Positions 1 to 64,000 of a stretch of 64,000 nucleotides of DNA are shown piece after piece. Source of the stretch: Algoriphagus hitonicola (GTDB lineage: Bacteria > Bacteroidota > Bacteroidia > Cytophagales > Cyclobacteriaceae); the NCBI RefSeq assembly GCF_900113375.1, contig NZ_FOPC01000002.1, positions 124,001-188,000 of the forward strand, in the 5' to 3' direction. Numbering within the stretch: position 1 is the stretch's first letter; every line of letters starts with the position of its first letter. A model generated the notes under the pieces. It was not told where the DNA came from and ran no database searches. It saw only the letters and a program-made list of their open reading frames with translations. The position numbers and the translations under genes were made by a program.

Positions 1-9
1 GTAATTTCT

Positions 10-924
10 TTAGGTAACAGCAAATGCTTTGGCCAGCCACAAAGATAAGGGTAGAAGCAGTAAAACGATGATTCCAAATTCCCAACCTTGGAAAGCTGTC
101 GTCAGCGAAGCATTGACGATGATTAGAGAAATTACGGCAGCCTTGACGGATTTTCCGATCAATTGAGGACTTTGGGTTCGAATCGCACGGATAAGCGGTG
201 GAAAAATCATGTAAGCAACCAATCCCAAAAAGGGAATAACCTGCCAATAGTTCGGATTTTGGATTTTTGCCAAAAACAAAATTGCCCCTAGAATGACCAA
301 ATACATGAAAAATCCGGCAAATAAAGAGCGTCTGTTTTTTCCATGAACTTCCCCTCTGCTTACCATGGTAATCGCTGCGACATAGATCAAGGGAAGCATT
401 CCCAGAAGCCAGACCTTTTCGAGCACCTCAGGTGCTACTGCTACTCCCAGCAGAAGGTTGCCACTTCGACAAAGCCCCATATTGATCGGCCCAAGAAACC
501 GCTGATGTTTTCCCCAATAATCATAGACCAAAGCACAAGCGGCAACCGAAATAGCCAAAATCCCCGCCAAAAAATTCACTTGAAAAGCAGCCAAAATTCC
601 AACAATCAACAGCAGAGAAGCCATCCAAATCGCTCTATTTTTGGAAGCCCTTCCACTGGGAATGGGGCGCTCAGGCCGCTCTACAGCATCAAGCTCCGCA
701 TCGGCGATATCATTATAAGCAACCCCTCCGGCATAGAGACCAATCGTGCTGAGAGAAAGCCAAAGTAAATTTTGCCAAAAATCTCCTTCAGCCAAAGACC
801 AATCAGAAACCAAAAATGCCCAACCTCCGGCAATAGCAAAACCCGCCCAGATATCTGCGATCGCGGTGACCACATTAGCCGGGCGGGTGAGTTGCAAATA
901 CGCAAAAAAAGCTCTTTGCTTCAT
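10..924 (-). CDS. eboC: UbiA-family prenyltransferase-like protein EboC
   Basis: This is a 304-residue integral membrane protein of the UbiA superfamily. The first Asp-rich motif NDIADAELD (about residues 71-79), followed by ERPIPSG, matches the NDxxDxxxD prenyl-diphosphate/Mg site. A second conserved block, DYWGKHQ...GPINMGLCR, sits near residues 134-152. Hydrophobic helices fill the rest. UbiA enzymes prenylate aromatic acceptors in the membrane; the substrate of EboC-type members is not established. The start lies 2 bp from the stop of the TatD-like gene upstream, so the two are translationally coupled. The order EboA, TatD-like, UbiA-like is the ebo cluster arrangement. The remaining members (3-dehydroquinate synthase-like EboD, EboE, EboF) would lie beyond the left edge. 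The superfamily is clear and the ebo name rests on context. Confidence 0.85.
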   Translation of the reverse strand: MKQRAFFAYLQLTRPANVVTAIADIWAGFAIAGGWAFLVSDWSLAEGDFWQNLLWLSLSTIGLYAGGVAYNDIADAELDAVERPERPIPSGRASKNRAIWMASLLLIVGILAAFQVNFLAGILAISVAACALVYDYWGKHQRFLGPINMGLCRSGNLLLGVAVAPEVLEKVWLLGMLPLIYVAAITMVSRGEVHGKNRRSLFAGFFMYLVILGAILFLAKIQNPNYWQVIPFLGLVAYMIFPPLIRAIRTQSPQLIGKSVKAAVISLIIVNASLTTAFQGWEFGIIVLLLLPLSLWLAKAFAVT

Positions 925-925
925 G

Positions 926-1837
926 TTAGTTTTCTACCCGATCAGAAGGTCCTTCTACTCGGGGCACCTGACCTCCACGGAGAACGGAATTGCCTCCTAG
1001 TTTTTTGGTCTGATCAATTGGTGGGGCGCTCAACCAATCATTCTCGTCCATCTGACCGGAAAGTGAAAAGGCGGTCAGGGCGTTTCGGTACGTAACGAGC
1101 TCCACATGCTCCTCGGGAATACCCATTTTTCGCATTAGGTCTGCCGTTTTTGGTACTGCCAATGGATCCGAAATCCCCCAATCCGCAGCCGAATTGACGA
1201 TAATTCGCTCAGGTCCGTATTGTTTGACGATTTCGACCATACGCTCCGAACCCATTTTGGTATGGGGATAGATAGTAAACCCGGCCCAATATCCCCGATC
1301 CAGGACTTCTTTGACCGTTTCCTCGTTGTTGTGGTCCACGATGACCCAGCCTGGATCCATTCCATGCTCCTCTGCCACATCCATGGAGCGATAGGTTCCT
1401 TTTTTCTTGTCCCGATGCGGAGTATGAATCAACACCGGCAAATCCACATCTTTGGCCAGCTCTAGCTGCTCGCGATAAAAACGGTCTTCGGCTTCCGTCT
1501 GATCATCGTATCCGATTTCACCGATAGCCACGACTCCTTCTTTTCCTACATAAAGTGGAAGTAATTCCATCACCTGCTCCGCCAGGGCAATATTATTGGC
1601 TTCTTTGGAATTCAAGCCCATGGTGCAATAGTGAACAATCCCAAACTGACTCGCCCGAAAACGTTCCCAACCAACCAGCGTACTGAAATAATCCTTAAAA
1701 CTTCCCACTTCTGTCCGAGGCTGCCCCAGCCAAAAGGCAGGCTCGATGGTCGCTACGATTCCAGCTTTTTGCATGGCCTCGTAATCATCCGTTGTCCGGG
1801 ATACCAAGTGAATATGTGGATCTATATATTTAGCCAT
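926..1837 (-). CDS. eboB: TatD-family metal-dependent hydrolase of the ebo cluster (EboB)
   Basis: A 303-residue TIM-barrel amidohydrolase. The N-terminal metal-binding pair is H8-I-H10 in DPHIHLVSR. Further conserved pieces are GEIGYDD (metal-bridging Glu region), LIHTPHRDKKKG, IVDHNNEE and NSAADWGISDP, whose Asp is the usual catalytic/metal residue of this superfamily. Classic TatD proteins are about 260 residues with 3'-5' exonuclease activity. This one is longer and belongs to the branch found in ebo operons, whose substrate is unknown. It sits between eboA (35-bp gap) and eboC (1-bp gap) on the same strand, so it is surely cotranscribed. No signal peptide is present, so it should be cytoplasmic. 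The family call is firm and the specific reaction unknown. Confidence 0.85.
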   Translation of the reverse strand: MAKYIDPHIHLVSRTTDDYEAMQKAGIVATIEPAFWLGQPRTEVGSFKDYFSTLVGWERFRASQFGIVHYCTMGLNSKEANNIALAEQVMELLPLYVGKEGVVAIGEIGYDDQTEAEDRFYREQLELAKDVDLPVLIHTPHRDKKKGTYRSMDVAEEHGMDPGWVIVDHNNEETVKEVLDRGYWAGFTIYPHTKMGSERMVEIVKQYGPERIIVNSAADWGISDPLAVPKTADLMRKMGIPEEHVELVTYRNALTAFSLSGQMDENDWLSAPPIDQTKKLGGNSVLRGGQVPRVEGPSDRVEN

Positions 1838-1872
1838 AATTTCTGTTTTTAATGCTGTTCAGTTTTTTTTTA

Positions 1873-2760
1873 TCAAACGCGGGAATCCTGGTATTCTTTC
1901 CCGATTTTTTGCCAAGTGATTTGTCCAGACTCCACTTGAGCGAGTAGATCTGGATAATCGGCCAATAAGGCTTTTGCGGGAGCAAAATCACTTTCATAGA
2001 GGGTCAAAACCCCTCCCGCTAATTCCAAGTCATCGGTCGAATTCAATACCTTTTCAAGATCAGCAAGGTATTGATCATTCATAAAAGGAGCAACCAAGCG
2101 CCAAAGCTCAGGCATGACGTTTCGTCCCGCAGCCCAGCGCTCATGCGCAAAATCAGATGCGATCTCGGCCAAGGCTGAATTTCTTCGCTCCTCCAACCCC
2201 TGAATTCGGTAAAGCGGACGCTGCATAAAGACTGCCTTGAGCACGAGTTGATTCCAATTGGCTTCGGGGAAATAGCTTGCCGGATAGGGATTATTCAAAG
2301 CAACAGCATCGAAAATTAGCGTCATATTCGTCCGGCAACCGTCAATCGCCCGCGTAAGCAAATCCTCTTGGAACGGCAAAATGGGAAGTGCGGCAAAAAG
2401 CGCATGCTGCTCATGCATATCGGCGGTTTCGAAAAGCTGATTCATCGCTGAAAACCAGCTCTCTTTTTCTTGAGGCAAGTTCAATAAAAGAAATGATCTC
2501 GCCGCTTGAAGCCTATTCCAATGTGCTGGTTCAAAAGCCGACACCAATTGATCTACTTGAATTTTTTCTTGCTCACTGAGTATAAGCAAATCTTTTGAGA
2601 AAAAGCGGGATGCTTGGCTGAAAGCCAGAAAAAGGGGAGTTGAAGAATTGGATTCCTGTATTTTTTGAGCTTTCTGCTTGAGCCATTGGATGGATTTTTC
2701 TTCCGAGTTAGCCTCTAGGGCTTGGATCAGAAAGTTTCGGATTTCCAGATGTTGGTTCAT
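1873..2760 (-). CDS. eboA: EboA-like protein, first gene of the ebo operon
   Basis: A 295-residue soluble protein with no signal peptide or membrane segment. It is rich in Leu, Ala, Glu and Gln and reads as almost entirely alpha-helical, with repeated aromatic/Trp positions (for example LIQALEANSEEKSIQWLKQK and EPAHWNRLQAARSFLLLN). I do not see catalytic motifs. It is assigned as EboA because it begins a same-strand run followed by TatD-like and UbiA-like genes, the eboA-eboB-eboC order, and because EboA proteins are helical and of similar size. In cyanobacteria the ebo cluster is needed to move the scytonemin monomer to the periplasm; the role in Bacteroidota is not known. It is the most upstream gene of the unit, with a 350-bp divergent intergenic region before it. 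Confidence 0.7.
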   Translation of the reverse strand: MNQHLEIRNFLIQALEANSEEKSIQWLKQKAQKIQESNSSTPLFLAFSQASRFFSKDLLILSEQEKIQVDQLVSAFEPAHWNRLQAARSFLLLNLPQEKESWFSAMNQLFETADMHEQHALFAALPILPFQEDLLTRAIDGCRTNMTLIFDAVALNNPYPASYFPEANWNQLVLKAVFMQRPLYRIQGLEERRNSALAEIASDFAHERWAAGRNVMPELWRLVAPFMNDQYLADLEKVLNSTDDLELAGGVLTLYESDFAPAKALLADYPDLLAQVESGQITWQKIGKEYQDSRV

Positions 2761-3110
2761 CGGTTAATTGGGCTTTTGGAACTGTAAATTAACTCTTCAA
2801 AAATTAAATTCCATTCGAATTGGGAAGAGTGGAAAGGAAAAAAGAGGATCTCTGACAAAAATCAGGTAATTGAAGAAAAGTTAGTCCTTTCAGTTACAAA
2901 AAGCATTTCAAACTCATGCAGGAAATTTTGAAATTCGACTTGATTTCATGAATTAATTTTTTTTGTAAAGAAATAGACGAAAGCCAAAAGCACTGACTTT
3001 TAACCGTATAGAGTCCAAGACTGAAAAAAATCAACTAATAATTTTGACTTACAGCACTTGAAGCCCTAGTTTTAACCTTATTTTCTTTCATATTTTAATT
3101 ACATTTTGCA
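2761..3110. other. Divergent intergenic region
   Basis: This AT-rich spacer separates the ebo operon (leftward) from the lipoprotein gene at 3111 (rightward) and must hold both promoters. I see no ORF with coding character, no RNA gene and no strong inverted repeat in it. Several TTTG and TAnnTTT-like words occur, but none pair with convincing spacing on either strand. Confidence 0.5.
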
Positions 3111-3482
3111 GTGAAAAAATCATTAATTAAATCAGTTTTATTTGGATCCACCTTGCTTTTTTTTGGCAGTTGTGCTAGCCATAGTGCTTTTACAGGAAAT
3201 TTGAATTCTCAAAACACGCAAGTCATCCTTTCCGAAAAAAATTATGAGGTAAAAGACCGAGTGGAGGGAAAAGCAAATGCCACTTATGTATTTGGTATAG
3301 GTGGACTTAGTAAAAAATCACTCCTCGAGTCTGCCAAAAATGAAATGTATCAAAATGCAAATCTTAAAGGAGGATCAAAGGCTTTGATAAATGAAACGTT
3401 CTCTACCAAAACTTCCTTCTTTTTGTTTTTCTGGAAACATCAGGTCAATGCTTCGGCAGATGTCATAGAGTTCACCAAATAA
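3111..3482 (+). CDS. Small exported lipoprotein, DUF6567-like
   Basis: A 123-residue protein with a lipoprotein signal: MKKS, a hydrophobic stretch, then FFGSC with the lipidated Cys at 21. The mature part has a short conserved pattern (TQVILSEKNYEVKDRVEGKA, then YVFGIGGLSKKSLLESA) that resembles the DUF6567 family of small Bacteroidota lipoproteins; function is unknown. The predicted start is GTG at 3111, just ahead of the basic MKKS run, and no better ATG lies upstream in frame. It stands alone between the ebo operon and the M28 peptidase gene. The family suggestion is from memory of the pattern and is moderate; the lipoprotein call is firm. Confidence 0.65.
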   Translation: MKKSLIKSVLFGSTLLFFGSCASHSAFTGNLNSQNTQVILSEKNYEVKDRVEGKANATYVFGIGGLSKKSLLESAKNEMYQNANLKGGSKALINETFSTKTSFFLFFWKHQVNASADVIEFTK

Positions 3483-3618
3483 CCTTACAAAGCTAGGTTC
3501 AAGTTGGCTTTTTTGGAATTATAGTTTCCGCTAGATGGGATTCTTTTGAAGAAATCCACCAACGGTTCAGCCTTTTCCTAGCCTTTCCTATATTTTTATT
3601 ACCTAAACAAAATCTACT

Positions 3619-5160
3619 ATGAAAAAACGCTACCTTCTAGGGATGGGTCTGATGCTATTTTTAGGCATCCAAGCACAGGCTCAAGATCCCGTCATCGAAA
3701 ATATCATTAAAGAAGCTAGGGAAAATTCCCAGCTAAAAGATCTCGGACATGAGCTTCTAGACGGCATCGGTCCGCGACTCGTCGGCACCCCTCAAATGCA
3801 ACAGGCACATGACTGGGCAGTGGAAAAATACCAATCCTGGGGAATCGAAGCCCGAAATGAACAATGGGGCGAATGGAGAGGCTGGGATCGAGGAATTACC
3901 CATATCGATATGGTAGAACCATGGGTTCGCTCCCTATCAGGAATGCAGCTTGCCTGGTCCCCATCTTCTCCAGAAGGCGGAGCTCAGGGCGAAGTGATCG
4001 TTTTGCCAGACTTGGCGGATGCCGCTACTTTTCAGACCTGGCTTCCCAATGCCAAAGGGAAATACGTGATGATTTCTACTCCTCAAATGACAGGGCGACC
4101 TGATTACAATTGGGAAGAGTGGGCCACGGAAGAGTCTTTCGAGAGAATGAAAGAAGAACGAGCAGAATTTGAGCGGGCATGGAATCAGCGATTGCAAAAA
4201 ACCGGCTTGGGAAGAAGAGAATTGCCACAAGCACTCGAAGACGCTGGAGCTTTGGGGATCATTACCAGCTACTGGTCCAGAGGCTTTGGAGCAAACAAGA
4301 TTTTCTCCGCGATGACTAAAAAAGTCCCAACAGTTGATCTTTCACTCGAAGATTACGGGATGCTTTTTCGTCTAGCCGATAGCGGAAAGAAGCCGATGAT
4401 TCACCTCAATGCCCAATCCAAAGAAACCGGTGTGCAGCCAACTTTCAATACCATCGCTGAAATCAAAGGTACAGAAAAGCCCGATGAGTATGTCATGCTT
4501 TCGGCTCACTTTGACTCATGGGATGGCGGTACAGGTGCCACAGATAACGGAACCGGCACTATCCTGATGATGGAAGTGATGCGCATCTTAAAAGAAGTAT
4601 ATCCAAATCCTAAAAGAACCATTCTAGTTGGGCACTGGGGTTCTGAAGAGCAAGGGTTAAATGGATCCAGAGCATTCGTGGAGGACCATCCTGAGATCGT
4701 CGCCAATTTGCAGGCCTTATTCAACCAAGACAATGGGACCGGCCGAGTAGCCAATCTTTCCGGACAAGGCTTTGTGGACAGTTATGAATACTTGGGCCGA
4801 TGGCTTTCTAAAGTTCCCCGGGAAATCACACGAGATATTGAAACTACCTTCCCTGGAAATCCCGGAGGCGGCGGTTCCGATTATGCGTCCTTTGTGGCAG
4901 CAAAGGCACCGGCGTTTAACCTGTCTTCGTTAAGCTGGTCTTACTATAATTACACCTGGCACACTAATTTGGACACCTATGACAAAATCGTTTTTGACGA
5001 TGTACAAAACAACGCCATCTTAGCCGCCATCATGGTTTATATGGCTTGCGAGGAGCCAGAAATGGTGTCCAAAGAGCTTCGAATCCCATTAGGCAGAAAC
5101 GGCGAGCCAACCGATTGGCCAACTCCACGATCTCCGACCCGCAAAGGAGGGATGGATTAA
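3619..5160 (+). CDS. Secreted M28-family zinc aminopeptidase
   Basis: A 513-residue exported peptidase with a signal peptide ending near AQAQ (residue 22). Family M28 zinc ligands are visible: AHFDSWDGG (His297), GATDNGTG (bridging Asp309) and GSEEQGLNGS (catalytic/ligand Glu343-344). A later Asp falls in LFNQDNGTG and the last His in SYYNYTWHTNLDTYD. Residues about 115-275 between the N-terminal part and the catalytic core fit an inserted PA-like domain. It would release N-terminal amino acids from peptides in the periplasm or outside the cell. The gene is monocistronic, with a strong terminator 18 bp after the stop. The C-terminal end is Pro/Arg rich and has no T9SS sorting domain that I can see. 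Confidence 0.88.
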   Translation: MKKRYLLGMGLMLFLGIQAQAQDPVIENIIKEARENSQLKDLGHELLDGIGPRLVGTPQMQQAHDWAVEKYQSWGIEARNEQWGEWRGWDRGITHIDMVEPWVRSLSGMQLAWSPSSPEGGAQGEVIVLPDLADAATFQTWLPNAKGKYVMISTPQMTGRPDYNWEEWATEESFERMKEERAEFERAWNQRLQKTGLGRRELPQALEDAGALGIITSYWSRGFGANKIFSAMTKKVPTVDLSLEDYGMLFRLADSGKKPMIHLNAQSKETGVQPTFNTIAEIKGTEKPDEYVMLSAHFDSWDGGTGATDNGTGTILMMEVMRILKEVYPNPKRTILVGHWGSEEQGLNGSRAFVEDHPEIVANLQALFNQDNGTGRVANLSGQGFVDSYEYLGRWLSKVPREITRDIETTFPGNPGGGGSDYASFVAAKAPAFNLSSLSWSYYNYTWHTNLDTYDKIVFDDVQNNAILAAIMVYMACEEPEMVSKELRIPLGRNGEPTDWPTPRSPTRKGGMD

Positions 5161-5177
5161 AATTTCCTAAAAACCTT

Positions 5178-5212
5178 AAAAAGCTTCTTCAGAAATGGGG
5201 AAGCTTTTTTTT
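5178..5212 (+). terminator. Rho-independent terminator after the M28 peptidase gene
   Basis: A 10-bp perfect stem pairs 5178-5187 (AAAAAGCTTC) with 5200-5209, with a 12-nt loop and a run of T directly after. It lies 18 bp past the stop codon. Confidence 0.85.
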
Positions 5213-5529
5213 AGCTTTCCTTGACTTCAGTTATTTTTTTAGTGAAAGAAATTTTCATACTCGACAGCACCCCATATTATGGGTAGTTAATCCTGATGGA
5301 TAAAATCTACTAAAAGGGATATTTTAAAAATTAACTCCTTCTCTGTATTCAAAAAGACTCAATCAAACTTTTTAACATCAGTATTGATTTTTTCTCATTC
5401 TGCAAAAAGAAGGCCTCACGCAGTTTATTTCAACTGGAAAGAAAATATCTGCTACTCATGCAACTCCACTTTTGATTTTTCCATCCTGAGTGAGAAAAGA
5501 ATTTTTCAAAAACTAAACCAACAGATTCT
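5213..5529. other. Intergenic region upstream of the PKD lipoprotein gene
   Basis: An AT-rich spacer without a credible ORF or RNA gene. It must contain the promoter of the 5530 gene, but I cannot pick out a well-spaced TTTG / TAnnTTTG pair. Confidence 0.4.
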
Positions 5530-7854
5530 ATGAAATTGACGATTAGACCAATTGTTTTCCTGCTACTTTCCGTTTTCGCTTTTGTAGCATGCGAAGAAGA
5601 GGACAAAAACCCTATAAATCCACTTACCGCTGATGCTGGCGATCCTGAAGTGGGATTTGTGGGATTTGCAACCATTCTTGACGGAAGTCTCTCCACCAAC
5701 TCCATGGGAAAACCTTTTGCCTACCAATGGGAGGTAAATTCAAAGCCAACAGGTTCAACAGCCACTATTGAAAATGAAAATGAGGTTTTTGCCAAGCTGA
5801 TTGGTACCCTTCCCGGGGAATATAAAATTACACTTACCATTTCCTACTTAAATTGGGAAGCCAAGGATCAGGTGATTATAAAACTCAGTGACGATCCTGA
5901 GCCGAATCTATTGGCAGTAGCTGGCGAGGACCGGACGGTAGAAATCGGAAATTCCCTAGCACTAAATGGAGCTGCTTCTATCCTAGGGGGAGAGCAAGTT
6001 CAAATCCTCTGGGAAAATGTTTCCAAACCCGAAAACAGTTCCGTTACAATTGAAAATCCCACCCTGATCGAAACTACTTTTAGCCCCACCAAGGCCGGTG
6101 ACTATGTATTTAAACTTAGCTTGATTCTAGGAGAATCAACGTCTCAAGATTTGGTGAAAATCACGGTACTGGAAAACAGCTCCAATCAAGGACCAATCCT
6201 TATCAACGAAGATATTTTGGAAGATCGGACCTTGACCAATGTTTTTGTATCTGAGCCTGAAAAATTAGATTATTTGGTCACTTCTGATGTAGCAGTAAGG
6301 GGTGCAAAATTGACTATCGAACCAGGAGTGCGCGTTGGATTTGAAGATGGGGCAGGATTGATGATTGCAGAAAATGCCTCCCTGAAGGCCTACACCATGC
6401 TGACCGAGACGTTGCCAATTATTTTTCAGGGCAAAGAAGCCCAAAAGGGGTATTGGGACGGGATTAAAATACTTTCTAAAAATCCACCTGAATACCTGGT
6501 AGGTATAGAGGTAAGAGATGCTGGAAAACTGGGTTACGGGATTCAAGTTGGATCTGGTGCAAAATTATTTCTTTCAAACTCCACCATTCACATCAATGAT
6601 GGAATTGGACTTGATTTTCAAATCAACTCCCAACTAGCGGAATTTAAGAATAACCAGATCAAAGAAAATACCATTGCTCCACTGCAGATTCCTGCCAGTT
6701 TAATGACCTATGTTTCTTTTGACAATCAATTTCAAGATGGTGCCATCCAGATCATAGAAGGTAAAATCCTAAGCGGCGTAGATAATTTTTGGCCGACATT
6801 TCAGGTAGAATATGACGTTTTAGATGAATTGGTTATTTACAATGGCTCTACTTTGGTGCTTTCAACTGGCGCTCACTTAAACATGGGCAATGATCAGGGA
6901 ATCCGGGTGATTTCAGGTGGAAAACTCCGAATACTTGGCGAAGAGACAGCTCCAGTAGTCATCGAAGGAAAAACCAAAGCAAAAGGTGCCTGGAGAGGAA
7001 TCTACATCACTGACTCCCAAGGAGCAGTAAGCAGTATCATGTTTGCCAAAATCAAACATGCAGGAAGCACTCCAATTGCAGGACAAGATGCTGCCACCAT
7101 CAAACTGGGCAATGGGGCAGGTCTAAAAGTAGTCAAGACTATCTTGGATGAAGGGAAAGGCCATGGACTGGAAGCCGCTGCGACCAATTTAACCATTGAG
7201 TTCAGCCAAAACATCATCCAAAACCACCTGAAAAATCCACTTTCCATTTCCGCTCAGGTGGTAGAACACCTCGATTATTACAACAAGTTTGAAAATAATG
7301 GCGAAAATGAAGTCCTCGTTGATGGATTTCATCCATTGGCCAAAGATGGAGGAGAAATCGTCTGGAAAGGTTTTCAACAGCGAATCCCCTATGTGATCAA
7401 GGGATTGAGTAAGGATCTCGTAATCCAATCAGGGATGCGGCTCAAAGAGGGTGTGACCATCAAAATGCAGCCAAATTCACGCATTGATGTTCAGGACGCA
7501 AATGGAAGGCTAGGCTATTTAAGAATCGAGGGAAATGAAGGCAATCCCGTTATTATTCGCGGTGTGGGCGAAGAGGCAGGGTCATGGTATGGAATTACCT
7601 ATTCGACTAATCACGCACAAAATCACATTCAATATGCTGAAATTTTTCATGCCGGGAGATTGTTGGCAAACAATTTTTCCGCTGCAATCACCGTGGACAA
7701 TGTCCCCCAAGGATCCTTGCTCATTCAAAACTCAAGGATCGCTTACTCAGGGCAACATGGAATCGCAGTCGCTAAGCAGTTCATAGACCTTTTGCGAACT
7801 TCAGATTTAACTTTTGAAGGAATCCCTGGCAGTGAGATTTCTGCTTGGGAGTAA
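5530..7854 (+). CDS. Lipoprotein with tandem PKD domains and a parallel beta-helix
   Basis: A 774-residue surface-type lipoprotein. The signal ends FAFVAC with Cys21 followed by EEEDK; the acidic stretch after Cys resembles the Bacteroidota surface-export signal. Two PKD-like Ig folds follow, near residues 33-120 and 128-215, each with the ADAGxP...LDGSLS or AVAGEDRTV...LNGAAS opening and a PGEYKITLTIS or AGDYVFKLSL closing strand. The rest, about residues 225-770, is a long repetitive beta-rich region with phrases such as AKLTIEPGVRVGF, GGKLRILGEETAPVVIEG and EIFHAGRL. These fit a right-handed parallel beta-helix, in which a fragment is measured against 'outside' values in several similar domains. 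It is a probable adhesin or glycan-interacting protein with no catalytic motif seen. A strong terminator follows. Confidence 0.75.
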   Translation: MKLTIRPIVFLLLSVFAFVACEEEDKNPINPLTADAGDPEVGFVGFATILDGSLSTNSMGKPFAYQWEVNSKPTGSTATIENENEVFAKLIGTLPGEYKITLTISYLNWEAKDQVIIKLSDDPEPNLLAVAGEDRTVEIGNSLALNGAASILGGEQVQILWENVSKPENSSVTIENPTLIETTFSPTKAGDYVFKLSLILGESTSQDLVKITVLENSSNQGPILINEDILEDRTLTNVFVSEPEKLDYLVTSDVAVRGAKLTIEPGVRVGFEDGAGLMIAENASLKAYTMLTETLPIIFQGKEAQKGYWDGIKILSKNPPEYLVGIEVRDAGKLGYGIQVGSGAKLFLSNSTIHINDGIGLDFQINSQLAEFKNNQIKENTIAPLQIPASLMTYVSFDNQFQDGAIQIIEGKILSGVDNFWPTFQVEYDVLDELVIYNGSTLVLSTGAHLNMGNDQGIRVISGGKLRILGEETAPVVIEGKTKAKGAWRGIYITDSQGAVSSIMFAKIKHAGSTPIAGQDAATIKLGNGAGLKVVKTILDEGKGHGLEAAATNLTIEFSQNIIQNHLKNPLSISAQVVEHLDYYNKFENNGENEVLVDGFHPLAKDGGEIVWKGFQQRIPYVIKGLSKDLVIQSGMRLKEGVTIKMQPNSRIDVQDANGRLGYLRIEGNEGNPVIIRGVGEEAGSWYGITYSTNHAQNHIQYAEIFHAGRLLANNFSAAITVDNVPQGSLLIQNSRIAYSGQHGIAVAKQFIDLLRTSDLTFEGIPGSEISAWE

Positions 7855-7877
7855 TTTTTTTGGTTTTTTGTTTGAGC

Positions 7878-7910
7878 AAGCCCCCGCTTCAATTGGCGGG
7901 GGTTTCTTTA
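7878..7910 (+). terminator. Rho-independent terminator after the PKD lipoprotein gene
   Basis: A GC-rich 7-bp perfect stem pairs 7881-7887 (CCCCCGC) with 7896-7902 (GCGGGGG). AA/TT pairs extend it outward, and it is followed by TTTCTTT. Confidence 0.85.
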
Positions 7911-7995
7911 AAAAATCTAATTCTGACTAGTCCATGTTTGTTGCAAAGTCAGAAAAGTAGCACCAATGTGAATGTGTGTACATAAATGACGAACT

Positions 7996-8781
7996 ATGAA
8001 AATCTTACATATAAGAAACGCCACAATGAAACTGTCATATGGCGGACAGACATTTTTAATTGATCCCTATTTCGCAGAAGTATTCTCCGAACCATCTTTT
8101 GGAGGAAATTCAAAAAATCCTACTTCGGCACTCCCCTCCTCTATTGATGAAATAATTGAGCAGGTAGATTACCTTTTTATTTCACACCTTCACCCTGATC
8201 ATTTTGATTCCCTGGCACAACAAAAATTGCAGAAAGAAATCCCAGTTTTATGCCAACCTGAAGACTATCATTCGATACTGGAGATGGGGTTTATCCATGT
8301 AATTCCATTAGAAGAAAAAATTAATCTTGGCGATACTTCGATCCAAAAAATTTCTGGTAAGCATGGTTTTGGGAAAATTGCTGATTTAATGGGGCCTGTT
8401 TCCGGACTTGTTTTTCAAAATGAATCTGAAAAAACACTGTATTGGTTAGGTGATACAATATTTGAACAAAATGTAAAAAATACGATCGATCGGTTTAGTC
8501 CGGAAATCCTAGTTTGCCATGCTGGAGGGAATAAATTTTTCAAATCCTATGATTTTTTGAATCTAGGGCTCAAGGAAGATACCCAACCACTCATTATGGA
8601 TGGCGTCCAATTGGCTGAATTAACCCAATATACACCAGAGAGCCAAATCATAGTAACCCATATCGATGCTTTGGATCACGAAACAGAAACAAGATCAAGT
8701 CTTTTAAAAATGATTGAGGAAAAAGGAATTAATGAATCTAGGGTTTATATTCCTGAAAACGGAACAATTTTAATCTTTTAA
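7996..8781 (+). CDS. MBL-fold metal-dependent hydrolase (UlaG-like)
   Basis: A 261-residue cytoplasmic metallo-beta-lactamase-fold protein. The signature HLHPDH is at residues 64-69, a further metal His is probably in SGKHGFG, and Asp in WLGDTIF and the C-terminal His in VTHIDALDH complete the dinuclear site. The opening (MKILHIRNATMKLSYGGQ, then FLIDP) is typical of the UlaG-like group of small-molecule hydrolases. It is the first gene of a tight three-gene unit with a RidA-family protein (4-bp gap) and a cupin. This suggests handling of a small reactive metabolite, but the substrate is unknown. The family is firm. Confidence 0.85.
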   Translation: MKILHIRNATMKLSYGGQTFLIDPYFAEVFSEPSFGGNSKNPTSALPSSIDEIIEQVDYLFISHLHPDHFDSLAQQKLQKEIPVLCQPEDYHSILEMGFIHVIPLEEKINLGDTSIQKISGKHGFGKIADLMGPVSGLVFQNESEKTLYWLGDTIFEQNVKNTIDRFSPEILVCHAGGNKFFKSYDFLNLGLKEDTQPLIMDGVQLAELTQYTPESQIIVTHIDALDHETETRSSLLKMIEEKGINESRVYIPENGTILIF

Positions 8782-8785
8782 TCCT

Positions 8786-9259
8786 ATGAAAACCAATGCA
8801 TCGACTATCCTTGAGGCACTAAACTCAATGAACTTGAACATACCTAAGCCACCAATGCCTGGTGGAAACTATTCTGCAACCAACTTGATGGGAAACCGAC
8901 TTACTGTTTCGATTCAATTTCCCATTTACAAGGATCAATTCCGCTTTCAGGGAAAACTTGGTGAAGAATTGACAACTGATGATGGTTATTTGGCGGCGCA
9001 GCTTTGCAGTCTAAATGTACTTGCCCAAATCCAAAAGGAAATGGGGTTCCAAAGACTGTTCAGTTTAAATCACCTGCACCTTTATTACCGGTCTTCGGAA
9101 AAATGGGATGAAGCACCTAAGGTAGCTGATGGAGCTTCTGACTTCTTCAATCAGGTTTTAGGGAGTGCTGGGAAGCACAGCAGGTCACTTACGGGAGTAG
9201 CGGCCCTTCCAAGAAAGTTTTCTACAGGTTTAGTTACAGATTTTACCGTCCATTTTTGA
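8786..9259 (+). CDS. RidA-family (YjgF/Rid) protein
   Basis: A 157-residue protein of the Rid superfamily, with the DGYLAAQLCSLNVLAQIQKE helix and the closing strands found in the longer (about 150 residue) Rid subgroup. RidA members hydrolyse reactive enamine/imine intermediates made by PLP enzymes. This longer subgroup often lacks the catalytic Arg and is functionally open, and I do not see a clear RidA active-site Arg in the expected GNLxxxLxxxG context. It sits 4 bp after the MBL-fold gene and its stop abuts the cupin gene, so the three should be cotranscribed. Confidence 0.75.
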   Translation: MKTNASTILEALNSMNLNIPKPPMPGGNYSATNLMGNRLTVSIQFPIYKDQFRFQGKLGEELTTDDGYLAAQLCSLNVLAQIQKEMGFQRLFSLNHLHLYYRSSEKWDEAPKVADGASDFFNQVLGSAGKHSRSLTGVAALPRKFSTGLVTDFTVHF

Positions 9260-9276
9260 TCGTTAAAACAATTGAA

Positions 9277-9795
9277 ATGACTTATATACTCAAAAAATCA
9301 GAATGGAAATTTCAGCAGGAATCAGGAAAAATTCCCGGTTATAATTTGTTTACTGAAAGTTTTAAAACCCGATTAGGACTAAAACCCGAAAACCTGCACG
9401 TGGATTTGCGAAGATTGGAACCGGGTCAATTCTCAGCGCCATATCATTTCCATCGAAATGCGGAGGAGTTTTTTATGATTCTTTCAGGTTCGATGACTTT
9501 AAGATCGGAACAGGGATTCCAAAAACTTCAGGTCGGAGATCTTGCCTTCTTTGAAAAAGGAAAAAATGGTGCTCACCAATTCTATAATAGCAATGATGAA
9601 CCCTGCATATACTTGGATATCCGGACATTTATGGGTTTTGATATTTGCGAGTTTCCGGATTCTGGAAAGGTTCTTTTGGCTCCTTCCATGGAAATCTTCC
9701 AAAAAGATCAGGTTTATCCGTATTTCGAAGGAGAATTCAACCCGCGGGAATTTTGGAAAGAGGAAATCAACCCAGAAAGGAGCCAAAATACCTGA
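9277..9795 (+). CDS. Cupin-domain protein
   Basis: A 172-residue single-domain cupin. Motif 1 is visible as PYHFHRNAEEFFMILSGSMT (His, His, Glu metal ligands), followed by LQVGDLAFFEKG, and motif 2 as AHQFYNSNDEP. The frame is open to a TTG at 9256 that overlaps the previous stop, but the ATG at 9277 gives the natural N-terminus (MTYILKKSEW) and is preferred. It is the third gene of the MBL-RidA-cupin unit. Cupins of this size bind a metal and act as small-molecule dioxygenases, isomerases or sensors; nothing here identifies the substrate. The 3' end is only 9 bp from the stop of the convergent hydrolase gene. Confidence 0.78.
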   Translation: MTYILKKSEWKFQQESGKIPGYNLFTESFKTRLGLKPENLHVDLRRLEPGQFSAPYHFHRNAEEFFMILSGSMTLRSEQGFQKLQVGDLAFFEKGKNGAHQFYNSNDEPCIYLDIRTFMGFDICEFPDSGKVLLAPSMEIFQKDQVYPYFEGEFNPREFWKEEINPERSQNT

Positions 9796-9804
9796 GAGGT
9801 ATTT

Positions 9805-10641
9805 TCAAAAATTCTCGGGCGGTAGGGTTCCTTGTTTCAATCTTGAAGTCCAGGCCGCAATCAAACGCTCAAACTTGATAGGCTCTTCGACCATTGGATA
9901 GTGTCCGCTTCGGTCAAAAAGATGAACCTCCACTTGCTGGAAGAAGGATAAATATGGATCCCATAACAAAGCCGGCCCTGCTACAAAATCAAATTCACCC
10001 TGTAAAAACAACACAGGACAGCTGATTTTCATTAGCCCTGATTTGACTTGAAAATCCGCGAAAAGCTTGCCCCAGATGTAATCTAAGGTGGGTAAGTGTG
10101 TCGGAACTTTTTCCCACATCCAAGAGGCATCATAGTTCGGATCAAACCAATTTTTTGCTTTTTGGCAAAGAACAAATTGAATAAACCGCTCCTTAGGATT
10201 TTCTTCAATCTTCTGACCTAGAGTGGCCATATCCGCTTCAAATACCCTTTTTCTGAATTCCTCTGCCTCATTTTCAAAAAATGTCGCCGCAGCTGTATGA
10301 GTGGAAGGGCTTAAATCCGGGCTGCAAGCGCACAATATTAGACCTAATACCCATTTTGGATGGTTTTTGGCATATTCCAAGGCCATATAGGCATGGCCAC
10401 TATGACCAAAAAGAAACAATTTATCTAGGCGATGTGCCTGGCGAAATTCTTCGATCTCCTTGCTAATGTCATCTAAGGATGAATAATAGCTCATCGTTTT
10501 TCCGGGATGCTCAGCAAATCCCCGGTGATCAAAATAAAAGAGTTCAAAGCGGGTTTTCAACCCCTTTGGTAAAACCCTTTCGTAGAAAATTTTAGATCCA
10601 ATAATGAGTAATGGAATTTTGGAACGAGCTTCTTTCTGCAT
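9805..10641 (-). CDS. Alpha/beta hydrolase
   Basis: A 278-residue cytoplasmic alpha/beta-hydrolase-fold enzyme. The nucleophile elbow is GHSGHAY, the acid is probably the Asp of QGEFDFVAGP, and the catalytic His is in DRSGHYPMVEEP. An HRGF oxyanion-type strand end precedes the elbow (FDHRGFAEHPG). The cap region around residues 125-200 is rich in Phe and Glu. Related proteins are prolyl-iminopeptidase-like or lactonase-like esterases; the substrate cannot be read from the sequence. It is convergent with the cupin gene and 53 bp downstream of the ECF sigma gene on the same strand, so it may be cotranscribed with it. Confidence 0.85.
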   Translation of the reverse strand: MQKEARSKIPLLIIGSKIFYERVLPKGLKTRFELFYFDHRGFAEHPGKTMSYYSSLDDISKEIEEFRQAHRLDKLFLFGHSGHAYMALEYAKNHPKWVLGLILCACSPDLSPSTHTAAATFFENEAEEFRKRVFEADMATLGQKIEENPKERFIQFVLCQKAKNWFDPNYDASWMWEKVPTHLPTLDYIWGKLFADFQVKSGLMKISCPVLFLQGEFDFVAGPALLWDPYLSFFQQVEVHLFDRSGHYPMVEEPIKFERLIAAWTSRLKQGTLPPENF

Positions 10642-10694
10642 AGTTAATAAGACTTTAAATTATCAAAGGTGACCATCAATGAATTTTATGGAGC

Positions 10695-11276
10695 TTAATT
10701 GCTCCTTGGTTCCATTTGTAAGAGTCGCTGCAGGTGGACGCGCGCCCGACACAGCTGAGATTTTGAGGTGTTTTGAGATATGGAGAGTTCCTTTCCAATT
10801 TCCTCATGACTAAGGCCATCAAAAACAAAAAGTTCAAAAACCTTTCGATACCCGGCTGGCAGCAGTTCCATGGTCTTGATCAGATCCTCCCAATGGAGCG
10901 CTGTATCGGGGTTTTCCTGATTTGCCGCTAATTGGATTTTTTCCAAGCCAGTATCTTTCTGCCACTGGGATTCTTTCTCCAACTGCATCAGACACTCATT
11001 GACCACTATGCGCCGGATCCAGCCCTCAAAGCTTCCGGTCTGTTTGAATTGCTCGATTCGGTCGAAAATTTTACGAAATGCAACCAAAAGCACATCCTCT
11101 GCAGCGGCAGAGTCTTTGATATACCTTAGACAAAGGCTCAGCATTTTAGCATAAAGCCGATTAAAGAGTTCGCGCTGCGTCCGGGGATTTTGTACAAGAC
11201 AGCCCAAGTACAGCTGCTCGATCGGAAGTCCGCTAGTAGAGGGTTCCGATGGTAGTTTGACCAATGTAGATTTCAT
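10695..11276 (-). CDS. ECF-type RNA polymerase sigma factor
   Basis: A 193-residue sigma-70 family protein with only regions 2 and 4. Region 2 lies around residues 40-85 (CLRYIKDSAAAEDVLLVAFR, then KIF...GSFEGWIRRI). Region 4 lies around residues 130-185, with an LPAGYRKVFELFVFDGLSHE start and the helix-turn-helix EEIGKELSISQNTSKSQL. It redirects RNA polymerase to a specific regulon. No anti-sigma gene is adjacent, which is common for this Bacteroidota sigma-70 subfamily. A 44-codon gene for a predicted exported peptide lies just upstream on the same strand. It is next to a two-component system. Confidence 0.9.
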   Translation of the reverse strand: MKSTLVKLPSEPSTSGLPIEQLYLGCLVQNPRTQRELFNRLYAKMLSLCLRYIKDSAAAEDVLLVAFRKIFDRIEQFKQTGSFEGWIRRIVVNECLMQLEKESQWQKDTGLEKIQLAANQENPDTALHWEDLIKTMELLPAGYRKVFELFVFDGLSHEEIGKELSISQNTSKSQLCRARVHLQRLLQMEPRSN

Positions 11277-11381
11277 AATAGATAATGGGATAGTTTTTAA
11301 AAGTTGGTTTCATTCTCAAAAAGGGACATTGGTTGATGGTATTATCACGAGATTTGATCAGGTGGAAATGTGAGTTTGGCA

Positions 11382-11516
11382 TCACATGAATGGGTGGTTT
11401 TTTTGGGTCAAGCTTCCCGATTCAGCATGAGCTGAAATCGAAGGCTCAACTTTTCCTTCGCCCAAGCATACGGTCGTTGCCCAGAGTAAGAAGATAATTT
11501 TCCAAAAAGGCTTCAT
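11382..11516 (-). CDS. Small predicted exported peptide (44 aa)
   Basis: An ATG at 11516 opens a 44-codon frame ending TGA at 11382. The N-terminus MKPFWKIIFLLWATTVCLG is a classical signal peptide (basic start, hydrophobic core, small residue near the end). It is followed by about 25 polar residues including EPSISAHAESGSLTQKNHPF. It is on the same strand as the ECF sigma gene and ends 106 bp before it, in an otherwise empty 430-bp gap. There is no recognisable family. It could be a small secreted or membrane-retained peptide, or a chance frame; the well-formed signal sequence is the argument for it. Confidence 0.4.
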   Translation of the reverse strand: MKPFWKIIFLLWATTVCLGEGKVEPSISAHAESGSLTQKNHPFM

Positions 11517-11643
11517 CACTTTGATTACCAATTAGTACGGGACAAAACTGCCACAAAAACTAGTGTCCGTAAATCACATAAATGGGTGGAAAACAAAGAA
11601 GTAGAGGTGAAAAAAATCAAAAAGATGTGAGTCTAATCAGAGT

Positions 11644-11686
11644 AAAAAAAAAGACCTTCCGGTTTTTCGAAATCCTGGAAGGTCTT
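11644..11686 (-). terminator. Rho-independent terminator of the response-regulator operon
   Basis: On the minus strand a 10-bp perfect stem pairs 11686-11677 with 11660-11651 (AAGACCTTCC arms). It is followed by seven or more T at 11650-11644. It lies 20 bp past the stop of the LuxR-type regulator. Confidence 0.85.
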
Positions 11687-11705
11687 ATCCGCAATCGAAT
11701 TTTGA

Positions 11706-12338
11706 TCATACAAGTTTATCCCGAAAAGCTTTAGCTACTGCCTCGCTTTTAGAATTGACATGGAGCTTTTCGTAGATCTTTTTGATGTGGGATCGGACAG
11801 TGTCTATGGCAATAAACATCTCCGAGGCAATCATTTTATAAGAATACCCGTTGACCAACCACTGCAAAACTTCTTTTTCCCGGTCAGTAAGATTATAATC
11901 GTTTTCTACTGCAGGCTGGATTTGAGAAAACATTTTCAGTACTTGGGCAGCGACAGAGGAAGTCATAGGCGCTCCGCCAGTTGAAGCCTCTAGAATGTAT
12001 TCGAGTAATTTGGCTGGAGGTGTTTTTTTCAGAATATAGCCATTAGCTCCACTCTTTAAGGCTTCGAAAATGTTTTGATGGTCATCAAATACAGTCAACA
12101 TCAGCACTTTGATTTGTCCATCAATTTGACGGATGATTTTCAAGCCTTCGAGCCCGTTTACTCCGGGCATATCAATATCCATAAGCACTACATCCGGTCG
12201 AAAATTCTTAATCTCTTGGGCGACATTGCTGCAGTTTTTAAAAGCAGCCAAGACACTGAACCCTTCACTACCGTCGATCAGCATAGTAAGCCCTTCTCGG
12301 AGCTGGGGATTATCTTCATAAATTAGGAGCTTGATCAT
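11706..12338 (-). CDS. NarL/FixJ-type response regulator
   Basis: A 210-residue two-component regulator. The receiver domain (residues 1-120) has the acidic pair E8/D9, the phospho-acceptor Asp54 in VVLMDIDMPGVNG, Thr82 in MLTVFDD and Lys104 or 105 in YILKKTPP. A LuxR-type helix-turn-helix follows at about residues 145-205 (LTDREKEVLQWLVNGYSYKM, later DTVRSHIKKIYEKLHV). It lies 74 bp downstream of the histidine kinase gene on the same strand, so the pair should form one signalling system. It is a DNA-binding transcription factor with unknown targets. Confidence 0.92.
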   Translation of the reverse strand: MIKLLIYEDNPQLREGLTMLIDGSEGFSVLAAFKNCSNVAQEIKNFRPDVVLMDIDMPGVNGLEGLKIIRQIDGQIKVLMLTVFDDHQNIFEALKSGANGYILKKTPPAKLLEYILEASTGGAPMTSSVAAQVLKMFSQIQPAVENDYNLTDREKEVLQWLVNGYSYKMIASEMFIAIDTVRSHIKKIYEKLHVNSKSEAVAKAFRDKLV

Positions 12339-12412
12339 AGTTTTTGAGGTTTAGCAATATAAAATTAGCATAGTCAAAAATGACTTTCAATCACATATTT
12401 AGGTTGTTTTTG

Positions 12413-15406
12413 TCATGAATGGACTTTCAGAATCAATTCAGTTCCCTTTCCCGGGTGGGTGTTGATTTCCAGATATCCTCCAAGATTTAATGCTCTTTTT
12501 TTCATGTTTTCCAGACCATTACCTTCATTCAGATCCTCCATTTCAAACCCTTTCCCATAATCCTTTATTCGCATGGTAAATAAATTACGCTCAATGCCAA
12601 AAGCAATATAAACTCTGGATGCGCCGGAGTATTTTGCAGAATTATTGACTCCTTCTTTGAAGATCAAAAATAAATCTCTTCGCGCATCCATACTGAGCTT
12701 CAACCCGAGGATCTGAGGGTGTACTTCCATCGAAAAGACGATATCCTTACTTTCAAGAACCTGATTGGCAAACTCACGCATGCGGGCGATGAGCTTTTCC
12801 ATGGAGTCGTTTTGAGGCTTAATGCTCCAGACGATATCATCCATAGACTCCATCATACGCTGGCTATTTTCGGATATTTTCGAAATGTATTCGCTGGTTT
12901 TGGCGGGATCGGTACCGAGTTTAGTTTTGGCCATGGAGCTCAGGATATTGATCGTACTTAGGGTGGAGCCCATATCATCGTGTAGATCTCTGGCCAGGCG
13001 GCTGCGAAGTTTGACGACAGCCAAAATCCGGGTTACGTTCATTCGGTAAATCAAAAATACAATTCCCAAAAAGAGCAAACCCAGTAATGCTTTAAACCAC
13101 CAGGTCTGCACTAGACTTGGCTTGATTTCAAAAGCATAAATTGATGGGTCTGAGAAAACCCCAAGCTCATTGGCAGTTTTTACTTCAAACTGGTATTCAC
13201 CCGGAGGCAAAAGCGAGTACACTGCCTGAAAATCGCCTTTTGCCTTTACCCAATCTGGATCCGCTCCTACCAATCGATAATAATACCCAAATCGATCTTG
13301 AATCGAAAAATTCAACAAATTGAAGTCGAAAGTCAGGTTGTTTTGCTGCGAAGAGAATATTCGTTGAGAATTTCCCACTGTCTCATCACCTACATAGACG
13401 CCAAAAAGACTCACACTACTGATGGTGGGTTTCGGTGGCGTTTGATTGCGCTCAAACTGTAAAGGATCAAAAATCAGCAAGGCATTATTGCTGACAAAAG
13501 CTAAATCTCCGTTGGACAATTGCATTCCAGAGTAACCATCAGTAGGTAACTGAGAAAAAAAGTGATTTTTTCCAAAGGACGAAAAGGTATTAGTAGTTGC
13601 ATCAAACCGCGTCATTCCGTTGGGTGTGTAGATCCATGCCTGCCCCGTACGGTCTGAGGCTATGTGTGAGATTACATTACTCACCAATCCATCTGAGTAA
13701 GAAAAAACCTGATTTTCTCCAGTTAGTGCATTGTATTTATTGAGCAATTCAAAGCCCATGAGAAATATACTATCATTGAGTTGATGGATTTTTTCGATTT
13801 TATTGGAGCTTAGGACACGGTCATCGAGGTGTTTGAAAAGTTTTTCTGTTGCTGAATCAACTACATAAACCCCTTCATTAATTGTAGTAATCCAGATTTT
13901 TTGGTCTTTACTCACCAGCAGCTTTGGGATGGTCCCTCCTACTTTATAAAATTGGCTAAAACCAAGCTCTTCAATTCCCTCTCCGGTGAAATGGACCACC
14001 GTTCCATTTTGAGTACCAAACCAAAGGTCGCCTGTTTTGTCTTGAGCTATTGTTCTGATAGTCGAGCCTCCGAAAGCCTCCGGACTGAGAAAGGTAGATT
14101 TCCGAGTATTCAGATCGATGATCTGCAGATTACCTTTTTGTAGCGCTACCCAAATTACCTCACGTTTTTTGTCATGAAATAAATCCCATACTTGATTGAA
14201 TTCTATTAAAGGTGGACGGTTAATTGCGGTCCATTCTGCATCCTGCTCCTGTTGGTTTTTAAAGATTTTGATTCCTCTACCCCAGCTTCCCAACCAAATG
14301 GAAGTATCTCCCTCATGAACGACCTCTTCTATGGATTGGAATTCATAATTCCCTTCTTGTGTATCCATTTCCTTGAAAAAAAAAGCAGGTGTATCGAGAT
14401 GGATAAAATACAACCCCTGATCGGTGCCAAGCCAAATTCCTTTGGCGGGATCCCATATCGCTTTGGTTATTTTGTCAAACACGATATTCTTCTGAACCAG
14501 ACGATTGAACTGTCTTCTTTCTCGGTCATAATCTCCCAAAGCCTGAACCCCATATCGCCAAAATTGACCATCTGGCAACTCCAATATTCCATAGACTTCC
14601 TGATAATTGGCATTCCCGTTTCGCAATTCTTCCTTATGGTCTTTCCAATCCTTGGTTTTGGGTTCGTAGGAAAGTAAAATCTCATCTGGATCCCAATAAT
14701 TTATCCAAAAAACACCCTCTTGATCTTGATAGACATTGATTACATGATGAAAATCCTTGCGATTCAACAAAGCCAGATTTTCAGGGTTGTATTGGGCAGT
14801 GTATACTTGATTAGTGGCAGGATCATAGACCGCGATTCCCTCCAAACAGCTAATCCAATACCTTTCTTCCCGGTCCTCAAAAATGGAATTGGGGCGCCAC
14901 CCCTCCGGAAATTTCAAAGGCATATTTTGATCTGTAATTTTTCTTTTTTCAGGATCTATCCACAGAATTTTGTCTTCTTTAAAAACGATAAAAACATTTG
15001 CCTTCTGATCCATCCACAGGGTTCCCCAACTGGATCTTTTCTGTTCGTTTTCAAAAGGGAATGGAATGAACTCCTCTTTTTCGGGAATGTAGATTCCATA
15101 CTCATCACCTATTCGAAGCCACATTTTTCCAGATCGATCCTGATGGATTTCATAGACTGGAAGGCTAGGTTGCTTGACCCCATCAATTTTCACCTCATAG
15201 GCCATAAATTTGCGTCCGTCAAACCGCTGTAGACCATTGGGAGTACCAATCCAAAGAAACCGGTTTTGGTCCTGATGAATTGTCAAAACCTGATTGGAAG
15301 AAAGTCCATCAGCCAGCCCAAACCGATTGATAAAAAAACGGTTTTCTTCTGCTTGAAGACTTGAGTAGCTCAATAAGCTAAGAAGAAAAAGAAATATTTT
15401 TTTCAT
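12413..15406 (-). CDS. Sensor histidine kinase with periplasmic Reg_prop/Y_Y_Y propeller
   Basis: A 997-residue membrane sensor. The signal peptide ends at LQAEE (about residue 20). The periplasmic part is built of two-component-regulator propeller repeats such as GLADGLSSNQVLTIHQDQNR, LWIGTPNGLQRF, IWLGTDQGLYFI and LWFGTQNGTVVHF. A Y_Y_Y domain follows near residues 690-765 (LLPPGEYQFEVKTANELG) and a single membrane helix near 770-790. The cytoplasmic HisKA_3 dimerisation domain has LARDLHDDMGSTLS with phospho-acceptor His809, and the HATPase ends DYGKGF...NGLENMKKRA...GKGTELILKV. Such kinases sense extracellular glycans or other nutrients in Bacteroidota. The cognate LuxR-type regulator follows. 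Unlike hybrid sensors, it has no fused regulator. Confidence 0.92.
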   Translation of the reverse strand: MKKIFLFLLSLLSYSSLQAEENRFFINRFGLADGLSSNQVLTIHQDQNRFLWIGTPNGLQRFDGRKFMAYEVKIDGVKQPSLPVYEIHQDRSGKMWLRIGDEYGIYIPEKEEFIPFPFENEQKRSSWGTLWMDQKANVFIVFKEDKILWIDPEKRKITDQNMPLKFPEGWRPNSIFEDREERYWISCLEGIAVYDPATNQVYTAQYNPENLALLNRKDFHHVINVYQDQEGVFWINYWDPDEILLSYEPKTKDWKDHKEELRNGNANYQEVYGILELPDGQFWRYGVQALGDYDRERRQFNRLVQKNIVFDKITKAIWDPAKGIWLGTDQGLYFIHLDTPAFFFKEMDTQEGNYEFQSIEEVVHEGDTSIWLGSWGRGIKIFKNQQEQDAEWTAINRPPLIEFNQVWDLFHDKKREVIWVALQKGNLQIIDLNTRKSTFLSPEAFGGSTIRTIAQDKTGDLWFGTQNGTVVHFTGEGIEELGFSQFYKVGGTIPKLLVSKDQKIWITTINEGVYVVDSATEKLFKHLDDRVLSSNKIEKIHQLNDSIFLMGFELLNKYNALTGENQVFSYSDGLVSNVISHIASDRTGQAWIYTPNGMTRFDATTNTFSSFGKNHFFSQLPTDGYSGMQLSNGDLAFVSNNALLIFDPLQFERNQTPPKPTISSVSLFGVYVGDETVGNSQRIFSSQQNNLTFDFNLLNFSIQDRFGYYYRLVGADPDWVKAKGDFQAVYSLLPPGEYQFEVKTANELGVFSDPSIYAFEIKPSLVQTWWFKALLGLLFLGIVFLIYRMNVTRILAVVKLRSRLARDLHDDMGSTLSTINILSSMAKTKLGTDPAKTSEYISKISENSQRMMESMDDIVWSIKPQNDSMEKLIARMREFANQVLESKDIVFSMEVHPQILGLKLSMDARRDLFLIFKEGVNNSAKYSGASRVYIAFGIERNLFTMRIKDYGKGFEMEDLNEGNGLENMKKRALNLGGYLEINTHPGKGTELILKVHS

Positions 15407-15597
15407 ATTTTCTTCCTAAAAATAAGTGATTTGGCAAAATATCCATCTTCCTCTTTTTCCAAATCACATGATTATGTGGCTCATGAAAAGCAACGTAAAA
15501 GCTGATTATAGCGTCCAAAGAAACATATGCCATTAGAATAATCTGAATTGGTTAATTCGTTTGTATCTGAATATAGACAAACCCCCTTATATGATTT

Positions 15598-16395
15598 ATG
15601 AAAAGATTACACCATAAGACAGCCTTAATCACCGGTGCAGCTCGGGGAATAGGGGAAAGCATTGCCCGGACTTTTCATCAGGAAGGGGCAAGGGTGATTC
15701 TCTCGGATATCCGCGACGAAGAGGGAAAAGGCCTTGCTAAAGAACTCGGCGAAATGGCCTGCTATACCCATCTCAATGTAAAAAATGAAGGGGAGTGGCA
15801 ATTGGTTTATGAAAAGCTGCTATTAGAGTTTGGCGGACTTGATATCCTAATAAATAATGCAGGAATCACAGGTTTTATGGAAACCAAAGGCCCTTTTGAC
15901 GCTGAAAACCCCGACATGGAATCCTTTGAAGAAGTACTGCGGGTCAACCTAAATGGCACTGTATTGGGCTGTAAATACGCCATTCCGCTGATGAGGCGAA
16001 AGGGTCATGGAAGCATCATCAATATTTCTTCGCGCAGTGGACTAGTGGGCATTCCCGGTGCGGCAGCTTATGCGGCAAGCAAAGCAGCAGTAAGAAACCA
16101 CACCAAATCCGTTGCTTTGCTCTGCGCTGAAAAAGGCTATGAAATTCGCTGCAATTCCATTCATCCTGCCGCCATCATGACACCGATGTGGGATGCCATG
16201 CTCGGAGAGGGAGAAGTCCGAGATAAAATCATAAAGGAGGTGGAAAGAGGAATTCCCTTGAGACATTTTGGAAGTCCAAGAGACGTGGCCTTTGCAGCTT
16301 TATATTTAGCTTCGGACGAATCCAAGTATGTCACAGGAATAGAACTCAATGTGGACGGGGGGATTTTGGCCGGGTTGGAGGCAAGGCCAGAATAA
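15598..16395 (+). CDS. SDR-family NAD(P)-dependent oxidoreductase
   Basis: A 265-residue classical short-chain dehydrogenase. The cofactor motif TGAARGIG is at residues 12-19, NNAG at about 86-89, the catalytic Ser at 144-145 (NISSRSG) and the YAASK active site with Tyr158/Lys162. Asp37 after the second beta strand (LSDIRDE) favours NAD over NADP. The C-terminus (LASDESKYVTGIELNVDGG) is also standard. The closest types are 3-beta/20-beta-hydroxysteroid or cyclopentanol-type dehydrogenases, but the substrate is not determined. It is divergent from the histidine kinase, with a 191-bp shared upstream region, and is followed by a terminator. Confidence 0.9.
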   Translation: MKRLHHKTALITGAARGIGESIARTFHQEGARVILSDIRDEEGKGLAKELGEMACYTHLNVKNEGEWQLVYEKLLLEFGGLDILINNAGITGFMETKGPFDAENPDMESFEEVLRVNLNGTVLGCKYAIPLMRRKGHGSIINISSRSGLVGIPGAAAYAASKAAVRNHTKSVALLCAEKGYEIRCNSIHPAAIMTPMWDAMLGEGEVRDKIIKEVERGIPLRHFGSPRDVAFAALYLASDESKYVTGIELNVDGGILAGLEARPE

Positions 16396-16403
16396 GCATT
16401 TCA

Positions 16404-16440
16404 AAAACCGGGAAAGAGAACTTTACCGGTTTTATTCCTT
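16404..16440 (+). terminator. Rho-independent terminator after the SDR gene
   Basis: The outer stem AAAACCGG (16404-16411) pairs with CCGGTTTT (16426-16433). Four inner pairs and an AGAA tetraloop complete the hairpin, and a T-rich tract follows. Confidence 0.8.
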
Positions 16441-16545
16441 CTTTTAAAATCTATTTTTTAAAATTATTGAGTATTCAAAAGTTTTTTTTCTAAATGGTTT
16501 TTATGATTATCCGCTTTTTTGCCAGTAAGTGAAAATGGCCTAGAT

Positions 16546-16669
16546 ACTTCAACAAGCTCAGTGACCGAGCTCTGCCACCGAGTTTAATGTTTCTTCCCCT
16601 CCTACAAAAAGAGACAAACGGACACCGAGCGATGGTTGGTGAGCTAGTCGAACTAAGTCGAGGTGGACA
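16546..16669. repeat. Candidate REP-like imperfect palindrome
   Basis: The 420-bp gap after the SDR gene holds no gene. It contains an imperfect inverted repeat: CTTCAACAAGCTCAGTGACC (16547-16566) matches the reverse complement of 16634-16653 at most positions. Extra GACACCGAGC/GCCACCGAG words lie inside. The CTTCRACaAGCTCAGTGACC motif resembles extragenic repeats scattered in many bacterial genomes. Only one copy lies in this window. Confidence 0.5.
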
Positions 16670-16817
16670 TTAAGAAAATTTTGCTACTGGTGTCATTACG
16701 GATATACATGATGGTTATTTTTTCTAATCTCCAAGCAACCCAACCTGGTTAAAATCCATCCTAAAAAAACCAAAAGGTTTAAATTCTCGCGTCCTCTGAA
16801 ACTTAAATCCAACAACG

Positions 16818-18317
16818 ATGAAAACTATTGGTGTTTACTTCTTATTCATTTTGATTTTTTTCGGATGTACAGAAGAAAATGACCTTCCGATCCTATCTTT
16901 TGAAATCAAAACGAATCTTCAAGTTTTTGGAAACTTTCTTCGCTTTGATATTTTATCAGATCCCGATATCTCCAATTCCGACCTGACCTTCTCTATTGGA
17001 AACCTTGAAGTTTTTCCTGAAAAAACTGAAAACGGGGAATGGATTCTTCCCTTAGAAGGATTTACTGCGGGCAATCATCAGCTCAAAGTATACCAAACCT
17101 CAAATCCAGAAAATTATGAGATTTGCAATTTTGAAAAGGCTGCTTTTCTACTTGAATTAGGCATAGACCCAAGTCTGATAGAGGATCAAGTGAGGCATCA
17201 TTTAGTGATATGGAATCAGGATGGTCAAACAGTACACGTGGAAGAATTGGTTCAGGCAGGAGATCACCGGGTGGATCTTGGCAGCTATGAGTTTGATTCT
17301 TTCTCTTGGGGAATATTCACCGAATTTGATGAATTTCGCCAGGGCTTGGGGCAAGTTTTCGATGGGGTTTCTGTGGGAAGTTTTTTCCCAATAAGTGTTA
17401 ATAATGAAGGGCATCCCTCATTTGGTACCACTACTCTAAAATTCCAGCAGATTCCCACCCATCAGGAGTACTGGATAGGAAGTCGAGGAAGTTTTTCCCA
17501 CGGACAGGCTTTACCCCATACTTTGCCCCTATTTTTGGATTATATTCCGACCCGTTTTTTTGTCCTTTTAAAACAAGGAGAAAAAACTTATGCCCAATTT
17601 TTTTCGGAAAAAGCCACTTTTTCTGGCGAAGAAGTAGAACTTAACTTGAGTGCAATGAATTTGATGAATTCTCAAATCATTAGCTTTTCCAAAGCCATCT
17701 CCGGATCCTACTCAGTGTATGGATTTGAATCAATTTCAGACCTCACTAGCCAAACCCCATTAGAAATAGGGCCTTTAAGTGGAGTGCTTAAGTTGGATCT
17801 GGTAAATTATGCTAGCCTTTTCCCCAAAGTCGAATTCCAGCTCAACTATGCCGAGGAAGATTTTCAAATTTTTTCCAGATTTAGAGCAGCCCAGGTGCCA
17901 ACTTCGGTGCAAACTTTTGAAGCGGATTTTTCTATCCAAAATGAATCAAAGCTCGCTGTTACAGGAACTGTCGACCTGTTGTTTACTACTTGGTCAGGAA
18001 TAGATTCCAAGGGTATAGATTGGCTCATATTCCACTTACAAGGACCTAACCAAGCTCGACTTAAAGCCCCCTTAATTTCATCCGAAACACTCCAGCTTGA
18101 AAATGTCTCTCTCAAGTCCATAACCCTGGAAGAGAGTGATTTACTGGACAACTATTCAGATTTTCTAGCTGATTTTTCTCTTGGAAAAAGTCGAGACTAT
18201 TTCCGAAATTCTGGTAGATTCCACTCCAAAACAAAGACTCTGGCCTCTGCTAGGGTTCGAACCGAAAAATCATTTACTCATTACATTTCTCACTATTCAC
18301 TATTCCAAATTCACTGA
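16818..18317 (+). CDS. Hypothetical lipoprotein
   Basis: A 499-residue protein that I do not recognise. The N-terminus is a lipoprotein signal ending IFFGC (Cys17) followed by TEEND, so it should be anchored in the cell envelope. The mature part is beta-rich without cysteine clusters or catalytic motifs. The opening (FEIKTNLQVFGNFLRFDI, then FTAGNHQLKVYQ) reads like an Ig-type fold. The last 45 or so residues (from about SLGKSRDYF) change to a basic, Ser/His-rich composition and may not be part of the folded protein. The stop is 1 bp before the ATG of the serine hydrolase gene, so the two may be cotranscribed. Confidence 0.65.
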   Translation: MKTIGVYFLFILIFFGCTEENDLPILSFEIKTNLQVFGNFLRFDILSDPDISNSDLTFSIGNLEVFPEKTENGEWILPLEGFTAGNHQLKVYQTSNPENYEICNFEKAAFLLELGIDPSLIEDQVRHHLVIWNQDGQTVHVEELVQAGDHRVDLGSYEFDSFSWGIFTEFDEFRQGLGQVFDGVSVGSFFPISVNNEGHPSFGTTTLKFQQIPTHQEYWIGSRGSFSHGQALPHTLPLFLDYIPTRFFVLLKQGEKTYAQFFSEKATFSGEEVELNLSAMNLMNSQIISFSKAISGSYSVYGFESISDLTSQTPLEIGPLSGVLKLDLVNYASLFPKVEFQLNYAEEDFQIFSRFRAAQVPTSVQTFEADFSIQNESKLAVTGTVDLLFTTWSGIDSKGIDWLIFHLQGPNQARLKAPLISSETLQLENVSLKSITLEESDLLDNYSDFLADFSLGKSRDYFRNSGRFHSKTKTLASARVRTEKSFTHYISHYSLFQIH

Positions 18318-18318
18318 T

Positions 18319-19389
18319 ATGAAAAAGCTCTCACTTCTTTCGATCCTCTTTCTCCAATTCATTTTCCTGCAGGCTCAAGATCGCACTGACCTATTTATAG
18401 ACAGCGTGATGCATGCACAGCATATTCCCGGTGCAGCTGTTGCAGTTATTCAAGATGGGCAGGTTTTGAAAAAATCTGTTTATGGAAAAGCAAATCTGGA
18501 ATGGAACCAAGATTTAACTTATAACAGTGCTTTTCAGATGGCTTCTACTACCAAACTCTTCACAGGAGTTCTTCTTGGTATTTTACATGAAAAAAAGGTG
18601 ATTTCTGTCGATGATTGCCTGGAAAAATATATGGATTCCCTTCCAAACAGCTGGGAAACAATAACCCTCCGTCAACTTGCCTCCCACCAATCGGGTATCA
18701 AAATGGTCGAACTCGAAAAATTCCCTAACCTCCAGACCGCCATCAAAGCAGCTATGAAAGAAAAATTAGAATACGAGCCGGGTACGAAAGAATATTATGT
18801 CAGTACGGACTATGCTTTTTTGAACCAAGTTTTGTTAAAAATCTCGGGTAAATCATTCCCTGAACTGATGAAAGAAATGCTGCTTGATCCACTAAAGTTG
18901 CAAAATACCGGATTTGATCTGCTTAAAGATGAGGGCTTGTTTCGTACCGCCGATTTGATCGAAAATCGGGTAGGGGTCTACGGTTGGGCAGAAAGTAGAC
19001 CATTTATCTCAGACATGCGGTTTCCGGACTGGTTTTACCCAGCGGGAGGAATTTATTCTTCTATCGATGATTTATCCAGATTTATGCAGGCTCTAGACCG
19101 GGAGGAATTAATTTCAACGGCTACTCAAGAGCTAATTTTTGGACCTAATCCCTTAAAAAACGGGAATCCATCGTATTTTGGATTGGGGTGGATTACAGAA
19201 ACTTACCAAGGACACCGCTTGACAGGACATAGCGGAGGGCCGGCATTGGCTGATGTGATTCGTTTTCCTGATTTGAAGATAAGCATTATCGTATTGACTA
19301 ACCGACGGGGAGGTTTCTATCCATTTTTGTCCCGAGGAGTGGCACAGTATTATATTGATGGGCTAGTTATGCCGGAGATTCCTCAATGA
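18319..19389 (+). CDS. Class-C beta-lactamase-like serine hydrolase
   Basis: A 356-residue exported serine hydrolase of the beta-lactamase/DD-peptidase fold. The signal peptide is residues 1-20 (ending LQAQ). The catalytic SxxK is S76-T-T-K79 in QMASTTKLF. The second motif appears as Y160-V-S162 instead of the usual YxN, and the third as HSGG in RLTGHSGGPALAD. The frame is open further upstream to 18181, but the ATG at 18319 gives a clean signal peptide and is preferred. It directly follows the lipoprotein gene and is followed by a terminator. Members act as esterases, D-aminopeptidases or peptidoglycan hydrolases; a true beta-lactamase role is unlikely on sequence alone. Confidence 0.85.
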   Translation: MKKLSLLSILFLQFIFLQAQDRTDLFIDSVMHAQHIPGAAVAVIQDGQVLKKSVYGKANLEWNQDLTYNSAFQMASTTKLFTGVLLGILHEKKVISVDDCLEKYMDSLPNSWETITLRQLASHQSGIKMVELEKFPNLQTAIKAAMKEKLEYEPGTKEYYVSTDYAFLNQVLLKISGKSFPELMKEMLLDPLKLQNTGFDLLKDEGLFRTADLIENRVGVYGWAESRPFISDMRFPDWFYPAGGIYSSIDDLSRFMQALDREELISTATQELIFGPNPLKNGNPSYFGLGWITETYQGHRLTGHSGGPALADVIRFPDLKISIIVLTNRRGGFYPFLSRGVAQYYIDGLVMPEIPQ

Positions 19390-19426
19390 TCAATACTAAA
19401 CATATATTGATATCTTAGTCCAATCC

Positions 19427-19465
19427 AAAGAACCTTTCGTCTGAGTTTGAGGGTTCTTTTTTTTA
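19427..19465 (+). terminator. Rho-independent terminator after the serine hydrolase gene
   Basis: A 10-bp stem pairs AAAGAACCTT (19427-19436) with AGGGTTCTTT (19450-19459), with one G-T wobble, followed by a T run. Confidence 0.85.
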
Positions 19466-19556
19466 TTTCTCCTGGCTAAAGACTCTTTTTAAAATTCAGA
19501 AGCTCACCTTAAAAAATTTATCCGTCAAACGGATCAGCTCGGAATGGGAGTTCAAA

Positions 19557-19686
19557 TGCATATTCCAGAATCTATTAATTTCTTTAGGTTAAACCCGGAA
19601 TATGCAATAGCAATTTTATAACGGCTTATAATTGCTTCAAAATCAATTATAAATTGCTGTTTTCGACTTCACCATAGCAGCGCTAT
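19557..19686. repeat. Structured extragenic element of nested short inverted repeats
   Basis: The 504-bp gap between 19389 and 19894 has no gene. It contains TGCATATTCC (19557-19566) inverted as GGAATATGCA (19597-19606), AGCAATT (19609-19615) inverted as AATTGCT twice (19630-19636, 19652-19658), and ATAGC-AGC-GCTAT (19674-19686). Such packing suggests a dispersed palindromic element or a structured RNA. A single copy is in this window. Confidence 0.4.
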
Positions 19687-19831
19687 GACTCAGCCTCCTA
19701 ACAGACTGATTTCCTTGCCATTAAAATCCTCATTACGAAATCTAATACAAAATCCGGGATAAAGACATCTGGAAAATCTGTCCTATGATTAAAAAAGCAA
19801 AACAATGACAGATTCTATTGACAACAACAAT

Positions 19832-19866
19832 TTAAAAAGGGTCGGAAAGTTTGATTTCCGACCCTT
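19832..19866 (-). terminator. Rho-independent terminator of the S41 peptidase unit
   Basis: A 12-bp perfect stem pairs 19837-19848 (AAGGGTCGGAAA) with 19855-19866, with a 6-nt loop. On the minus strand TTTTAAA follows. It lies 28 bp past the stop of the S41 gene. Confidence 0.8.
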
Positions 19867-19893
19867 CTACATTCAGCTACCAAGATTGAAAAA

Positions 19894-21186
19894 TCAGTTA
19901 ACCTTGAGCAAAGAATAAATACGGTTTCCTTCTTTGATTTGATTTGGGTTTGTCGGATCAGGGACCCATCTTCCATCAATTACCAATTGATAACGGTGTT
20001 CTCCGGGAAATACTTCCACAAATCCCTCCCATCCCTGGTCGGTTTTTTGGAGAAAATTAGTATTGGTAGCCCAATAATTGAAGGTACCCGAAACCAGAAT
20101 TTGCTTTGCTTCCGGGTAGCCGGTGAGAGAAATTTCAACACACTTCAACTCCGGGATGGTCTCCTTCATTTTTTCCAAATTTTGATTCAACTGGCTCACC
20201 TTTTTCGGATCTTTTTCAGTAGCCAGAAGCTCCTCCAATACCATCACTTGACCTTGATGAAGCGCAAGAGCCGCATGCATTTCCACATCCGGCTGTACTC
20301 CTACAGCCTCCCAGTTGGTACCAGTTACTGAATTGATCGAACGCTCCATGGGAATAGTTACCAAGAAATTTTCGGAAAGCTGTACCGGGAACTTTGGATT
20401 AGCGCCTCCTTTTGTTACTTGACCTAAAAGCTTGGCTCGGCCTAGGTGTTTCATGTCATAGGCAAATTCTTCGCCTCCAGAAAAGGTCCGGCCACTGGTC
20501 AGGATATACAAAGGTTTACCTAAATATTTTGGTCCGGGTACATAGGCAGCGCTCCACATCTGTTTTAAGGTGTTTTTTTTTCGATTTTCGAAATCAAAAA
20601 GGTGAACGGGCTGATCAAAGAAATATCCGCTAAAAAGTGGGATCATATTGGGATCCAAACTTCCTCTACATTCCCGTAAATCCAGGATCAAGGCATCAGT
20701 TTCAGAAATAAATTTCATCGCTTCAAACAGACTGTCTGCACAATGGGTGATTGGACCAAAAAAGGGAATCTCCAAATACCCTATGTTTCCATCCAGTATT
20801 TTTTTCTTCTTGACTCCGTATCCGTTATTTTCAAGCAGGTCTATCAACCAAGTTTCATCGTTTCCTTCATTGGATTCGGCTTGTACAGGTGAATCTGAGT
20901 AGAGCACCTCTAAATGCAAATCATTGCTTATCGATCGGATATTCTGAGTAAGGATAAAAGCAAATTCAGTTGCACTTTGAATACTGTCATAGTTTCCGTT
21001 CCAGATATTTTCATTTAGGTGATCTGCCATCTCAACTGCCTTGGACTCATCAATGTAAGAATTCTTCAGTTCTGTGATTAGATTCTTCAGAACCTCAGCT
21101 TTTTGCTCGTTTTCTATATTCTGAGCAATTATAGGCTGCATCAGAAATAAAAGGCAGCAACTACTTATCAGGGTTAAATTTTTCAT
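19894..21186 (-). CDS. S41-family peptidase fused to a C-terminal CBM48/AMPK-like domain
   Basis: A 430-residue exported protein with a signal peptide of about 21 residues ending IIAQ. Residues 25-310 are an S41 (IRBP/Tsp type) domain: helical N-terminus, IGYLEIPFFGPI, ALILDLRECRGS, and the catalytic block TSGRTFSGGEEF with Ser236. The Lys/Gln-type partner region is in LLGQVTKGGANP. No PDZ domain is apparent. Residues about 350-428 form a separate small domain (LVSGTFNYWATN...GWEGFVEVFPGEHRYQLVID) with the GxFNxW...PGxYxYKFxVDGxW pattern of the glycogen-binding AMPK/CBM48 E-set. It is the last gene of a minus-strand run. The fusion is unusual, and an alternative reading of the tail is a protein-interaction Ig-like domain. 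Confidence 0.82.
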   Translation of the reverse strand: MKNLTLISSCCLLFLMQPIIAQNIENEQKAEVLKNLITELKNSYIDESKAVEMADHLNENIWNGNYDSIQSATEFAFILTQNIRSISNDLHLEVLYSDSPVQAESNEGNDETWLIDLLENNGYGVKKKKILDGNIGYLEIPFFGPITHCADSLFEAMKFISETDALILDLRECRGSLDPNMIPLFSGYFFDQPVHLFDFENRKKNTLKQMWSAAYVPGPKYLGKPLYILTSGRTFSGGEEFAYDMKHLGRAKLLGQVTKGGANPKFPVQLSENFLVTIPMERSINSVTGTNWEAVGVQPDVEMHAALALHQGQVMVLEELLATEKDPKKVSQLNQNLEKMKETIPELKCVEISLTGYPEAKQILVSGTFNYWATNTNFLQKTDQGWEGFVEVFPGEHRYQLVIDGRWVPDPTNPNQIKEGNRIYSLLKVN

Positions 21187-21230
21187 TTTGTTAAGGATTG
21201 AATACTTGTTTTTGAGGACCTCTTATCCCC

Positions 21231-21665
21231 TTAAAATGTGGATCTAAGTAATAATTTCTGTTTTCCCTTGTAGGAATTAAAAGCCAGCCAAAGTCCTAAT
21301 CCAGCAAGTGCCATGATCGATTCAATTAGCAACCACTTACTTCCAAAATCTCCTAAAGGGCCATCAGAAATCATCGTAATCAGGCGAGAAAAGGCATAAG
21401 AACCCCAAAAAATACTCAGAAAGGCTAACCCTTTCTCGGGGTTTTTGACCATGAGGTAGAGGATACTCATACATATCGTGATTCCTACCCCTCCATACAC
21501 CCCTCGTATCGAACTGAGCGCATCCGTATTATCTAGCTCTACACGTACCATATCCATGACTGCTTGTGGGTTAAAAAGAGCCATCATACTGACCAAAAGG
21601 AGCGACAGGATGGAAGCTCCAAGGTAAATGCGCGTGAAAATCATCCATTTATTAGACTTCTTCAT
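21231..21665 (-). CDS. DUF4345-like four-helix membrane protein
   Basis: A 144-residue membrane protein with four hydrophobic segments (about residues 8-30, 50-70, 75-95, 112-132). Between the first two is the LDNTDALSSIRGVYGGVG stretch typical of DUF4345 proteins, whose function is unknown. The frame is open upstream to 21773, but that would overlap the previous gene; the ATG at 21665 (MKKSNKWMIF) leaves a 7-bp gap and gives a normal family length. It lies between the S41 gene and an exported hypothetical protein on one strand. Confidence 0.75.
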   Translation of the reverse strand: MKKSNKWMIFTRIYLGASILSLLLVSMMALFNPQAVMDMVRVELDNTDALSSIRGVYGGVGITICMSILYLMVKNPEKGLAFLSIFWGSYAFSRLITMISDGPLGDFGSKWLLIESIMALAGLGLWLAFNSYKGKQKLLLRSTF

Positions 21666-21672
21666 GGCTACA

Positions 21673-22368
21673 TCAATCAAAGGAGCACTTGTTTTGATAC
21701 CATAAAATATGGTTCCCCAAATTCGCCAGCTTAGGCTTTTTAACTTCTGTGAGCAAGGATGAGCAATCTCCAAATAGAGTGGGGAAGATTTTCTTGTAAT
21801 TCCCTTTTTTAACCTTTATTAATGGAGAACCATTCTTTGAAATAAAATAGACCCGGTGCTTGTCTCCCGTCCATGCGATGTGTTGGCTCTGCAAGGCGGT
21901 AGTCTTCCTAGTCAACGGATCAAAAAACACCTCAAAAACCTCATCAAAATCAGGGTTAAGGAGCTGAAGCAAGAATTCCTTTTCACCATTTATACTGGTG
22001 TTTCGGTAAATAATATAATCTTTAGGTTTGGCCGTGGGCTGATCTCTTGACAACAGTTTTTTGACCGAAGAGCCGCGCTCCATAGCAAATTGAAATCTAA
22101 CCGCTCCATTCATAGCGATCGCAAATTCATAGATATCCTCTGCGTTGATTTTAAACGTATTTCCGGTTTGATCCTCCAGGCTTACTCTAGTGATTCCGCG
22201 GGTACTGACATAGTTGATGATTTTACCCTCGACCACATCTCCGGACTTGAGCAAGGCATAACCCTTATTGGAAAGGGGGAAATCAACCAGCGGCTGCTGA
22301 AGTTGCTGGGCATTTAAATTTCCAATCAGCCCCAAAAGGAAGAGAATTATTGAAAGTGAAGTTTTCAT
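21673..22368 (-). CDS. Exported hypothetical protein
   Basis: A 231-residue protein with a signal peptide ending LNAQ (about residue 20). I recognise no family with certainty. The mature region begins with a short beta-rich section (GYALLKSGDVVEGKIINYVS) like the exported Bacteroidota proteins that read out as SH3-like or small-barrel domains. It then has long beta strands and a basic C-terminus (LIKVKKGNYKKIFP). An upstream in-frame ATG at 22392 is possible; the ATG at 22368 places the signal peptide correctly. It is 20 bp from the cytochrome c gene and 7 bp from the DUF4345-like gene, so it is part of their operon. Confidence 0.65.
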   Translation of the reverse strand: MKTSLSIILFLLGLIGNLNAQQLQQPLVDFPLSNKGYALLKSGDVVEGKIINYVSTRGITRVSLEDQTGNTFKINAEDIYEFAIAMNGAVRFQFAMERGSSVKKLLSRDQPTAKPKDYIIYRNTSINGEKEFLLQLLNPDFDEVFEVFFDPLTRKTTALQSQHIAWTGDKHRVYFISKNGSPLIKVKKGNYKKIFPTLFGDCSSLLTEVKKPKLANLGNHILWYQNKCSFD

Positions 22369-22388
22369 AGTTGGTTTAATTTTCAAAT

Positions 22389-22997
22389 TCACGGTTTCAT
22401 TGCATTCAAAGGAGGAATAGGCTGAGGAACCACATTATCAATCGGGGTGGTACTTTTCAGGTAGGCAAAGACAGCACTGATTTCTTCATCTGTCATTTGA
22501 CCAATCATTTCATAAGGCATGGGAGGGAGAATCTGCCGATTTGTTGGGATCCCTTTAGACTTGCCATCACGAAGGGCAATAAAAAATTGCTCCTCTGTCC
22601 AATTGCCTATACCGGTCTCATCTGAAGTGAGGTTGGAGGAAAAAGACACCCCCCAAGGACCCATCCATGCCGTTAAGCTTTGGGTGGCTGCTATACCTTT
22701 TGATTCCAGTTCATTTCGATCTATTTCTGGAATAGGGACCTGGGCTGGATGTCCAGAAAGCGCTCGGGACATGTCCATTTCGGGACCCATCGGCCCCATT
22801 TTTCGAGGCGTATGACAATCATGACATCCGGCAATCACCACTAAGTGCTTGCCTAAGGCAACCTTTGCATCCAAGTTAACTTGAGTGTCTGGTTCCGCTT
22901 GCGCTGTGTTCAGCTTTTTGGATTCATTGGATTGGCAACCAAAAAGGTTCACCACCAACAATGCCGCACTTGTAAAAGAAAGAATTTTATTTTTCAT
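22389..22997 (-). CDS. Lipoprotein c-type cytochrome (monohaem)
   Basis: A 202-residue envelope protein with a lipoprotein signal ending NLFGC (Cys21). One haem-binding motif CHDCH spans residues 58-62 (AGCHDCHTPRKMGP). A probable Met axial ligand lies in the C-terminal helix region (ILPPMPYEMIGQM, then TDEEISAVFAYLKS), the normal class I cytochrome c arrangement. It would carry electrons at the periplasmic face. It starts the minus-strand unit of cytochrome, exported protein, DUF4345-like protein and S41 peptidase. The gene products do not share an obvious pathway. Confidence 0.88.
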   Translation of the reverse strand: MKNKILSFTSAALLVVNLFGCQSNESKKLNTAQAEPDTQVNLDAKVALGKHLVVIAGCHDCHTPRKMGPMGPEMDMSRALSGHPAQVPIPEIDRNELESKGIAATQSLTAWMGPWGVSFSSNLTSDETGIGNWTEEQFFIALRDGKSKGIPTNRQILPPMPYEMIGQMTDEEISAVFAYLKSTTPIDNVVPQPIPPLNAMKP

Positions 22998-23287
22998 ATG
23001 TATTGGGAGTTGATTTTCCCAATTGATGGAAAAAAGAGATAGTGGGTTGCATTAAGGATGACTCTCGGGATAATTATTTCTTTTGAGATGATCCAAAAGG
23101 ATCAAAGGCAATTTGGCTCAACCCATTCTAGGGTTATGGGTTATGCTGGCCACAAGGGGTTAATTCCCGAAAAATGCTGGGCTGAGCACGCTATTTTTTA
23201 AAATTATTTCCCCCTCATGCAACCCACCATTGAAGTTTCCCATCATGTGGTCGTTAAAAAAATTTAAACTCAACTAGTATTTCTACC

Positions 23288-24115
23288 ATGAAGACTACAC
23301 TAATTAAAATGACGCTAAAGTCATTGATTATCCTTTTGGTCGCAAGTTCATGCGAACTTATTCGAGAGGATAACCCCTCCATTGTCAAAAACAAAAAAAA
23401 TGAGGAAACTACCTATTATGGACCTGCTGTAGCCATGGGCAATGGCAAAGCTCAAACCTTTATTACGATCAACAGGGGTGGAAGACCCACTGCGATGGGG
23501 GTCGCATTAAATGAAAAAGCCTTGGAAAATTTACCTTCTGAAAATGGAGGCTCCCACCATAGAGAAGGCCATCCCCCTTCATTTGAGACTGTTTTACAAT
23601 TTCCTAAGCAGGCAGAAATCACGCCTTATAAATTCATGACCATTGATTGGGCACCTGAAGGTCATGAGCCTGAGGGGATCTACGATTTGCCTCATTTTGA
23701 TTTCCATTTCTACATGATTTCCAACGAAGAAAGACTGGCAATTACTCCCCTGGAAGGTATGGATCCTGAAATTCCACAGGCAAAATACATTCCCACACCC
23801 TACATTCAGCTTCCGGGTCGTGTCCCAAATATGGGAGTTCATTGGACAGATCCCACTAGCCCAGAATTGAACGGGGCTACCTTTACAAAGACATTCATCT
23901 ACGGATCTTTCAAAGAAAAAGTCATCTTCATGGAGCCCATGATCACCTTGGATTATATCAAAAGTAAGCCAAGCAATGTCGATGAGATCCCTCTTCCTAC
24001 CCACTTCCAGGTAAATGGGTTTTATCCTTCCAACTATGAAGTAAAATATAACCCGGTCCGAAAAGAATATCTGATTCTACTGAGCGATTTTAATTTTAAA
24101 ATGGCTGATCAATAA
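23288..24115 (+). CDS. Lipoprotein resembling DUF5602/TTHB210-like proteins
   Basis: A 275-residue lipoprotein (signal ending VASSC, Cys22). The mature part starts with GPAVAMGNGKAQTFITINRG, then a His-rich segment: GGSHHREGHPPS, ITPYKFMTIDWAPEGHEPEG and LPHFDFHFYMIS. This HFDFHFY motif with flanking His suggests metal binding, and the pattern resembles the TTHB210-like (DUF5602) family of unknown function; that match is from memory and not certain. It is divergent from the cytochrome c gene over 290 bp and is followed by a strong terminator. Confidence 0.65.
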   Translation: MKTTLIKMTLKSLIILLVASSCELIREDNPSIVKNKKNEETTYYGPAVAMGNGKAQTFITINRGGRPTAMGVALNEKALENLPSENGGSHHREGHPPSFETVLQFPKQAEITPYKFMTIDWAPEGHEPEGIYDLPHFDFHFYMISNEERLAITPLEGMDPEIPQAKYIPTPYIQLPGRVPNMGVHWTDPTSPELNGATFTKTFIYGSFKEKVIFMEPMITLDYIKSKPSNVDEIPLPTHFQVNGFYPSNYEVKYNPVRKEYLILLSDFNFKMADQ

Positions 24116-24138
24116 AATTTAGTTTCAATATGATAATT

Positions 24139-24172
24139 AAAAGTCCCCAGAGAGTTCTAGGGACTTTTTTTT
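24139..24172 (+). terminator. Rho-independent terminator after the 23288 lipoprotein gene
   Basis: A 9-bp perfect stem pairs AAAAGTCCC (24139-24147) with GGGACTTTT (24160-24168), followed by a T run. Confidence 0.85.
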
Positions 24173-24402
24173 AGAAATCTAGTTTTTCATTTTTTCACCA
24201 GTAAAGGTCATTGACCAGTCTAAAAGCAGCGTGAAAGTCCAGTTTAAACTAACTCTAGTCATCAGCCTTTTCAGCTGAATAGCAAAATAGATTTGACGTC
24301 TATTCACTTCTCCCCGCTTTTAGCGAACCACCAAGAGACCGACTTTTTTGGAGTTATTTTCTAGAAATGAATTAAAATCTCCTAAAGGAAAACTTTCCGA
24401 TT

Positions 24403-24433
24403 TTTGTAAAGGAGAATAGGTTGACTAAATTGT
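24403..24433 (+). promoter_or_regulatory. Candidate Bacteroidota promoter of the serine hydrolase gene
   Basis: TTTG at 24403-24406, a 19-nt spacer, then TAAATTGT at 24426-24433. This fits the TTTG / TAnnTTTG sigma-ABfr pattern with two mismatches, placing transcription start near 24440, about 20 bp before the ATG. Confidence 0.45.
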
Positions 24434-24461
24434 GTAAGGTCTTGGCAAATCCCCCTTAACT

Positions 24462-25541
24462 ATGAAATCACTGGCATCAGTTCTTCTTATTTTTATTGGC
24501 TCTTTTGGACTACAAGCGCAAGTATCTCAACTAGAATCTGCATTAGCGAAAGCTGAATCAAAAGGCTACTCAGGCGTCATGCTTGTAGCAGACAAGGGAG
24601 AAATTATCTTTGAAAAAGCCGTGGGTTTACGAAGTTTTGAGGAAAAAATACCGCTTGAAACCACCGATCTTTTTGAAATGGCTTCTGTCTCCAAGCAGTT
24701 TACCGCGATGATGGTGATGATGTGCAAGGAAAAGGGCCTCTTGAATTTTGACGACCCAGCTGAAAAATTCATCCGCATTCCCTACCCTAATATCAGCATC
24801 CGTCAACTGCTTACCCACACTTCCGGTCTTCCGGATTATCAGGCGATCATGGATGAGCATTGGGACAAAAGTAAAGCCGCCGGCAATCCGGACATTTTGG
24901 AATACCTCCGTCGCTATGCCCCACCGAAGCTCTTCGAACCCGGAGAAAAATACGAATACAGCAATACCGGTTATGTGATTTTGGCCAGTATCGTGGAAGA
25001 AGTGACGGGAAAAGATTTTGTGGAGCTTTCGAACGAATGGATTTTTGACCCAGTTGGCATGAATCATACCGCTATCAGAAGTCTGGAAGAAAAAGCCCAA
25101 GTCCCCAATTTTGCCGCAGGCCATCTCAAAGACCATAATGGCACCTATATCAACGCCAACCAGTTTCGATCTTCAGACTATACACTTTGGTTGGGAAATA
25201 GAAAAGGCCCAGGACGGGTAAGCAGCACCGCGCAGGATTTACTTCGTTGGGACCAGGCGCTTTACGGTGAAAAACTGGTCGGTAGAGAAACGCTGGAGGA
25301 GGCTTTTACTCCTACTAAACTCAATGACGCAACAAAAAGTAATTATGGCTTTGGATGGGATATCGAGCCCAAAAGCCCACTTGGAAAAATGGTCAGTCAC
25401 ACGGGTGACAACCCGGGATACCAAACGATAATTGTGCGCTTCATCGAGGAAAATAAAACCATTATTCTCCTCAACAACAACTATCACCCTGAACACGATG
25501 CATTGGTGGAAGCCGCCAAGAAAGCATTGAGTAAGAAATAG
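24462..25541 (+). CDS. Class-C beta-lactamase-like serine hydrolase
   Basis: A 359-residue exported serine hydrolase with a signal peptide of residues 1-20 (FGLQAQ). All three active-site motifs of the beta-lactamase class C/esterase fold are present: S75-V-S-K78 in EMASVSKQF, Y166-S-N168 in YEYSNTGYV, and H313-T-G315 in VSHTGDNPGY. The strong LTHTSGLPDY element is also present. There is no C-terminal accessory domain. The role is probably esterase or D-amino-peptide hydrolase in the envelope; physiological substrates of such Bacteroidota paralogues are unknown. It is one of three such genes in this window (also at 18319 and 47653). It is convergent with the NadR-like kinase gene (4-bp gap). 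Confidence 0.88.
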   Translation: MKSLASVLLIFIGSFGLQAQVSQLESALAKAESKGYSGVMLVADKGEIIFEKAVGLRSFEEKIPLETTDLFEMASVSKQFTAMMVMMCKEKGLLNFDDPAEKFIRIPYPNISIRQLLTHTSGLPDYQAIMDEHWDKSKAAGNPDILEYLRRYAPPKLFEPGEKYEYSNTGYVILASIVEEVTGKDFVELSNEWIFDPVGMNHTAIRSLEEKAQVPNFAAGHLKDHNGTYINANQFRSSDYTLWLGNRKGPGRVSSTAQDLLRWDQALYGEKLVGRETLEEAFTPTKLNDATKSNYGFGWDIEPKSPLGKMVSHTGDNPGYQTIIVRFIEENKTIILLNNNYHPEHDALVEAAKKALSKK

Positions 25542-25545
25542 CAAA

Positions 25546-26073
25546 CTACTTGGTAAGCTTTTTCAGCACATCTATAGCACTTTGGAGTCGTTGTTTCTGA
25601 TCTCCAGAGACCGTTAAATAAGGAAATCCGCTAGATTCAGCGATTTCTTGGTATTTCTCAAAAAAATACTTCCGCATTTCTGGGTCGGGATGCTCTCTCA
25701 AAGGATCAGGCTCCCAGGGTAGATCAATATCAGTCAGCAAAATCAAGTCATAAACTCGCTGATCGAGTTCGTTTTTGACCCAATCATGCACTTTTCCAAA
25801 TTTATGCTCAGACCAGACCTGAATGACTCGAAGATCCGTATCGCAGAACAAAAAGTTTTGGGCGACTTTATGCTTTTCATCTTCCAAAGCCATTTGGCCT
25901 TTGGCGATTTTCAAAAGATCCGCATAAGTATAGGGCCTTCCCAGCATTTCCAGATATTCCCTCGCAAACTCCGGGACCCAAGGTTCGTCATAATGCACGG
26001 CTAAATCAGAAGCCAAGGTGCTTTTTCCGGTGGACTCCGGACCCAAAATAAGAATACGCTTAGGGCTGTGCAT
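25546..26073 (-). CDS. NadR-like P-loop kinase (ribosylnicotinamide kinase domain)
   Basis: A 175-residue P-loop protein matching the kinase half of NadR. The Walker A is GPESTGKST, near the N-terminus, with EFAREYLE and LFCDTDLRVIQVW (substrate/metal region) and LLTDIDLPWEPDPLREHPD (lid). It lacks the NMN adenylyltransferase domain of full NadR. It should phosphorylate nicotinamide riboside taken up by the PnuC-type carrier encoded just upstream. The ATG at 26073 (MHSPKRILIL) overlaps the pnuC stop by 14 bp; an earlier start at 26100 is possible but would lengthen the overlap. Translational coupling with pnuC is likely. Confidence 0.88.
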   Translation of the reverse strand: MHSPKRILILGPESTGKSTLASDLAVHYDEPWVPEFAREYLEMLGRPYTYADLLKIAKGQMALEDEKHKVAQNFLFCDTDLRVIQVWSEHKFGKVHDWVKNELDQRVYDLILLTDIDLPWEPDPLREHPDPEMRKYFFEKYQEIAESSGFPYLTVSGDQKQRLQSAIDVLKKLTK

Positions 26074-26677
26074 AATTTCTTCCGGATTTGATCCAGGCAA
26101 TTAAACCTAAAAATGCCAATATGGTGAAAAACAAAAACTGAAAAGAAGTTAAAATCAATCCTTTGTAAAAATAAAGGGGTACCGAAACCAAGTCAGTGAT
26201 AATCCAAAAAATCCAGTTTTCTACCTTCTTCTTAGCCATTAGCCACATGCCTACAAAAGCGGAGGCCGTAGTAAAGGAATCCCAATACGGCACATCCGAA
26301 TCGGTGAAGCTTTTTAAGACAAAGGACAATACCCCATAAGAGGCAATGAAAATCAAACCAGCGATCAACCAACCTTTCGGCTTCAGCCAAGTAACGGGTA
26401 AAACCGTCTGATGAACCTTGGGATGGGTCCAAACATACCAACCGTAGATGGACATGCTGAAATAGTAGGCATTGATCCCCATATCAGCGTAAAGCTTGTA
26501 TTCAAAGCAAATCCAAACGTAAATCAGCGTGGAAACAATTCCCGTCGGGTAAACCCAAATGTGCTCGCGCATAGAGTAAAATACCGAAGCTATCCCAAAA
26601 AATACCGCAATCGCTTCCAGCCAAGTCATGGCCTGAAGCCCTTCGGCCAATCCATCAAGAAAAAATTGAAAATCCAT
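26060..26677 (-). CDS. pnuC: PnuC-family nicotinamide riboside transporter
   Basis: A 205-residue integral membrane protein with six or seven hydrophobic helices. PnuC features are visible: SVFYSMREHIWVYPTGIVST, INAYYFSMSIYGWYVW (the conserved YxxxxxYGWxxW region) and ENWIFWIITDLVSVPLYFYK. PnuC carriers import nicotinamide riboside by facilitated diffusion, trapped by phosphorylation. The overlapping NadR-like kinase supports this substrate over thiamine (PnuT) or riboflavin. The operon has only these two genes on the minus strand. The upstream region is the repeat-containing spacer shared with uvrA, which faces the other way. Confidence 0.9.
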   Translation of the reverse strand: MDFQFFLDGLAEGLQAMTWLEAIAVFFGIASVFYSMREHIWVYPTGIVSTLIYVWICFEYKLYADMGINAYYFSMSIYGWYVWTHPKVHQTVLPVTWLKPKGWLIAGLIFIASYGVLSFVLKSFTDSDVPYWDSFTTASAFVGMWLMAKKKVENWIFWIITDLVSVPLYFYKGLILTSFQFLFFTILAFLGLIAWIKSGRNYAQP

Positions 26678-26703
26678 GCTGCGAAGTAAGGAATAGTTTG
26701 TCT

Positions 26704-26833
26704 AACCACAAGTTTGTTTAACCACAAACACTAAGATTCTTTTCTGGAATTCGTGATCTTTATGGTTTTCTTTTAACAACTAAGAAAAATAATGAATTTT
26801 ATCTTTGTGTTACTTCGCGTTCTTTGTGGTTCA
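26704..26833. repeat. AACCACAA-type inverted extragenic repeat
   Basis: The pnuC-uvrA spacer carries AACCACAA at 26704-26711 and 26720-26727 and the inverted TTGTGGTT at 26824-26831. The latter sits in a TTTGTGTTACTTCGCG-TTCTTTGTGGTTCA-like stretch. Words of this kind recur between genes in many Bacteroidota genomes, but only this copy is in the window. Confidence 0.5.
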
Positions 26834-26878
26834 CTATCTACTTCCGCAACTTTTCTCCACCTTGCGTGGTTTGATTAC

Positions 26879-26886
26879 TAACTTTG
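26879..26886 (+). promoter_or_regulatory. Candidate -7 element of the uvrA promoter
   Basis: TAACTTTG is a perfect TAnnTTTG match ending 6 bp before the uvrA ATG, so transcription would begin at or next to the start codon (a nearly leaderless mRNA). The expected -33 TTTG near 26855 is not clear, so confidence is modest. Confidence 0.35.
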
Positions 26887-26891
26887 CGCCT

Positions 26892-29708
26892 ATGACTTTG
26901 AGCACCCTGACAGCTAAGAAAGACCTCGATTCACTCGATCCCAAAGAATACATCATCATCAAAAACGCCCGGGTCAATAATCTGAAAAGCCTGAGCGTAG
27001 CCATTCCCCGAAATAAATTTGTGGTCATCACGGGCCTATCTGGTTCGGGAAAATCCTCTCTGGCATTTGATACCCTTTTTGCCGAAGGCCAACGCATGTA
27101 TGTGGAGAGTTTGAGTTCCTATGCCCGGCAGTTTCTCGGTCGAATGGAAAAACCTGAGGTCGAGTATATCAAAGGCGTAGCTCCGGCCATCGCAATTCAG
27201 CAAAAGGTAAGCACAAAAAATCCCCGTTCCACTGTCGGAACCACCACTGAAATCTACGATTACCTCAAATTGCTTTTTGCCCGGGTGGGGAAAACCTATT
27301 CCCCAATTTCTGGAAAAGAGGTCAAGCATCACACGGTCACAGACATTGTGGATTATATTCTCAGCTTTGAGGAAGGAGACAAAGTCATGATTTCTTGTCC
27401 ACTTCAGGTGGCAAGAGGTAGAAAAATCGAGCAGGAATTGGAATTGCTTTTGCAAAAAGGGTATACCCGAATTCTCATTGATGGAGAAGCTTATTTTGTA
27501 GAGGATTTGCTTCAGGAAAAGAAAATCCAAAAAGGAAACTATGAAATCCTAATCGATCGGGCTTCTGTCCGAAAAGACGATGAAGACAATCAATTTCGTA
27601 TTGCTGATTCGGTCCAAACGGCCCTTTTCGAAGGCCATGGAGACTGTAAAATCACCATTCCTGAAAAGGAAACCCGGGAATTTTCCGATCGATTCGAACT
27701 CGACGGAATGAGCTTCGAACTGCCATCGGTCAACTTTTTCTCTTTCAACAATCCCTACGGAGCTTGCCGAAGATGCGAAGGTTTTGGCAATGTCCTTGGA
27801 ATTGATCCTGACTTGGTCATTCCAGACAAATCTCTTTCCGTCTATGAAGGGGCCATTGCCCCTTGGCGCGGAGAATCTTCGCGAACTTGGCTCGAACCAT
27901 TGCTGAAAAAAGGAATTGAATTCGACTTCCCCATTCACCGGGCATTTGAGGATTTAAGCGAAAAAGAACAGGACCTCATCTGGACGGGAAATAAGTATTT
28001 CAAAGGCTTGGATGCATTTTTTAAAGATTTGGAAACCAAAACCCACAAAATTCAGTATCGGGTCATGCTTTCCAGATTTCGAGGGCGGACGACTTGTCCC
28101 GAGTGCCGGGGAACCCGTCTTCGCAAGGACGCCAGCTATGTCAAAATCCAAGAAAAATCGATTACAGACTTGGTGCTGATGCCAATTGATGAAGCTTTGG
28201 TGTTTTTCAATGAATTGGAACTCGCTCCGCATGAAGCCAAAGTCGCCAATCGATTACTGAAAGAAATTGTCAGCCGCCTCGAGTTTATGGATCAGGTCGG
28301 TTTGGGCTATTTGACTTTAAATCGACTGACTTCCACACTCTCTGGAGGTGAATATCAGCGAATCAAACTGGCGACTTCCTTGGGTTCAGCTTTGGTGGGG
28401 TCTATGTATATTTTGGATGAACCCAGCATCGGTTTGCATCCAAGGGATACCGATAGATTGGTGGGAGTACTTAAGTCATTGCGCGATATGGGCAATACCG
28501 TCATTGTGGTCGAGCATGAGGATAAAGTCATGAAAGCCGCCGATCAGATTATCGATATCGGCCCGGATGCCGGAGTTCATGGCGGGGAATTGCTGTTTCA
28601 GGGTTCCATCGAAGAGCTCATCGCTTCCGCCCAAACCCATACTGCCCGATACCTGCGTGGAGAGGAGCAGATTTTCAAGAAAAATGGTAACCGAAAGTGG
28701 AAGGACTCCATCATCGTCAAAGGAGCGCGTGAAAATAACCTCAAGAATCTGACGGTACAGTTTCCACTGAATACGCTAACCGTAGTCACGGGAGTTTCCG
28801 GTTCGGGAAAATCTACCCTGATCAAAAAGGTATTATATCCAGCCTTGGGAAAAATGCTAGGAACCGTCATCGATGAATCCGGAAAATACGATAAGATCGA
28901 GGGCGATTATAAGCGCATCACCCAAGTGGAATTTGTCGATCAAAATCCGATCGGTAAATCCTCCCGCTCCAATCCGGTGACCTATGTCAAGGCTTACGAC
29001 GCCATCCGAACGCTCTTTGCCGATCAACCGGTATCTAGGCAGCGGGGCTACAAACCGGCCTTTTTCTCTTTCAATGTCGATGGAGGTCGATGTGAAGCCT
29101 GCGCCGGAGAAGGTACCACTACCGTGGAGATGCAGTTTATGGCTGACATCCACCTGACCTGCGAATCCTGCAAAGGAAAGCGATTCAAAAATGAAATTTT
29201 AGACGTCAAATACAGGGATAAAGATATCTCCGAGGTACTTGACATGACCATCGATGAGGCCATGGAGTTCTTCAAAGGAAAAACCCAGATCATCAATCGG
29301 CTCCAACCCCTGCAAGAAGTAGGCTTGGGCTATATCGGCATGGGCCAAAGTTCGAATACGCTTTCCGGTGGAGAAGCTCAACGGGTGAAATTGGCTTCAT
29401 TCCTAGGCAAAGGCGGCACTAAATCTGGGGATCAGGTACTCTTTATTTTTGACGAACCGACGACAGGTTTGCATTTCCATGATATCCGCAAGCTCCTCCA
29501 CAGCATCAATGCCCTAATCGATCAGGGTCATTCGGTGATCATCATCGAGCATAATACTGAAGTCATACGCTCCGCCGATTGGGTAATTGACTTGGGTCCG
29601 GAGGGAGGAAACAAAGGAGGCCATCTGACTTTTGCGGGTACGCCTGAAGATTTGGCTAAAGAAAAGGGGAATTACACCGCGGACTATTTGAGGGAGGGAT
29701 TTGCATAA
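26892..29708 (+). CDS. uvrA: Excinuclease ABC subunit A
   Basis: A 938-residue UvrA, the damage-recognition ATPase of nucleotide excision repair. It has two ABC-type halves: Walker A GLSGSGKS at residues 48-55 and GVSGSGKST in the second half. The ABC signatures are [12 protein letters not shown] and [12 protein letters not shown], and the Walker B strands are [11 protein letters not shown] and [10 protein letters not shown]. Zinc-binding Cys pairs are present (CRRCEGFG with [16 protein letters not shown] with CESCKGKR). The frame extends upstream to 26805 but the ATG at 26892 ([10 protein letters not shown]) gives the normal family length. The final 28 residues reappear as a detached copy at 31431-31517. 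Confidence 0.96.
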
Positions 29709-29789
29709 AATCAACTAATTCATCACCCTTCTAAATCTTCAACTTTTAAAAAATTCATCAGATTTTTTTGATTTTTCTTGACAACTAGG

Positions 29790-29823
29790 TTTGTTTTTTT
29801 TTTTACTTAGCAAAATATAAATT
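29790..29823 (+). promoter_or_regulatory. Possible promoter with an 11-T tract in its spacer
   Basis: TTTG at 29790-29793 is followed by a homopolymer of eleven T (29794-29804) and, 22 nt after TTTG, by TATAAATT (29816-29823), a weak -7 match. The peptide gene starts at 29853. The spacer is slightly longer than the usual 19-21 nt. Confidence 0.3.
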
Positions 29824-29852
29824 TAATGTTAAACTTTAGTACTTTAATGCTT

Positions 29853-30140
29853 ATGAAAAGGTTATTCTTACTTTCAGTTCTATTATGTCTTATGCTTGGA
29901 ATAAGCGAACAAGCTATGGCTGACTGGTGTGGCAACATGAGATCCTCCGATGTCTGGTATAACTCAAGCGGGTCAGTTTCAATAGGTCGGGAGCCATTTT
30001 TTTCTATGGATTATACAAAAATTACATGCTGCGTGAATGGTACAGATATGGATGCCTGCAATAATAGTTCGGAGGCTACAGAATGCTCTCAAAAAGTGGT
30101 TAGAATTGGGTGTACTGCTCCAAGTTTTGCAGATGCCTGA
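29853..30140 (+). CDS. Small Cys-rich secreted peptide, NVEALA-like by layout
   Basis: A 95-residue protein: a basic/hydrophobic leader MKRLFLLSVLLCLMLGISEQ, a processing-like SEQAMA-D site near residue 24, then about 70 residues with six cysteines (WC, TCC, DAC, ATEC, IGC). The size, leader ending and position just before a 6-bladed beta-propeller lipoprotein gene match the Bacteroidota NVEALA-type peptide genes, but the NVEALA word itself is not present, so membership is inferred only. Disulfide bonds are expected after export. The frame is open from 29826, and the ATG at 29853 is preferred. It lies immediately after uvrA within a variable region. Function unknown. Confidence 0.65.
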   Translation: MKRLFLLSVLLCLMLGISEQAMADWCGNMRSSDVWYNSSGSVSIGREPFFSMDYTKITCCVNGTDMDACNNSSEATECSQKVVRIGCTAPSFADA

Positions 30141-30155
30141 TATTTTTGTAAAAAA

Positions 30156-30180
30156 GGGGGAGTAAGATTGATCCTCCCCC
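30156..30180 (+). promoter_or_regulatory. Intercistronic hairpin between the peptide and propeller genes
   Basis: GGGGGAG (30156-30162) pairs perfectly with CTCCCCC (30174-30180) over an 11-nt loop. No T run follows, so it is a poor terminator. It could be a partial attenuator or an mRNA end-stabiliser that sets the peptide:propeller ratio. Confidence 0.5.
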
Positions 30181-30203
30181 TGTACCAATTTACAACTAAA
30201 CAA

Positions 30204-31343
30204 ATGAAGCATAAACTAGTAAGTTTTTTTTCTCTGGGATTGTTTTGGGTCCTATTTTCCTGTGAGGAAAAAACTATTTCAGGCCCTATTGAAATCCCAT
30301 CTGACCCTGTTGGCGATTTATTAGATATCGGCGAAATCTTTAATTCTAGTGAACTGATTCCCATCACTCTGCCAGACAGTGTTTTAATCGGGAATGTTTT
30401 CTCATCCAAAGCATTAGGAGATAAGATTTATATCCACGATAATTTCAACAACCGAATCTTAATCATTGATAGCAAAGAAAAAAAATTAAGTGGAATAATT
30501 AGTGCCGAAGGAGAGGGCCCTGGAGAGTATTCCCAAATAAACTCTTTTGATTTAGATCCTGCGGGGAATGTTTATATTTATGATTTTGGAAAGAGAATCT
30601 TATGTTTTTCTGACGGAAAATTCAACTATGAACTAGAAAATATACATTTACAAGTACGAGATTTTTGCAAGTCCGATAAAGGCTATATCCTAGTCAATCC
30701 GCAAGAATCTTACCTTGACTATAGAAGCACGATCGTAGAATCAGATAGTAGTGGTACAATTTTAAACCAACTTGGTGGTGAGCCTGACTATAAAGCTTCT
30801 CTTCCAAATACCTTCTTCCAAAAATTTTCAAACACGATCTATATTAACGATAATCCAAATCAAGAAATTATACTTTATGATCAATTGAGAAATAGTCAAG
30901 AAAAACTTGAATTTAAAATTTCAGGTGAGGATCGACCTCAATTAGTGGATTTTTGGGTAGCCGATGCAGAAAATATTTTTACGGTTTTTCCTGCCAAGAA
31001 TGATTCGATCATCCTGTTTTCCCAAATTAAAAATTCAAAATTTCTCAGAAACCTTAAAGGCATTTTCAGTTCTGATGATTTCTTGCCGGTAAATAAATTC
31101 CCATACCGAGCTATCAGGGATAATTATGATTACTTGATTTACAATACCGAGGAATTAAAATCTCTTTTAGATTATTTTCAATATTTTCCTGAGGCTAAAT
31201 CATATGTAGAAGAGAACGGGATGTATTATCTTAAAGAAGATAAAAGGTTCTCGATCTCAAAAGAAAAGATTCAAGCTATAGTTAGTCAACTTGATTCAAT
31301 CAAAAATTCTAACAGTATTTTGATTAGGAAATTCTCAAGGTAG
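30204..31343 (+). CDS. 6-bladed beta-propeller lipoprotein (PF17170-like)
   Basis: A 379-residue lipoprotein (signal ending WVLFSC, Cys20). The mature part has propeller-type strands: KALGDKIYIHDNFNNRILII, the signature GEGPGEYSQINSFDLDPAGN, VYIYDFGKRILCFS and similar. The GxGPGEY...F..D...N.YIYD pattern is typical of the Bacteroidota 6-bladed beta-propeller family (PF17170). Such proteins are envelope-anchored and of unknown binding target; they often accompany small NVEALA-type peptide genes. The ATG at 30204 is chosen over an earlier frame opening because it gives the lipoprotein signal. It follows the Cys-rich peptide gene by 63 bp, with a hairpin between. Confidence 0.8.
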   Translation: MKHKLVSFFSLGLFWVLFSCEEKTISGPIEIPSDPVGDLLDIGEIFNSSELIPITLPDSVLIGNVFSSKALGDKIYIHDNFNNRILIIDSKEKKLSGIISAEGEGPGEYSQINSFDLDPAGNVYIYDFGKRILCFSDGKFNYELENIHLQVRDFCKSDKGYILVNPQESYLDYRSTIVESDSSGTILNQLGGEPDYKASLPNTFFQKFSNTIYINDNPNQEIILYDQLRNSQEKLEFKISGEDRPQLVDFWVADAENIFTVFPAKNDSIILFSQIKNSKFLRNLKGIFSSDDFLPVNKFPYRAIRDNYDYLIYNTEELKSLLDYFQYFPEAKSYVEENGMYYLKEDKRFSISKEKIQAIVSQLDSIKNSNSILIRKFSR

Positions 31344-31430
31344 ATCAAATTCATAAATTTGAAAATCTCTAATTGAAATAATTGGCTAATTCCTTTTGAT
31401 TTTAGTCGCGAAGAAGAAAATAAATGAGAT

Positions 31431-31517
31431 CACCTGACCTTTGCCGGGACGCCTGAGGATTTGGCTAAAGAAAAGGGTAATTATACCGCGGAGTATTTGA
31501 GGGAGGGATTCATGTAA
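31431..31517 (+). pseudogene. Detached 3' fragment of a second uvrA allele
   Basis: Twenty-eight codons plus stop that repeat the uvrA C-terminus: [16 protein letters not shown], then NYTAEYLREGFM. Compared with 29622-29708, most nucleotide differences are at third positions and leave the protein unchanged; only D-to-E and the last A-to-M differ. The fragment has no start and upstream sequence is unrelated. The synonymous pattern means it diverged while part of a functional uvrA, that is, it is the tail of another allele left by recombination and not a recent local duplication. Confidence 0.85.
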
Positions 31518-31715
31518 GTTCAGACTTGATTATAGCTATGAATTCGAGCAAGCCTGAAAACATCACACATTGGCTTGGTAAAAATTGCTTCGAGGTGATA
31601 GCAAGATAATTACTTGAGAAACAAGGGAAAAATTTTATAGATTTTTGAAAACTGTATCTTTTTATTTCCGTAATCTATTTAAGAATTAGTTTAAATAATT
31701 TTTAATTTTCTTCCC

Positions 31716-32912
31716 ATGAAATACTCTGACTTTCATTCCTTTCTAAGCTTAACACATTTAAAGCAGTTTCCAATCTGGGCTTTTATATCCTTTATTTTTT
31801 TCTCCTGTACTTCCGCCGAAAAGGTGAAGTTTGACGGAGAAGAGATCGACTATCATCGGAATATCGATAGGAGTAGTATTGCCTTAAAAATTGATTCAAT
31901 CGAGAATAAGGAGGTCATTTTCTCTGGAAGTGGAATTTGGAAGATTTTTAATGATCAAATTATTCTCGCAGATAAAAGAACCGGAATAATTTATGTCTTT
32001 AAGGATGACCTAAGCTTAAAAGAAACACAATTAGGAATCGGTCAGGGCCCAAACCAATTAAATGGGGGGCTTGTCGCTATGGCTTCCGGAGATCAGGGGC
32101 TATTTCTTTTGGGCGGGAATTATGACTATTATGTCGTCGATAAGAACTGGACTATTTCCCAAACAGGCAACTTGGACTTTTACCATGAAAATACGCCTTA
32201 TGATGAATTGTTGAAAAACCCCAAACCGGAATATACAGGCATTTACGAAATCCACTATAAATTTCAGAAACCGACCTGGTTTGGAGAAGGGAAAGTGATG
32301 ATTCAGCTATCCTCGACTCATCCCGAGTATAACTACATCTTGAATAAAATTTACTTTGAGGAAGCCAAAAACCTTGGAATTTTGGAATTAAGCAGTGGAA
32401 AAATACAAATCTCGAGTGGCTACCCTCCTATTTATTCAGGCAGTAATTTTATTCCTTACCTGATGGGTACAGCTATTGCGCCGCTTAAGAATAGTTTTTA
32501 TGTTCAAAGTTTTGAGGCGGATAGTCTGCTTTACAAGTTTTCTGCTGATGGCCTGATTCACCATGCATTTGGACATGCTGGCAAAGACATGATGACCGAG
32601 TACCCTGATCTGAGCGCTTTGGATGTGAGTGAGTTTGATCAAGGCCGAGAAGACCTTCGCCCAAAAGTCAACTTTTATACAACTTTAGATTTTATGGAGA
32701 AGCAAAACCTTCTGGTACGTGGTTATACTAAAAACAGTCCACTAGCAGATGGAATTCAGCTTTATAGAAATGACACCTTGCTGCTTGATCAAGCTGTACC
32801 CAAAGGGTTTAACTATTTTGGATACAAGGAACCCTACCTCTACGGATCCTACAACAGACAGGTTGAACGGGAAGAAAAAATTGTCGTTTATCGATTAAAG
32901 TTATTAGAATGA
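31716..32912 (+). CDS. Beta-propeller-like lipoprotein
   Basis: A 398-residue lipoprotein with a long N-terminus and the signal ending FIFFSC (Cys31). The beta-rich mature region has propeller-like repeats: IWKIFNDQIILADKRTGIIY, LGIGQGPNQLNGG (matching the GxGPxx word of the 6-bladed family) and SLLYKFSADGLIHHAFGHAG. It resembles BF3164/DUF4221-type propellers; blade number cannot be settled by eye. It overlaps the next gene by 4 bp (ATGA), so the two are coupled. It lies just downstream of the detached uvrA tail. Function is unknown. Confidence 0.7.
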   Translation: MKYSDFHSFLSLTHLKQFPIWAFISFIFFSCTSAEKVKFDGEEIDYHRNIDRSSIALKIDSIENKEVIFSGSGIWKIFNDQIILADKRTGIIYVFKDDLSLKETQLGIGQGPNQLNGGLVAMASGDQGLFLLGGNYDYYVVDKNWTISQTGNLDFYHENTPYDELLKNPKPEYTGIYEIHYKFQKPTWFGEGKVMIQLSSTHPEYNYILNKIYFEEAKNLGILELSSGKIQISSGYPPIYSGSNFIPYLMGTAIAPLKNSFYVQSFEADSLLYKFSADGLIHHAFGHAGKDMMTEYPDLSALDVSEFDQGREDLRPKVNFYTTLDFMEKQNLLVRGYTKNSPLADGIQLYRNDTLLLDQAVPKGFNYFGYKEPYLYGSYNRQVEREEKIVVYRLKLLE

Positions 32913-34354
32913 GAAAGGCAATCCTACTTATGTCAGCTTATGCAACTTTTGCAGCTTTATTTTTTGGTCCAAAATCGTTGCACGGTCAAGAAGCTGAACA
33001 AAAGAAGCATCAGTATTCCATACTAGAAAAGAATGAAACAAGAAGCCCCATTCCGTTTTTACCAATATTTTCTGAGGATGGGACCGTGTATGGAATCACC
33101 GATAGCATTGGAAATATCATCTTGGAGGAAGGGATTACATTCTTTATCCGAAGTTACTTTTACCAAGACAAGGAATTCAGCGTCGAGCCAAATGCAGAAA
33201 AAGTAATTCTACTGGAAAGGTCCGAAATCGCGCTGGAAGGAATCGAAGTTCGATCCTTTCAAAACCCTATCGATCAGCTAATGCACCTCAGCAAAAGCTT
33301 TGAGCCTGCTTTTGACAAGGAGGCATTCCTATCTAATTTCAGGGGGTATTATGCGGTCCAACAGCAGGAAAAGTATGTGGATTTTTTCGAAGCAAGTGGT
33401 ATTTCTCTCCATTCCAAGAGTCAAAAATGGAAGCCCTATGAATTTGTCCAAGCAGGATGGGCAGGTGGCAGTGCTTACCAATTTCTAGTGCCCCTAGAAC
33501 TGAGGAGAAGCCATCATTGGGACTGGACGAATGGAGACACGATTCCTGCAAGGAATACCTCACCCAGCACTGAACGAGCGGATCAGTATTATATCAAACC
33601 GTTTTATGCAAGAGAAATACTTCACGCTTTTGAATATTCTTGGCCCTTATCCTCTTCAAATCTTAAGTTTTACGATTTCCAGTACGACTTAGAAAATGGA
33701 AAGGAAATCATCCTATTTAAATCAAAAGATGAGGAGCGCATCAAAGCAAATTCTGACCTGTTTCTCCTTGGAGAGGGAAAAATCGTTTTGGGTGAGTCAG
33801 CAGAAAGCATCGAGCGTATTATCCTCAATTTCTCCAAGTACAATTACATTGCCTTTCCGAAAAACCGAAATGGGCGAGAACGGCAAATGGGCGGAAGTCT
33901 TTCAGTCATTTTTAAAAATTCGAATAACAAAGTCTTTGTAAGCGAGGTAGAATTAACAGCTAAACTCTTCGGCCCCATCAATATCGGAAATCCAAGACCT
34001 TATCGAAAAGGAAGTGAAGCCACGATCGTGGAGAAAATTCTTTTCGAAGATTTTCACTTTGTCCAGTCCAAACAAGATTTAGAATCACTGGAAAAAGGAT
34101 TCGGTTTTGTGGGATTGGAAACCATGGTTGCTTTTGATCCAGCCTATTGGAGCTCCCATGCTTTAGTGAGTCCTGATTTATTCAATCGAATTAAAGGGGA
34201 CCTAGGATCAAAAACCAGTCTTAAGGATCAATTTGAAGCAAATTCTGAAAAACGATTGATTCCCGAAGAGAAAGATTTGGCTTATTTCAAAGATTATCTT
34301 TCGAAGCTTATTCCTCAATTAAAATCGATAGCACAAGAAATATCAGAAGACTAA
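32909..34354 (+). CDS. Exported protein with a CarboxypepD_reg-like N-terminal domain
   Basis: A 481-residue protein with a signal peptide ending SLHGQ (about residue 27). Residues 35-115 (PIPFLPIFSEDGTVYGITDS, IGNIILEEG..., VILLERSEIALEGIEV) read like a carboxypeptidase-regulatory-type beta-sandwich, as found ahead of outer-membrane proteins and in many stand-alone Bacteroidota proteins. The remaining 360 residues are beta-rich with aromatic residues and match nothing I can name. It overlaps the propeller gene upstream by 4 bp. With the peptide and first propeller upstream it may form one envelope system, but the uvrA fragment and a 370-bp gap separate those. Confidence 0.65.
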   Translation: MRKAILLMSAYATFAALFFGPKSLHGQEAEQKKHQYSILEKNETRSPIPFLPIFSEDGTVYGITDSIGNIILEEGITFFIRSYFYQDKEFSVEPNAEKVILLERSEIALEGIEVRSFQNPIDQLMHLSKSFEPAFDKEAFLSNFRGYYAVQQQEKYVDFFEASGISLHSKSQKWKPYEFVQAGWAGGSAYQFLVPLELRRSHHWDWTNGDTIPARNTSPSTERADQYYIKPFYAREILHAFEYSWPLSSSNLKFYDFQYDLENGKEIILFKSKDEERIKANSDLFLLGEGKIVLGESAESIERIILNFSKYNYIAFPKNRNGRERQMGGSLSVIFKNSNNKVFVSEVELTAKLFGPINIGNPRPYRKGSEATIVEKILFEDFHFVQSKQDLESLEKGFGFVGLETMVAFDPAYWSSHALVSPDLFNRIKGDLGSKTSLKDQFEANSEKRLIPEEKDLAYFKDYLSKLIPQLKSIAQEISED

Positions 34355-34458
34355 AAAACGCCTTCAACCTTGAAGATTCACCACCTGGTTCTAATGGTCA
34401 AAAAAGGAAAAACAGAATTAAAGCTGTATTTTGTGAATAGAAATTGAAGGATGGAAGC

Positions 34459-34869
34459 ATGAAAAATGAAGATGTTCGTTGGAAACAACGCTTTTCTAAC
34501 TTTAGCAAAGCCATGGGTCATTTGGAAAAGGCCTTACAAATTCCTAATCCCGATTTGGTGCAAAAAGCGGGTATTATTCAGTTTTTTGAAATGTCTTTCG
34601 AGCTTGCATGGAACCTGGTCAAGGATTATCTGGAAGAGCAAGGCTTTGTGGATATCCGATCACCAAGAGGAGCCTTAAAAAAAGCATTTGAGGTCAATCT
34701 TTTAAAAAATGGCCATGATTGGATGGATTTGTTACAAGACAGAAACCTCACAGCCCATACTTATGATGAGCAAAAGGCTACTGAAATGGAAAAACTCATA
34801 AAAGAAAAATATTTCCCTTTATTAAACGCACTGCGATTCACCTTCCAAAGAAAAGTAAATGAAGAATAA
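34459..34869 (+). CDS. HepT-like HEPN toxin (HI0074-type)
   Basis: A 136-residue helical protein of the HEPN fold in the nucleotidyltransferase-substrate-binding (HI0074) branch. The RNase motif RX4HXY is present as R95-N-L-T-A-H100-T-Y102. In HepT/MntA systems the HEPN protein is a ribonuclease toxin and the partner nucleotidyltransferase neutralises it by AMPylating the Tyr of this motif. The MNT gene follows with an 11-bp overlap, fitting a type VII toxin-antitoxin pair. The frame is open from a TTG at 34444, but the ATG at 34459 (MKNEDVRW) is the likelier start. Confidence 0.85.
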   Translation: MKNEDVRWKQRFSNFSKAMGHLEKALQIPNPDLVQKAGIIQFFEMSFELAWNLVKDYLEEQGFVDIRSPRGALKKAFEVNLLKNGHDWMDLLQDRNLTAHTYDEQKATEMEKLIKEKYFPLLNALRFTFQRKVNEE

Positions 34870-35206
34870 ATTTGGACTTTTGGAATCGGACATGGCATCC
34901 ATATTAGAAATCATCGGTAATCAAGACCTAGTTGAAGAGGTCATTCTATTTGGAAGCAGAGCTAAGGGAAATTTCCGTACTGGAAGTGATGTGGATTTGG
35001 CCTTGAAGGGAGTAAGTCTAACCTTTGAAATAGTTAGTCACATCAGCTATCTACTCAATGAAGAGACCAATATGCCTTATCATTTTGACCTAGTCAATTA
35101 TCATCAGATTCAAGAGCCTGAATTGATAAAGCATATTGACCAAGTTGGCATAGAAATATTCAATAGAAAAAAGGTAGATGGGATACCCGAATATCTCAGA
35201 GGTTGA
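34859..35206 (+). CDS. MntA-like nucleotidyltransferase antitoxin
   Basis: A 115-residue minimal nucleotidyltransferase. The motif GSRAKG (32-37) followed by SDVDLAL carries the two Mg-binding Asp (44, 46), and a third acidic residue is in YHFDLVNY (Asp77). It is the partner of the HEPN protein encoded directly upstream, overlapping it by 11 bp, and is expected to inactivate it by AMPylation. The toxin-first gene order is common for this branch. It ends the coding run before a 420-bp non-coding gap. Confidence 0.85.
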   Translation: MKNKFGLLESDMASILEIIGNQDLVEEVILFGSRAKGNFRTGSDVDLALKGVSLTFEIVSHISYLLNEETNMPYHFDLVNYHQIQEPELIKHIDQVGIEIFNRKKVDGIPEYLRG

Positions 35207-35626
35207 GTCTTCGGAATTGTTTTGAGCAAAACCTTCCAGCTGTTGCGATCCTTTAATCCCGCCGCTTTATCCGTAGGCACAAATCTTAGCTCATCCGCGA
35301 TTATTATCGGGAGGTTGGGAGAGCTGCTCTGACTGCTCTGAGATCATGTGTGAACCTTTTAGATTTCAAATTTTCAATCTGTAATAGGTTTAAAAACACC
35401 TTCCAGATCAAGTCCTTGATTCATGCGTTTTAACCGAGAAGGAATCAGTTTTTCAGGGATAGTATCAGTTGGAATTAAGCATCGGATAAGCACCCGTTGA
35501 AGTCTAAAATCTTAATTAACCTTAAAGCAGGAGGTTTCTATTTTGAAGGTGGTTTTGAGTTGGATATATTTCTTAAAGGAATTTATGAACACAGGCTTTT
35601 TTGTTTTATCCAAATCGAAAATCATT
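35207..35626. other. Non-coding gap between the toxin-antitoxin pair and a broken gene
   Basis: No ORF with coding character, RNA gene or strong palindrome is seen. The first half (TTTAATCCCGCCGCTTT... and GGTTGGGAGAGCTGCTCTGA-like words) is richer in GC than its surroundings and looks like remnant sequence, but I cannot assign it to a known element. Confidence 0.35.
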
Positions 35627-36157
35627 ATGATCCATCGACCGCTATTTCTCCTTCTCTTGGCACTCTTACCGATTTTCACATCAGCTCAAGAAAGAATCAC
35701 CGTCACCGATCCTGAAATCAAGTTTAGCTAACTTCTGCCTGAGGGGTGGGAGGTAAAAGATGACGGATATGATTATCTAATTCAATCTTCAGAGGTAGAT
35801 AATGCCTACCTTTCCATGACCTATCTGGAAGATGCCCAAGGTTCTGGCTATTTGGAATCTTTAGGTTCCAAACCGACCTTTGATGATAATTTTGATTTTG
35901 AGATCCGCTATATGTTGCCAGAGGTATTTGGAAAAATCGAGATAGTCGAACAAGGAAAAGCTCAGATAAATGGTGCTTCAGGAAGATGGGTAAGATTCCG
36001 GTCAGGTAAGAACGAAGAATTGATCAGCATTTTCTACATGTACCCAAAACTCAACCAGACTTTTAAGATTACAGGTACTGCTCCTTCGGAACATTTCGAG
36101 CAAATCCAGCCTTATTTTACTTCCATTATTGAGAGTTTTAATTCAAGTGAATTATAA
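35627..36157 (+). pseudogene. Exported DUF1795/PsbP-like protein gene with one in-frame stop
   Basis: An ATG at 35627 gives a signal peptide (MIHRPLFLLLLALLPIFTSA) and the start of a mature protein, but TAA at 35729-35731 (codon 35) interrupts it. The same frame continues uninterrupted to 36157: LLPEGWEVKDDGYDYLIQSS, ...GASGRWVRFRSGKNEEL..., ...YFTSIIESFNSS. The whole is 177 codons with no shift. The LPEGWE...G..G.W......Y pattern resembles PsbP/DUF1795-type small lipid- or protein-binding domains. A nonsense mutation, a sequencing error or readthrough are possible; I count it as a pseudogene. Confidence 0.7.
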
Positions 36158-36335
36158 GATTTCTTTTGTGCGGGAGAGCTATTGCTGAGCTTCATTTTTG
36201 TCTCTAGAATGTTCGTGATCGGACGTTTTTGTTCGCTAGAAAATATTACTTTCTAATTAAACACTATAAAAAGACCATAAGCCCCGATTTGCCTTGGCAA
36301 AGGTTTAACAAGTAGTTGATCAAAATGAATTTGAT

Positions 36336-38744
36336 TTGTTATACCATTTCCTAAAAACCAGTATCAGAGGATTATTTAAAACTCCACTTTTTTCTCTTAT
36401 TAATATTTTGGGATTAAGTCTAGGACTGGGAACCTGCTTAATAATTTTCAGCTACTGGTCATTTGAGAAAAGCTACGATCAGTTTCATCCAAATCATGAA
36501 AGAATTTTTCGAATCGCACAGGTCAAGTCCATAGAAGAAGGAGGTGAGGTCTTGAATGCTTCGGTTTTTTCAAAAGTTGGTCAAGCGTTTCTAAATCAGG
36601 AAACCATCGCTGAATCATTAGTCAGGATTCATCGAAACGGACCCAATACTAGTATTCAATTAGAAAACGAAGCATTTTTGCAGCCAGGAATAATTGGAGC
36701 AGAAGAGAGTTTCTTCGATTTATTCCAGTTTGACTTTATTTCTGGATCCTCTTCTGGTTGGATATCTACTCCTCAGTCAGTTGTTCTAACGGAAAGCACA
36801 GCAACAAAACTTTTTGGTGACGAAGACCCTCTGGGGAAACCCATTCAAATCAATGGATCCTTTGGAATTTATGGGAACGACGGTTATCAAGAGTTTAAAA
36901 ACTACACTGTTGCAGGTGTAATAGAAGATATTCCCGGCAATACACATTTAGACTTTTCCGCAATTATCTCACTTAATATATTTACTGATCCTGAGCGGGA
37001 ATTTTCAAATTGGGGCGACCAATTTTATACCTATGTAAAATTGAATGCTACAAATACACAGGCAGAGCTCGAGGAGTCTCTTGATAGATTTGCAAAGGAA
37101 AAATTTTCGGAATCAGGTATTAGTTTTTTCTCGCAGCCACTTTCCTCGATCCATTTAGGAAGTAACCTAAATAATGAATTTAAGCCAAACGGAAGTCAAT
37201 CAGTGCTTTGGATGCTAGGGTTGATTGCATCTATTGTTTTGATTATAGCTTGCGCGAATTACATCAATTTCTCGTTAGCCAGGTCATTGCAACGGAAGAA
37301 GGAATTGCATTTGAGAAAGATCTTTTGGGCAAAAAAACATCAACTATTTCAACAGCTGACCATTGAAGCATTTTTGATCAATCTGATTGCATTCACTTTA
37401 GCGATCATACTTTTAATTCTGCTCCAACCACTTTTGGAGTATCTGATTGGTTTTGACTTGATTGCTAGCTTATTGCTCCCAAAAAACATCATCACTTGGC
37501 TAGTAGTCTTACTTCTAGGAGTAATTCTATCCGGGATATATCCAGCATGGGTGATCTCTAGCAGAAGCTTTAAGTCTTTTTATCGAGGTGGTTTTCAACC
37601 TCCATCATTTCAAAAACCCTTGATCATCTTTCAATTTGGACTCACCATTTTTGTAATCGCATTCTCGCTCCTAATTTATAGTCAGATCAATTTCATGAGG
37701 ACTCAAAATTTGGGTTTTAATACCGAAAATGTTCTTGTTCTATCCGGACCATCAGTAGAAGCTGAAAATGTCAATTTAGATCAGCGAGTTGAATCTTTCA
37801 AAAATTTTCTTACTTCACGGAAAGAGATCGGAAAAGTATCAAGCGCCAACTTTGTACCTGGACAAGCGGTACGAGGCAAGGCGGAAGGGTATATCCGACA
37901 ATTGGGACAGCCGGAAGAATCAGCTCATACCTATTTTTTTACGCAGATGGATACGGACTTTCTGAAAAATTTTGAATTTAAAATTTCTGCTGGGAGAACA
38001 TTCAGCAAAAATTTTACGGATCAAAATGGAATTATTATAAATGAAGAGGCTTCACGATTATTGGGTTTCACAGATCCAATTGATGCTATTGGAAAGAAAA
38101 TTTATTACCGAAAAAACACAACTCCTGAGATTATAGGTGTTGTGAAAAATTTTCAACTTTTCGGTCTTCAGAAACAATATGAACCCTTGATTTTTGAATT
38201 GGGAGAGAATCCGAATCAGTTTTTATACTTAACAGTCAAAGATTCCGATGAAATGCTGGCGGATTTGTCAGTAAGCTAGAGTGAGTATTTTCCAGGAAAC
38301 CCTTTTAACTATTTCTATCTGAACGACTTTTTTCAAAGACAATATCAGCGTGATGAAAACTTCTTCAGTGCTTTAAAGCTGTTTTCAGGTCTTACTATTC
38401 TCATTTCATTATTGGGATTTTATGGTTTGGTATATTTCATTTCAATCACAAAAACCAAAGAACTTGCCGTGCGGAAAATCTTAGGCGCGAGCTACAGAGA
38501 AATACTTAATTATCTCGGAAAAGGACCTGTTCTTTATCTGATTGCTGCGGGTGTTATCAGTCTTCCACTCACCTATTTACTTTCCGAAAATTGGTTACAA
38601 AACTATGCTTTCAGAGTTTCCATAGCTTGGTGGAATCTCCTACTTCCGATCCTGTTTTTTGGTTTTTTGATTTGGATTTTAATAGTCACAAAGACCTATC
38701 TTGTTTTTAAGGAAAAACCAGTGAATAGTTTGAGGAGTGAATGA
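36336..38744 (+). pseudogene. ABC transporter permease (MacB/FtsX type) with one in-frame stop
   Basis: The frame 36336-38744 encodes 803 codons of a typical 800-residue permease: the N-terminus LYHFLKTSIRGLFKTPLFSL, a large periplasmic MacB_PCD-type domain, FtsX helices near residues 285-420 with SLQRKKELHLRKIFWA, a second periplasmic part, and the last FtsX block with TKTKELAVRKILGASYREI. A TAG at 38277-38279 (codon 648) splits it, and the frame on both sides is intact. No ATG precedes the conserved start; the best is TTG at 36336. Broken in place, it could still yield a truncated protein, but the second FtsX domain would be lost. Confidence 0.75.
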
Positions 38745-38824
38745 TCATTTATTTGGTTAGCGGAATTAACTTTCAATCTTTTTTTCTGAAAATCCCAAAT
38801 AAAAAATCTGGATACTATTTAATT

Positions 38825-38856
38825 TTTGCTAACTCTCACTCAGTTGTCTATATTCG
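38825..38856 (+). promoter_or_regulatory. Candidate promoter of tRNA-Val
   Basis: TTTG (38825-38828), a 20-nt spacer, then TATATTCG (38849-38856), a one-mismatch TAnnTTTG. The start would fall near 38863, just before the mature tRNA 5' end. Confidence 0.55.
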
Positions 38857-38869
38857 CTTTCTCAATTTC

Positions 38870-38944
38870 GGGATCTTAGCTCAGTTGGTTTAGAGCGCTG
38901 CTTTGACAGAGCAGAGGTCATGGGTTCGAATCCCCTAGATCCCA
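38870..38944 (+). tRNA. tRNA-Val (anticodon GAC)
   Basis: A complete 75-nt cloverleaf. The acceptor stem GGGATCT pairs with AGATCCC, with discriminator A. The D arm has GCTC/GAGC, and the anticodon stem CTGCT/AGCAG encloses the loop TTGACAG (anticodon GAC). The T arm has the GGTTCGAATCC-type loop. The CCA end is not encoded. Confidence 0.95.
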
Positions 38945-38953
38945 CACCCTTAG

Positions 38954-38986
38954 GCACAAAGTCGATTAGATTTTGTGCTTTTTTTA
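38954..38986 (+). terminator. Rho-independent terminator of tRNA-Val
   Basis: A 7-bp stem pairs GCACAAA (38954-38960) with TTTGTGC (38972-38978), followed by a T run. It lies 10 bp after the tRNA. Confidence 0.85.
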
Positions 38987-39003
38987 TTTCTTCCAGAAAG
39001 CAC

Positions 39004-39048
39004 TTTACCATGAAAATCGAAAGTAGGATTTACGATTTTCATGGTAAA
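39004..39048. repeat. 16-bp perfect inverted repeat downstream of tRNA-Val
   Basis: TTTACCATGAAAATCG (39004-39019) is repeated exactly in inverted form at 39033-39048 with a 13-nt loop. It lacks a T run, so it is not a normal terminator. It may be a bidirectional hairpin, a mobile-element end or a recombination site. Confidence 0.7.
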
Positions 39049-39179
39049 TAAAAACCCAAGATCAGTTTTCTATCCTCTTTTCCACCAGTGATTTCCTCAA
39101 CACGTCTTTTCCCCTTAAATTCGGCTTCGGAGTAAATGATTGACTTCGAAATCGACCCGCTAAAAAGAACTTTAAACGC

Positions 39180-41711
39180 ATGAAAAAACCACTACTCTTA
39201 AGCTTAATGCTCTGCATGTTGCTCAGCTTTGCGCAAGCCCAAATCCAAACCCCCGAGCAGTTTCTCGGCTATAAGCCCGGCGACCGATTCACCCCGCATC
39301 ACCGAATGGTGGATTATTTTGAGCATGTCGCTGAGAATCTTCCCAATGTACAGCTCATCCAATACGGCGAAACCAATGAAAAGCGCCCGCTGATCTTGGC
39401 TATTTTCTCCAGTCCGGAAAACATGGCCAATCTAGAGCAAATCCGAGAGGACAATTTACGCCGAGCAGGTTTGCTTGAAGGTACGCCCAGCACCTCCATT
39501 CCCATCAATTGGATGTCTTTTAATGTCCACGGAAATGAATCTGTGGGAATGGAAGCGGCGATTTCGGCTTTTCACTCCTTGGCCGATCCGAGCAACACCA
39601 AGACTCAAGAATGGCTGAAAAACCAAATCATCATCATCGATCCGGCAATTAACCCTGATGGGCGAGATCGCTATGCGATGTGGTACAATCAGAAAATGAA
39701 TACCACACTTCAGCCGGATTTGCAGTCAATGGAGCACAATGAGCCTTGGCCAGGAGGTCGGGCAAACCATTACCTTTTTGATCTCAACCGCGACTGGGCC
39801 TGGCAGGTACAAGTAGAGTCTCAGCAGCGACTTAAAATGTATCAGCAGTGGATGCCTCAGTTACATCTCGACTTTCACGAGCAGGGAATCAACAATCCTT
39901 TTTACATGGCACCAGCTGCCGAGCCACTTCATGAGCAACTCACCGAATGGCAGCATGAATTCCAGGATATTTTCGGGAAAAATACCGCAAAATACTTCGA
40001 TGAAATGGGCCGCTTCTATTTTACTAAAGAGCGCTTTGATTTACTCTACCCCTCATACGGGGATACTTATCCCATGTATAATGGAGCCATCGGGATGACC
40101 ATCGAGCAGGGAGGCGGCGGACAAGCCGGCCGTGGCGGATTCAATGCCGTAGGCGACACGGTGACCTTGAGCTATCGGATCGAAGGTCACTATACTGCTG
40201 CCCTTTCTGCGGCTGAGATGACTAGTGCAAATGCGGAGCGATTACTTACTGAATTTTCGAACTACTTCTCCGAAAACTCCAGCAATCCTAAAAGCAAATA
40301 CAAAAGCTTTGTGATCAAAGGAGAAAGTAATCCCGCCCAAACCGCCAAATTACTGGAGCTTTTGGACAAAAACGGAATCCGCTACGGCAAAGCAGGAAGC
40401 AAGTCAGGATTGAGTGGGTTTGACTACCAAACTGGGAAAAAAGCTTCCTTCAGCACTTCAGAAGAGGACATTGTAATCTCGACATATCAGCCAAAATCCG
40501 TATTGACCCAGATTTTCTTTGAGCCTAATCCTCAGCTCAATGATAGCATCACGTACGATATTACTTCATGGGCTTTGCCCTATGCCTATAATTTGAAAGC
40601 CTATGCCTTGGAAAGCAGGTTGGACCCTGCGGGAGAATATGAAAAACCGGCTTTTTCAGAAAATACTCCGGGAAAAACTCCCGTGGCCTATATTGCCCGC
40701 TGGGAAGGAACTCGGGATGCCGCATTTTTGGCAGCTTTGCTGAAAGAAGGTATCCGCGTCAAATACCCTGAATATGCATTCCAAACGGAAGGTAAAAGCT
40801 TTCCGGCAGGGACCCTGCTGATCACCAAAGGAGGCAATGAATATGTAAGGGACTTTGACAAAAAAGTGACCGAAACAGCCAATCGATTAGGGATCCACCT
40901 CGAAACTACCATGACCGGTTATATGGAAGAAGGCAAAGATTTTGGCTCCCCCAATATCCGAATCATACAAGCCCCAAACGTGGCTTTAGTCGGGGGTCAA
41001 GGAACGTCCTCACTCAATTTTGGCGAGGTATGGCATTTCTTCGAAAAGGAATTAGATTATCCACTCTCCACTCTTGAACTGGAGAATATGGCTCGCTATG
41101 ACCTAAGCAAATACGATGTGATCATTCTTCCATCGATGTGGGGTGGTGGATTGAACAAGGCTGCTCAGGATAAATTGATGGAATGGACTTCGGCAGGCGG
41201 AAAAGTCATCGCCATCGACGGGGCGGTTAACTTATTTGCCAACAAAGAAGGATTTACGCTCAAAACCTTTGATACCGACGAGGAGAAAAAAGCCGCTGAG
41301 AAAGCTGCCGATTCTTTGGCGAAAGCCGAGCGATTGGAGCCGTATTTGGAGGGGGAGCGACTCGCTATTTCCGGAGGTGCTGCTGGAGCAATCTATCAAG
41401 TGGATATGGATGAAACGCATCCCTTGGGCTATGGAACCGGTGGAAAATATTACACCCTAAAAAACAACTCTAGCATCTTCTCTTTTATGGATAATGGAGT
41501 CAACGCAGGAAAAATCAGCTCAAATGATTCCTATCGAACCGGCTACATTGGCTACAAGATCAAATCCAGTATGGGTGAATCTTTAGCCGTCGGAAGCGAG
41601 CGAAAAGGGCGTGGCGAAATCGTCTATTTTGTAGATAACCCGATTTTCCGTGGCTTCTGGGAATCTGGAAAATTGGTATTGAGCAATGCCATATTCCTGG
41701 TTGGACAGTAA
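39180..41711 (+). CDS. Secreted M14-family zinc carboxypeptidase
   Basis: An 843-residue exported metallopeptidase with a signal peptide ending FAQA (residue 20). The M14 zinc ligands are His117 and Glu120 in FNVHGNES and the third His at 233 in LHLDFHEQG. Supporting residues are NPDGRDRYAMW and NRDWAW, and the general-base Glu probably lies in MTIEQGGG. After about residue 400 come beta-rich regions and a ThuA/GATase-like fold (VALVGGQGT..., DVIILPSMWGGGLN). Homologues digest peptides or glycopeptides in the periplasm or outside. It is monocistronic between tRNA-Val and the AAA ATPase gene, with a terminator after it. Confidence 0.85.
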   Translation: MKKPLLLSLMLCMLLSFAQAQIQTPEQFLGYKPGDRFTPHHRMVDYFEHVAENLPNVQLIQYGETNEKRPLILAIFSSPENMANLEQIREDNLRRAGLLEGTPSTSIPINWMSFNVHGNESVGMEAAISAFHSLADPSNTKTQEWLKNQIIIIDPAINPDGRDRYAMWYNQKMNTTLQPDLQSMEHNEPWPGGRANHYLFDLNRDWAWQVQVESQQRLKMYQQWMPQLHLDFHEQGINNPFYMAPAAEPLHEQLTEWQHEFQDIFGKNTAKYFDEMGRFYFTKERFDLLYPSYGDTYPMYNGAIGMTIEQGGGGQAGRGGFNAVGDTVTLSYRIEGHYTAALSAAEMTSANAERLLTEFSNYFSENSSNPKSKYKSFVIKGESNPAQTAKLLELLDKNGIRYGKAGSKSGLSGFDYQTGKKASFSTSEEDIVISTYQPKSVLTQIFFEPNPQLNDSITYDITSWALPYAYNLKAYALESRLDPAGEYEKPAFSENTPGKTPVAYIARWEGTRDAAFLAALLKEGIRVKYPEYAFQTEGKSFPAGTLLITKGGNEYVRDFDKKVTETANRLGIHLETTMTGYMEEGKDFGSPNIRIIQAPNVALVGGQGTSSLNFGEVWHFFEKELDYPLSTLELENMARYDLSKYDVIILPSMWGGGLNKAAQDKLMEWTSAGGKVIAIDGAVNLFANKEGFTLKTFDTDEEKKAAEKAADSLAKAERLEPYLEGERLAISGGAAGAIYQVDMDETHPLGYGTGGKYYTLKNNSSIFSFMDNGVNAGKISSNDSYRTGYIGYKIKSSMGESLAVGSERKGRGEIVYFVDNPIFRGFWESGKLVLSNAIFLVGQ

Positions 41712-41766
41712 AGCAAGTCAGAGGTCTAAAATCAGGAAGTTTACCTACACTAGGTAGGATGAAATA

Positions 41767-41802
41767 GCCGGCTCCGAGCGTGATTGGAGTCGGCTTTTTT
41801 TT
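41767..41802 (+). terminator. Rho-independent terminator after the M14 peptidase gene
   Basis: A 9-bp stem pairs GCCGGCTCC (41767-41775) with GGAGTCGGC (41786-41794), with one wobble, followed by eight T. Confidence 0.85.
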
Positions 41803-41853
41803 GTGAAAATCAAGAAATAAGAGACAAGAACCAAGACTGTAAAATTATTTTTT

Positions 41854-41903
41854 TGCACATTCATTTGTGCATTTTTTTATATTTTTGCACATATGTTTGT
41901 GCA
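41854..41903 (+). promoter_or_regulatory. Pair of TGCACA-N6-TGTGCA operators
   Basis: Two 18-bp palindromes share 6-bp arms: TGCACATTCATTTGTGCA (41854-41871) and TGCACATATGTTTGTGCA (41886-41903). They are 32 bp apart (about three helical turns), so a dimeric regulator could bind both on one DNA face. The second ends 3 bp before the ATG of the ATPase gene. The palindrome itself could also be a target for the gene's own product or a neighbour; no regulator gene is adjacent. Confidence 0.65.
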
Positions 41904-41905
41904 AA

Positions 41906-43096
41906 ATGGAAGAATTATTAGAAATATCGGATTCGCTAATCAGCAAAACCTCGCTAGGTTTCGAGCGCTATTTAAAAGATCAGGTAGCTTGGGAAGAGAA
42001 CTTAATCGGTATAAAAGGCGCTAGAGGTACTGGGAAAACCACGCTTATTCTACAATATCTAAAGAGAAAAAAAGCAGAAGGACATCATGTAGCTTACTTT
42101 TCTTTGGACGAATTGTTTTTCTTGGAAAACAGTCTAGTGGAAACTGCCAAACTTTTTTATCAAACTGGGGGTAAGATTCTCGCCTTAGATGAAGTTCACA
42201 AGTATCCTGGATGGTCCCGTGAGGTCAAAAACCTCCATGACCGATATGCGGATTTACAAATCCTATTCTCAGGTTCGTCTATCATTGATATTAGCAAAGT
42301 TGAGGGGGATATCAGCCGAAGAGCAATCATTTATGAATTCCATGGCTTATCATTTCGGGAATATTTACTTTTTAAAAAGAACCTAAACTTACCCTTACTG
42401 AATTTGAATCAATTGCTTCTTGATAAACAAGACCTTCGTTCCCTTTTTCCTGATGAATTTAAACCAATATCCTATTTCAAAGACTATTTGACAACAGGAT
42501 ACTTTCCCTTTTCAGGAAAGGATAAAGATCTTTATTTCCAGAAATTGAGACAAATGATTCGGACTATCGTCGAATACGACATGGCCGAAATCAAAGGTTT
42601 TGATATTCGAAATGGAAAAAAATTACTGCAACTACTCTATATCATCGCTCAGCAAGTCCCCTTTAAGCCAAACATCAGTTCATTGGCCAACAAAACCTCA
42701 ATTCATCGGAATTCCCTGGCGCTTTATCTCCAATATCTTGCTGAGGCACGCCTATTAGAACTTCAATATCCAGAAGGGATAAGTGTATCTACGCTTCAAA
42801 AACCAGAGAAAATTTTCATAAACAACACAAATTATCTGTTTGCTCTAGCTGAAAAAAGCCCTGAAATAGGCAGTGTTCGAGAAATATTTTTCCAAAGTCA
42901 ATTGAGAGTAAATCATCAAATCAGCTATTCCAAAACGGTAGATTTTTTGGTAGATCAAGAGTTTCATTTCGAAATAGGAGGAAAAAATAAATCAAGAAAG
43001 CAGATTACAGGCGGGAACCATTTTTTGGTAAAAGATGACTTGGAGTTTCCTGCGGGTAAAAACTTGCCTTTATGGGTATTTGGATTTCTATATTGA
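41906..43096 (+). CDS. AAA-family ATPase with C-terminal DUF4143-like domain
   Basis: A 396-residue cytoplasmic ATPase. Walker A is GARGTGKT at residues 38-45 and Walker B ILALDEVHKYPGW. The sensor region LQILFSGSSIID follows, and the arginine-containing stretch ISRRAIIYEFHGLSFREYL is standard for this group. A winged-helix/DUF4143-type C-terminal half is indicated by NKTSIHRNSLALYLQYLAEA, then RLLELQ, and the nuclease-fold-like EFHFEIGGKNKSRKQI end. Such proteins are common in Bacteroidota and Archaea, and their role is not settled. The ATG at 41906 follows the second operator; an earlier opening of the frame lies inside the operators. Confidence 0.85.
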   Translation: MEELLEISDSLISKTSLGFERYLKDQVAWEENLIGIKGARGTGKTTLILQYLKRKKAEGHHVAYFSLDELFFLENSLVETAKLFYQTGGKILALDEVHKYPGWSREVKNLHDRYADLQILFSGSSIIDISKVEGDISRRAIIYEFHGLSFREYLLFKKNLNLPLLNLNQLLLDKQDLRSLFPDEFKPISYFKDYLTTGYFPFSGKDKDLYFQKLRQMIRTIVEYDMAEIKGFDIRNGKKLLQLLYIIAQQVPFKPNISSLANKTSIHRNSLALYLQYLAEARLLELQYPEGISVSTLQKPEKIFINNTNYLFALAEKSPEIGSVREIFFQSQLRVNHQISYSKTVDFLVDQEFHFEIGGKNKSRKQITGGNHFLVKDDLEFPAGKNLPLWVFGFLY

Positions 43097-43279
43097 AAAA
43101 AAGAAACGCAATCAAAATGCAGAATCTAAGAAAATAGGTTTTTTTGATATCGGGTTAATTAATGAATACCCAAAAGAAATTTTAGGTCCTTTTTACCAAA
43201 AGCGTCGCTTTTCTAACTGATTATCAATTTCTTTTTCTATTTTGTCATACTGAAACAATAACCCCTTAAACCTTTTGCT

Positions 43280-44929
43280 ATGAAATCAAACCGAAGAGAC
43301 TTCTTCAAAAAAGTAGGCGTGGGCACTTTAGCCGCCTCCGTTCCCTTTTCTTCCCAAGCCTTTGCCCGCCAAAGTCCACCAAATTCAGATGATCAATTCC
43401 TCCAAATCGGAGATAACATCGCCATTGCCGAAACCACCAATGGTAAAGTTCGTGGCTACATTCTCAACAGCACCTACACCTATTTGGGCATTCCATACGG
43501 TGCAGATACAGCAGGGAAAAACCGATTTATGGCACCCCAAAAACCAACGCCATGGACAGATGTCAAACCCACCATCTGGTGGGGAAATACCGCTCCACAA
43601 ATCATGGATAATCGCTACGCCAATGCGCATTATTCCTTTGCGGATCACTGGAACTATGATGATGTCAGCGAAGACTGCCTCAAACTCAATGTCTGGACGC
43701 CCAGCCTAGACGGAAAGCGCAGACCGGTCATGGTTTGGCTACACGGAGGAGGATTTACCAATGGCAACGCCATCGAACAGGACGGCTACCATGGTGAAAA
43801 TTTTGCCAAGCAGGGAGACATCGTCTTTGTCTCAATCAATCATCGCCTGGGGCCGATTGGATTTACCGACCTTTCCGGAGTAGGGGGAGAAAAATACCGA
43901 GATTCTGGAAATGTAGGCATGCTCGATATCATCGCCGCACTGAAATGGGTTCGGGACAATATCTCCAACTTCGGTGGTGACCCAAGCAATGTCACCATTA
44001 TGGGTCAATCTGGAGGCGGAGCGAAAGTCACCTGTGCCATGGCCATGCCGGCATCTAAAGGGATCGTACATAAAGGGGTAGCCCTGAGTGGCAGCATGCT
44101 CGCCGCCAATGATAAAGAATATGCCCAAACGCTGGGCAGATTTGTCATGGAAGAAGCCAAGCTGAGTCCCGAAAGTCTCGATAAACTTCAGGAAATCTCT
44201 TGGAGGGAGTATTTAGATATTGCCAATAAAGCCATGGATAGAATGCGAAAGGAATACCCGCAACCGGGATTCCGAGGGGGATTTGGTCCGATAGCGGATG
44301 GGGTTCATATTCCAAAAGGTGAATTTTTCAGCGAAACTTCATCTCATGCAGCAGACATGCCTTTGATCGTCTGTACCACTTTCCACGAATGGAATCCGAC
44401 ACGAACCAATGCCGAACTGGAAAAAATTGATCGGTCTGGCGTCATTGCTCAATTAAAAGAGCGATTTGGAGAAAAATCAGAGGAAGTTTATGTGGCCTAC
44501 CAAAAAGATTTTCCTGAAGCTTCAGCTGCTGATCTTTGGGCGATGATTTTATCCAATCGCCAGGGAGCAATCAACACCTCCACTGCCAAATCCAAGCAAG
44601 CCGCTCCGGTATATCTGGCCTGGTTTGGATGGGAACCCAATTTATACGATGGTCGGATGAAGGCATTTCACTGTATCGATATTTGTTTTTGGTTCAAAAA
44701 TACCGACCGCATGTACACCCATACCGGTGGAGGAGCTCGACCCAGAGCTCTTGCGGACAAAATGAGTGCTTCCCTTTTGGCCTTTATGCGAACAGGAAAT
44801 CCCAATGTGCCAAACCTACCTACATGGCCAGAATTTTCGACAGCCAATGGAGAAACCCTCATCCTTAATGACGCCTGTCAAGTCAAAAATAAACCGGATG
44901 GCAATGGGTTGGCAGCCTTGCCGTCCTGA
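43280..44929 (+). CDS. Tat-exported type-B carboxylesterase
   Basis: A 549-residue alpha/beta hydrolase with a twin-arginine signal (SNRRDFFKKVGVG, hydrophobic region, then SSQAFA at about residue 29). Family features are SEDCLKLNVWTP, the oxyanion-hole HGGGF at 155-159, the nucleophile Ser244 in GQSGGGAK, and the catalytic His probably in MKAFHCIDI. Length is normal for type-B carboxylesterase/lipases. It hydrolyses carboxylic esters outside the cytoplasm; the precise substrate is unknown. The gene is monocistronic with a terminator 20 bp after the stop. Confidence 0.88.
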   Translation: MKSNRRDFFKKVGVGTLAASVPFSSQAFARQSPPNSDDQFLQIGDNIAIAETTNGKVRGYILNSTYTYLGIPYGADTAGKNRFMAPQKPTPWTDVKPTIWWGNTAPQIMDNRYANAHYSFADHWNYDDVSEDCLKLNVWTPSLDGKRRPVMVWLHGGGFTNGNAIEQDGYHGENFAKQGDIVFVSINHRLGPIGFTDLSGVGGEKYRDSGNVGMLDIIAALKWVRDNISNFGGDPSNVTIMGQSGGGAKVTCAMAMPASKGIVHKGVALSGSMLAANDKEYAQTLGRFVMEEAKLSPESLDKLQEISWREYLDIANKAMDRMRKEYPQPGFRGGFGPIADGVHIPKGEFFSETSSHAADMPLIVCTTFHEWNPTRTNAELEKIDRSGVIAQLKERFGEKSEEVYVAYQKDFPEASAADLWAMILSNRQGAINTSTAKSKQAAPVYLAWFGWEPNLYDGRMKAFHCIDICFWFKNTDRMYTHTGGGARPRALADKMSASLLAFMRTGNPNVPNLPTWPEFSTANGETLILNDACQVKNKPDGNGLAALPS

Positions 44930-44948
44930 TCTAATTCATTTCTTTTTC

Positions 44949-44982
44949 AAAGTCCGATTCCCTTGGGTTTCGGACTTTTTTA
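44949..44982 (+). terminator. Rho-independent terminator after the esterase gene
   Basis: A 9-bp perfect stem pairs AAAGTCCGA (44949-44957) with TCGGACTTT (44970-44978), followed by a T run. Confidence 0.85.
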
Positions 44983-45158
44983 TTGCCCAGCTGAAAATTT
45001 TTGTCCGAAAACCGAATAAAATACTGTACGATTTTGATACAGTCATTTTTTGCATTTTTTGAAAAAAACATCATTTGAGAGCCTTGACGGCACTTTTTGG
45101 GGATTGGCACCTTGTTTTCATAAGGAGAGTCATCACACACTCAGTATCTATCAAAAAA

Positions 45159-47591
45159 ATGAAAACGACCAACTATCTATTTTTGACCTTATTGGTTTTC
45201 TTTTTGGGTTTGAGCAGTCTTGCCGCAAAGGAAGTCAGTAAAATCACCGGAACAGTTACCGACCAAAATGGTGCTCCTGTTCCTTATGCCAATGTAGCAC
45301 TCATCGAAGCCGAAGGAAATGGACTAATCGATGGAGCTGTTTCTGATGAAGAGGGAGTTTTCCTCATCGAGTCAGTCAAATCCGCCAAAGTTCAATTGGT
45401 GGTATCCTCGATCGGATTCAAATCATTCAGTTCGGAAGCTTTTGAACTAAACCCCGGAATGGAAAAAGATTTTGGAGCCATCAAAATCGAGGATGAAATG
45501 ACCGGATTGGAAGAAGTGACCGTCCAGTCCACCCGTCCCGAAATCACCATCGAGCCTGACAAAACCGTCATCAATGTCGAAGGCACCGTCATGGCCGAAG
45601 GATCCAATGCCCTCGATGTGATTGGAAGATCTCCCGGTGTATTTATCGATCAGGAGGGTACCATCAATCTCAATGGAAGAAGTGGCGTAGTCGTCATGAT
45701 CAATGACCGACCCACTTACATGTCGGCGACTGATTTAGCTGCATTTCTCCGATCCATGCCCGCTGATAATATCAAAAGCATCGAAGTGATCAACAATCCC
45801 TCTGCCCGATTTGATGCGGAAGGTGCGGCCGGAGTCATCAATATTCAATTGAAGAAAAATACCGTGGATGGGTTTTTTGGAAATGTCCAACTCGGAGGAC
45901 AATACAATGGTCTTTGGTCCCCAAATACCGGAGTGGCCATCAATGTCAAGAAAGGAAAATGGACCTCAAACGCCAATTTGAATTACAACGAATATGCCCA
46001 CTTCAATGATTTGGACATCAATCGGAATTTCACTTTGGAAAACGGAATCTCCAATTTCAATCAACATTCCCGCATCACTTCCCGGCCAAAAACCCTTTTC
46101 TTCAGCGGCTCAACCAACTATGAACTCAACGAAAAGCACAACCTAGGCTTAAATGTCCAAGCATCTACCTCGGATGACTCCAATAATTCAAGTTCTCTTA
46201 CCGAAATTACCAACCCGGGCGAAGCAGATTTGAATTTCATGGAAAGCATCAACGAGGCCAATGGTGATCGGGAGCGGTTTTTTGCTAACTTTCATTATGA
46301 TGGAAAGCTCGATACGCTCGGCACCAAAATCAGCTCGGATGTAGATTTCACGCGGATGAATGCCTCCAGCGAATCCCTTTTGACCAATTCATTTTGGACT
46401 GGACAAAATCAAAATGCCGGATTTGAAAACCAAATCTTGAACCTGAATGAGATGTATTATAACATCTTCACGGCAAAAGTGGACTTTGTCAAGCCTTTGA
46501 AAAATGGAAGTACGGTAGAAACGGGTTTAAAAGGTTCTTGGGTCAAATCCGATAATGACTTGGACCTTCAGCGCGCCGAGGAAGATGCACCCTTTGAGCC
46601 TGACCCGAATAGCAACCGATTTATTTACAATGAAAATGTCTTGGCGGCTTATGCGACATACAAAGGGAAATTTTCTGAAAAGGTATCCTTCCAGGCTGGT
46701 TTGAGAGGAGAATACTCAGACATCCGTGGCAATTCGGTGACTTTGGAAGAAGTGAATACACAGGAGTATTTTAACCTTTTCCCCAGCGCATTTATTCAGC
46801 ACAAAGTCAGTGACAATTACCAGATTGTATACAATGCCAATCGAAGAATTACCCGGCCTAATTACCGCTTGCTCAATCCATTCATCTACTACATCGATGC
46901 CTTAACTTCGGAGCAGGGAAATCCAGGCTTGAAGCCGCAGTACTCCAATAACTTTGAAATGAACCACGTGGTCAAAGGAGCTTATCAGTTCAACATCGGC
47001 TACAGCGAAACGGTGGATGCTTTCATGCAGGTATTTATGCAGGATCAGGAGGCCAGAACCACGACCACTTTCACGGATAATTTTGACAAGACGAAAAACA
47101 TCAATTTCAGAGCTATCGTGCCGGTTGACATTACCAAATGGTGGGGAACATCAAACATGGTCCAAGTAAATCACAATCGATTCAAATCCCAGATTGGGGA
47201 TGACCTTTTGGACAATGCACAGACTTCCTTTATGATGAGAACCCAGCACAATCTCAATTTGCCGGCTGGATTCAAATTGGAACTGGTCGGAATGTACCTC
47301 GGCCCTCAGATCTGGGGTCAGGGCAGCATCGAAGGCTTTGGATGGGTTGAAGCTGGGGTCACCAAGTCCGTGATGAAAGACAAGCTTTCTATTTCTGTAA
47401 ACGGTACTGATCTCTTCCGCACGCAGGTAATTTATGCAGATGTGGATTTTGCCAATATTGACACCAATTTCCGTCAATACCGAAGCAATCAAGGCGTCCG
47501 ATTTACCTTGAGATGGAGATTTGCTCAGGGCGAAAGCTTCCGCGTAAAATCCAACTCCGGCAGTACCGAAGAACGAAATCGACTCGATTAA
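45159..47591 (+). CDS. Outer-membrane beta-barrel receptor with CarboxypepD_reg and plug domains
   Basis: An 810-residue outer-membrane protein. The signal peptide ends SSLAAK (about residue 23). A CarboxypepD_reg beta-sandwich follows at about residues 27-110 (KITGTVTDQNGAPVPYANVA), then a TonB-plug-like domain at about 125-240 (IGRSPGVFIDQEGTINLNGR, then IKSIEVINNPSARFDAEGAA). The long barrel carries the RITRPNYRLLNPF motif and ends FTLRWRF, the features of the OMP_b-brl_3 family rather than a SusC. No SusD partner is near. The frame opens earlier at 45075, but the ATG at 45159 gives the correct signal peptide. The neighbouring class-C hydrolase gene lies past a terminator. Confidence 0.85.
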   Translation: MKTTNYLFLTLLVFFLGLSSLAAKEVSKITGTVTDQNGAPVPYANVALIEAEGNGLIDGAVSDEEGVFLIESVKSAKVQLVVSSIGFKSFSSEAFELNPGMEKDFGAIKIEDEMTGLEEVTVQSTRPEITIEPDKTVINVEGTVMAEGSNALDVIGRSPGVFIDQEGTINLNGRSGVVVMINDRPTYMSATDLAAFLRSMPADNIKSIEVINNPSARFDAEGAAGVINIQLKKNTVDGFFGNVQLGGQYNGLWSPNTGVAINVKKGKWTSNANLNYNEYAHFNDLDINRNFTLENGISNFNQHSRITSRPKTLFFSGSTNYELNEKHNLGLNVQASTSDDSNNSSSLTEITNPGEADLNFMESINEANGDRERFFANFHYDGKLDTLGTKISSDVDFTRMNASSESLLTNSFWTGQNQNAGFENQILNLNEMYYNIFTAKVDFVKPLKNGSTVETGLKGSWVKSDNDLDLQRAEEDAPFEPDPNSNRFIYNENVLAAYATYKGKFSEKVSFQAGLRGEYSDIRGNSVTLEEVNTQEYFNLFPSAFIQHKVSDNYQIVYNANRRITRPNYRLLNPFIYYIDALTSEQGNPGLKPQYSNNFEMNHVVKGAYQFNIGYSETVDAFMQVFMQDQEARTTTTFTDNFDKTKNINFRAIVPVDITKWWGTSNMVQVNHNRFKSQIGDDLLDNAQTSFMMRTQHNLNLPAGFKLELVGMYLGPQIWGQGSIEGFGWVEAGVTKSVMKDKLSISVNGTDLFRTQVIYADVDFANIDTNFRQYRSNQGVRFTLRWRFAQGESFRVKSNSGSTEERNRLD

Positions 47592-47601
47592 TTTTCACTT
47601 G

Positions 47602-47639
47602 ATTCCCCTTTGCTTATCTTGGTAAAGGGGAATTTTTTT
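47602..47639 (+). terminator. Rho-independent terminator after the outer-membrane barrel gene
   Basis: A 10-bp perfect stem pairs ATTCCCCTTT (47602-47611) with AAAGGGGAAT (47624-47633), followed by a T run. Confidence 0.85.
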
Positions 47640-47652
47640 ATCCAAAACAACT

Positions 47653-48978
47653 ATGAAAAAACTAAGCACGCTTTTCGCATTTGCACTGCTGCTGTTAATC
47701 GGCCAAATGGCCTTTGCGCAGCAATCCGACTTTTCTAAAACCAGCCAATTATTGGACTCTTTGGAAAAGCACAAAAAATTTATGGGCACAGTTCTTTTGG
47801 CCGAAAGTGGTCAAATCAAATTTGCCAAAGCAATAGGATATGCGGATACCGAAAATGATATTAAGAATGTCATCGAAACTCGCTATCGGATCGGCTCCAT
47901 ATCCAAAATGTTTACTTCGGTTCTGATCTTTCAAGGCATTGAAGACAAAAAATTAAGTTTGGAAACGCCGCTTTCCGAATTTTTCCCAACCATCCCCAAT
48001 GCAGATCAAATTACCATTGACCAACTCCTCAAGCACCGCAGCGGCATTCATAGCTTTACCGGCAATGAGGACTATCTGAGCTATCATACCGAATCAAAAT
48101 CCCGGGATGAAATGCTTCAATTGATCGAGGATGGCGGAAGTGATTTTGAGCCGGATTCCAAGGCAGAATACAGCAATTCCAATTATGTACTTTTGTCTTA
48201 CATTTTGGAAGACATCCATGGAAAATCCTTTGCGGAAATTTTAGAAAAAGAAATCATCAAGCCCCTGGAATTGAAGAATACAGGGGTTTTCGATGCGATC
48301 GATTCCCAGCAAAAAGAAGCCAGATCATACACGTATAACGGAGACTGGGTAGTAGAAAAGGAAACTAACCCCACGATTCCTATGGGAGCGGGAGCGATTC
48401 AGTCCACTGCGGAAGATTTGATGCTTTTTGCAGAAGGACTTTTTGGAGGGAAATTGATTTCAGAGCAGAGTCTCGCGCAAATGATGGAAATCCAAGAAGG
48501 CTACGGACGCGGGATGTTTAGCTTTCCTTACTATGACAAAAAGTCTTTTGGACATACGGGAGGAATTGACGGATTCCGCTCCATGCTGGGCTATTTTCCC
48601 GAAGAAAAGGTCGCCATTGTTACCCTTTCCAATGGGCTCAATTGGAATAATAACGACCTCCTTTTGGCAGTGTTAAATGGAAATTTTGGAAAAGAGGTCG
48701 AAATCCCTTCTTTCCAAACCTATGAGGTAAGTACCGAAGCACTCGACCAATACCTCGGCGAATACGTTTCGGAGCAGATTCCGATCTCTTTTACCTTTGT
48801 CAAAGAAGGCAGTACCTTAATCGCCAAACCCAGTGGCCAGCCAGACACCAAGCTGGAAGCTACCGCCGAACATCAGTTTGAGTTCACCTCGGTGGGAGCG
48901 GTTTTCATCTTTGATCCTTCAACAGGGAAAATGACCTTTAAGCAAGGAGGCGGCACATTCGAATACGAAAGAAAATAA
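47653..48978 (+). CDS. Class-C beta-lactamase-like serine hydrolase with C-terminal domain
   Basis: A 441-residue exported serine hydrolase with a signal peptide of residues 1-22 (MAFAQ). Active-site motifs are S82-I-S-K85 in RIGSISKMF, Y173-S-N175 in AEYSNSNYV, and H301-T-G-G in SFGHTGGIDG. Residues about 355-441 form an extra beta domain (LDQYLGEYVSEQIPISFTFV, ...FIFDPSTGKMTF), which resembles the DUF3471-type tail seen on many such hydrolases. It starts only 13 bp after the terminator of the preceding receptor gene, so a promoter must lie within it or readthrough occurs. It is convergent with the propeller lipoprotein gene. Confidence 0.87.
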   Translation: MKKLSTLFAFALLLLIGQMAFAQQSDFSKTSQLLDSLEKHKKFMGTVLLAESGQIKFAKAIGYADTENDIKNVIETRYRIGSISKMFTSVLIFQGIEDKKLSLETPLSEFFPTIPNADQITIDQLLKHRSGIHSFTGNEDYLSYHTESKSRDEMLQLIEDGGSDFEPDSKAEYSNSNYVLLSYILEDIHGKSFAEILEKEIIKPLELKNTGVFDAIDSQQKEARSYTYNGDWVVEKETNPTIPMGAGAIQSTAEDLMLFAEGLFGGKLISEQSLAQMMEIQEGYGRGMFSFPYYDKKSFGHTGGIDGFRSMLGYFPEEKVAIVTLSNGLNWNNNDLLLAVLNGNFGKEVEIPSFQTYEVSTEALDQYLGEYVSEQIPISFTFVKEGSTLIAKPSGQPDTKLEATAEHQFEFTSVGAVFIFDPSTGKMTFKQGGGTFEYERK

Positions 48979-48992
48979 ATTGAAAGCCGGGG

Positions 48993-50165
48993 TTATTCCT
49001 GGCTTTCTTTGATTTCCACTCGGTACAGTTGGAAAAAATCTTCCTCCACTTCAGGATTAGGCAAGGCATTGAACCATAAAGCCCCATCCCTGCTGACAAA
49101 AGTATTTCCTAATTTTTCGGGAAATTCAAAATCTGCCACCTTCTCTCCATCCAGATTCATGATCTGAATTCGGCTTTTGTATTTTCCTGCAATTCGTTCA
49201 TTAAAATCCCTAAATGACTGCTGGGAATTGACTGATTGGTACTCTTCTCGATCCAAATCATCGTATCCCGTCGTGTAGCTGATTATCAATAAATCTCCAG
49301 CTCGCACCATCTTTGAAATGATGCCATAACTCGGATCAAAAGAAATCGCATTTGGGTCCGCCTTTTGGGGGTCTTCTCCTTCATTGACTTGAAAATCGGT
49401 CAGATCAAGCGTAACTCTCTTGATTTTTTGATATGGAGCGGCAAGTTCGTAAATCGTCAAAACTGGCTCCCCGCCATTAATCACATATAGCTGATCATCG
49501 ATCACCTCAAAGGTGGCCGATAGCGTACCCGGCTCATGCGATTGCCCATTTTGGAAAAGACTCGCTGAGTCTAAAAGAAGAAACTGCTCCATACTTCCCG
49601 TTTTCGGATCAATCCAGACAAGCTGCTCAAACTCATCGTAAAATTCCGGCTGTGTTTTATTGTATTCCCCTCTCGCAACCAATCCAGTCATCAGCAGTTT
49701 ATCTTCTACTGGGTAAATTTCCCTCTGTGCGTCAATTCGCCCAGCAAAACTCTTGATTTCTTCGTCGGGCGTTTTGGCACTTTGGAAAAGATTCCCCTCA
49801 AAATCATATTCAAACACCCCAAACATGGACACCACCTGGACTCGATCTCCCTCCAAAAGTCGTCCCGCACCCATCGGAAAAGTGCCAAAACCATCCGGAG
49901 AATCTTGCTCCTTAACAAATTCTCCCAACCTATTTCCTTCAAAATCAGTCACCACAAATGCACGCTTCTGAATATCAAAAAACAAGACCCGCTGAAGATC
50001 AGGCTGTACATCCATAAAGGACAAATTACCGATATAATCTACCCGAAGGGAATCCACAATCTCCAATTGTAAATTTTTAGCTTTGGAGAGTTGGCTGGCT
50101 TTCTCATTTTGGCAGGCTACTAACGAGGCGAAAAAGAGCAGGAACAAAAAGAAATTCGATTTCAT
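48993..50165 (-). CDS. DUF4221/BF3164-like beta-propeller lipoprotein
   Basis: A 390-residue lipoprotein with the signal ending ASLVAC (Cys18). The beta-rich mature part holds repeated strands such as LFFDIQKRAFVVTDFEGNRL, GVFEYDFEGNLFQS and QIMNLDGEKVADFEFPEKLG, which read as propeller blades. The best match is the DUF4221/6-bladed propeller lipoprotein group, like those at 30204 and 31716. The upstream in-frame ATG at 50183 adds six residues before the signal, and the ATG at 50165 is preferred. It stands alone, convergent with the serine hydrolase and divergent from the TatD gene (49 bp between starts). Confidence 0.75.
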   Translation of the reverse strand: MKSNFFLFLLFFASLVACQNEKASQLSKAKNLQLEIVDSLRVDYIGNLSFMDVQPDLQRVLFFDIQKRAFVVTDFEGNRLGEFVKEQDSPDGFGTFPMGAGRLLEGDRVQVVSMFGVFEYDFEGNLFQSAKTPDEEIKSFAGRIDAQREIYPVEDKLLMTGLVARGEYNKTQPEFYDEFEQLVWIDPKTGSMEQFLLLDSASLFQNGQSHEPGTLSATFEVIDDQLYVINGGEPVLTIYELAAPYQKIKRVTLDLTDFQVNEGEDPQKADPNAISFDPSYGIISKMVRAGDLLIISYTTGYDDLDREEYQSVNSQQSFRDFNERIAGKYKSRIQIMNLDGEKVADFEFPEKLGNTFVSRDGALWFNALPNPEVEEDFFQLYRVEIKESQE

Positions 50166-50214
50166 AATTTTGAAAGTTTCCACCTAATCTATTTGATAAA
50201 TTATTAATTCACAA

Positions 50215-50865
50215 ATGAGCCTTATCGATGTTCATACGCATCAGCTTTCTACTTCCCAAAATATTCTCAATCGGGAAGGTTTTGACGGAGATGAGACGTC
50301 TATCGGGTACTTTTCGATTGGATTGCATCCTTGGTTTTTGGGCGAAAATTGGCGGGAAAAATGGGAAAAGCTGGAAAAGCTAGCTGAAAATCCCAATTGT
50401 CTGGCTATTGGTGAGGCGGGTTTTGACCGAATTAAAGGTCCTGATTTAGTGATCCAAAAATCCGCTTTCGAATTTCAATGTCAAGTCGCTAATTCGCTTA
50501 AAATCCCGCTGATCCTTCACTGTGTCAAAGGGCATGATTTACTGTTGGAATATTTGAAAAAAACGAAAAACCCTCCACCAATCATTTGGCATGGCTGGAA
50601 TCTGAAATCGCACCTAGCGGAGGAATTGCTCGACTTTCCGGTTTCTTTTTCCTTTGGAAGACATCTACTCCTTCCTGAGTCCAATGCGGTGAAATGGTTG
50701 ATGCGATGCCCCGAAGAGCGGATTTTTTTGGAAACCGATAATTCTAATCTAGACATCGCTGAAATTTATAAATCGGCTTCCTTAATTTTGCGGCTTCCTG
50801 TGGAGCAGCTCACGCAACTCACCAAGGAAAACTGGAACAGAATATCAAGTAGAAAAATACCATGA
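50215..50865 (+). CDS. TatD-family hydrolase
   Basis: A 216-residue metal-dependent hydrolase, shorter than usual TatD (about 255). Metal-binding His7 and His9 lie in SLIDVHTHQ. The conserved GEAGFDRIKG (Glu), PLILHCVKGHD (His), WHGWN and LETDNSN (catalytic Asp) blocks are all present in order. Family members are 3'-5' deoxyribonucleases or related phosphodiesterases. It overlaps the tcdA start by 4 bp, so the two are translationally coupled. It is a second TatD-like protein distinct from the ebo member at 926 and is the more canonical of the two. Confidence 0.85.
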   Translation: MSLIDVHTHQLSTSQNILNREGFDGDETSIGYFSIGLHPWFLGENWREKWEKLEKLAENPNCLAIGEAGFDRIKGPDLVIQKSAFEFQCQVANSLKIPLILHCVKGHDLLLEYLKKTKNPPPIIWHGWNLKSHLAEELLDFPVSFSFGRHLLLPESNAVKWLMRCPEERIFLETDNSNLDIAEIYKSASLILRLPVEQLTQLTKENWNRISSRKIP

Positions 50866-51587
50866 GTGAATTTGCCTGGCTGAGCCGAACAGAGCTCATC
50901 ACCGGAAGGGCTGGATTGGAAAAACTATCCCAAAAACACGTGTTGATCGTCGGACTTGGAGGTGTGGGTTCATTTGCAGCGGAATTTATCTGTCGATCAG
51001 GAGTCGGCGAAATGACCATCATCGATGGAGATACCGTGGACATCAGCAATGTCAATCGGCAACTGCCCGCCACCCAAAAAAATTTGGGCCAATCCAAAGC
51101 CGAGTGGATGGAGGAGCGCCTTCTGGCGATCAATCCAGCGCTTAAAATCACCACTATTCGGGAGTTTTTGGATCCTGGAGCAATGTCGAAGCTTTTGGAG
51201 GAAAATGAATTTGACTACGTGGTAGATTGCATTGACAGCTTTTCGCCCAAGCTACACCTGATCGAAGGAGCCTACAAAAGAGGTTTACCTTTGGTCAGTT
51301 CCATGGGCGCTGGAGGCAAAGTAGATCCTACCAAAATCCAAGTCGTGGACATCTCAGAAACCTACGAATGCAAGTTGGCAAGAATGCTCCGCAAAAGATT
51401 AAAGAGTCGAAAAATTTATACGGGTTTCAAAGCGGTATTTTCTACAGAGCAAGTAATCAAAGAAAGCTTGATGATGACTGACGGGTCAAATTTCAAGAAA
51501 TCAGCATACGGCACCATGTCTTTTTTGCCAGCGGCATTTGGCTGCTCCTGCGCAGCCACGGTCATTAATGATTTGCTAGCTTCCTGA
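50862..51587 (+). CDS. tcdA: tRNA threonylcarbamoyladenosine dehydratase
   Basis: A 241-residue ThiF/E1-like enzyme. The nucleotide-binding GLGGVGS is at residues 31-37, ATP-contacting DISNVNRQLPA follows, and the Asp of VVDCIDSFSPK is typical of the ThiF/MoeB/TcdA group. The YKRGLPLVSSMGAGGKVDPT segment is specific to TcdA. TcdA converts t6A37 of tRNA to cyclic ct6A, using ATP. It lacks the TcdA C-terminal extension seen in Enterobacteria, as usual for Bacteroidota. It overlaps the TatD gene by 4 bp and the convergent MaoC gene by 12 bp. Confidence 0.9.
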   Translation: MSEFAWLSRTELITGRAGLEKLSQKHVLIVGLGGVGSFAAEFICRSGVGEMTIIDGDTVDISNVNRQLPATQKNLGQSKAEWMEERLLAINPALKITTIREFLDPGAMSKLLEENEFDYVVDCIDSFSPKLHLIEGAYKRGLPLVSSMGAGGKVDPTKIQVVDISETYECKLARMLRKRLKSRKIYTGFKAVFSTEQVIKESLMMTDGSNFKKSAYGTMSFLPAAFGCSCAATVINDLLAS

Positions 51588-52058
51588 TTCGGCAGGCAAG
51601 AAATGGTAAAGAAAAATCAGTACCCCGGTAAATGCTGCCTTTCGCTGATCTTTGATTTCCAGTTTGACTTCCACTTCCGCTTTGACCGTGCCTCGGAGAT
51701 TGGCAACATTTTTAAGTTTTGCCACCAATCTGACCTCACTTTCGACAGTCACTGCCTGTGCAAAACGGAAAGACTCAATACCATAATTAATCATCATTTT
51801 GAGGTTTTCCACCTTGACGATCTGCTCCCAGAGATAGGGCACAATACTTAAAGTCAAGTAACCGTGAGCAATGGTATTTCCAAAGGCACCTTCGTTTTTA
51901 GCCCGCTCTGGATCAGTATGGATCCACTGATGATCATGGGTGGCATCGGCAAAAAGATTAATCTGATCTTGGGTGATTTTAAAATAATCGGAAGTGCCTA
52001 ATTCTAGTCCGTTGTACTTTTCAAAATCCTCGAAGCTGCGGATGATTACCTGACTCAT
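51576..52058 (-). CDS. MaoC-family (R)-hydratase
   Basis: A 160-residue hot-dog-fold enzyme. The hydratase motif is DATHDHQWIHTDPERAKN with catalytic Asp and His, then GTIAHGYLTLSIVPYL. Members hydrate trans-2-enoyl-CoA to (R)-3-hydroxyacyl-CoA. The upstream TTG that opens the frame at 52061 is passed over for the ATG at 52058 (MSQVIIRSF). It overlaps tcdA by 12 bp in convergent orientation. No polyhydroxyalkanoate genes are close, so its pathway is likely fatty-acid metabolism. Confidence 0.88.
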   Translation of the reverse strand: MSQVIIRSFEDFEKYNGLELGTSDYFKITQDQINLFADATHDHQWIHTDPERAKNEGAFGNTIAHGYLTLSIVPYLWEQIVKVENLKMMINYGIESFRFAQAVTVESEVRLVAKLKNVANLRGTVKAEVEVKLEIKDQRKAAFTGVLIFLYHFLPAESGS

Positions 52059-52242
52059 CAAAAATTAAATTTGTTGTGGAGACGAATAAGGGAATTTTAG
52101 CCAATAAATACAAGCTTCTTTTTTTGAAATAGCAGTATCGTGAGGAGCAATAAAAAGTTCGAGACTGGCTAATTCCCTTTTTCCGAAATCCTACTGATGC
52201 TAATTTAAAAATTCGATACTTTCGCATCTTAAAGACCAATCC

Positions 52243-53046
52243 ATGTCCAACTACATCCACGGCTACCTCTCCGATGAACAGGAACGATTACTGAATCAAG
52301 CGGGAACATTGGCTTCGCTGATTTATCCGTGGATCGATTTTTCCACATCCAAAAAGCTCCTCGAAATTGGATCCGGGGTCGGTGCCCAGAGTAAACTTTT
52401 GCTGGAGCTCTATCCGGAGATTGAACTGACCTGTGTGGAAATCGAGGCCAGCCAACTCGAAAAAGCGCAAGTCAATTTAGCTTCGTATTCGGATCGGAAA
52501 ATAGACTTTGTTCAGCAGGATGCTCAGCAGCTCAAGCTGGAGAAGACATTTGACTCAATTTTCATTTGCTGGGTCTTGGAGCATTTATCTGAGCCACTCG
52601 ATGTTTTGGGTCGGGCTTTTGCCCATTTGGATCCAGGAGGAATTATTTATTTGACCGAGGTTTTCAATTCCAGTTTTCATATTTTCCCCAAGTTAGGGGG
52701 CTTGACCGATTATTATTCTGCATTTAATGCATATCAACTACAAAACGGTGGAAACCCAGATATCGGACTGCAGCTAGGTAATCTCCTCGACCAATCTGGA
52801 TTTATAGAAATAAAGCTAAATCACGGAGGCTTTCATCTCGATCAGTCGCAACCCGAATCCTTGGCCGCCATGTGTGACTATTGGAAGTCACTGATGAAAA
52901 GTGCCGCTGAAGGCATGAGAAGTTGTGGCCTGATTTCTGAAAGGGAAGTGATACAAATGGAAAAAGACCTCGACCAACTCAAAACCGAGAAGAATGCGGT
53001 ATTTTTTTACCAATTTGTACAGGCAAAAGCAACCCGCCCTTTATGA
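52243..53046 (+). CDS. Class I SAM-dependent methyltransferase
   Basis: A 267-residue Rossmann-type methyltransferase. Motif I is LLEIGSGVGAQSKLL, the acidic end of strand 2 is TCVEIEASQ, and motif post-I/IV appears in DFVQQDAQQLKLE and SIFICWVLEHLSEPLDVLG. It has a C-terminal substrate-facing region after about residue 165 that matches no specific subfamily. The methyl acceptor is unknown. It overlaps mtgA by 4 bp, so it is translationally coupled with that cell-wall gene, but that does not define a substrate. Confidence 0.85.
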   Translation: MSNYIHGYLSDEQERLLNQAGTLASLIYPWIDFSTSKKLLEIGSGVGAQSKLLLELYPEIELTCVEIEASQLEKAQVNLASYSDRKIDFVQQDAQQLKLEKTFDSIFICWVLEHLSEPLDVLGRAFAHLDPGGIIYLTEVFNSSFHIFPKLGGLTDYYSAFNAYQLQNGGNPDIGLQLGNLLDQSGFIEIKLNHGGFHLDQSQPESLAAMCDYWKSLMKSAAEGMRSCGLISEREVIQMEKDLDQLKTEKNAVFFYQFVQAKATRPL

Positions 53047-53738
53047 CACTTTTCCGACAAATAGGAAAATTCTTCCTGAAGTTAACCCTTTGGTTTTTCA
53101 TCGTTTCGATAGGTTTGGTGATCATATACCGCTTTGTACCTGTGCCCATTACTCCGCTGATGGTGATCAGACTGGTGGAGCAGGGTTTTGATGAGGAAAA
53201 GTCCATGAAATTGAAAAAAGACTGGGTCCCGATAGAAAAAATCTCCAAAAACGTACCCCAGGCTGTGTATGCTGCCGAGGATCAGAAGTTTTTGGAGCAT
53301 AGTGGATTTGATCTTGAGGCCATGAAGAAGGCCTGGGAAGGCAATAAGCAAGGTAAAAATATCAAAGGAGCGAGCACCATTACACAGCAAACCGTCAAGA
53401 ACGTTTTTCTTTGGCCCAATCGCAGCTATATCCGAAAAGGACTAGAGGCTTATTTTACCCTATTGGTGGAGCTGATCTGGAGCAAAGAACGAATCATGGA
53501 GGTCTATCTCAATGTCATCGAAATGGGGGAGGGAATTTATGGAATCGAAGCCGCTGCTCAGCATTATTATCAAAAACCTGCCATCAACCTTAACCGCCAT
53601 GAATCGGCGATGATCGCAGCGGTTTTGCCCAATCCAAGACGCTGGAATCCCAAGCGTCCCACCCCCTATATCATTGGAAGACAAGCCTGGATTCTCCGGC
53701 AAATGAACAACCTCAACCCTATCGGATTTGGTATTTAA
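53043..53738 (+). CDS. mtgA: Monofunctional biosynthetic peptidoglycan transglycosylase
   Basis: A 231-residue membrane-anchored GT51 enzyme. One N-terminal helix (residues about 12-35) is followed by the catalytic motifs: AAEDQKFLEHSGFD (catalytic Glu), KGASTITQQTVKNVFLW, RKGLEAYFTLLVE, SKERIMEVYLNVIEMGEG and GIEAAAQHYY. It lacks a transpeptidase domain, so it is a MtgA that polymerises lipid II glycan strands. It is the last plus-strand gene before the DnaA-box region. Confidence 0.93.
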   Translation: MTLFRQIGKFFLKLTLWFFIVSIGLVIIYRFVPVPITPLMVIRLVEQGFDEEKSMKLKKDWVPIEKISKNVPQAVYAAEDQKFLEHSGFDLEAMKKAWEGNKQGKNIKGASTITQQTVKNVFLWPNRSYIRKGLEAYFTLLVELIWSKERIMEVYLNVIEMGEGIYGIEAAAQHYYQKPAINLNRHESAMIAAVLPNPRRWNPKRPTPYIIGRQAWILRQMNNLNPIGFGI

Positions 53739-54167
53739 AATTTGACTTTTCTAAGACCATTTGCACTTTTCAGAAAAAAGTAGGTGGAATTTGAAACAAT
53801 TTTCAAAAACGGGAATAAACATCCCTTGGCCAAGTTCCAAAACTCAAAATTTTATTCGCTTTTAATAGAAATTTGGACCCAAAATCCAATATTATCAAAA
53901 GATTAACCTCGCATAACTTTGGGATAAAAATCGCCTTTTTCTCAACGGATTTGAGGAATAAAAAAAACAAGAAATTTTTATCCACATTTTCAATAATTTA
54001 TCCACACTTTTCAACATGTAGGATTTATATTATTGATTTTCAGTAATTTAAATGATTGAAAAAAGGTCTAATTTTGTGGATAATAATCCATAACTCAATT
54101 TTTTTTCGAAAAATCAGATTTGAAAAGGTGGATAATTCCAAATTCCAAATTTTATTCTAAAACCTGA
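53739..54167. other. AT-rich DnaA-box cluster: candidate replication origin
   Basis: A 429-bp non-coding gap between convergent genes. It contains perfect DnaA boxes TTATCCACA at 53978-53986 and 53998-54006 (20 bp apart), the inverted TGTGGATAA at 54075-54083, and GGTGGATAA (one mismatch) at 54127-54135. Long A/T runs surround them (for example around 53940-53980 and 54095-54120). No RNA gene or terminator stands out. Alternatives are a DnaA-titration site or chance, which three exact 9-mers within 106 bp make unlikely. Confidence 0.65.
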
Positions 54168-55949
54168 TTAATCCTGCTTTTGTCGGATCAATCTTTTACG
54201 GTATGAATTAAAAATTCTAGATTTGGAGACAAAGCCTAAATAGACCCCATCCTCTACCACAGGGAGATTCCAAGCACCGGACTTTTCAAATTTATCCATA
54301 GCCTTTTGCATATTTTCATTAGAAAATAGAATTTCCGGAGGACTATGCATAAGCGTTTTTACTTGCAAGGTATCCTGCTTCTCCGCATCAAACATGATGT
54401 CACGAATATCATCCAAGGTGAGGATGCCACGCAGTTGCTTATTTTCATCTACCACAGGGAAAATATTCCGCTTGGAAATCTTTACCAAATCGATCAAATC
54501 ACGCAGGTAAGCCTCCGGATTGATCGGCAATAAATCCCGCTCAATCACATGAGAAATATCGATCATATCCAACAGTTCCTGATCTTTACTTTCCGGCAGT
54601 TGACGTCCTTTTTCTTTCAGTTGCTTGACGTAGATACTGTCCTTTTGATAATAAGTCGTGGTAATGTAAGAGATCGCCGACACAAACATCAGGGGAACAA
54701 ATAGTTCATACCCGCCTGTGATCTCGGCTATCAAAAATATCGCGGACAAAGGTGCATGCTGAACTCCAGCCATCACACCACACATGGCTACCAAGGTAAA
54801 ATGGGCCAAAGGCAAGGGAATATGAAAACCAACCAGGTTTTTGCTGTAGGCAAATAAAAATCCCACAATCCCCCCTACATAAAGCGAGGGAGCAAAAATT
54901 CCACCCGAGCCACCGGCTGCAAGGGTCAAAGCAGAAGCGATGGGTTTTAATAAAATGATCAGCGCCAAGAATATCAGGATCAAGTAGGGATTCTCGATGG
55001 CTGAGAAAAAGGGACTTTTCTCCAATATTTGATTTGCATTTCCGTCAATCAACAAATTCAAGGTGTCATATCCTTCTCCATAAATAGGAGGAAAGAAAAA
55101 CAACATGATTCCCAGCAAAGCCCCCCCGTAAAGAATGCGCATGGATTGACTTTCCAGCCCCTCCATAATCTTCTCCGTTCGGAGTACCACCCGGCTGAAG
55201 TAAAGGGAAACCACCCCACAAACCATCCCCAAAAGCAAATAATAAGGCATGTGAGCAGCGATAAACTCATCCTGAAGATTAAAGTTAAATGTAGCCTCCT
55301 CTCCTCCTATCAACAGCATCGAAGTCAAGGATCCCATCACCGATGCGATCAGTAAGGGAATGAAGCTCGCCGTACTGATCTCCAAAAGGATAACTTCAAT
55401 GGCGAAAATCACCGCACCAATAGGCGCACCGAAAATAGCAGAAATAGCCCCTGCAGCTCCACAACCGATGAGTAACGTTCTCTTTTTGGCATTGAGATGA
55501 ACAAGTAAGCCCGTATTGGAGCCAATGGCAGAACCTGTCACCAGCATAGGGGCTTCCAAACCTACCGATCCCCCAAAGCCCACGGTTAGGGCTGAAGTGA
55601 AAACCCTACTATAAGTTTTCACTCGGGGAATGATACTTTGCTTTTTAGAAATAGTAAACAACACGTCGGGGATACCATGTCCACCGACATCTTTGAAAAC
55701 ATATTTACCAAGTAGAAACGCCGCAGTAATCCCGATAATAGGATAAATGATGTACATGAAATTGGCATATTCCACATAAAATCCCTCCGTCAAAAGACGC
55801 TGAATCAAGTGCACCACCTCTTTGAGAATTACAGCAGCCAAACCTGAAAGCACCCCAATAATCCCACTGAGAATCAAAATAAAACTTTGATTGCTCATGT
55901 GGCGGAGGCGCCAGATTAATAGCTTGGTAATGAGGTCAGTTTTAGCCAA
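54168..55949 (-). CDS. ClC-family chloride channel/transporter with CBS domains
   Basis: A 593-residue membrane protein with 10 or more helices over residues 20-440 and two cytoplasmic CBS domains (about 455-590, for example IFPVVDENKQLRGILTLDDI and WNLPVVEDGVYLGFVSKSR). Selectivity-filter landmarks are GKYVFKDVGGHGIPDV, GFGGSVGLEAPML with the gating-glutamate position Glu132, and AAGGSGGIFAPSLYVGG (GxFxP). The usual GREGP motif reads GLEAP here, a variant seen in some bacterial ClC branches. It would be a Cl-/H+ exchanger or channel, with nucleotide regulation at the CBS pair. It is convergent with mtgA across the DnaA-box region. Confidence 0.88.
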   Translation of the reverse strand: MAKTDLITKLLIWRLRHMSNQSFILILSGIIGVLSGLAAVILKEVVHLIQRLLTEGFYVEYANFMYIIYPIIGITAAFLLGKYVFKDVGGHGIPDVLFTISKKQSIIPRVKTYSRVFTSALTVGFGGSVGLEAPMLVTGSAIGSNTGLLVHLNAKKRTLLIGCGAAGAISAIFGAPIGAVIFAIEVILLEISTASFIPLLIASVMGSLTSMLLIGGEEATFNFNLQDEFIAAHMPYYLLLGMVCGVVSLYFSRVVLRTEKIMEGLESQSMRILYGGALLGIMLFFFPPIYGEGYDTLNLLIDGNANQILEKSPFFSAIENPYLILIFLALIILLKPIASALTLAAGGSGGIFAPSLYVGGIVGFLFAYSKNLVGFHIPLPLAHFTLVAMCGVMAGVQHAPLSAIFLIAEITGGYELFVPLMFVSAISYITTTYYQKDSIYVKQLKEKGRQLPESKDQELLDMIDISHVIERDLLPINPEAYLRDLIDLVKISKRNIFPVVDENKQLRGILTLDDIRDIMFDAEKQDTLQVKTLMHSPPEILFSNENMQKAMDKFEKSGAWNLPVVEDGVYLGFVSKSRIFNSYRKRLIRQKQD

Positions 55950-56014
55950 AAGTCAAGAAAATAAAAGCGTGAGCACAAAGTAAAAAAACCACTCGCGGAA
56001 AGGAAAAGAATCCC

Positions 56015-56941
56015 TTATTCTTTTAACAAATCTTCATCTAATGTCAACAAACAGCGCAGAATCAATGATGAAGCGGAAACAAAAAACTCCGGATCGATAT
56101 TTTTGTATTCATCACTCGGCTGATGGTAATCGGAATGATCCTCCACTCCAAAATACAGGTGCGGAATCTGTTTTTCAAAAAATACCCCATGATCAGAAGA
56201 GCGTGTCCAATCATCCGAGCCGGTGCCGGGAACGTCATGACCAAATAGCAACTTGGGCTTAGAATCCAGAGCAATTGGCTCCAATATCTCTTTCAGTTCG
56301 GGGTAATAATACGTTCCAGACACATAAATCTCCCCCTTTTCATTTCTGGAAATCATATCCATATTGACATTCAATGCCACTTGATCGAGCGAAAAAGGAA
56401 AATCACGAACCAAAGCTTTTGCCCCTTGCAGGCCCATTTCTTCGGCATCGACCGCAGCAAAGAAAATTCCATGTTTTGGAGGATTTTCTGCAAAATAGGC
56501 GGCGAATTCTAAAAGAGCGGCTGTCCCGGAGGCATTGTCATCGGCTCCATTGTAGATCGAATCCCCTTCGGCATTTTTTCGACCTATCCCCACATGATCA
56601 TAATGTGCCGTAACTACGATCAACTTCTGGCTTGAAGTGCCAGGAATAAATCCGACCACATTGACCCCCTCATATTTTTTGCCGTCCCTTCTTCCTTCAA
56701 AAGAAAATGATTGCAAATAATCAGAATAATGTGTGTCTAGCTTCAATTCTGCAAAGCGATCCGCAATGAATTCCCGAGCCTGAAGATTTCCGGCATCACC
56801 GGTCTTTCGCCCAGCCAAATCATCAGAAGACAAAAAAACCATACTTTTGATCAGGCTACGTTCGTTAAGCTCTTGGGCTTTTGATTGGATTAATGAAAAA
56901 AAACAGACGCTTACGAGCAGAACTTGGCGATAGATGTGCAT
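56015..56941 (-). CDS. Secreted M28-family zinc aminopeptidase
   Basis: A 308-residue exported peptidase (signal ends SKAQ, about residue 23) without a PA domain. The M28 ligands are His113 and the following Asp (TAHYDHVG), the bridging Asp of NGADDNASG (134-135), Glu167-168 in VDAEEMG, an Asp in NMDMISRN, and the last His in DHSDYHQPSDEY. It is smaller than the M28 enzyme at 3619 and belongs to another subgroup. Aminopeptidase or glutaminyl-cyclase-like activity is expected in the periplasm. It is in the same orientation as the ClC gene (65-bp gap) and divergent from the next gene. Confidence 0.88.
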   Translation of the reverse strand: MHIYRQVLLVSVCFFSLIQSKAQELNERSLIKSMVFLSSDDLAGRKTGDAGNLQAREFIADRFAELKLDTHYSDYLQSFSFEGRRDGKKYEGVNVVGFIPGTSSQKLIVVTAHYDHVGIGRKNAEGDSIYNGADDNASGTAALLEFAAYFAENPPKHGIFFAAVDAEEMGLQGAKALVRDFPFSLDQVALNVNMDMISRNEKGEIYVSGTYYYPELKEILEPIALDSKPKLLFGHDVPGTGSDDWTRSSDHGVFFEKQIPHLYFGVEDHSDYHQPSDEYKNIDPEFFVSASSLILRCLLTLDEDLLKE

Positions 56942-57011
56942 GAAGAGATGAAAATTACGTTATTTAATGCCGTGAAAATACAACCTTAAGCCCCGACCTA
57001 TCGCTATTTTT

Positions 57012-57998
57012 ATGAAATATTTCTTTTGGATCAGTTTTATTCTGCTTGGATGTTCTGCATTTGCACAAGGAAATTTACCTGATTCATTTTTTGAAGGAAA
57101 ATCCGTGGTTTTGATTTCGACAGATCCTGCAGCCAGACCTACCATGAACTGGCGAGCTGTCGCCGATTCGGTACATCAAGCGCTGGTAGATGCTGGAGGA
57201 GATCCCGTGGCCTATTATGAAATCGAACAAGTAGCCCTTTCTGAGGAAGTTCAAAGCGCTTATGCAAAAGGTTTTGAACAGCGAGTTATCAAAAACATCA
57301 TTTTAGTGACCCGCCAAAAAAACCAATTCAGCATTCATGTCGGGGAATTTAGTGGAGATGGAAAAATCATCAATTCCACGGCACTTTTTGGGATTAGCGG
57401 ATCCGATCTGGAGGAGGCCAAAAGTTCATTTGCTGCCCTGGGTCAAAACCAAAGAACAAAAAATCTGCTCGTTATTGATGTTCCGGAGTTTCCCGGAGTA
57501 GAATCCAGTTCCAGTAGAGCTACTACTGAGTCTTCTGGCTTTTTGGCGAGAAACCCACTGAATCTGGACGTATTCAAACTGGGAATCCCCATCGAAGGAT
57601 CCAGTGCCCAAACTGGATTGCTGACTTATTTCAGATATGATCTCTACGGCAAATCCCAAGAGGCAATTCTCGCAGAACAAGAAGCACAGAAATCCCAAAT
57701 CCAAAGCATCCTGGATCAAGAATATCCCTATGAAGTCGCATGGCTTACCGAAGCAAAACCGGATGAAGAGCTAGTGAGAGACCGAACTCAATTTCTACTA
57801 GTTCGTGTGGAGGGCAGGGAATCGGATCTGAAAAAAAGCATGGGACTGGAATCCAATCCAGAAACAGAAACCCAAACCGTAGTGAAATACTACATCAAAT
57901 TGATCGTCCGGGATGAACTCTATATCGGACCGATTTGGGATGCTGATCCGGATTGGAGAGTAGCACTTAGAAACTTCCTACAAAACCTCCAAAAATGA
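57012..57998 (+). CDS. Exported hypothetical protein
   Basis: A 328-residue protein that I do not recognise. The signal peptide ends CSAFAQ (about residue 19). The mature part is globular, with mixed alpha/beta: PDSFFEGKSVVLISTDPAAR, ...ALVDAGGDPVAYYEIEQVAL..., then NIILVTRQKNQFSIHVGEFS. The C-terminal half has many Gln/Glu (LAEQEAQKSQIQSILDQEYP). It reads as a Bacteroidota-specific secreted protein without catalytic motifs. It starts 70 bp from the divergent M28 peptidase gene and is followed by a perfect hairpin. Confidence 0.65.
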   Translation: MKYFFWISFILLGCSAFAQGNLPDSFFEGKSVVLISTDPAARPTMNWRAVADSVHQALVDAGGDPVAYYEIEQVALSEEVQSAYAKGFEQRVIKNIILVTRQKNQFSIHVGEFSGDGKIINSTALFGISGSDLEEAKSSFAALGQNQRTKNLLVIDVPEFPGVESSSSRATTESSGFLARNPLNLDVFKLGIPIEGSSAQTGLLTYFRYDLYGKSQEAILAEQEAQKSQIQSILDQEYPYEVAWLTEAKPDEELVRDRTQFLLVRVEGRESDLKKSMGLESNPETETQTVVKYYIKLIVRDELYIGPIWDADPDWRVALRNFLQNLQK

Positions 57999-57999
57999 T

Positions 58000-58024
58000 A
58001 AACCTCCCTACTGGAGGGAGGTTT
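58000..58024 (+). terminator. Perfect hairpin after the 57012 gene (weak terminator)
   Basis: AAACCTCCCT (58000-58009) pairs perfectly with AGGGAGGTTT (58015-58024) around a 5-nt loop, 2 bp past the stop. No T run follows (TAGTCGC), so termination would be weak or Rho-dependent. It may instead protect the mRNA 3' end. Confidence 0.5.
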
Positions 58025-58198
58025 AGTCGCTAATTAAACATAGGGTGATTATAGCAACTTTTACTGTCTATGTATTACAATATTGTGTCTTTAAAATTCT
58101 TAAACCAAAGAGCATATTTATTTTCAAAAATCCAATCATTTGCATTTTTTTTTCTTGAAATAGGTACTTTTTCAAGATTTTTAGCCAAAATATCTGGC

Positions 58199-58765
58199 TT
58201 AATAAAGATTTTTATTTAAAAATGGGATCAATGCCAGCAATACAGCCTGGGAATAGTAGCTTCTTCTATCCAAGGCTCCATGAGTCAAAATCCCCACAGA
58301 ACCTCCTCCTTGCTTGGAATTTTCCCTGTCAAAAAACTGATCATCTGCATGTCCCAATTCCATTCCGGAATTTACCAAGTCAGCAATGGCATTGGGAACG
58401 TAAAAGATCCCTGTTTTAGCTTGACCCGATCGTCCTTCCGAATCTAAAATATAAACCCAGGCGAAGGCATTCATTCCTTGCTCATCCGTATCCAATCCTC
58501 CTTCTATTCCTACCCAATAATCTCCTTCCGGAAAGATTTTCTGTGCATTTAATGCCCTATTTTTGGCTCCCAAAAGCGTCTCCTTATCGCCCATTGGCTG
58601 GGCGGAAACATCCGAATAAGAACTTACACCATTAATGTGAAATCCCTTATTGAATGCCAAAGTAAACGCATCCTCGGTACTGTAGATTTTTACTGGATTT
58701 TTACTTCCGACAATGACCAGTGGTTTTTCTGTCGGTTGGAAATTTTGTCTTTTTGGTAAATTCAT
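58199..58765 (-). CDS. Non-canonical purine NTP phosphatase (YjjX-like)
   Basis: A 188-residue protein of the inosine/xanthosine triphosphatase (YjjX/ITPase-like) family. The opening VIVGSKNPVKIYSTEDAFTL has the SxNxxK binding motif, and YWVGIEGGLDTDEQG and GGGSVGILTHGALDRRSYY are the family's later blocks. It hydrolyses deaminated purine nucleotides (ITP, XTP) to prevent their incorporation. A nearby alternative start at 58783 is possible; the ATG at 58765 (MNLPKRQNF) is preferred. It lies 21 bp downstream of the yebC gene on the same strand, so the two form an operon. Confidence 0.85.
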   Translation of the reverse strand: MNLPKRQNFQPTEKPLVIVGSKNPVKIYSTEDAFTLAFNKGFHINGVSSYSDVSAQPMGDKETLLGAKNRALNAQKIFPEGDYWVGIEGGLDTDEQGMNAFAWVYILDSEGRSGQAKTGIFYVPNAIADLVNSGMELGHADDQFFDRENSKQGGGSVGILTHGALDRRSYYSQAVLLALIPFLNKNLY

Positions 58766-58786
58766 AAAAAAAAGCCTAATCACTGC

Positions 58787-59497
58787 TTAGGCCATATTGG
58801 TGTATACATTATTTACGTCGTCGTCTTCTTCCATTTTATCGATCATCTTATTGATAATCTCCTCCTGCTCCTCGGTCAGTTCGGTAAGCGTAGTCGGAAA
58901 TCGCTGAAAATCTGCTGAAATCACTTCGATTCCCTTTTCTTCAAGTGCCTTCTGCATCATACCGAAGTCTTCAAACTCGGTATAGACAAAGATTTCTCCT
59001 TCATTTTCATCAATATCCGTCAATCCAAAATCGATCAATTCCAACTCCAACTCTTCTAGGTCGTGATTTTCCAATTTAGTGAAGCGGAAAACGGCCTTGT
59101 GATCAAACATAAAACTGACCGAACCAGAAGTCCCAAGAGATCCTCCTGCTTTGGTAAAGTAGGATCTGACGTTTGCGACGGTACGGTTAATATTATCAGT
59201 AGAAGTCTCAACCAGTACAGCAATGCCGAATGGACCATAGCCTTCATATACTAATTCTTCGTAGTCTTTTTCATCCTTATTTGAAGCCCGCTTGATCGCT
59301 GCCTCAATTCGATCCTTGGGCATTTGAGCCCCCTTGGCGTTCTGAATGAGAGTTCTCAACCTTGGATTGGAAGTTGGGTCAGGTCCACCTGCTTTTACCG
59401 CCATGACGATTTCTTTACCTAGCTTGGTAAAGACCTTGGACATTTTGTCCCACCGTTTGAATTTTCGTTCTTTTCTGAATTCAAATGCTCTTCCCAT
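58787..59497 (-). CDS. YebC/PmpR-family protein
   Basis: A 236-residue YebC-type protein with the standard three-part fold: MGRAFEFRKERKFKRWDKMS at the start, KEIVMAVKAGGPDPTSNPRL, NAKGAQMPKDRIEAAIKRA, then YEGYGPFGIAVLVE and TSGSVSFMFDHKAVF. Family members are called transcriptional regulators; recent work on the group also points to a role in translation through polyproline stretches. Cytoplasmic. It is the first gene of the unit that includes yjjX. Confidence 0.92.
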   Translation of the reverse strand: MGRAFEFRKERKFKRWDKMSKVFTKLGKEIVMAVKAGGPDPTSNPRLRTLIQNAKGAQMPKDRIEAAIKRASNKDEKDYEELVYEGYGPFGIAVLVETSTDNINRTVANVRSYFTKAGGSLGTSGSVSFMFDHKAVFRFTKLENHDLEELELELIDFGLTDIDENEGEIFVYTEFEDFGMMQKALEEKGIEVISADFQRFPTTLTELTEEQEEIINKMIDKMEEDDDVNNVYTNMA

Positions 59498-59641
59498 GAA
59501 ATTCTTTGATTTTGGCTGGTAAAAATAAGAAATCTTTTGGGAATGAAAGCCTCCGATTTATTTCCAATCAAGAGGAGAATTTTACCGGCTTTTATTGTCC
59601 AAGAAATCCGATAAATCGTAAAAGCATGCAAACCCTTATCT

Positions 59642-60973
59642 ATGAATGCTTTTTCCTCTAGTCCACTCCCAAACATCCCCCAGTCCAATCTTCCTAAGGT
59701 AGTGATCATCGGAGCCGGTTTTGCCGGACTCAAACTGGCGAGAATGCTTAGTAAGAAGCCTTTTCAGGTTATCCTGCTGGACAAAAACAACTACCATCAG
59801 TTTCAGCCGCTTTTTTATCAGGTAGCTACGGCCGGATTGGAGCCCAGTGCAATTAGTTTTCCCCTGAGAAAGATTTTTCACCATACCAAAAACGTCATTT
59901 TTAGAATGTGCGAGGTAAAATCCATCGACCATTCTCTGAATCGAGTTTTCACGGATGCGGGATATTTGACGTATGATTATTTGGTTTTGGCGATGGGGGC
60001 TGACACCAATTATTTCGGCTCGACCACTATTGCAAATTTCTCCTCCCCGATGAAAACCGTTTCGGAAGCTCTTTATATCCGAAACAAAATCATCTCCAAC
60101 TACGAAAAAGCGATCAACATTCAAAAACTGGAAGATCGAAGATCTCTGATGAATGTGGTGATCGTAGGTGGCGGTCCTACAGGGGTGGAACTCGCTGGTG
60201 CCATGGCAGAGCTGAGAAATAATGTCCTTCCAAAGGATTACCCGGAACTGAGTTTTAAAAACATGAAAGTGGTCCTGATTGAGGCTGGGCCCGCTTTGCT
60301 TGCCTCCATGTCCGAGGAGGCTAAATCCCATGCCTTGAAATATCTCGAAAAATTGGGGGTGGAAGTGCTTTTAGGGACTCTAGTCGAAAACTACGACGGA
60401 AAATCAGTTCACCTCAAGGGCAAAGATCCTATTGAAACTCAAACCTTACTTTGGGCAGCTGGAATCAAGCCGAATCATATAGAAGGGTTGGACTCCTCGT
60501 GCTACGCCAAAAACGGCAGAATCATTGTTGATCAATTTTCACGGATTCGGGGCAGCCAAACCATTTTTGCGTTGGGGGATTTGAGTTTGATGGAAACGGA
60601 AGATTATCCCAAAGGCCATCCTCAAGTGGCGCAGGTAGCCTTACAACAAGCTAAAAATCTAGGAAAAAACCTTCCCTTGATCCATGATGACAAAACTCCT
60701 TCCGCTTTTAGGTACAAGGATCTGGGTTCTATGGCCACGGTGGGACGAAAACTCGCCGTAGTAGATTTGCCTTTTGTGAAATTTCAGGGAATCCTCGCTT
60801 GGATTACTTGGCTTTTTGTTCATCTGATGGCCATTTTGGGAGTCAAAAACAAGCTGTTGATTTTTTTGGATTGGTCTTGGAACTACCTCAGTTTTGATCC
60901 CAGTTTACGTCTGCTGATCAAGCCCAAATATGTCAAAGAATCCGAGCGAAAGGAACTGATAGAGGAAAAATGA
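59642..60973 (+). CDS. Type II NADH dehydrogenase (NDH-2)
   Basis: A 443-residue FAD-dependent oxidoreductase. The FAD motif GAGFAG is at 24-29 and the NADH motif GGGPTGVELAGAMAE at about 177-191. The quinone-facing LDKNNYHQFQPLFYQVATAG block is characteristic of NDH-2, as is the TQTLLWAAGIKPN and IFALGDLSLME ending. A C-terminal amphipathic region (WITWLFVHLMAILGVKNKLL) anchors it to the membrane. It transfers electrons from NADH to quinone without pumping protons. The gene is monocistronic. Confidence 0.9.
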   Translation: MNAFSSSPLPNIPQSNLPKVVIIGAGFAGLKLARMLSKKPFQVILLDKNNYHQFQPLFYQVATAGLEPSAISFPLRKIFHHTKNVIFRMCEVKSIDHSLNRVFTDAGYLTYDYLVLAMGADTNYFGSTTIANFSSPMKTVSEALYIRNKIISNYEKAINIQKLEDRRSLMNVVIVGGGPTGVELAGAMAELRNNVLPKDYPELSFKNMKVVLIEAGPALLASMSEEAKSHALKYLEKLGVEVLLGTLVENYDGKSVHLKGKDPIETQTLLWAAGIKPNHIEGLDSSCYAKNGRIIVDQFSRIRGSQTIFALGDLSLMETEDYPKGHPQVAQVALQQAKNLGKNLPLIHDDKTPSAFRYKDLGSMATVGRKLAVVDLPFVKFQGILAWITWLFVHLMAILGVKNKLLIFLDWSWNYLSFDPSLRLLIKPKYVKESERKELIEEK

Positions 60974-61067
60974 ATTGATTTCTAAGAATTAAGACTTATT
61001 AAGAAATCATGATTAAACGCACTCAGCTTTTTGCGGTCTAAGTATCAGAACTTAAACCAAAAACAAC

Positions 61068-61481
61068 ATGAAAAATTGGATGATTGCCACAGGACTACTG
61101 CTTATGATCAGTATTAGCAGTATAGCACAGCAAAGAAAAATGCAGGAAAGACCCGACCCGGAAACACGGGCCAAAATGATGACTGATCGCATGGCAGAAC
61201 AGCTCGGCCTAAACGAAGAGCAAAAAGCCAAAATTCTTGCCATCAATCTCGAAAATGCACAAAAAAGAGAGGCTAAAATGGCCGAGCAAAAAGCCGAAAG
61301 GGAAGCCAGAAGATCACAAATGCAGGATCAGGAAAAGCAAATCATGGAGGTCCTGACTGAGGAGCAAAGACAGAAATGGGTAGAGCTCAAAGAAACGCGT
61401 AGAAATCGTGGCCCTCGTGGAGGAATGATCGAGGACCGGGAGGAATTTCGGAAACGCAGGGGCGGAGGAGGAATTAACTAA
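61068..61481 (+). CDS. Spy/CpxP-like periplasmic protein
   Basis: A 137-residue exported protein with a signal peptide ending SSIAQ (about residue 20). The mature part is helical and highly charged: RPDPETRAKMMTDRMAEQLG, LNEEQKAKILAINLE, LTEEQRQKWVELKETR. These LxxEQ repeats recall the LTxxQ motifs of Spy/CpxP periplasmic chaperone-like proteins. The C-terminus is Gly/Arg rich (RGPRGGMIEDREEFRKRRGG). A strong terminator follows. Confidence 0.7.
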   Translation: MKNWMIATGLLLMISISSIAQQRKMQERPDPETRAKMMTDRMAEQLGLNEEQKAKILAINLENAQKREAKMAEQKAEREARRSQMQDQEKQIMEVLTEEQRQKWVELKETRRNRGPRGGMIEDREEFRKRRGGGGIN

Positions 61482-61489
61482 GCCAACAT

Positions 61490-61521
61490 AAACCACTCAG
61501 AAATGGGTGGTTTTTTTTTTA
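61490..61521 (+). terminator. Rho-independent terminator after the Spy-like gene
   Basis: A 7-bp stem pairs AAACCAC (61490-61496) with GTGGTTT (61507-61513), followed by a long T run. Confidence 0.85.
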
Positions 61522-61734
61522 TCAATATTCATCAACCCGCTCCAAATTAAATCACACATTTTTATTTTCTCTATTTCCCAGAGTAGTAAAGTACAATTCT
61601 GTAAGCTAAATTACCCGATAAGGATCGTATCCATCCAAAAAATCACTTTCCAGCATATTCTACTTAACTTGATGGTGGGTCTTATTAATTTAATCCCAAG
61701 TCATTAGGAAACGCCTTCTTAAAAACCTAAAACT

Positions 61735-62193
61735 ATGAACGAATATTCACTCTCTATCAACGGCAAAACCCAAACTGTCTCTGCTCCAGAGGATATGCCT
61801 TTACTTTGGGTTTTGAGAGATCTTTTGGATCTCAAAGGCACCAAATTTGGATGTGGACAGGGACTTTGCGGAGCCTGCACAGTGCATTTGGACGGCACGG
61901 CCATTCGATCCTGCGGCCTCGTGGTGTCTGAAGTTGGGGAGGCAAAAATTACTACCATCGAGGGGATTTCGGAAAATGGAAATCATCCTGTACAAGAAGC
62001 ATGGATTCAGCACATTGTTCCTCAATGCGGCTATTGCCAAACCGGTCAGATTATGAGCGCTGTAGCACTTTTGGAGAGCAACCCTAAGCCTAGCGAACAA
62101 GAAATCGAATCGGCCATGGCTGGAAATCTCTGTAGATGCGGCACTTATAATCGTATCAAAGAAGCCATTCAAACTGCCTCTCTAAACCTCTAA
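61735..62193 (+). CDS. (2Fe-2S)-binding subunit of a molybdenum hydroxylase (IorA-like)
   Basis: A 152-residue protein with two iron-sulfur domains. The plant-ferredoxin-like set is C40, C45, C48 and C60 ([13 protein letters not shown]...RSC), and the helical [2Fe-2S] set is C98, C101, C133, C135 (QCGYCQTG...NLCRCGTY). This is the small electron-transfer subunit of xanthine-oxidase-family enzymes such as isoquinoline 1-oxidoreductase, and it works with the large subunit gene 11 bp downstream. No FAD-binding subunit gene lies between, matching the two-subunit IorAB type, whose electrons go to a cytochrome or other acceptor. Confidence 0.92.
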
Positions 62194-62204
62194 TCCAAAA
62201 AGCC

Positions 62205-64000
62205 ATGCTTCCAAATATCAAACTATTCCGAAAAAAAGACCCTGAAAATAAAAGTAAAGTCTTTATCCCTTCCAGACGGGAATTTCTCAAGATCAGCTCC
62301 TTGACTACCGGAGGATTTTTATTGGGGATCAGCTTTCAATGTAGTGGCCCCAAAGGGGAACCAGTAACTTTTGCCCCCAATGCTTACTTGATGATTGATT
62401 CCGAAAATCAGGTGACCATTGTCGCTCATCGATCAGAGATGGGGACGGGAATCCGCACCTCACTTCCCATGATTGTTGCCGATGAACTGGGCGCTGACTG
62501 GCAAAAAGTCAAAATAATTCAAGCGGAAGCTAACCTAGATAAATATGGCGATCAGAACACTGACGGCTCCTACTCGGTCCGTATGTTTTTTGACCCGATG
62601 AGAAAAGCAGGAGCCACTGCCCGGCAGGCACTGATCGCAGCGGCAGCGAAAAAATGGGGCGTAGATGCTGCAGAATGTAGGACTGAAAACTCAAACGTCA
62701 TTCACTCTGGGGGAAAAAGCATCACTTTTGGAGAATTGGTAGAGGAGGCACAGCAGATGCCTATTCCTGATCCTGAAACTGTTCAATTGAAGGAAATCAG
62801 CGATTATAAACTGATAGGAGATGGGGTACCTATTTACGATTTACAAGATATCACTACCGGAAAAGCTGTTTTTGGCGCGGATATCACCCTCCCGGACATG
62901 AAAGTGGCCGTTGTCAAGCGCAGTCCTGTGATCGGTGCGGTGATCAAAGATTACGATGACAGCAAAGCCTTAGCAATCACCGGAGTCAGCCAAGTAATCA
63001 AAATCTCAGGAAAAGGAATCCCTACGGGGTTGGATAGTCCCATCGAAGGCTTGGCAGTCCTAGCTGACCACACCTGGTCGGCCATCAAAGGAAGAGAGGC
63101 ATTGAAAGTCAACTGGGACCTGGGCCCAAATGCTGATTACCAATCTAAACAGCAACATCAGGAAATGCTACAAAGCACCCTGAAAGACGGTCAAGTCAGG
63201 CGAGAAAGGGGAAACTTTAAGCAAAGCCTTAATCAGGCAAACAAGGTCATTGAGCGGACTTATTTAGCTCCTTTTTATGCACATGCGACCTTGGAGCCAC
63301 CGGTAGCTATTGCTCACTGGACTGCAGACTTTTGTGAAGTTTGGGCACCTACCCAGCATCCCATGTGGGCTAGAGAAGCCCTAGCACGAGAGTTGGATAT
63401 GCCATTGGAAAAAGTAAAAGTCAATGTAAGCCTTTTAGGTGGAGGCTTTGGGCGAAAGTCAAAACCTGACTTTGTGGTCGAAGCAGCCTTACTTTCCAAA
63501 GCAGCTAAGGCCCCGGTACGAGTCCAGTGGACAAGGGATGATGATCTCCATCACGATTTTTATCATTCCCTCAGTGCGCAGCGGATCAAAGCAACTATGG
63601 ATTCTTCGGGAAAACTCATCGGGTGGAACCATCATACCGTTTTCCCGGCCATTGGGGCCACAGGCAACCCGGACGAGCTACACCCCTCTGATGGTGAATT
63701 GGGCTTGGGCTGTATTGATTTCCCATTTGAAGTACCCCACATTCGAATTGAAACCCATGAGTCTAAAGCCCATACACGCATTGGTTGGCTGAGATCGGTG
63801 AGTAACATCCATCACTCCTTTGCCACCAACTCCATGCTGGACGAAATCGCAGAAGCTAAAGGACAAGATCCAAGCGACATGCTCTTAGAACTCCTCGGTG
63901 AGGATAAAAACCTGGACTTTGGGGATGAAATCAAGGGTGATTTTGGAAACTACGGAGAACCCTTGGAAAAATTTCCTTGGAATACCAGAAGACTAAAAAA
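62205..64000 (+). CDS. Large molybdenum-hydroxylase subunit (IorB-like), cut by the window edge
   Basis: The reading frame starts with ATG at 62205 and stays open to the window end (598 codons seen). The N-terminus has a Tat signal, SRREFLKISSLTTGG, followed by FLLGISFQCSG, so the protein is exported folded. Later phrases are those of the molybdopterin-binding subunit of isoquinoline 1-oxidoreductase/aldehyde dehydrogenases: VTIVAHRSEMGTGIRTSLPM, ATLEPPVAIAHW, GGGFGRKSKPDFVVEAALLS and RIGWLRSVSNIHHSF. The 11-bp gap to the iron-sulfur subunit gene shows they are one operon. The substrate is unknown and the 3' part is missing. Confidence 0.9.
   Translation, partial: MLPNIKLFRKKDPENKSKVFIPSRREFLKISSLTTGGFLLGISFQCSGPKGEPVTFAPNAYLMIDSENQVTIVAHRSEMGTGIRTSLPMIVADELGADWQKVKIIQAEANLDKYGDQNTDGSYSVRMFFDPMRKAGATARQALIAAAAKKWGVDAAECRTENSNVIHSGGKSITFGELVEEAQQMPIPDPETVQLKEISDYKLIGDGVPIYDLQDITTGKAVFGADITLPDMKVAVVKRSPVIGAVIKDYDDSKALAITGVSQVIKISGKGIPTGLDSPIEGLAVLADHTWSAIKGREALKVNWDLGPNADYQSKQQHQEMLQSTLKDGQVRRERGNFKQSLNQANKVIERTYLAPFYAHATLEPPVAIAHWTADFCEVWAPTQHPMWAREALARELDMPLEKVKVNVSLLGGGFGRKSKPDFVVEAALLSKAAKAPVRVQWTRDDDLHHDFYHSLSAQRIKATMDSSGKLIGWNHHTVFPAIGATGNPDELHPSDGELGLGCIDFPFEVPHIRIETHESKAHTRIGWLRSVSNIHHSFATNSMLDEIAEAKGQDPSDMLLELLGEDKNLDFGDEIKGDFGNYGEPLEKFPWNTRRLK

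Follow-up and report, generated by a model that had tools for sequence, protein, structure and literature searches.

Where does replication begin on the chromosome of Algoriphagus, and could the short gap between two convergent genes described here hold that site? The gap lies in the window, by which we mean the whole 64-kb stretch of DNA that was analyzed (positions 124001-188000 of contig C22, which has 453,513 bases in a genome of 4.33 Mb and 33 contigs), and the ClC protein encoded beside it shares 95% identity with that of an Algoriphagus MAG and 92% with that of Algoriphagus faecimaris. A first-pass annotation had proposed a candidate origin from three exact DnaA boxes and one near match within 160 bp of AT-rich, gene-free DNA between convergent genes. 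Each of these descriptive elements was confirmed, with the four sites spanning 158 bp, and the features of the region are as follows.

53043..53738, plus strand: mtgA, monofunctional peptidoglycan transglycosylase, left neighbor (TIGR02070 above cut-off)
53739..54167, no strand: candidate oriC, the AT-rich DNA separating the convergent genes mtgA and clc (ORF-free, conserved array, skew of relatives)
53978..53986, plus strand: DnaA box 1, TTATCCACA, exact and kept in the 72-sequence alignment
53998..54006, plus strand: DnaA box 2, TTATCCACA, exact, 20 bp past box 1
54075..54083, minus strand: DnaA box 3, TTATCCACA, inverted, exact, at +97 from box 1
54127..54135, minus strand: box 4, TTATCCACC, one mismatch
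54168..55949, minus strand: ClC-type chloride channel gene (clc) with a CBS-like C-terminal part, right neighbor (ClcB-like match under the family cut-off)

The three exact TTATCCACA boxes span 106 bp and are the only exact ones in the whole 64-kb window, for which shuffles gave an expectation of 0.58; at least three exact boxes anywhere in the window arose in one of 100 shuffles. Counting the exact ones, the window has 26 sites with at most one mismatch, only a mild excess compared with the 16.5 expected. The gap itself (53739-54167, 429 bp) contains no ORF of at least 80 aa, and its AT content, taken in 60-bp steps, runs from 67 to 78% with the peak at the boxes. Throughout the genome, two exact boxes in direct orientation and 0-30 bp apart occur only once. 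An origin near dnaA was considered and rejected, as no exact box was found in the 3.5 kb around that gene; the array is on C22 and the best match to dnaA on contig C28, in agreement with the earlier expectation that dnaA may be located away from the origin.

Conservation of the array was examined within the genus and beyond it. The direct pair was present in 68 of 72 genus genomes and in all 50 of the good ones, the four genomes without it being 67-83% complete, and each of the 68 harbors a copy whose boxes are separated by 11 bp. The order mtgA, boxes at 0/+20/+97 (one at +96) and clc was observed in 28 of 30 loci, our own included, the remaining two being pairs with 13-bp spacing. These 13-bp pairs occur as second pairs in three of the 72 genomes (G008, G029, and G032), at L031 (G008:C58), L052 (G029:C23), and G032:C65:238349-238379, and both L031 and L052 are without mtgA and clc. 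A loose pattern recovered the array in 71 of the 80 named loci obtained via the ClC protein, down to 52% ClC identity, and these 71 plus the window comprise our alignment of 72 sequences; the nine loci outside it are five of Belliella, two of Reichenbachiella, L250 (without boxes), and L245 (which ends at a contig end). The 11-bp form is spread through nine genera (Algoriphagus, Pararhodonellum, Litoribacter, Echinicola, Aquiflexum, Cognataquiflexum, Rhodonellum, Marinoscillum, and Mangrovivirga), and the two Reichenbachiella loci conserve the array with boxes 19 bp apart. The neighbor retained across genera is clc, mtgA being present at 48 of the 80, namely the Algoriphagus-titled ones (except L245) and two otherwise titled MAGs (L191 and L218). 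One of the latter, L218, titled Spirosoma fluviale, exhibits the Algoriphagus-type mtgA-array-clc arrangement with 76% ClC identity, and its title may be wrong.

No array was detected within 700 bp of clc in L250 or in any of the five Belliella loci (L226-L229 and L248), so that the origin in Belliella may have moved or changed. In most Algoriphagus loci, the position of box 4 is occupied by TTATCCAC[TGC], and weak boxes (at most two mismatches) at +10 and +30, found in some relatives (12% and 31% of the 72), continue the 10-bp steps set by boxes 1 and 2. In a class-wide sample, 33 of 395 genomes had any pair 0-30 bp apart, four of them from the same genus, and no 11-bp spacing appeared outside the genus among the matches listed; at 33 of 395 genomes, the exact pair was rejected as a class-wide signature. 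The array occupies one conserved place per chromosome, which is what we expect of an oriC.

The stretch between boxes 2 and 3 has features of its own, listed here with one gene elsewhere on the contig.

54007..54074, no strand: AT-rich spacer, candidate unwinding region, 77-78% AT
54026..54050, no strand: palindrome-like spacer core resembling the IHF consensus, a conserved core in the alignment
C22:198741-199007 (L302): HU/IHF-family gene, from a family search of the genome

The 68-bp spacer is 77-78% AT, compared with 67-72% for the greater part of the gap to its left. By composition the spacer is a candidate unwinding element; DnaA-trio-like runs showed no excess (7 of 72 sequences versus 6.6 in shuffles). 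Against the IHF consensus, the core matched exactly in 28 of the 72 sequences and with at most one mismatch in 60, where shuffles gave means of 1.0 and 16.7 and maxima of 6 and 27. Of these IHF-like matches, 30 and 22 fall at two mirrored places, and the best match of the window itself is located at 54026-54038 on the minus strand with one mismatch. The sole HU/IHF-family match found in the genome is 21 kb away from the array (C22:198741). DnaA binding followed by spacer opening is the standard oriC mechanism. From the layout, we infer that DnaA would bind the direct pair of boxes to the left of the AT-rich spacer and the inverted pair to its right, with an HU/IHF-family bending protein possibly holding the center of the array; the DnaA assembly would then open the spacer, upon which the helicase would be loaded, as in origins generally.

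GC skew was sampled in four single-contig relatives (G021, G038, G056, and G014) using 21-22 pieces of 20 kb each; the skew and box analyses covered these four of five such relatives, the fifth being G030. The best-fit skew origin was at 260-370 kb in G021, with the array at 371 kb and of equal score, and at 5.14-5.28 Mb in G038, with the array at 5.264 Mb. In G056, it fell at 4.82-4.98 Mb with a free terminus (array at 4.977 Mb) and at 4.52-4.75 Mb, with a score slightly above that of the array, when the terminus was held opposite. The skew check placed the origin at the array in three of the four relatives, in G056 with the free terminus, but not in G014, where the best fit of 4.58-4.82 Mb lies 0.3-0.5 Mb off the array at 4.286 Mb, nor in the contig under study, where no skew flip was found at the array (-0.005 on its left side, -0.045 on its right). 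On the clc side, the skew of C22 is negative overall across ~275 kb, possibly owing to an assembly join or a recent inversion. Such an inversion next to the origin could explain both the missing flip and the G014 offset, and rearrangement here is common, given that a beta-lactamase-family gene described below differs between genomes in its side and distance relative to the array. Pending a closed genome, the missing flip and the G014 offset count as evidence against an origin, as do the slightly better fit of G056 away from the array with the terminus held opposite, the absence of the array near clc in Belliella, and the lack of a DnaA-trio excess.

The distribution of exact boxes outside the array bears on the same question. 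In our genome, 29 of the 72 off-array exact boxes lie on C22, which holds 10.5% of the bases (p = 5e-11). Among the matches listed for the four relatives, the boxes within 400 kb of the array numbered 37 of 84 in G021, 45 of 97 in G014, 31 of 97 in G056, and 37 of 97 in G038, where the expected share was 0.12-0.17 (p from 3e-7 to 2e-11). The density among these matches reached 4.6-5.7 boxes per 100 kb inside the 400-kb limit and 1.2-1.4 outside, a 3.4- to 4.3-fold difference, the matches listed being 87 of 87, 100 of 103, 100 of 115, and 100 of 121 and the densities referring only to the listed part of each chromosome. Merging boxes less than 5 kb apart weakened the enrichment among the matches listed without abolishing it (p = 0.004, 0.014, 0.0006, and 2e-6). 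The reversed motif was not enriched near the array in G014 (10 of 51, 8.5 expected) or in G038 (7 of 77, 9.7 expected). Within the matches listed, all four relatives thus have boxes denser near oriC, as a titration region should. Box orientation in G038:C1 follows the replication arm, with 28 of 31 listed matches on the plus strand at 2.10-4.47 Mb and 18 of 24 on the minus strand at 0.24-1.68 Mb.

Two dense clusters on C22 were examined as part of this enrichment.

C22:203295-206160: cluster A, 8 exact boxes in 2.9 kb, beyond the right end of the window, 25-28 kb on the clc side
C22:418078-438741: cluster B, 16 exact boxes in 20.7 kb, beyond the right end of the window

The first-pass annotation had named a skew minimum elsewhere, together with another denser box cluster, as grounds against an origin here, and this applies in part: the skew of C22 does not flip at the array, and looser clusters with more boxes stand on C22 at distances of 25 and 240-260 kb. 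Of the 24 boxes in clusters A and B, however, 23 are in called genes, and the clusters vary between species; for these two reasons we read them as satellites of the origin and rejected them as rival origins. The same intragenic placement separates them from datA and DARS, which are non-coding loci. The genes that host cluster A encode a LytTR response regulator, a histidine kinase, a protein whose TPR match is sub-threshold, and a TonB-receptor-like protein. Cluster B extends over many genes, including that of a 410-aa beta-lactamase-family protein with three boxes. The boxes lie in reading frames and on both strands. Tandem repeats were rejected as the source of these off-origin clusters, none having been found in L014 or L054. 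Elsewhere in the genome, contig C25 (L303:3491-4170) carries three exact boxes, two of them inverted relative to each other at a distance of 16 bp. The DNA around them is free of ORFs of at least 100 aa and adjoins an AraC-type-domain gene and a gene with ArdC domains; this cluster may belong to a mobile element.

That the array is a DnaA-titrating or -modulating locus of the datA or DARS kind near the true origin, and not the origin itself, would accommodate the unflipped skew of its own contig, the 0.3-0.5 Mb offset in G014, and the IHF-like site that datA also includes according to PMC5295017, but this reading is highly improbable in view of the lack of any other direct pair with 0-30 bp between boxes in the genome, the fixed order conserved across genera, the high box density around the array in four genomes, and the skew agreement in three of four relatives. 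Our prediction, with a probability of roughly 0.92, is that the mtgA-clc gap comprises the chromosomal replication origin of Algoriphagus species. The origin proposed in the first-pass annotation is supported by the unique pair, by the conserved place, order, and spacing, and by the agreement of skew origin and array in three of the four relatives with single-contig chromosomes.

This origin is very probably ordinary in kind. It resembles the E. coli-type continuous oriC located away from dnaA in its consensus boxes within one AT-rich intergenic region, in the IHF-like site among the boxes, and in having dnaA elsewhere. It differs from that type in that the array comprises two direct and two inverted boxes facing across a spacer and is flanked by convergent neighbors; the array here is known from sequence. 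We found no paper on the origin of Algoriphagus in the open-access literature. The box-rich coding domain around the array is the more interesting part, and it is new as a variant within the open-access literature searched.

To examine the boxes inside genes, codons were shuffled synonymously. Contig C22 has 28 intragenic boxes where 7.6 are expected under shuffling, a count reached in none of 50 shuffles; cluster A has 8 versus 0.58 and cluster B 15 in genes versus 2.1, each reached in none of 100 shuffles. Samples far from the origin, picked by distance (15 of 21 in G021 and 16 of 21 in G014), gave 3 boxes versus 3.1 expected in G021 and a slightly raised 8 versus 5.1 in G014, the latter reached in 4 of 50 shuffles. 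Across 17 relatives, the stretch 13-33 kb on the clc side held 70 boxes versus 8.1 expected under codon shuffling, a stretch that was selected because of cluster A; this set consists of 20 stretches minus L119, L122, and L125, in which the cluster-A genes were not found. Four of the 17 relatives with cluster-A genes had no box in that stretch.

Retention at synonymous positions was then compared in 17 of the 20 stretches, those with cluster-A genes, and, for the beta-lactamase-family gene, in 29 relatives (loci for 30 of 63 matching genomes, our own included). Where the amino acids across a box of our genome were identical, the box was kept in 53 of 71 cells, against a background of 3,807 of 34,087 (11%) when the remaining 9-mers of those genes are counted; shared ancestry makes the retention cells non-independent, and the background shares that ancestry too. 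Boxes were kept in 33 of 33 cells in the beta-lactamase-family gene, 16 of 24 in the response regulator, and 4 of 4 in the TonB-receptor-like gene. One kinase site (0 of 8) and the site in the sub-threshold TPR gene (0 of 2) were never kept, and the other kinase site offered no comparable cell. In a control built on the peptide VD[KN], non-box stretches in the same reading phase were kept in 1 of 22 cells and boxes in 14 of 19. In all 31 genomes, our own included, where the beta-lactamase-family gene and the array stand on one contig, the two are 22-355 kb apart, a range biased by the short contigs of many of these genomes; in the five single-contig chromosomes, the distances were 22, 23, 103, 185, and 207 kb. 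Codon shuffles, the reversed motif, and the VD[KN] control point to an excess beyond composition and coding, as is asked of a titration region, and selection on the intragenic boxes at the codon level is very likely.

What such selection would serve can be read in more than one manner. The intragenic boxes could be real DnaA sites that regulate their host genes or organize the origin region, not sites of titration, and the clustering of boxes in few genes, with some positions kept and others turning over, lends this some weight; given the four of 17 relatives whose cluster-A genes lack any box, the location of boxes within reading frames on both strands, and an enrichment spread over ~800 kb, we regard it as unlikely. 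That the boxes simply follow from codon usage or protein sequence, without a role, is improbable: many do lie in the frequent peptide VD[KN], and among 1,680 permutations of the box on C22 one is commoner (33) and two are equally common (32), so that the raw box count alone is unexceptional, but the shuffling expectation of 7.6 against 28, the rare retention of non-box VD[KN] stretches, and the unenriched reversed motif in G014 and G038 all argue against it.

Titration of DnaA is the candidate function that we slightly favor as the reason for the box selection, judging from the placement of the boxes. That DnaA is soaked up after the origin fires is the tenet of the initiator-titration model. 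Under this reading, the intragenic boxes, selected at synonymous positions and often clustered, would reach ~400 kb to either side of the array; soon after initiation, those within 400 kb would double in number and sequester free DnaA, and the DnaA bound by the doubled boxes would delay re-initiation. More broadly, it stands at about even odds that this Bacteroidota genus counts its DnaA via a candidate ~800-kb domain centered on oriC with a few dozen exact boxes, which lie largely in the codons of unrelated genes and would be selected at synonymous sites.

Two known systems are closest to such a domain. PMC12371093, whose main text names no Bacteroid*, describes a surplus of boxes around oriC in E. 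coli strains and in one Salmonella, links it to DnaA titration, and reports that E. coli boxes prefer the lagging strand. The high-density region of those species is similar to ours in its box excess centered on oriC and in the titration proposed for it. The controls were permuted motifs in that study (PMC12371093) and the reversed motif here; in contrast to those species, our case concerns another phylum and exact consensus boxes only, with clusters in genes and with retention at synonymous sites tested. In Bacillus subtilis, deletion of six box clusters outside oriC led to early initiation (Okumura 2012, as related in PMC5295017). The likeness to these oriC-proximal clusters, going by that account, lies in having several box clusters outside oriC; here, in contrast, the boxes are largely in genes, several clusters extend over ~800 kb, and the function is putative. 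No paper on DnaA boxes kept at synonymous sites was found in the open-access literature.

For Algoriphagus and its relatives, a precise and conserved candidate oriC is now given. If the boxes in codons titrate DnaA, the initiator-titration model would become testable far from E. coli. The boxes could then be removed by synonymous changes with the proteins left untouched, and the codons of the host genes would have a part in timing replication, with initiator titration encoded within protein genes.
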